From: Desulfobacterales bacterium
GTDB taxonomy: Bacteria > Desulfobacterota > Desulfobacteria > Desulfobacterales > Desulfosalsimonadaceae
Reading direction: 5' to 3'
NCBI GenBank assembly: GCA_018224315.1
Contig: JAGTVF010000140.1
Coordinates: forward strand, 1-9,056
Length of the DNA stretch: 9,056 nucleotides
The notes below the pieces were generated by a model. The model had not been told where the DNA came from. It was given only the letters and a program-made list of their open reading frames with translations, and searched no databases. How positions within the stretch are numbered: the stretch's first letter is position 1; every line of letters begins with the position of its first letter. Positions 1 to 9,056 of the stretch are shown here, in pieces. The position numbers were made by a program, and so were the translations under genes.

Positions 1-1247
1 CAGCTCTCTGGATAAAAGTTGAAAAGATTTCCGGCTGTATCAAAATCCCACTGCCGCCAGGGCGAGATCTGCTTGAGTCCGGGATTTTTATCTGCCTCGG
101 GCTTCAGGGATTGCGATATTTCCATGTACTGCAGGGAGGCCGTATCCCGTATGCGCACAATCCGCGCCTCTGTTCCATTTTCAATGCCCCCGGTATGCAT
201 GCAAACCTGGATGCATTGCCGGTCTGTATCAAAATAGACAGGAATAGCGGCTTTTTCCGGTGAGATGGCAGTAACCGCATTTACTGCGGTTTTTTCCCGG
301 TCCATGCGGTTGACCAGCCGCTCGGTGGTCACGTCTGCCAGGCCGATGCCGTTTGCGTTGCCGTCACTGTCACGGGTGAGATCGCGCACAAAAATCCGCC
401 CCGGACATGGCGGTGCAGAAAAATCACCGGCAATGTCCCGGTGCCGGCCCGTAATATTGGAATCCATGCCAATACCCGATATTTCCTTGCCGATTTGGTC
501 CACCACCAGGATGTCCAGACGGTCAAAGGGAATCTGTCCCATCATGGCCCGGGCACGGGCCAGCAGCTGTTTTTCCCTGTGGATCAGGGTATCCGGGGCA
601 AGGGCTTCAATTGCCGACAATTGCCCGCATCCATCCTCTGTCAGGGCCAGGCCAAAGAGGACCGGCACGTGTTGGAGCAAAACCGCGGCCGCGGTTTCGA
701 TAAAGGCAAAGCCGCGGGCAACCGCAAACCGATGGCAGGCCGCCGCCCCATCCTGCATGCCAAGGCCGATGACCAGCATCTTGCACAGGCCGCTTTCAAT
801 GGGGGCGGAAAATTTGGTGTGGGGCTTGATCCGGTTGACCGGCACAATCCAGTCGGCATCCAGGGCAACAGCGGAAAAATAAAGCGGCAGACCGTCGTCG
901 GTTCTGCCGATTCGGCGGGTATTCATATCCGCACACACCGGCACGCTCAACTGCTGCCCGGTGATCCCCAGGGAAGCCAGCACCCGGGCCTGCCCCCCGG
1001 CGCAGGCACCGCCGTGACTGCCCATGGCCGGTACAATAAAGGGTCTTGCCCCTTTTTCCCGGAAAAATGCTACCAGCCCGGATATGACCGTATCCAGCCG
1101 GTCAATGCGCCGGCTTCCAACAGCTATGGCAATGGATTTTCCGTTCAGGCGCAACGACAGGGGCACCTGGCTGGCCGCAGCCAGGCGGGTTTGCTGTCCT
1201 GGATTCGGAAGCGCGGCGCAGGACAGGTCCTGATAATAGATCGCCAT
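1..1247 (-). CDS. Lactate racemase-domain (DUF2088, LarA-like) protein, C-terminus cut by window edge
   Basis: The frame is open without a stop from ATG at 1247 to base 1, giving 415 residues and no stop codon, so the C-terminal end lies outside the window. Family hallmarks are visible in order: PAMGSHGGA (residues 73-81), PVNRIKPHTKF (136-146), ESGLCKMLVIGLG (151-163), VVDQIGKEISGIGMDSN (248-264) and RDLTRDSDGNANGIGLAD (288-305). These match the DUF2088 family, whose best-known member is the nickel-pincer lactate racemase LarA. H78, H143 and K156 are plausible active-site positions. Many members are not racemases, so the substrate is unknown. No larB/C/E cofactor genes are visible nearby. 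No signal peptide or membrane segment is apparent. The ribosome binding site before ATG 1247 is poor; an in-frame TTG about nine bases upstream and another further up are alternatives, and an in-frame stop lies about 80 bases upstream. The gene follows the ferredoxin terminator, so it probably has its own promoter, but I found no convincing one. Family call is good; function is open. Confidence 0.85.
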   Translation of the reverse strand, partial: MAIYYQDLSCAALPNPGQQTRLAAASQVPLSLRLNGKSIAIAVGSRRIDRLDTVISGLVAFFREKGARPFIVPAMGSHGGACAGGQARVLASLGITGQQLSVPVCADMNTRRIGRTDDGLPLYFSAVALDADWIVPVNRIKPHTKFSAPIESGLCKMLVIGLGMQDGAAACHRFAVARGFAFIETAAAVLLQHVPVLFGLALTEDGCGQLSAIEALAPDTLIHREKQLLARARAMMGQIPFDRLDILVVDQIGKEISGIGMDSNITGRHRDIAGDFSAPPCPGRIFVRDLTRDSDGNANGIGLADVTTERLVNRMDREKTAVNAVTAISPEKAAIPVYFDTDRQCIQVCMHTGGIENGTEARIVRIRDTASLQYMEISQSLKPEADKNPGLKQISPWRQWDFDTAGNLFNFYPES

Positions 1248-1342
1248 TTCCGGCAATGGGAAAAAATCTGGATACAATGGGATCTCGCGGTTGCAATGAG
1301 GGTTTGCACAGGAAAAACGGCAAGATCGTCAAAAAGGCAGTG

Positions 1343-1358
1343 CCGGACCTGTGTCCGG
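1343..1358 (-). terminator. Possible second hairpin behind the ferredoxin terminator
   Basis: A perfect 6-bp stem (CCGGAC / GTCCGG) with a 4-base loop lies just downstream of the main ferredoxin terminator on the minus strand. A run of five T (1331-1335) follows, but only after a 7-base gap. It may be a weak back-up terminator, or a structure in the leader of the LarA-like gene. The stem is seen; the role is inferred. Confidence 0.3.
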
Positions 1359-1363
1359 TGCGG

Positions 1364-1393
1364 AAAACCCCGGCCATGGCGCCATGGCCGGGG
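1364..1393 (-). terminator. Rho-independent terminator of the ferredoxin gene
   Basis: Bases 1368-1393 form a perfect 26-base palindrome: arm CCCCGGCCATGGC at 1368-1380 directly abuts its exact complement at 1381-1393. On the minus strand it is followed at once by TTTT (1367-1364). The stem is very GC-rich and begins 25 bases after the ferredoxin stop codon. There is no T-tract on the plus-strand side, so it acts leftward. With no spacer between the arms, the innermost few bases must form the loop. Confidence 0.85.
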
Positions 1394-1417
1394 CAGAATC
1401 AATGGTTGTGCGATCTC

Positions 1418-1606
1418 TTAGATTTCTTCCACGGTGATGGCACCGGGTTCGCAGACCTCGATGCAGCTTTCGCATCCCAGGCATTCTTCGGCATTGACGG
1501 GAACAGACTTGCCGTCCTGGATTTCAAATACTTCCACCGGGCATACATCCACACACTCTTCACAACCTTCGCATTTTTCTGCGTCAACGGTCACATTAAA
1601 AGCCAT
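1418..1606 (-). CDS. 2[4Fe-4S] ferredoxin (clostridial/bacterial type)
   Basis: This 62-residue protein has two complete cluster motifs. The first is CxxCxxCxxxCP at C12, C15, C18 and C22. The second is CxxCxxCxxxCEP at C42, C45, C48 and C52. This is the classic two-cubane ferredoxin of about 55-65 residues, a soluble low-potential one-electron carrier in the cytoplasm of anaerobes. It is strongly acidic (many Glu, few Lys), as expected for such carriers. Start ATG 1606 is fixed by a near-perfect Shine-Dalgarno AAAGGAG eight bases upstream. The gene has its own candidate promoter and a strong terminator, so it is probably an abundant single-gene transcript. The partner enzymes cannot be named from this window. 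The neighbouring LarA-like gene lies beyond the terminator, so shared function is not implied. Confidence 0.95.
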   Translation of the reverse strand: MAFNVTVDAEKCEGCEECVDVCPVEVFEIQDGKSVPVNAEECLGCESCIEVCEPGAITVEEI

Positions 1607-1614
1607 TTTCAGAT

Positions 1615-1621
1615 CTCCTTT
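1615..1621 (-). promoter_or_regulatory. Strong ribosome binding site of the ferredoxin
   Basis: AAAGGAG on the minus strand lies eight bases before ATG 1606. It is the best Shine-Dalgarno sequence in the window and fits a highly translated small electron carrier. Confidence 0.85.
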
Positions 1622-1692
1622 CTCATTGTCTCAAATTATGATGATATATCGTGGGCCTTTGTCTTCGGCGTTTGCGCTGTAAGATTTTTCTC

Positions 1693-1719
1693 CCTATACC
1701 AATTAAATACTCGAGTCAA
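1693..1719 (-). promoter_or_regulatory. Candidate sigma70-type promoter of the ferredoxin
   Basis: On the minus strand TTGACT (1719-1714, -35-like) is followed after 15 bases by TATAGG (1698-1693, -10-like). Hexamer quality is good, but the spacing is 1-2 bases shorter than ideal. The region is AT-rich against a GC-rich background and lies between the stop of the upstream gene (1743) and the ferredoxin. It would give an untranslated leader of about 80 bases. Transcription could also read in from the upstream operon, since no terminator is evident between the genes. Confidence 0.45.
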
Positions 1720-1732
1720 GGGCCATGATTCG
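1712..1732. repeat. Imperfect inverted repeat overlapping the ferredoxin -35 element
   Basis: CGAGTCA (1712-1718) and TGATTCG (1726-1732) form a 7-base inverted repeat with one mismatch (G-U pairable in RNA) around a 7-base centre. It covers the -35-like TTGACT. It could be an operator for a dimeric regulator. On the plus strand it is followed by ATTTTTT and so resembles a weak rightward terminator, but no plus-strand gene is there to end. Confidence 0.35.
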
Positions 1733-1742
1733 ATTTTTTGTT

Positions 1743-2579
1743 TCATGCCCCTGCAGAACCCAGCAACCCGACAATCCGGCCGGAATCGCGCATTTCGTAA
1801 AACGATATCTTCGGATGGAACTCCCCTGCCGACAGATCCGGCAAGCCGGCTTGTACGTTTTCCGGCAGCCGCTCCGGGATTGTCAGGGTCTCAAAATGTT
1901 CATCAACTGCGGAAAGCACCGCCGGACTGGATGTAATCCAGATTTGCGGGCAATCCGGATCACGCTCGGCCAGGCGGAGCCAGGCCCGGATCCGGGCATC
2001 GGGCATATATCCCCCGGGATCTTCAGACGCGGCCCCAGCGCCGGTGCCGGAACTGTCAGCTAAAAACCCGGAAGCCGGTCCAAAATCACCGCCCTGCCCC
2101 CGGATTCGGGCAAACATCTGTTGTGCCGTCCGATCGGTTACAGCCAGGTCATTTTCCAGTTCCGCTGCCTGGCGGTCAAATTCCTGGGCCATTAACAAAA
2201 ACAGCCGGGCCATGAATACCGGATCCGGCGCTACAGGCTCGTCCTTGCCGCCCTTTAAAATTTCCGTGCTGATTTCCGGTACAAATTCCTGGTTGTAAAA
2301 CCCGGCTTCCGCAAAAGACTTCAGGGCCGCGGCATGTTTCTGGTGCATCTGCCCCCAGTTCTGGTATTGCCGGGCCAGATCCATGAGATTTTTGTCTTCT
2401 CCGTGCACCGGGCGCCGCAAAATGATGCGTCCCTGCCGGTCAAGATCTTCCATGAAAGCCGGGACTGCGCTGTCAGCCGGCTGATAGACCACCGGCGGGC
2501 CGAAACAGGCGCAGCTCTTGTCCGCCCATCTTTCTGTAATAAATGTAAACGGAAAAAATGCAGTTGTTATCTTATTCAT
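1743..2579 (-). CDS. Uncharacterised protein translationally coupled to the CysK-CysRS fusion
   Basis: I do not recognise a characterised family in this 278-residue protein. It starts MNKITTAFFPFTFI and carries a SCACFG segment (C23, C25) followed by VVYQP. This looks like a conserved N-terminal module. The middle (about residues 60-160) is charged and predicted helical, with an LFLLMAQEFDRQAAELENDL stretch. About 160-190 is a Gly/Ala/Ser-rich probable linker. The C-terminal part contains CPQIWITSSPAVLSAV (210-225) and ends in a small hydrophobic tail, GRIVGLLGSAGA. No signal peptide or clear transmembrane helix is seen; the N-terminal hydrophobic run is short. Its ATG overlaps the stop of the upstream fusion gene as ATGA (2576-2579), with GGAG just upstream, so the two proteins are probably made in step. 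The coupling suggests a role linked to cysteine metabolism or to the fusion enzyme, but this is inference only. Confidence 0.8.
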   Translation of the reverse strand: MNKITTAFFPFTFITERWADKSCACFGPPVVYQPADSAVPAFMEDLDRQGRIILRRPVHGEDKNLMDLARQYQNWGQMHQKHAAALKSFAEAGFYNQEFVPEISTEILKGGKDEPVAPDPVFMARLFLLMAQEFDRQAAELENDLAVTDRTAQQMFARIRGQGGDFGPASGFLADSSGTGAGAASEDPGGYMPDARIRAWLRLAERDPDCPQIWITSSPAVLSAVDEHFETLTIPERLPENVQAGLPDLSAGEFHPKISFYEMRDSGRIVGLLGSAGA

Positions 2580-4876
2580 GAGTCTCCGATTTTTTCGTCT
2601 TTGATTTCAACACCGGCCTGCTGAAGCTGCTGCCGGATTTCATCGGCCCGGGAAAAATCCTTTCGGGCCCGGGCCTGATTTCTCTCCCGGATCAGGGCCT
2701 CGATTTCCGGGGAAAGGCTTTTTGAGGCAAAATCAAAAAAGCCCAGCACCCGGTCAATGTCTTCAAATGTTTTCAAAAACTTTTCTGCCTGCTCCCGGGA
2801 GAGCCGTTTTTCAGAAACCAGGGCGTTGATTCGCCGGATTTTCCGAAAGATCGCCGCCATGGCCCGGGGCATGTTCAAATCATCATCCATGGCATTGATC
2901 AATCCCTGCCGGATGTCATAGGCAATCTGGTCGATTTCCTCTGTGGATGCCGCATCGTTTCCGGCCTGATCAACCTGCTGCAGGCCTTCGATACAGGCAT
3001 CAATGCGCCGGATGGCATTTTTGGCCTGGTCCAGGCGTTTCGGGCCGTATTCCAGGGGCTTTCGGTAATGGGCCGTGATCAGCCAGAAGCGGACATCCCG
3101 GGGCGTGTATCCCATGTCCCGGAGATCTTCAAGGGTGGGAAGGCCCTGCTTCTGCGCCCGGGTATCGGACTGTCCGGCGTGCACCTGCTCGCAGTGGACC
3201 CAATAGCGGGCAAGGGGTTTGCCTGTCAACGCCTTGGCAATGGCCCGTTCATTTTCGTGATGCGGAAAAACCAGCTCCCGGGTACTGGTGTGAATGTCAT
3301 AGGTTTCGCCCAGGTGCTTCATGGAAATGGCCGCACACTGAATGTGCCAGGAGGGGCGCACGTTGCCCCACTGGGTTTTGACGTAAATGCCGCGCTTGAG
3401 CTCGGAGAGCCGGGCGCGCTTGAGCAGGGTGAAATCCCTGGGATTGTTTTTCTCGTATTCGTCTAAATCCACCGTGGCCCCGAGCTTGATTTTGTCAATG
3501 TCAATGCCCGACAGCTGCCCGTACTCGGAAAAAGACCCGATGCTGAAATAAAGGGACCGGAGCTTTTCATAGGCAAAGCCCTTGTCATAAAGCCCGGTGG
3601 CAACCCGGACCATGTCCTCCACGTGCTCGCTGGCCCTTGGAAAATGATCAGCCGGCTCGATATTCAAGGCCTCCAGGTCCGCCATGAACCGGTCGATATA
3701 ATAACGGGTGTATTCGGCAAGGGATTGTCCGGCACTTTCCGATCCCTGGATGGTCTTGTCATCCATGTCCGTGATGTTCATCACATGGTTGACATCCAGA
3801 TCCCGGTAGCGAAGATACCGGCAGAGCAGATCGGAGAACACAAACCTGCGGCACTCGCCCAGTTGAATAAGCTTGTTGGCCGTTGGCCCGCAGGTATACA
3901 TGGACACCCGGCCCTTTTGAATGGGATCAAAGGGCATCTTGGACCGGGTCAGGGTGTTGAACAGGTGAATTTCCGCCTTTTTTTTGACCAAAAAACGCGG
4001 CGTGCTCAAATAGCGATCCACGCTGTCGGCAAAAATGGTCACAATGGTGCCTTCTGTCATCTCTGCGGCCAGCCGGGCGGCAATCACCATGGCCGCCCCG
4101 CTGCTCATGCCCACAAACAGGCCTTCTTCCCGGGCCAGACGCCGGGTCATTTCAAAGGCTTCCTCATCATCAATGTTGATTTTCTGATCCAGCCATTTTT
4201 TTTCAAAAATTTCGGGACGATAAGCTTCCTTGAGATTTTTCAGGCCCTGGAGCTTGTGGCCCAGGTAGGGCTCCACCCCTATGATTCGGATGCCCGGATC
4301 ATAGTCTCGGAACCTGCGGGCGCATCCCATCACTGTGCCAGTGGTGCCCATGGTGGCCACAAATGCCGATATTTTTCCGTTGGTCTGCTCAATGATTTCC
4401 TGGGCCGTGCCCTGGTAATGGGCCTGCCAGTTGGCGGCATTGTTGTATTGGTCGGTCATGAAATAGCGGTCCGGGTCTTCGCGGACCAGGCGATAGACCT
4501 CTTCAATGGCCCCGTCCGTGCCCAGGTGCCCGGGGGTAAGAAAAATCTCTGCGCCCCGGGCCTCTAAAATCTTGCGGCGCTCCAGGGACACGGCATCAGA
4601 CATGGCCAGCATGAGCCGGTAGCCCTTTACCGCACAGATCATGGCCAGGCCGATGCCGGTGTTGCCGCTGGTGGCTTCAATAACGGTTTTCTCCGGGGTG
4701 AGTTCCCCGGACTGTTCCCCGGCCTCAATCATGGCCAGGGCCGGCCGGTCCTTGCTGGAGCCGCCGGGATTGACGTATTCGAGCTTGGCAAGAATCCGGA
4801 CGGCCGGATTGGGGTTTAACCGCCGGATCTCCACCATGGGGGTATGGCCGATGGCATCGAGTATGGAATCATGCAT
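2576..4876 (-). CDS. cysK-cysS: Cysteine synthase (CysK/CysM) fused to a cysteinyl-tRNA synthetase-like domain
   Basis: Residues 1 to about 300 are a PLP-dependent O-acetylserine (or phosphoserine) sulfhydrylase: NPGGSSKDRP with the Schiff-base Lys at K42, TSGNT (69-73), phosphate-binding GTTGT (177-181) and SSGAA (258-262). It should make cysteine from an activated serine and sulfide. Residues about 302-766 align end to end with cysteinyl-tRNA synthetase, starting at HLFNTLTR, with no linker. The zinc and cysteine-binding residues are all kept: C329, C514 (SWHIQC), H539 and E543 (FPHHENE), as is NITDMDDK (367-374). The ATP-handling motifs are changed: HIGH is QLGE (338-341), GGGSD is TSTRE (530-534) and KMSKS is DTRAQ (571-575). 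The usual C-terminal GT-x-W end is also absent. The flanking sequence reads through without any frameshift, so these are true substitutions. Classical Cys-tRNA synthesis is therefore doubtful. Start ATG 4876 has AAGGA nine bases upstream. The gene lies 41 bases after tmk and overlaps the next gene by four bases. Confidence 0.93.
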   Translation of the reverse strand: MHDSILDAIGHTPMVEIRRLNPNPAVRILAKLEYVNPGGSSKDRPALAMIEAGEQSGELTPEKTVIEATSGNTGIGLAMICAVKGYRLMLAMSDAVSLERRKILEARGAEIFLTPGHLGTDGAIEEVYRLVREDPDRYFMTDQYNNAANWQAHYQGTAQEIIEQTNGKISAFVATMGTTGTVMGCARRFRDYDPGIRIIGVEPYLGHKLQGLKNLKEAYRPEIFEKKWLDQKINIDDEEAFEMTRRLAREEGLFVGMSSGAAMVIAARLAAEMTEGTIVTIFADSVDRYLSTPRFLVKKKAEIHLFNTLTRSKMPFDPIQKGRVSMYTCGPTANKLIQLGECRRFVFSDLLCRYLRYRDLDVNHVMNITDMDDKTIQGSESAGQSLAEYTRYYIDRFMADLEALNIEPADHFPRASEHVEDMVRVATGLYDKGFAYEKLRSLYFSIGSFSEYGQLSGIDIDKIKLGATVDLDEYEKNNPRDFTLLKRARLSELKRGIYVKTQWGNVRPSWHIQCAAISMKHLGETYDIHTSTRELVFPHHENERAIAKALTGKPLARYWVHCEQVHAGQSDTRAQKQGLPTLEDLRDMGYTPRDVRFWLITAHYRKPLEYGPKRLDQAKNAIRRIDACIEGLQQVDQAGNDAASTEEIDQIAYDIRQGLINAMDDDLNMPRAMAAIFRKIRRINALVSEKRLSREQAEKFLKTFEDIDRVLGFFDFASKSLSPEIEALIRERNQARARKDFSRADEIRQQLQQAGVEIKDEKIGDS

Positions 4877-4917
4877 GTGATTGGGTCCTTATGGCACGCT
4901 TGCCGGCTGTGGGCCAT

Positions 4918-5565
4918 TCAGGGCTGAAAATCAGCTTCAAGCCGGAGCGCAAGTTGTTCAATGATTGCCGCCCGCACCTGTTGCCGGGCCGCGTCTGCTG
5001 CGACCACCCGGATGCGTTCGGAGTTTTCGCGCGCCAGGTCCAGATACCCCTGGCGGACTTTTTCGTGGAACCGGATGGTTTCCATCTCAAACCGGGTTTC
5101 CTGCGAATGGCGGTCACCGGATTGGATCTGCCGCCATGCCCGGGATAGTCCGACTTCGGCCGGAAGATCAAGCAAAAAAGTCAGATCCGGCCGAACACCG
5201 CCCAGAACCAGTTCATTGAAGTCCCGGACGACTTCTGCGGAAATGCCCCGGGCGGCACCCTGGTAAGCCACGGTGGAATCACAGAAACGGTCGCAGATCA
5301 CAATACTGCCCTGCTCCAGGGCCGGCCGGATCACCCGGCTGACATGCTGGGCCCGGTCGGCCTCATAGAGCATCAATTCGGCCATGGGATCCAGGCCGGC
5401 ATTTCCCGGCGACAGCAAAATGGCCCGGATCTGCCGGCCCGCCTCCGTGCCTCCCGGCTCCCGGGTGACCACGCAATGATGTCCCCTGCCCTCAAGATAT
5501 TCCACAATGTCGGGAATCAGGGTGGACTTGCCGGAGCCTTCAATGCCTTCCAATGTAATCAGCAT
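4918..5565 (-). CDS. tmk: Thymidylate kinase (dTMP kinase)
   Basis: This 215-residue protein is of normal length for the family. It phosphorylates dTMP to dTDP with ATP, an essential cytoplasmic step toward dTTP. Visible motifs are the Walker A P-loop GIEGSGKST (7-15), REPGGT (35-40) in the dTMP-binding region, the CDRFCDSTVAYQG segment (91-103) with the DR pair and substrate-binding residues, and a LID-type region (SRAWRQIQSGDRHSQETRFE, 141-160). No key residue appears missing. ATG 5565 begins the conserved MLITLEGIEG strand, so the start is secure although its Shine-Dalgarno is weak (AGAA-like). It lies 42 bases after the HD-domain gene and 41 bases before the CysK-CysRS fusion, which suggests co-transcription. 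Confidence 0.96.
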   Translation of the reverse strand: MLITLEGIEGSGKSTLIPDIVEYLEGRGHHCVVTREPGGTEAGRQIRAILLSPGNAGLDPMAELMLYEADRAQHVSRVIRPALEQGSIVICDRFCDSTVAYQGAARGISAEVVRDFNELVLGGVRPDLTFLLDLPAEVGLSRAWRQIQSGDRHSQETRFEMETIRFHEKVRQGYLDLARENSERIRVVAADAARQQVRAAIIEQLALRLEADFQP

Positions 5566-5607
5566 AAATTCTGCAACAATATTTTTTCAGTCTGCGGTTT
5601 TCATTTT

Positions 5608-6564
5608 TCAGCCTGTGGTTTCCGGCCCGCCCCTGTAGAAAAACCGCTCCAGGGGCTTGTGATAGCCCGTCCATTGTTCGCCTGCATCCTGACTTTCCAT
5701 AAATTCACGGATGCCGTTGATCTTGGCGTCAATCTCGTCAAGATAATTGAGCAATACGGCCTCAAGGGTTTTGGGGGGTTCCGGGGAACCCAGTTCCCGG
5801 CTGCCGTGATGGCTAACCATCATGTGCCGCAGCAAAAGCGCCGTTTGTTTGGGGAAATCCGGAATCTGCCGCACTTTTTCTTCCAGCATTCCCACCCCGA
5901 TGACAATATGGCTGACAAGCCGGCCTTCGCTGGAATAATCAATGCTGGTGTCAAAAACAAATTCATTGATTTTGCCAATGTCATGCAGAATTGCACCGGT
6001 GATCAGCAGATCCCGGTCAATGCCGGAATAATGCCCGGCCACCCGGTCTGCGAGCAGGGCAAGCGACAGACTGTGCTCAAGCAGGCCGCCGATATAGGCA
6101 TGATGCATTTTCTTTGCCGCAGGGGCTTGTTTAAACTGTGCGACAAAGCCAGCATCATTCCAGAAGGCATCGAGCAGTCCCCGCAAAATTTCAGAGGAAA
6201 CAGTTTGCCCGAGAGCTTTGATCCGTTCCAGCATCTGCTCCGGGTTCCGCCGGCTGGCGGGCAGAAAATCAGCCGGATCAGAACCGGTTTCAGCCGCCTC
6301 CAGCCCCTTGACCACCACCTGCAGTCCCCCCCGGTATTCGGAAACATTGCCCTGCACACGGACCACGTCACCGGCTGCGGCCGCATCAGCGATCTGCTCC
6401 ACGTTGTCCCATACAACGCCCCGGACCCGGCCGGTCTTATCCGATAATGCAATGCTCAGATACGGGGCCCCGTCTTTTTTGTGACTCAGCGTCTTTTCCG
6501 CCAGAACAAAGAGTTCGGTTACGGCCTGGCCGGATTTTAGCTGACTGACAAACAGCTTTTTCAT
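5608..6564 (-). CDS. yhaM: YhaM-type OB-fold plus HD-domain 3'-5' exoribonuclease/phosphohydrolase
   Basis: The 318 residues match the architecture and length (about 310-320) of the YhaM family, metal-dependent 3'-5' nucleases. An N-terminal OB-fold nucleic-acid-binding domain covers about 1-90 (PYLSIALSDKTGRVRGVVWD, 34-53). An HD domain covers about 150-290. Metal-ligand motifs are visible: HHAYIGGLLEHS (154-165), ILHDIGK (192-198), SHHGS (251-255) and the terminal Asp in LDEIDAKI (275-282). The start at ATG 6564 (MKKLFVSQLKSGQAV) fits the family N-terminus. An in-frame upstream start at 6654 is rejected because it would lie before the promoter's -10 box. It is the first gene of the putative leftward operon. 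A role in RNA turnover or nucleotide metabolism is likely; exact substrate (RNA or DNA 3' ends) is inferred from the family only. Confidence 0.88.
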   Translation of the reverse strand: MKKLFVSQLKSGQAVTELFVLAEKTLSHKKDGAPYLSIALSDKTGRVRGVVWDNVEQIADAAAAGDVVRVQGNVSEYRGGLQVVVKGLEAAETGSDPADFLPASRRNPEQMLERIKALGQTVSSEILRGLLDAFWNDAGFVAQFKQAPAAKKMHHAYIGGLLEHSLSLALLADRVAGHYSGIDRDLLITGAILHDIGKINEFVFDTSIDYSSEGRLVSHIVIGVGMLEEKVRQIPDFPKQTALLLRHMMVSHHGSRELGSPEPPKTLEAVLLNYLDEIDAKINGIREFMESQDAGEQWTGYHKPLERFFYRGGPETTG

Positions 6565-6612
6565 CAAATGCCTGTCATTTCTGAATTGGCAAAATTTTTT
6601 CCAGCTATTGGC

Positions 6613-6644
6613 TTGACATTTTTTATTTTTCGGTTTTTTATACT
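6613..6644 (+). promoter_or_regulatory. Candidate lptD promoter
   Basis: A consensus -35 TTGACA sits at 6613-6618 in a T-rich tract. The -10 is either TTTATA (6637-6642, 18-base spacer) or TATACT (6639-6644, 20-base spacer). The first has the better spacing, the second the better hexamer. Transcription would start near 6650, leaving a leader of about 90 bases before the chosen lptD ATG. The perfect -35 box supports a real promoter. Confidence 0.5.
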
Positions 6645-6665
6645 GGAAATTCACCTGTGCATCAA
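6637..6665 (-). promoter_or_regulatory. Candidate promoter of the yhaM-tmk-cysK/cysS operon
   Basis: On the minus strand TTGATG (6665-6660) and TATAAA (6642-6637) are separated by exactly 17 bases. This is a good sigma70 match located about 70 bases before the HD-domain gene's ATG at 6564. Its -10 box is the same six base pairs as one candidate -10 of the divergent lptD promoter. Confidence 0.5.
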
Positions 6666-6737
6666 GGTATTATTCAAAAGCTCGGATCAGACCGGTCCAC
6701 AACCCTTTGGCGGCGTCAGGCGCGGCCATCAGCGCAA

Positions 6738-9041
6738 ATGTTGCAAATGCCCATGTTTCGATTTTTACGGAAACAAACCTGTCTGTGGATGGCCGCCATA
6801 TGTGCAGCGGTGCTGATGACAAATGCCGCTGTCGCCCAGAAAATCTCTGATCCTGCGCTGACCAGCGGCGGCTGGCAGGTCTTTGCCGACCGGCTCACCT
6901 ATGATCCGGAAACGCAGTTGTACAAGGCCCTGGGCAACGTATTGATCATTCAGGGCCAGAAAGAATTAACAGCAGACTTTGCCACCCTTGACCAGGCGGC
7001 CAAAACGGCCAAAGCCGAAGGCAACGTGGTACTGATATCCGGCGGTGACCGAATGTCCGGACAGCGCCTGGAAATGAACATGGCCGACAACACCGGCACC
7101 CTTTACGACGGATTTGTGTTTATCCGGGAAAATCAGTTCCGCATCCGCGGCGATCGCATTGAAAAAACCGGCGAGGCCTCCTACCGGGTTCATGAAGCCT
7201 CTCTGACCACCTGCGAAGGCGATTCGCCGGACTGGCAGATCACCGGAAAGGAAGTGGACGTCACCATAGAGGGCTATGGATATGTTTCCCATGCGGCTTT
7301 CCGGGTTCGGCAAATGCCCATGCTGTATATGCCCTGGTTCATGTTTCCGGCCAAGACCGAGCGGCAAAGCGGCCTGCTGCCGCCCAGTGCCACTTATTCC
7401 AGCCGCAACGGCATTGAATACACCCAGCCGTATTTCTGGGCCATATCCGATAACACGGATGCCACCTTTTATTATCAGCACCTGCAGGAGCGGGGTGAAA
7501 GACTGGGCGCTGAATACCGCTACATGCGCTCTGAGGATTCCAAAGGCATTTTGATGATCGACGGGTTTAAAGACCGCAGAATCGATGACGGCACCGAGCA
7601 AGCAGAAGAGCTCTGGGGATATGATAACGACAACGCGCCACGGCCCAATGACGACAGATACTGGTTTCGGGCAAAGATCGACCAGGAGATTTTCGGCGGG
7701 GCCATGGCCCGGCTGGATCTCGACGTGGTCAGCGACCAGGACTATCTCCGGGAGTTTTCCGGCGGGTACATGGGATATGATGCTGCAGAAGAACAGTTTT
7801 TTTCCGAGTTCGGGCGGGATCTCGATGATGAGAACAATCCGGTTCGCACCAACCGTCTAAATATCAACAAGATCTGGAATTATCACGTCTTAAACACAGA
7901 CCTGGCCTGGTATGATGATGTAATCAAGCGGCGGCAAAGCGATACCAATGATACCCTCCAGCGGCTTCCCCGGGTGGGATACAGCGCCCTCAAACAGCCC
8001 CTGCTCGATGTTCCCGGCTTTTCCAATCAGATGCTGTTTGCCTCCATGGACAGCGAATACACCTATTTTTTCCGGGAAGACGGACTGACCGGCCACCGGA
8101 TGGATCTCCACCCCCGAATCTATCTGCCGGTCCGCCTTTATCAGAGCTTTACTTTTGAGCCGTCACTGGGCTTCCGCCAGACCGCCTGGTATGTGGACGG
8201 CGACCGGGAGGATTACACCGCCGGCGCCGAGCGCTACAAGCACCGGGAAATGTATGACATCGGTGCTGAGCTCTCCACTGAGCTAAGCCGGGTGTTTTCC
8301 GTTGACAGCGAAAATGTGGAAAAGATCAAGCACCTGATCATTCCCTTGCTTTCCTATGAGTATGTGCCCGAGTCCGATCAGTCGGAATTTCCCTTTTTTG
8401 ATGAAAACGACCGGTATCAGCAGCGCAACCGCATGGCGTTTTCCCTTACCCAGTTTCTGACCTCCAGGCGCACGGTTGCCGGCCCGGAAAAACCAGAAGA
8501 ACCAGAAAAAAATAACGGGCCCGAACACCGCTACAATCAGTTTCTGCGCTTTTATATCGAGCAGGGCTATGATTTCAACCAGAGCCAGGACCCGAATCTG
8601 GCCTTTGAACCCCTGTTTGCCGAACTCGACTTCACCCCGGCCCGGCCGGTTACCCTGCGCGCAGACGCCCAATGGAGCCACGAGGCCGACAAATTCATCT
8701 CCACCAACCTCTCTGTTCATTACCGCAGCAGCCGGGGTGACAGGCTTCACGCCGAATACCGCAACAACCGGGAATATCAATCCGAGGTGGAATACCGCAA
8801 TACCAACCAGCAGGCCCGCCAAAGCCTGTATTTGGAAGCCGAAACCCCAGTAACCCGCCGATTGACCCTTCTGGCGCATTACGAGCGAAGCCTGGAAACA
8901 GATGAAAGCATTGAAACCGGCCTGGGTTTTCGCTGGCGATCCCAGTGCTGGACCCTCCAGGTTCGGTATGAAAAAGAGGGCGAGGACCATGACATCGCTT
9001 TTATGATCAATCTATACGGGCTTGGTGAATTCGGTGATTGA
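6738..9041 (+). CDS. lptD: LPS assembly outer-membrane protein LptD (OstA/Imp)
   Basis: The protein is about 767 residues from this ATG, in the normal range for LptD. With LptE it forms the outer-membrane translocon that inserts lipopolysaccharide into the outer leaflet. A signal peptide is clear: basic MFRFLRK, then hydrophobic LWMAAICAAVLM, then a cleavage site after AVA. An LptA/OstA-like periplasmic beta-jellyroll follows (about 40-145; WQVFADRLTYDPETQLYKALGN and AEGNVVLISGGDRMSGQRLEM). Next comes the barrel entry MLYMPWFMFPAKTERQSGLLPP and a long beta-barrel rich in aromatic alternating strands. The chain ends in a strand before TGA 9039-9041. A Pro/Glu/Lys-rich loop (GPEKPEEPEKNNGPEH) lies around bases 8478-8527. 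Apart from the signal peptide, only C159 and C737 (SQCW) are present, enough for one disulfide. The start could be ATG 6738, 6747 or 6753; none has a good ribosome binding site. The upstream in-frame GTG at 6657 is too near the promoter and would precede the signal peptide by a nonsense-like stretch. Confidence 0.93.
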   Translation: MLQMPMFRFLRKQTCLWMAAICAAVLMTNAAVAQKISDPALTSGGWQVFADRLTYDPETQLYKALGNVLIIQGQKELTADFATLDQAAKTAKAEGNVVLISGGDRMSGQRLEMNMADNTGTLYDGFVFIRENQFRIRGDRIEKTGEASYRVHEASLTTCEGDSPDWQITGKEVDVTIEGYGYVSHAAFRVRQMPMLYMPWFMFPAKTERQSGLLPPSATYSSRNGIEYTQPYFWAISDNTDATFYYQHLQERGERLGAEYRYMRSEDSKGILMIDGFKDRRIDDGTEQAEELWGYDNDNAPRPNDDRYWFRAKIDQEIFGGAMARLDLDVVSDQDYLREFSGGYMGYDAAEEQFFSEFGRDLDDENNPVRTNRLNINKIWNYHVLNTDLAWYDDVIKRRQSDTNDTLQRLPRVGYSALKQPLLDVPGFSNQMLFASMDSEYTYFFREDGLTGHRMDLHPRIYLPVRLYQSFTFEPSLGFRQTAWYVDGDREDYTAGAERYKHREMYDIGAELSTELSRVFSVDSENVEKIKHLIIPLLSYEYVPESDQSEFPFFDENDRYQQRNRMAFSLTQFLTSRRTVAGPEKPEEPEKNNGPEHRYNQFLRFYIEQGYDFNQSQDPNLAFEPLFAELDFTPARPVTLRADAQWSHEADKFISTNLSVHYRSSRGDRLHAEYRNNREYQSEVEYRNTNQQARQSLYLEAETPVTRRLTLLAHYERSLETDESIETGLGFRWRSQCWTLQVRYEKEGEDHDIAFMINLYGLGEFGD

Positions 9042-9056
9042 TCGGTGAAACCATCC

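Follow-up and report, generated by a model that had tools for sequence, protein, structure and literature searches.

What does a predicted cysteine synthase do with an attached cysteinyl-tRNA synthetase (CysRS)-like half whose ATP motifs are gone? The question is raised by an open reading frame in the window, the 9,056-nucleotide stretch of Desulfobacterales DNA analysed here (Table 1). Domain matches along its 766 residues confirmed that the synthase and the CysRS-like half lie in one ORF, as the earlier note had stated, with a full-length CysRS-like part of ~460 residues at the C-terminus. The label "CysK-CysRS" was right about the fusion and can be refined for the synthase, which falls in the cysKM subfamily and scores higher as cysM than as cysK, both scores being below the equivalog cut-offs. 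Relatives of 56–95% identity share the open frame and the motif losses, and the gene is under purifying selection (dN/dS 0.07–0.15), which excludes a sequencing or assembly error or a broken gene, a sequencing error having already been judged unlikely. Gene fission was also rejected for the genomes that suggested it: the pieces in G237 and G243 stop at contig ends, and G081, G086 and G191 have inserts yet a single frame. The predicted structure of the fusion has a pTM of 0.71, with unsure packing of the two halves.

Table 1. Features of the fusion gene and its neighbours, in window coordinates.
Feature	Residues	Position	Strand	Basis or remark
ORF, no family assigned	278 aa	1743..2579	(-)	overlaps fusion stop; neighbour mainly within class
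CysM-CysRS-like fusion ORF	766 aa	2576..4876	(-)	
CysM-type PLP domain (PALP)	5-284	4025..4864	(-)	domain search; checked active-site residues intact in 83/83 fusions
PLP lysine	K42	4751..4753	(-)	83/83 fusions
QGLKN loop, candidate phosphate contact	K213	4238..4240	(-)	83/83 fusions
CysRS-like catalytic fold (tRNA-synt_1e)	316-619	3020..3931	(-)	domain and fold matches
Zinc ligand (E. coli C28)	C329	3890..3892	(-)	alignment
QLGE at HIGH position	338-341	3854..3865	(-)	alignment to E. coli CysRS
Fusion-specific segment	487-501 (R487, L490, L493, K494, G496, T501)	3374..3418	(-)	residue comparison
Zinc ligand (E. coli C209)	C514	3335..3337	(-)	alignment
TSTRE at GGGxD position	530-534	3275..3289	(-)	alignment to E. 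coli CysRS
Zinc ligands (E. coli H234, E238)	H539, E543	3248..3262	(-)	alignment
DTRAQ at KMSKS position	571-575	3152..3166	(-)	alignment to E. coli CysRS
DALR_2 domain	660-714	2735..2899	(-)	domain search
CysS_C anticodon-binding domain	720-762	2591..2719	(-)	domain search
Anticodon set (E. coli R423, R427, W432, D436, R439, D451)	R732, R736, F741, D745, R748, D760	2597..2683	(-)	alignment
tmk (dTMP kinase)		4918..5565	(-)	upstream neighbour, mainly within class

Residue equivalences were taken from an alignment of the fusion to E. coli CysRS, and comparisons were made across 83 fusions, 71 canonical CysRS, 120 near relatives from the database and 120 Syntrophobacteria-type fusions. A quick, unrooted tree included 59 of the 83 fusions and 35 of the 71 canonical CysRS.

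The synthase half is a predicted cysteine synthase of the CysM type, with intact active-site residues. The residues of the PLP-lysine, SGNT, GTxGT and SSG-Ser motifs (K42, S70, G71, N72, T73, G177, T178, G180, S258) were present in all 83 fusions, and T181 in 82. In a protein scan the fusion passed the TIGR01136 (CysK/CysM) cut-off (347 against 344.15 bits). Its fold, PLP lysine, and TSGNTG and phosphate loops are common to O-phosphoserine-dependent CysM (3dki) and O-acetylserine sulfhydrylase B (2bht), and like these it is present in many genomes without cysE. It differs from both in its added pseudo-CysRS, and its substrate is one that we infer. K213 is matched by Arg in E. coli CysM, by a gap in E. 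coli CysK and, presumably, by the Arg of a known O-phosphoserine sulfhydrylase. Because the fusion is often the sole CysK/CysM-type match, with cysE then not found (14 of 22 chosen phylum genomes), the synthase half would supply most or all of the cell's cysteine in many species, with O-phosphoserine as the probable substrate. That substrate assignment depends on a single lysine and on the lack of cysE matches. Two observations run against it: in G018, G024 and G059 the fusion is the sole cysKM match and a cysE match is nevertheless present, and the host itself carries a cysE-cysK pair.

The CysRS-like half has lost the ATP motifs. The replacement of HIGH, GGGSD and KMSKS was reported as gap-free, and so it is, with an E. 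coli offset of 301 across C28–H40 and 305 across W205–S270. HIGH was only partly apt as the reference motif: it is lost from the window, but HIGN is normal in canonical CysRS, 57 of the 71 having N as the fourth letter and the other 14 H. The HIGH-type motif (H37 with N/H40), absent from the window, was found in 4/83 fusions compared to 71/71 canonical CysRS. Likewise absent were the GG of GGGxD (3/83 compared to 69/71) and the KMSKS loop (0/83 compared to 67/71). KMS[KR]S was kept in 13/83 fusions and K269 in about 2%, and no fusion of the 83 had all three motifs together. The replacing letters QLGE and DTRAQ proved to be local: of the 120 near relatives, 66 keep H37, 100 have Glu at position 40 and 118 have Arg at position 228, and their KMSKS loop is variable. 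C562 was considered as a gained invariant Cys and dropped, as only 42/83 fusions have Cys there (canonical CysRS, 2/71). Of the 63 catalytic positions invariant in canonical CysRS, 27 show at least 95% retention across the fusions (42 across the near relatives), so the catalytic domain may bind cysteine or another ligand.

A second, canonical cysS with intact motifs, whose absence the earlier note had named as a refutation, was found in the host, and also in 20/20 relatives checked. Because of this separate gene, and because the ATP-motif trio occurs in 0/83 fusions, the CysRS-like half is very unlikely to charge tRNA, as the note had read from the window.

What the three fusion sets all retain without exception is the anticodon-reading set. 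With the G34 contacts taken from the available part of PMC12684709, R423/R427/W432/D436 (E. coli numbering) were kept in 83/83 fusions (W, F or Y at 432), 120/120 near relatives and 120/120 Syntrophobacteria-type fusions. A permutation comparison gave p = 0.005 for retention in the anticodon domain, which holds only four canonical-invariant positions, a small n. The kept residues may be required for folding. Further along, loss of the GT-x-W end, noted earlier, applies to the window and to many near relatives but is not shared by all fusions: W458 occurs in 35/83 fusions and 118/120 of the Syntrophobacteria type.

Our preferred, still tentative, reading joins a predicted CysM-type synthase to a CysRS-like half without ATP motifs; instead of charging tRNA-Cys, this half likely binds it by the anticodon and would thereby tune cysteine synthesis. 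The half would dock tRNA-Cys through its anticodon-reading residues, and how much tRNA-Cys is free or charged would determine how active the synthase half is. In the window's class the retained zinc pocket may additionally sense either cysteine or the cysteinyl end of a charged tRNA-Cys. We are more hesitant about the fuller proposal of a tRNA-gated cysteine synthase, in which the main cysteine maker of many phylum members might be controlled in cis by its own product's tRNA through a fused dead synthetase. In that proposal, a tRNA-Cys reading head would be what is left after the ATP site and, in one branch, also the zinc site have been lost. CysM requires a substrate with a free carboxylate, and direct conversion on the tRNA by the CysM half was rejected on that reasoning.

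Could free cysteine, and not tRNA, be the signal? The four zinc ligands C329/C514/H539/E543 were correctly assigned, pairing with E. coli C28/C209/H234/E238 in the alignment to the fetched sequence, and the complete CCHE set is present in the window, in 60/83 fusions and in 109/120 near relatives. A sensor of the HisZ kind, in which cysteine in the kept zinc pocket feeds back on the CysM half and tRNA is irrelevant, would fit the near set, where C28 and C209 are kept in 120/120 and E238 in 109/120, and the pocket has been rebuilt in a conserved manner (Q513 in 119/120, R533 in 118/120). It would also have a precedent in HisZ, a synthetase paralogue that mediates histidine inhibition according to the available parts of PMC9437257 and PMC9734150. 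However, CCHE is found in 0/120 Syntrophobacteria-type fusions, though these proteins are full length, and such a model leaves the anticodon set without a function. We consider it unlikely, and the zinc-dependent cysteine sensor or carrier of the earlier note does not hold as a general function.

A structural role, in which the CysRS-like half would only keep the CysM half oligomeric or recruit it to a partner protein while the anticodon residues serve folding, also appears improbable. The fusion-specific segment includes a four-residue insert (494–497) that canonical CysRS lacks, and this segment, plus R344, K438, T468 and L471, is kept with or without the zinc site, as expected of an interface. 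Against this, every member of the three sets keeps the anticodon contacts, although much of the catalytic pocket has drifted. Standalone CysM relatives exist (G048, G055 and 18/198 phylum genomes), so this CysM fold can do without the CysRS-like half.

Channelling, in which the half keeps tRNA-Cys near canonical CysRS and new cysteine is passed on for charging, would account for tRNA docking without ATP motifs and for the consistent co-occurrence of a separate CysRS. However, nothing points to a complex with CysRS, and the two genes are not neighbours (1.62 and 2.51 Mb in single-contig G045, different contigs in the host), which makes this highly doubtful. A divergent yet active CysRS, or a CysRS-like ligase with another acceptor, is hardly credible: the fusion passes TIGR00435 (351 against a cut-off of 340), as do 12/22 phylum fusions, and some fusions keep KMS[KR]S or H37 with N/H40, but the missing trio, the rarity of K269 and the intact separate CysRS all argue against it.

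The surroundings of the gene were also considered. No tRNA-Cys gene was found in the window or at 87 scanned loci, and a dedicated adjacent tRNA-Cys was rejected on that ground. The tmk neighbour was found at 30/34 near, 1/40 far and 4/11 named loci, and the 278-residue ORF at 28/34, 1/40 and 3/11, some of the stretches being short. As these neighbours are mostly class-specific, assigning function from them was rejected. Thus, genomic context is no help to the tRNA reading.

Of known systems, CysRS (TIGR00435) shares with the fusion its fold, full length, DALR and anticodon domains, anticodon set and, in this class, zinc ligands. In contrast to CysRS, the fusion lacks the complete set of ATP motifs, is joined to a cysteine synthase and occurs alongside a separate CysRS. 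HisZ, the regulatory subunit of ATP phosphoribosyltransferase, is comparable in how it works, also being a non-charging synthetase paralogue that serves its own amino acid's pathway. It is a separate subunit of the HisRS family (class II, not known to have an anticodon domain), whereas the fusion is of the CysRS family by Pfam, NCBIfam and fold. MshC, the cysteine ligase of mycothiol synthesis, is likewise a CysRS paralogue with a role outside translation; it is not known to have an anticodon domain and is shorter (a model of 411 positions compared to 466 for cysS, and chains of 413–414 residues). The fusion did not pass TIGR03447 (MshC; 175 bits, cut-off 485). MshC matches ending at model residue 715 were discarded as anticodon-domain evidence, because several true CysRS structures end there too. 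The available part of PMC9437257 describes MshC as an ATP-dependent ligase. CysRS* of Desulfobacterales is, like the fusion, a second CysRS paralogue in the same order; it charges selC* tRNA and has no anticodon domain, according to the available parts of PMC9437257 and PMC7609411, whereas the fusion has CysS_C.

No mention of a CysM-CysRS fusion was found in the literature searched, whose coverage leaves out most subscription journals, nor in the available parts of PMC3431258, PMC5424206, PMC12684709, PMC9437257, PMC7609411, PMC2922099 and PMC9734150. For DVU0663, considered as a candidate, the accessible text gave only a cysK mention. In source records the fusion proteins are sometimes called cysteine--tRNA ligase or cysteinyl-tRNA synthetase and sometimes cysteine synthase. 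Because of these names, and because over half of the 22 phylum fusions pass the cysS cut-off, an enzyme that is likely a main source of cysteine in sulfate reducers is often catalogued under an incorrect activity. Should the tRNA reading prove true, translation demand would be linked directly to amino acid synthesis within a single polypeptide in sulfide-dwelling bacteria.

The fusion is widespread, with matches in 216/241 genomes of the window's class, and 79/198 genomes drawn from the phylum Desulfobacterota carry it, whole or in part. In a scan of genome contigs, the matches listed were mostly canonical CysRS; among them 11 of 80 loci were fusions, and all 11 were in records titled Deltaproteobacteria or with Desulfo- names. 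One further fusion (P0143) has Acidobacteriota in its database name, an attribution by record name alone.

The CysRS-like half of the fusion keeps its zinc site and has lost its ATP motifs. Alignment to the CysRS of E. coli K-12 bore out both parts of this reading from the earlier note, namely that C329, C514, H539 and E543 are the zinc ligands, and that QLGE, TSTRE and DTRAQ replace HIGH, GGGxD and KMSKS. We extended the comparison to 83 fusions chosen from about 98 distinct fusion ORFs (alignment A2, which omits the contig-cut loci L122 and L130, with L055 and many close relatives unchosen). H37 with N/H40 was present in 4/83 fusions compared to 71/71 canonical CysRS, the GG of GGGxD in 3/83 compared to 69/71, and KMSKS in 0/83 compared to 67/71 (13/83 and 67/71 for KMS[KR]S). 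All three motifs occurred together in 65 of the 71 canonical CysRS, but in none of the fusions. The nearest named relative, a Desulfosalsimonas propionicica protein (95% identity over residues 300-766), is annotated as a cysteinyl-tRNA synthetase. The fusion scored 351 bits against the NCBIfam cysS model, above the cut-off of 340, which was also passed by 12/22 fusions from other classes; CysRS names on fusions may come from such scores.

Features of the window and domains of the fusion
Feature	Position	Strand	Remarks
Fusion ORF	2576-4876	-	766 residues
PALP domain	residues 5-284 of fusion		
CysRS catalytic domain	residues 316-619 of fusion		
DALR_2	residues 660-714 of fusion		
CysS_C anticodon domain	residues 720-762 of fusion		
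278-aa protein ORF	1743-2579	-	start codon overlaps the fusion's stop
Nickel-pincer cofactor-dependent isomerase, group 22	3-1277	-	NF052515, 446 bits; open at window edge

The host genome (384 contigs, 91% complete) does hold a second, canonical cysS, a possibility raised in the earlier note, on another contig and with HIGH, GGGKD and KMSKS. Among the matches listed, a separate CysRS-like match (33-39% identity) was present in 55/60 genomes, host included, and in 37/37 of those with a completeness of 90% or more and a contamination of 5% or less; none was found among the matches listed for G002, G012, G030, G033 and G035, which are 61-86% complete. All 20 separate CysRS retrieved from the 60-genome set carried CCHE, HIG[HN], GG and KM[SA]KS, three of them as HIGN and KMAKS. 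Two cysS-family matches, one being the fusion, were found by family match alone in all 22 other-class genomes, our own choice from the phylum sample, although in G292, G356 and G384 the non-fusion match spans only part of the model.

The fusion is widespread. It was found, whole or in pieces, in 56 of the 60 genomes (not in G028, G048, G054 or G055). In the class sample, which is one order and includes the host, 216/241 genomes matched it at E 1e-100, 206 of these at 1e-200 or better. In the phylum sample 98/198 matched at 1e-95, comprising 79 fusions (whole or part), 18 standalone CysM-like genes and one CysRS. A quick unrooted tree of 59 fusions and 35 canonical CysRS parted the canonical from the fused domains by one branch (SH-aLRT 100), which is consistent with a single origin.

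The anticodon residues are kept even where the zinc site is lost. We compared three partly overlapping sets: the 83 aligned fusions, a near set (best 120 of 6242 matches), and a set that we label Syntrophobacteria-type (best 120 of 7968 matches to a Thermodesulforhabdus norvegica protein; names include Syntrophobacter, Desulforhabdus and Desulfacinum; lengths as given, 769-836 aa). Among these best 120 of 7968, C28 (E. coli numbering) is replaced by T in 118, C209 by A in 99 and E238 by V in 92, and CCHE occurs in none, while R423, R427, W432, D436, R439 and D451 are each present in 120/120. R427, D436, W432 and R423 contact G34, according to a 2025 analysis of the 1u0b complex (PMC12684709). 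With W, F or Y allowed at 432, this G34 set is complete in every member of the near set and in 83/83 fusions. Of 69 canonical-invariant CysRS positions, each of the four anticodon-domain ones has a retention of 1.00, compared to means of 0.73 (fusions) and 0.47 (Syntrophobacteria-type set) for the 63 catalytic ones (permutation test, p 0.005, a pointer only with four positions). However, many catalytic positions are also kept in at least 95% of sequences (27/63 in the fusions, 42/63 in the near set and 23/63 in the Syntrophobacteria-type set), which weakens an interpretation as tRNA reading, and folding could instead account for the kept anticodon residues.

Ten residues (R344, K438, T468, L471, R487, L490, L493, K494, G496 and T501) set the fusions apart: each occurs in 85% or more of the members of every fusion set, compared to no more than 13% of canonical CysRS. 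Residues 494-497 form an insert with no counterpart in canonical CysRS. This signature is independent of the zinc site, and therefore may mark an interface.

The synthase half appears intact: K42, SGNT, the phosphate-loop residues G177, T178 and G180, and S258 are kept in 83/83 fusions, as is K213 in a QGLKN loop. The K213 place is R in E. coli CysM, a gap in E. coli CysK, presumably Arg in the mycobacterial O-phosphoserine enzyme, and K in two standalone relatives (L057 and L074). The fusion was the sole cysKM match (E 1e-55) in 14 of the 22 chosen phylum genomes, and cysE was found at E 1e-15 in 0/14 of these (at this threshold the search was positive in 10/14 control genomes); the cysE thresholds are our own E-values because no cysE match in the genomes surveyed reached the family cut-off. 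All seven cysE-bearing genomes had a second cysKM gene, as did G378, which had no cysE match. Among the 37 good-quality genomes of the 60-genome set, host included, the fusion was the sole cysKM match with no cysE match below 1e-20 in G017, G047, G050, G056 and G058, and the sole cysKM match, yet with a cysE match, in G018, G024 and G059; the remainder had another cysKM match. In the host, cysE and cysK lie as a pair on contig C366.

On the observed architecture, losses, retentions and gene content we propose that the CysM half would make cysteine, probably from O-phosphoserine, and that the CysRS-like half would be a pseudo-synthetase reading tRNA-Cys through its anticodon and adjusting that synthesis. 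In the window's class it may instead be a cysteine sensor, as suggested in the earlier note; its zinc pocket is retained there, in a form rebuilt with Q513 and R533. Gating by tRNA-Cys would place the fusion among synthetase-derived regulators. MshC is a shorter protein and is not known to have an anticodon domain; in the CysRS-like half this domain is the best-kept part. In contrast to the fusion, CysRS*, from the same order, has dropped the anticodon domain, according to PMC9437257 and PMC7609411. HisZ, of a different family, is a synthetase paralogue able to regulate synthesis of its own amino acid, according to PMC9437257 and PMC9734150. The literature searched for the fusion or such paralogues, which mostly excluded subscription journals, gave nothing on the fusion.

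A third CysRS-like protein (416 aa; L207:6305-7555, genome G000, contig C351) has HIGN and KMSKS, but its second zinc ligand is replaced by D (WNVQD). Its match to the 466-position cysS model runs only from 2 to 399, and so it is without an anticodon domain; a 302-aa ORF lies just upstream of its start. The surrounding 9 kb showed no tRNA gene, and SelB-wing_2 had no match in G000, in a search positive in only 1/14 controls. The protein could be a CysRS* relative or another paralogue.

The 278-aa protein had no Pfam or NCBIfam match; its homologues, poorly conserved, adjoin the fusion in 31/35 stretches where the fusion was detected. In G081, G086 and G191 the CysM half of the fusion carries an additional segment around residue 275; the frames at loci L215 and L218 span 819 and 862 aa between stops, and L217 is cut. 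Four genomes (G098, G108, G112 and G192) each carry two full or nearly full fusion copies, with 51-64% identity to that of the window.
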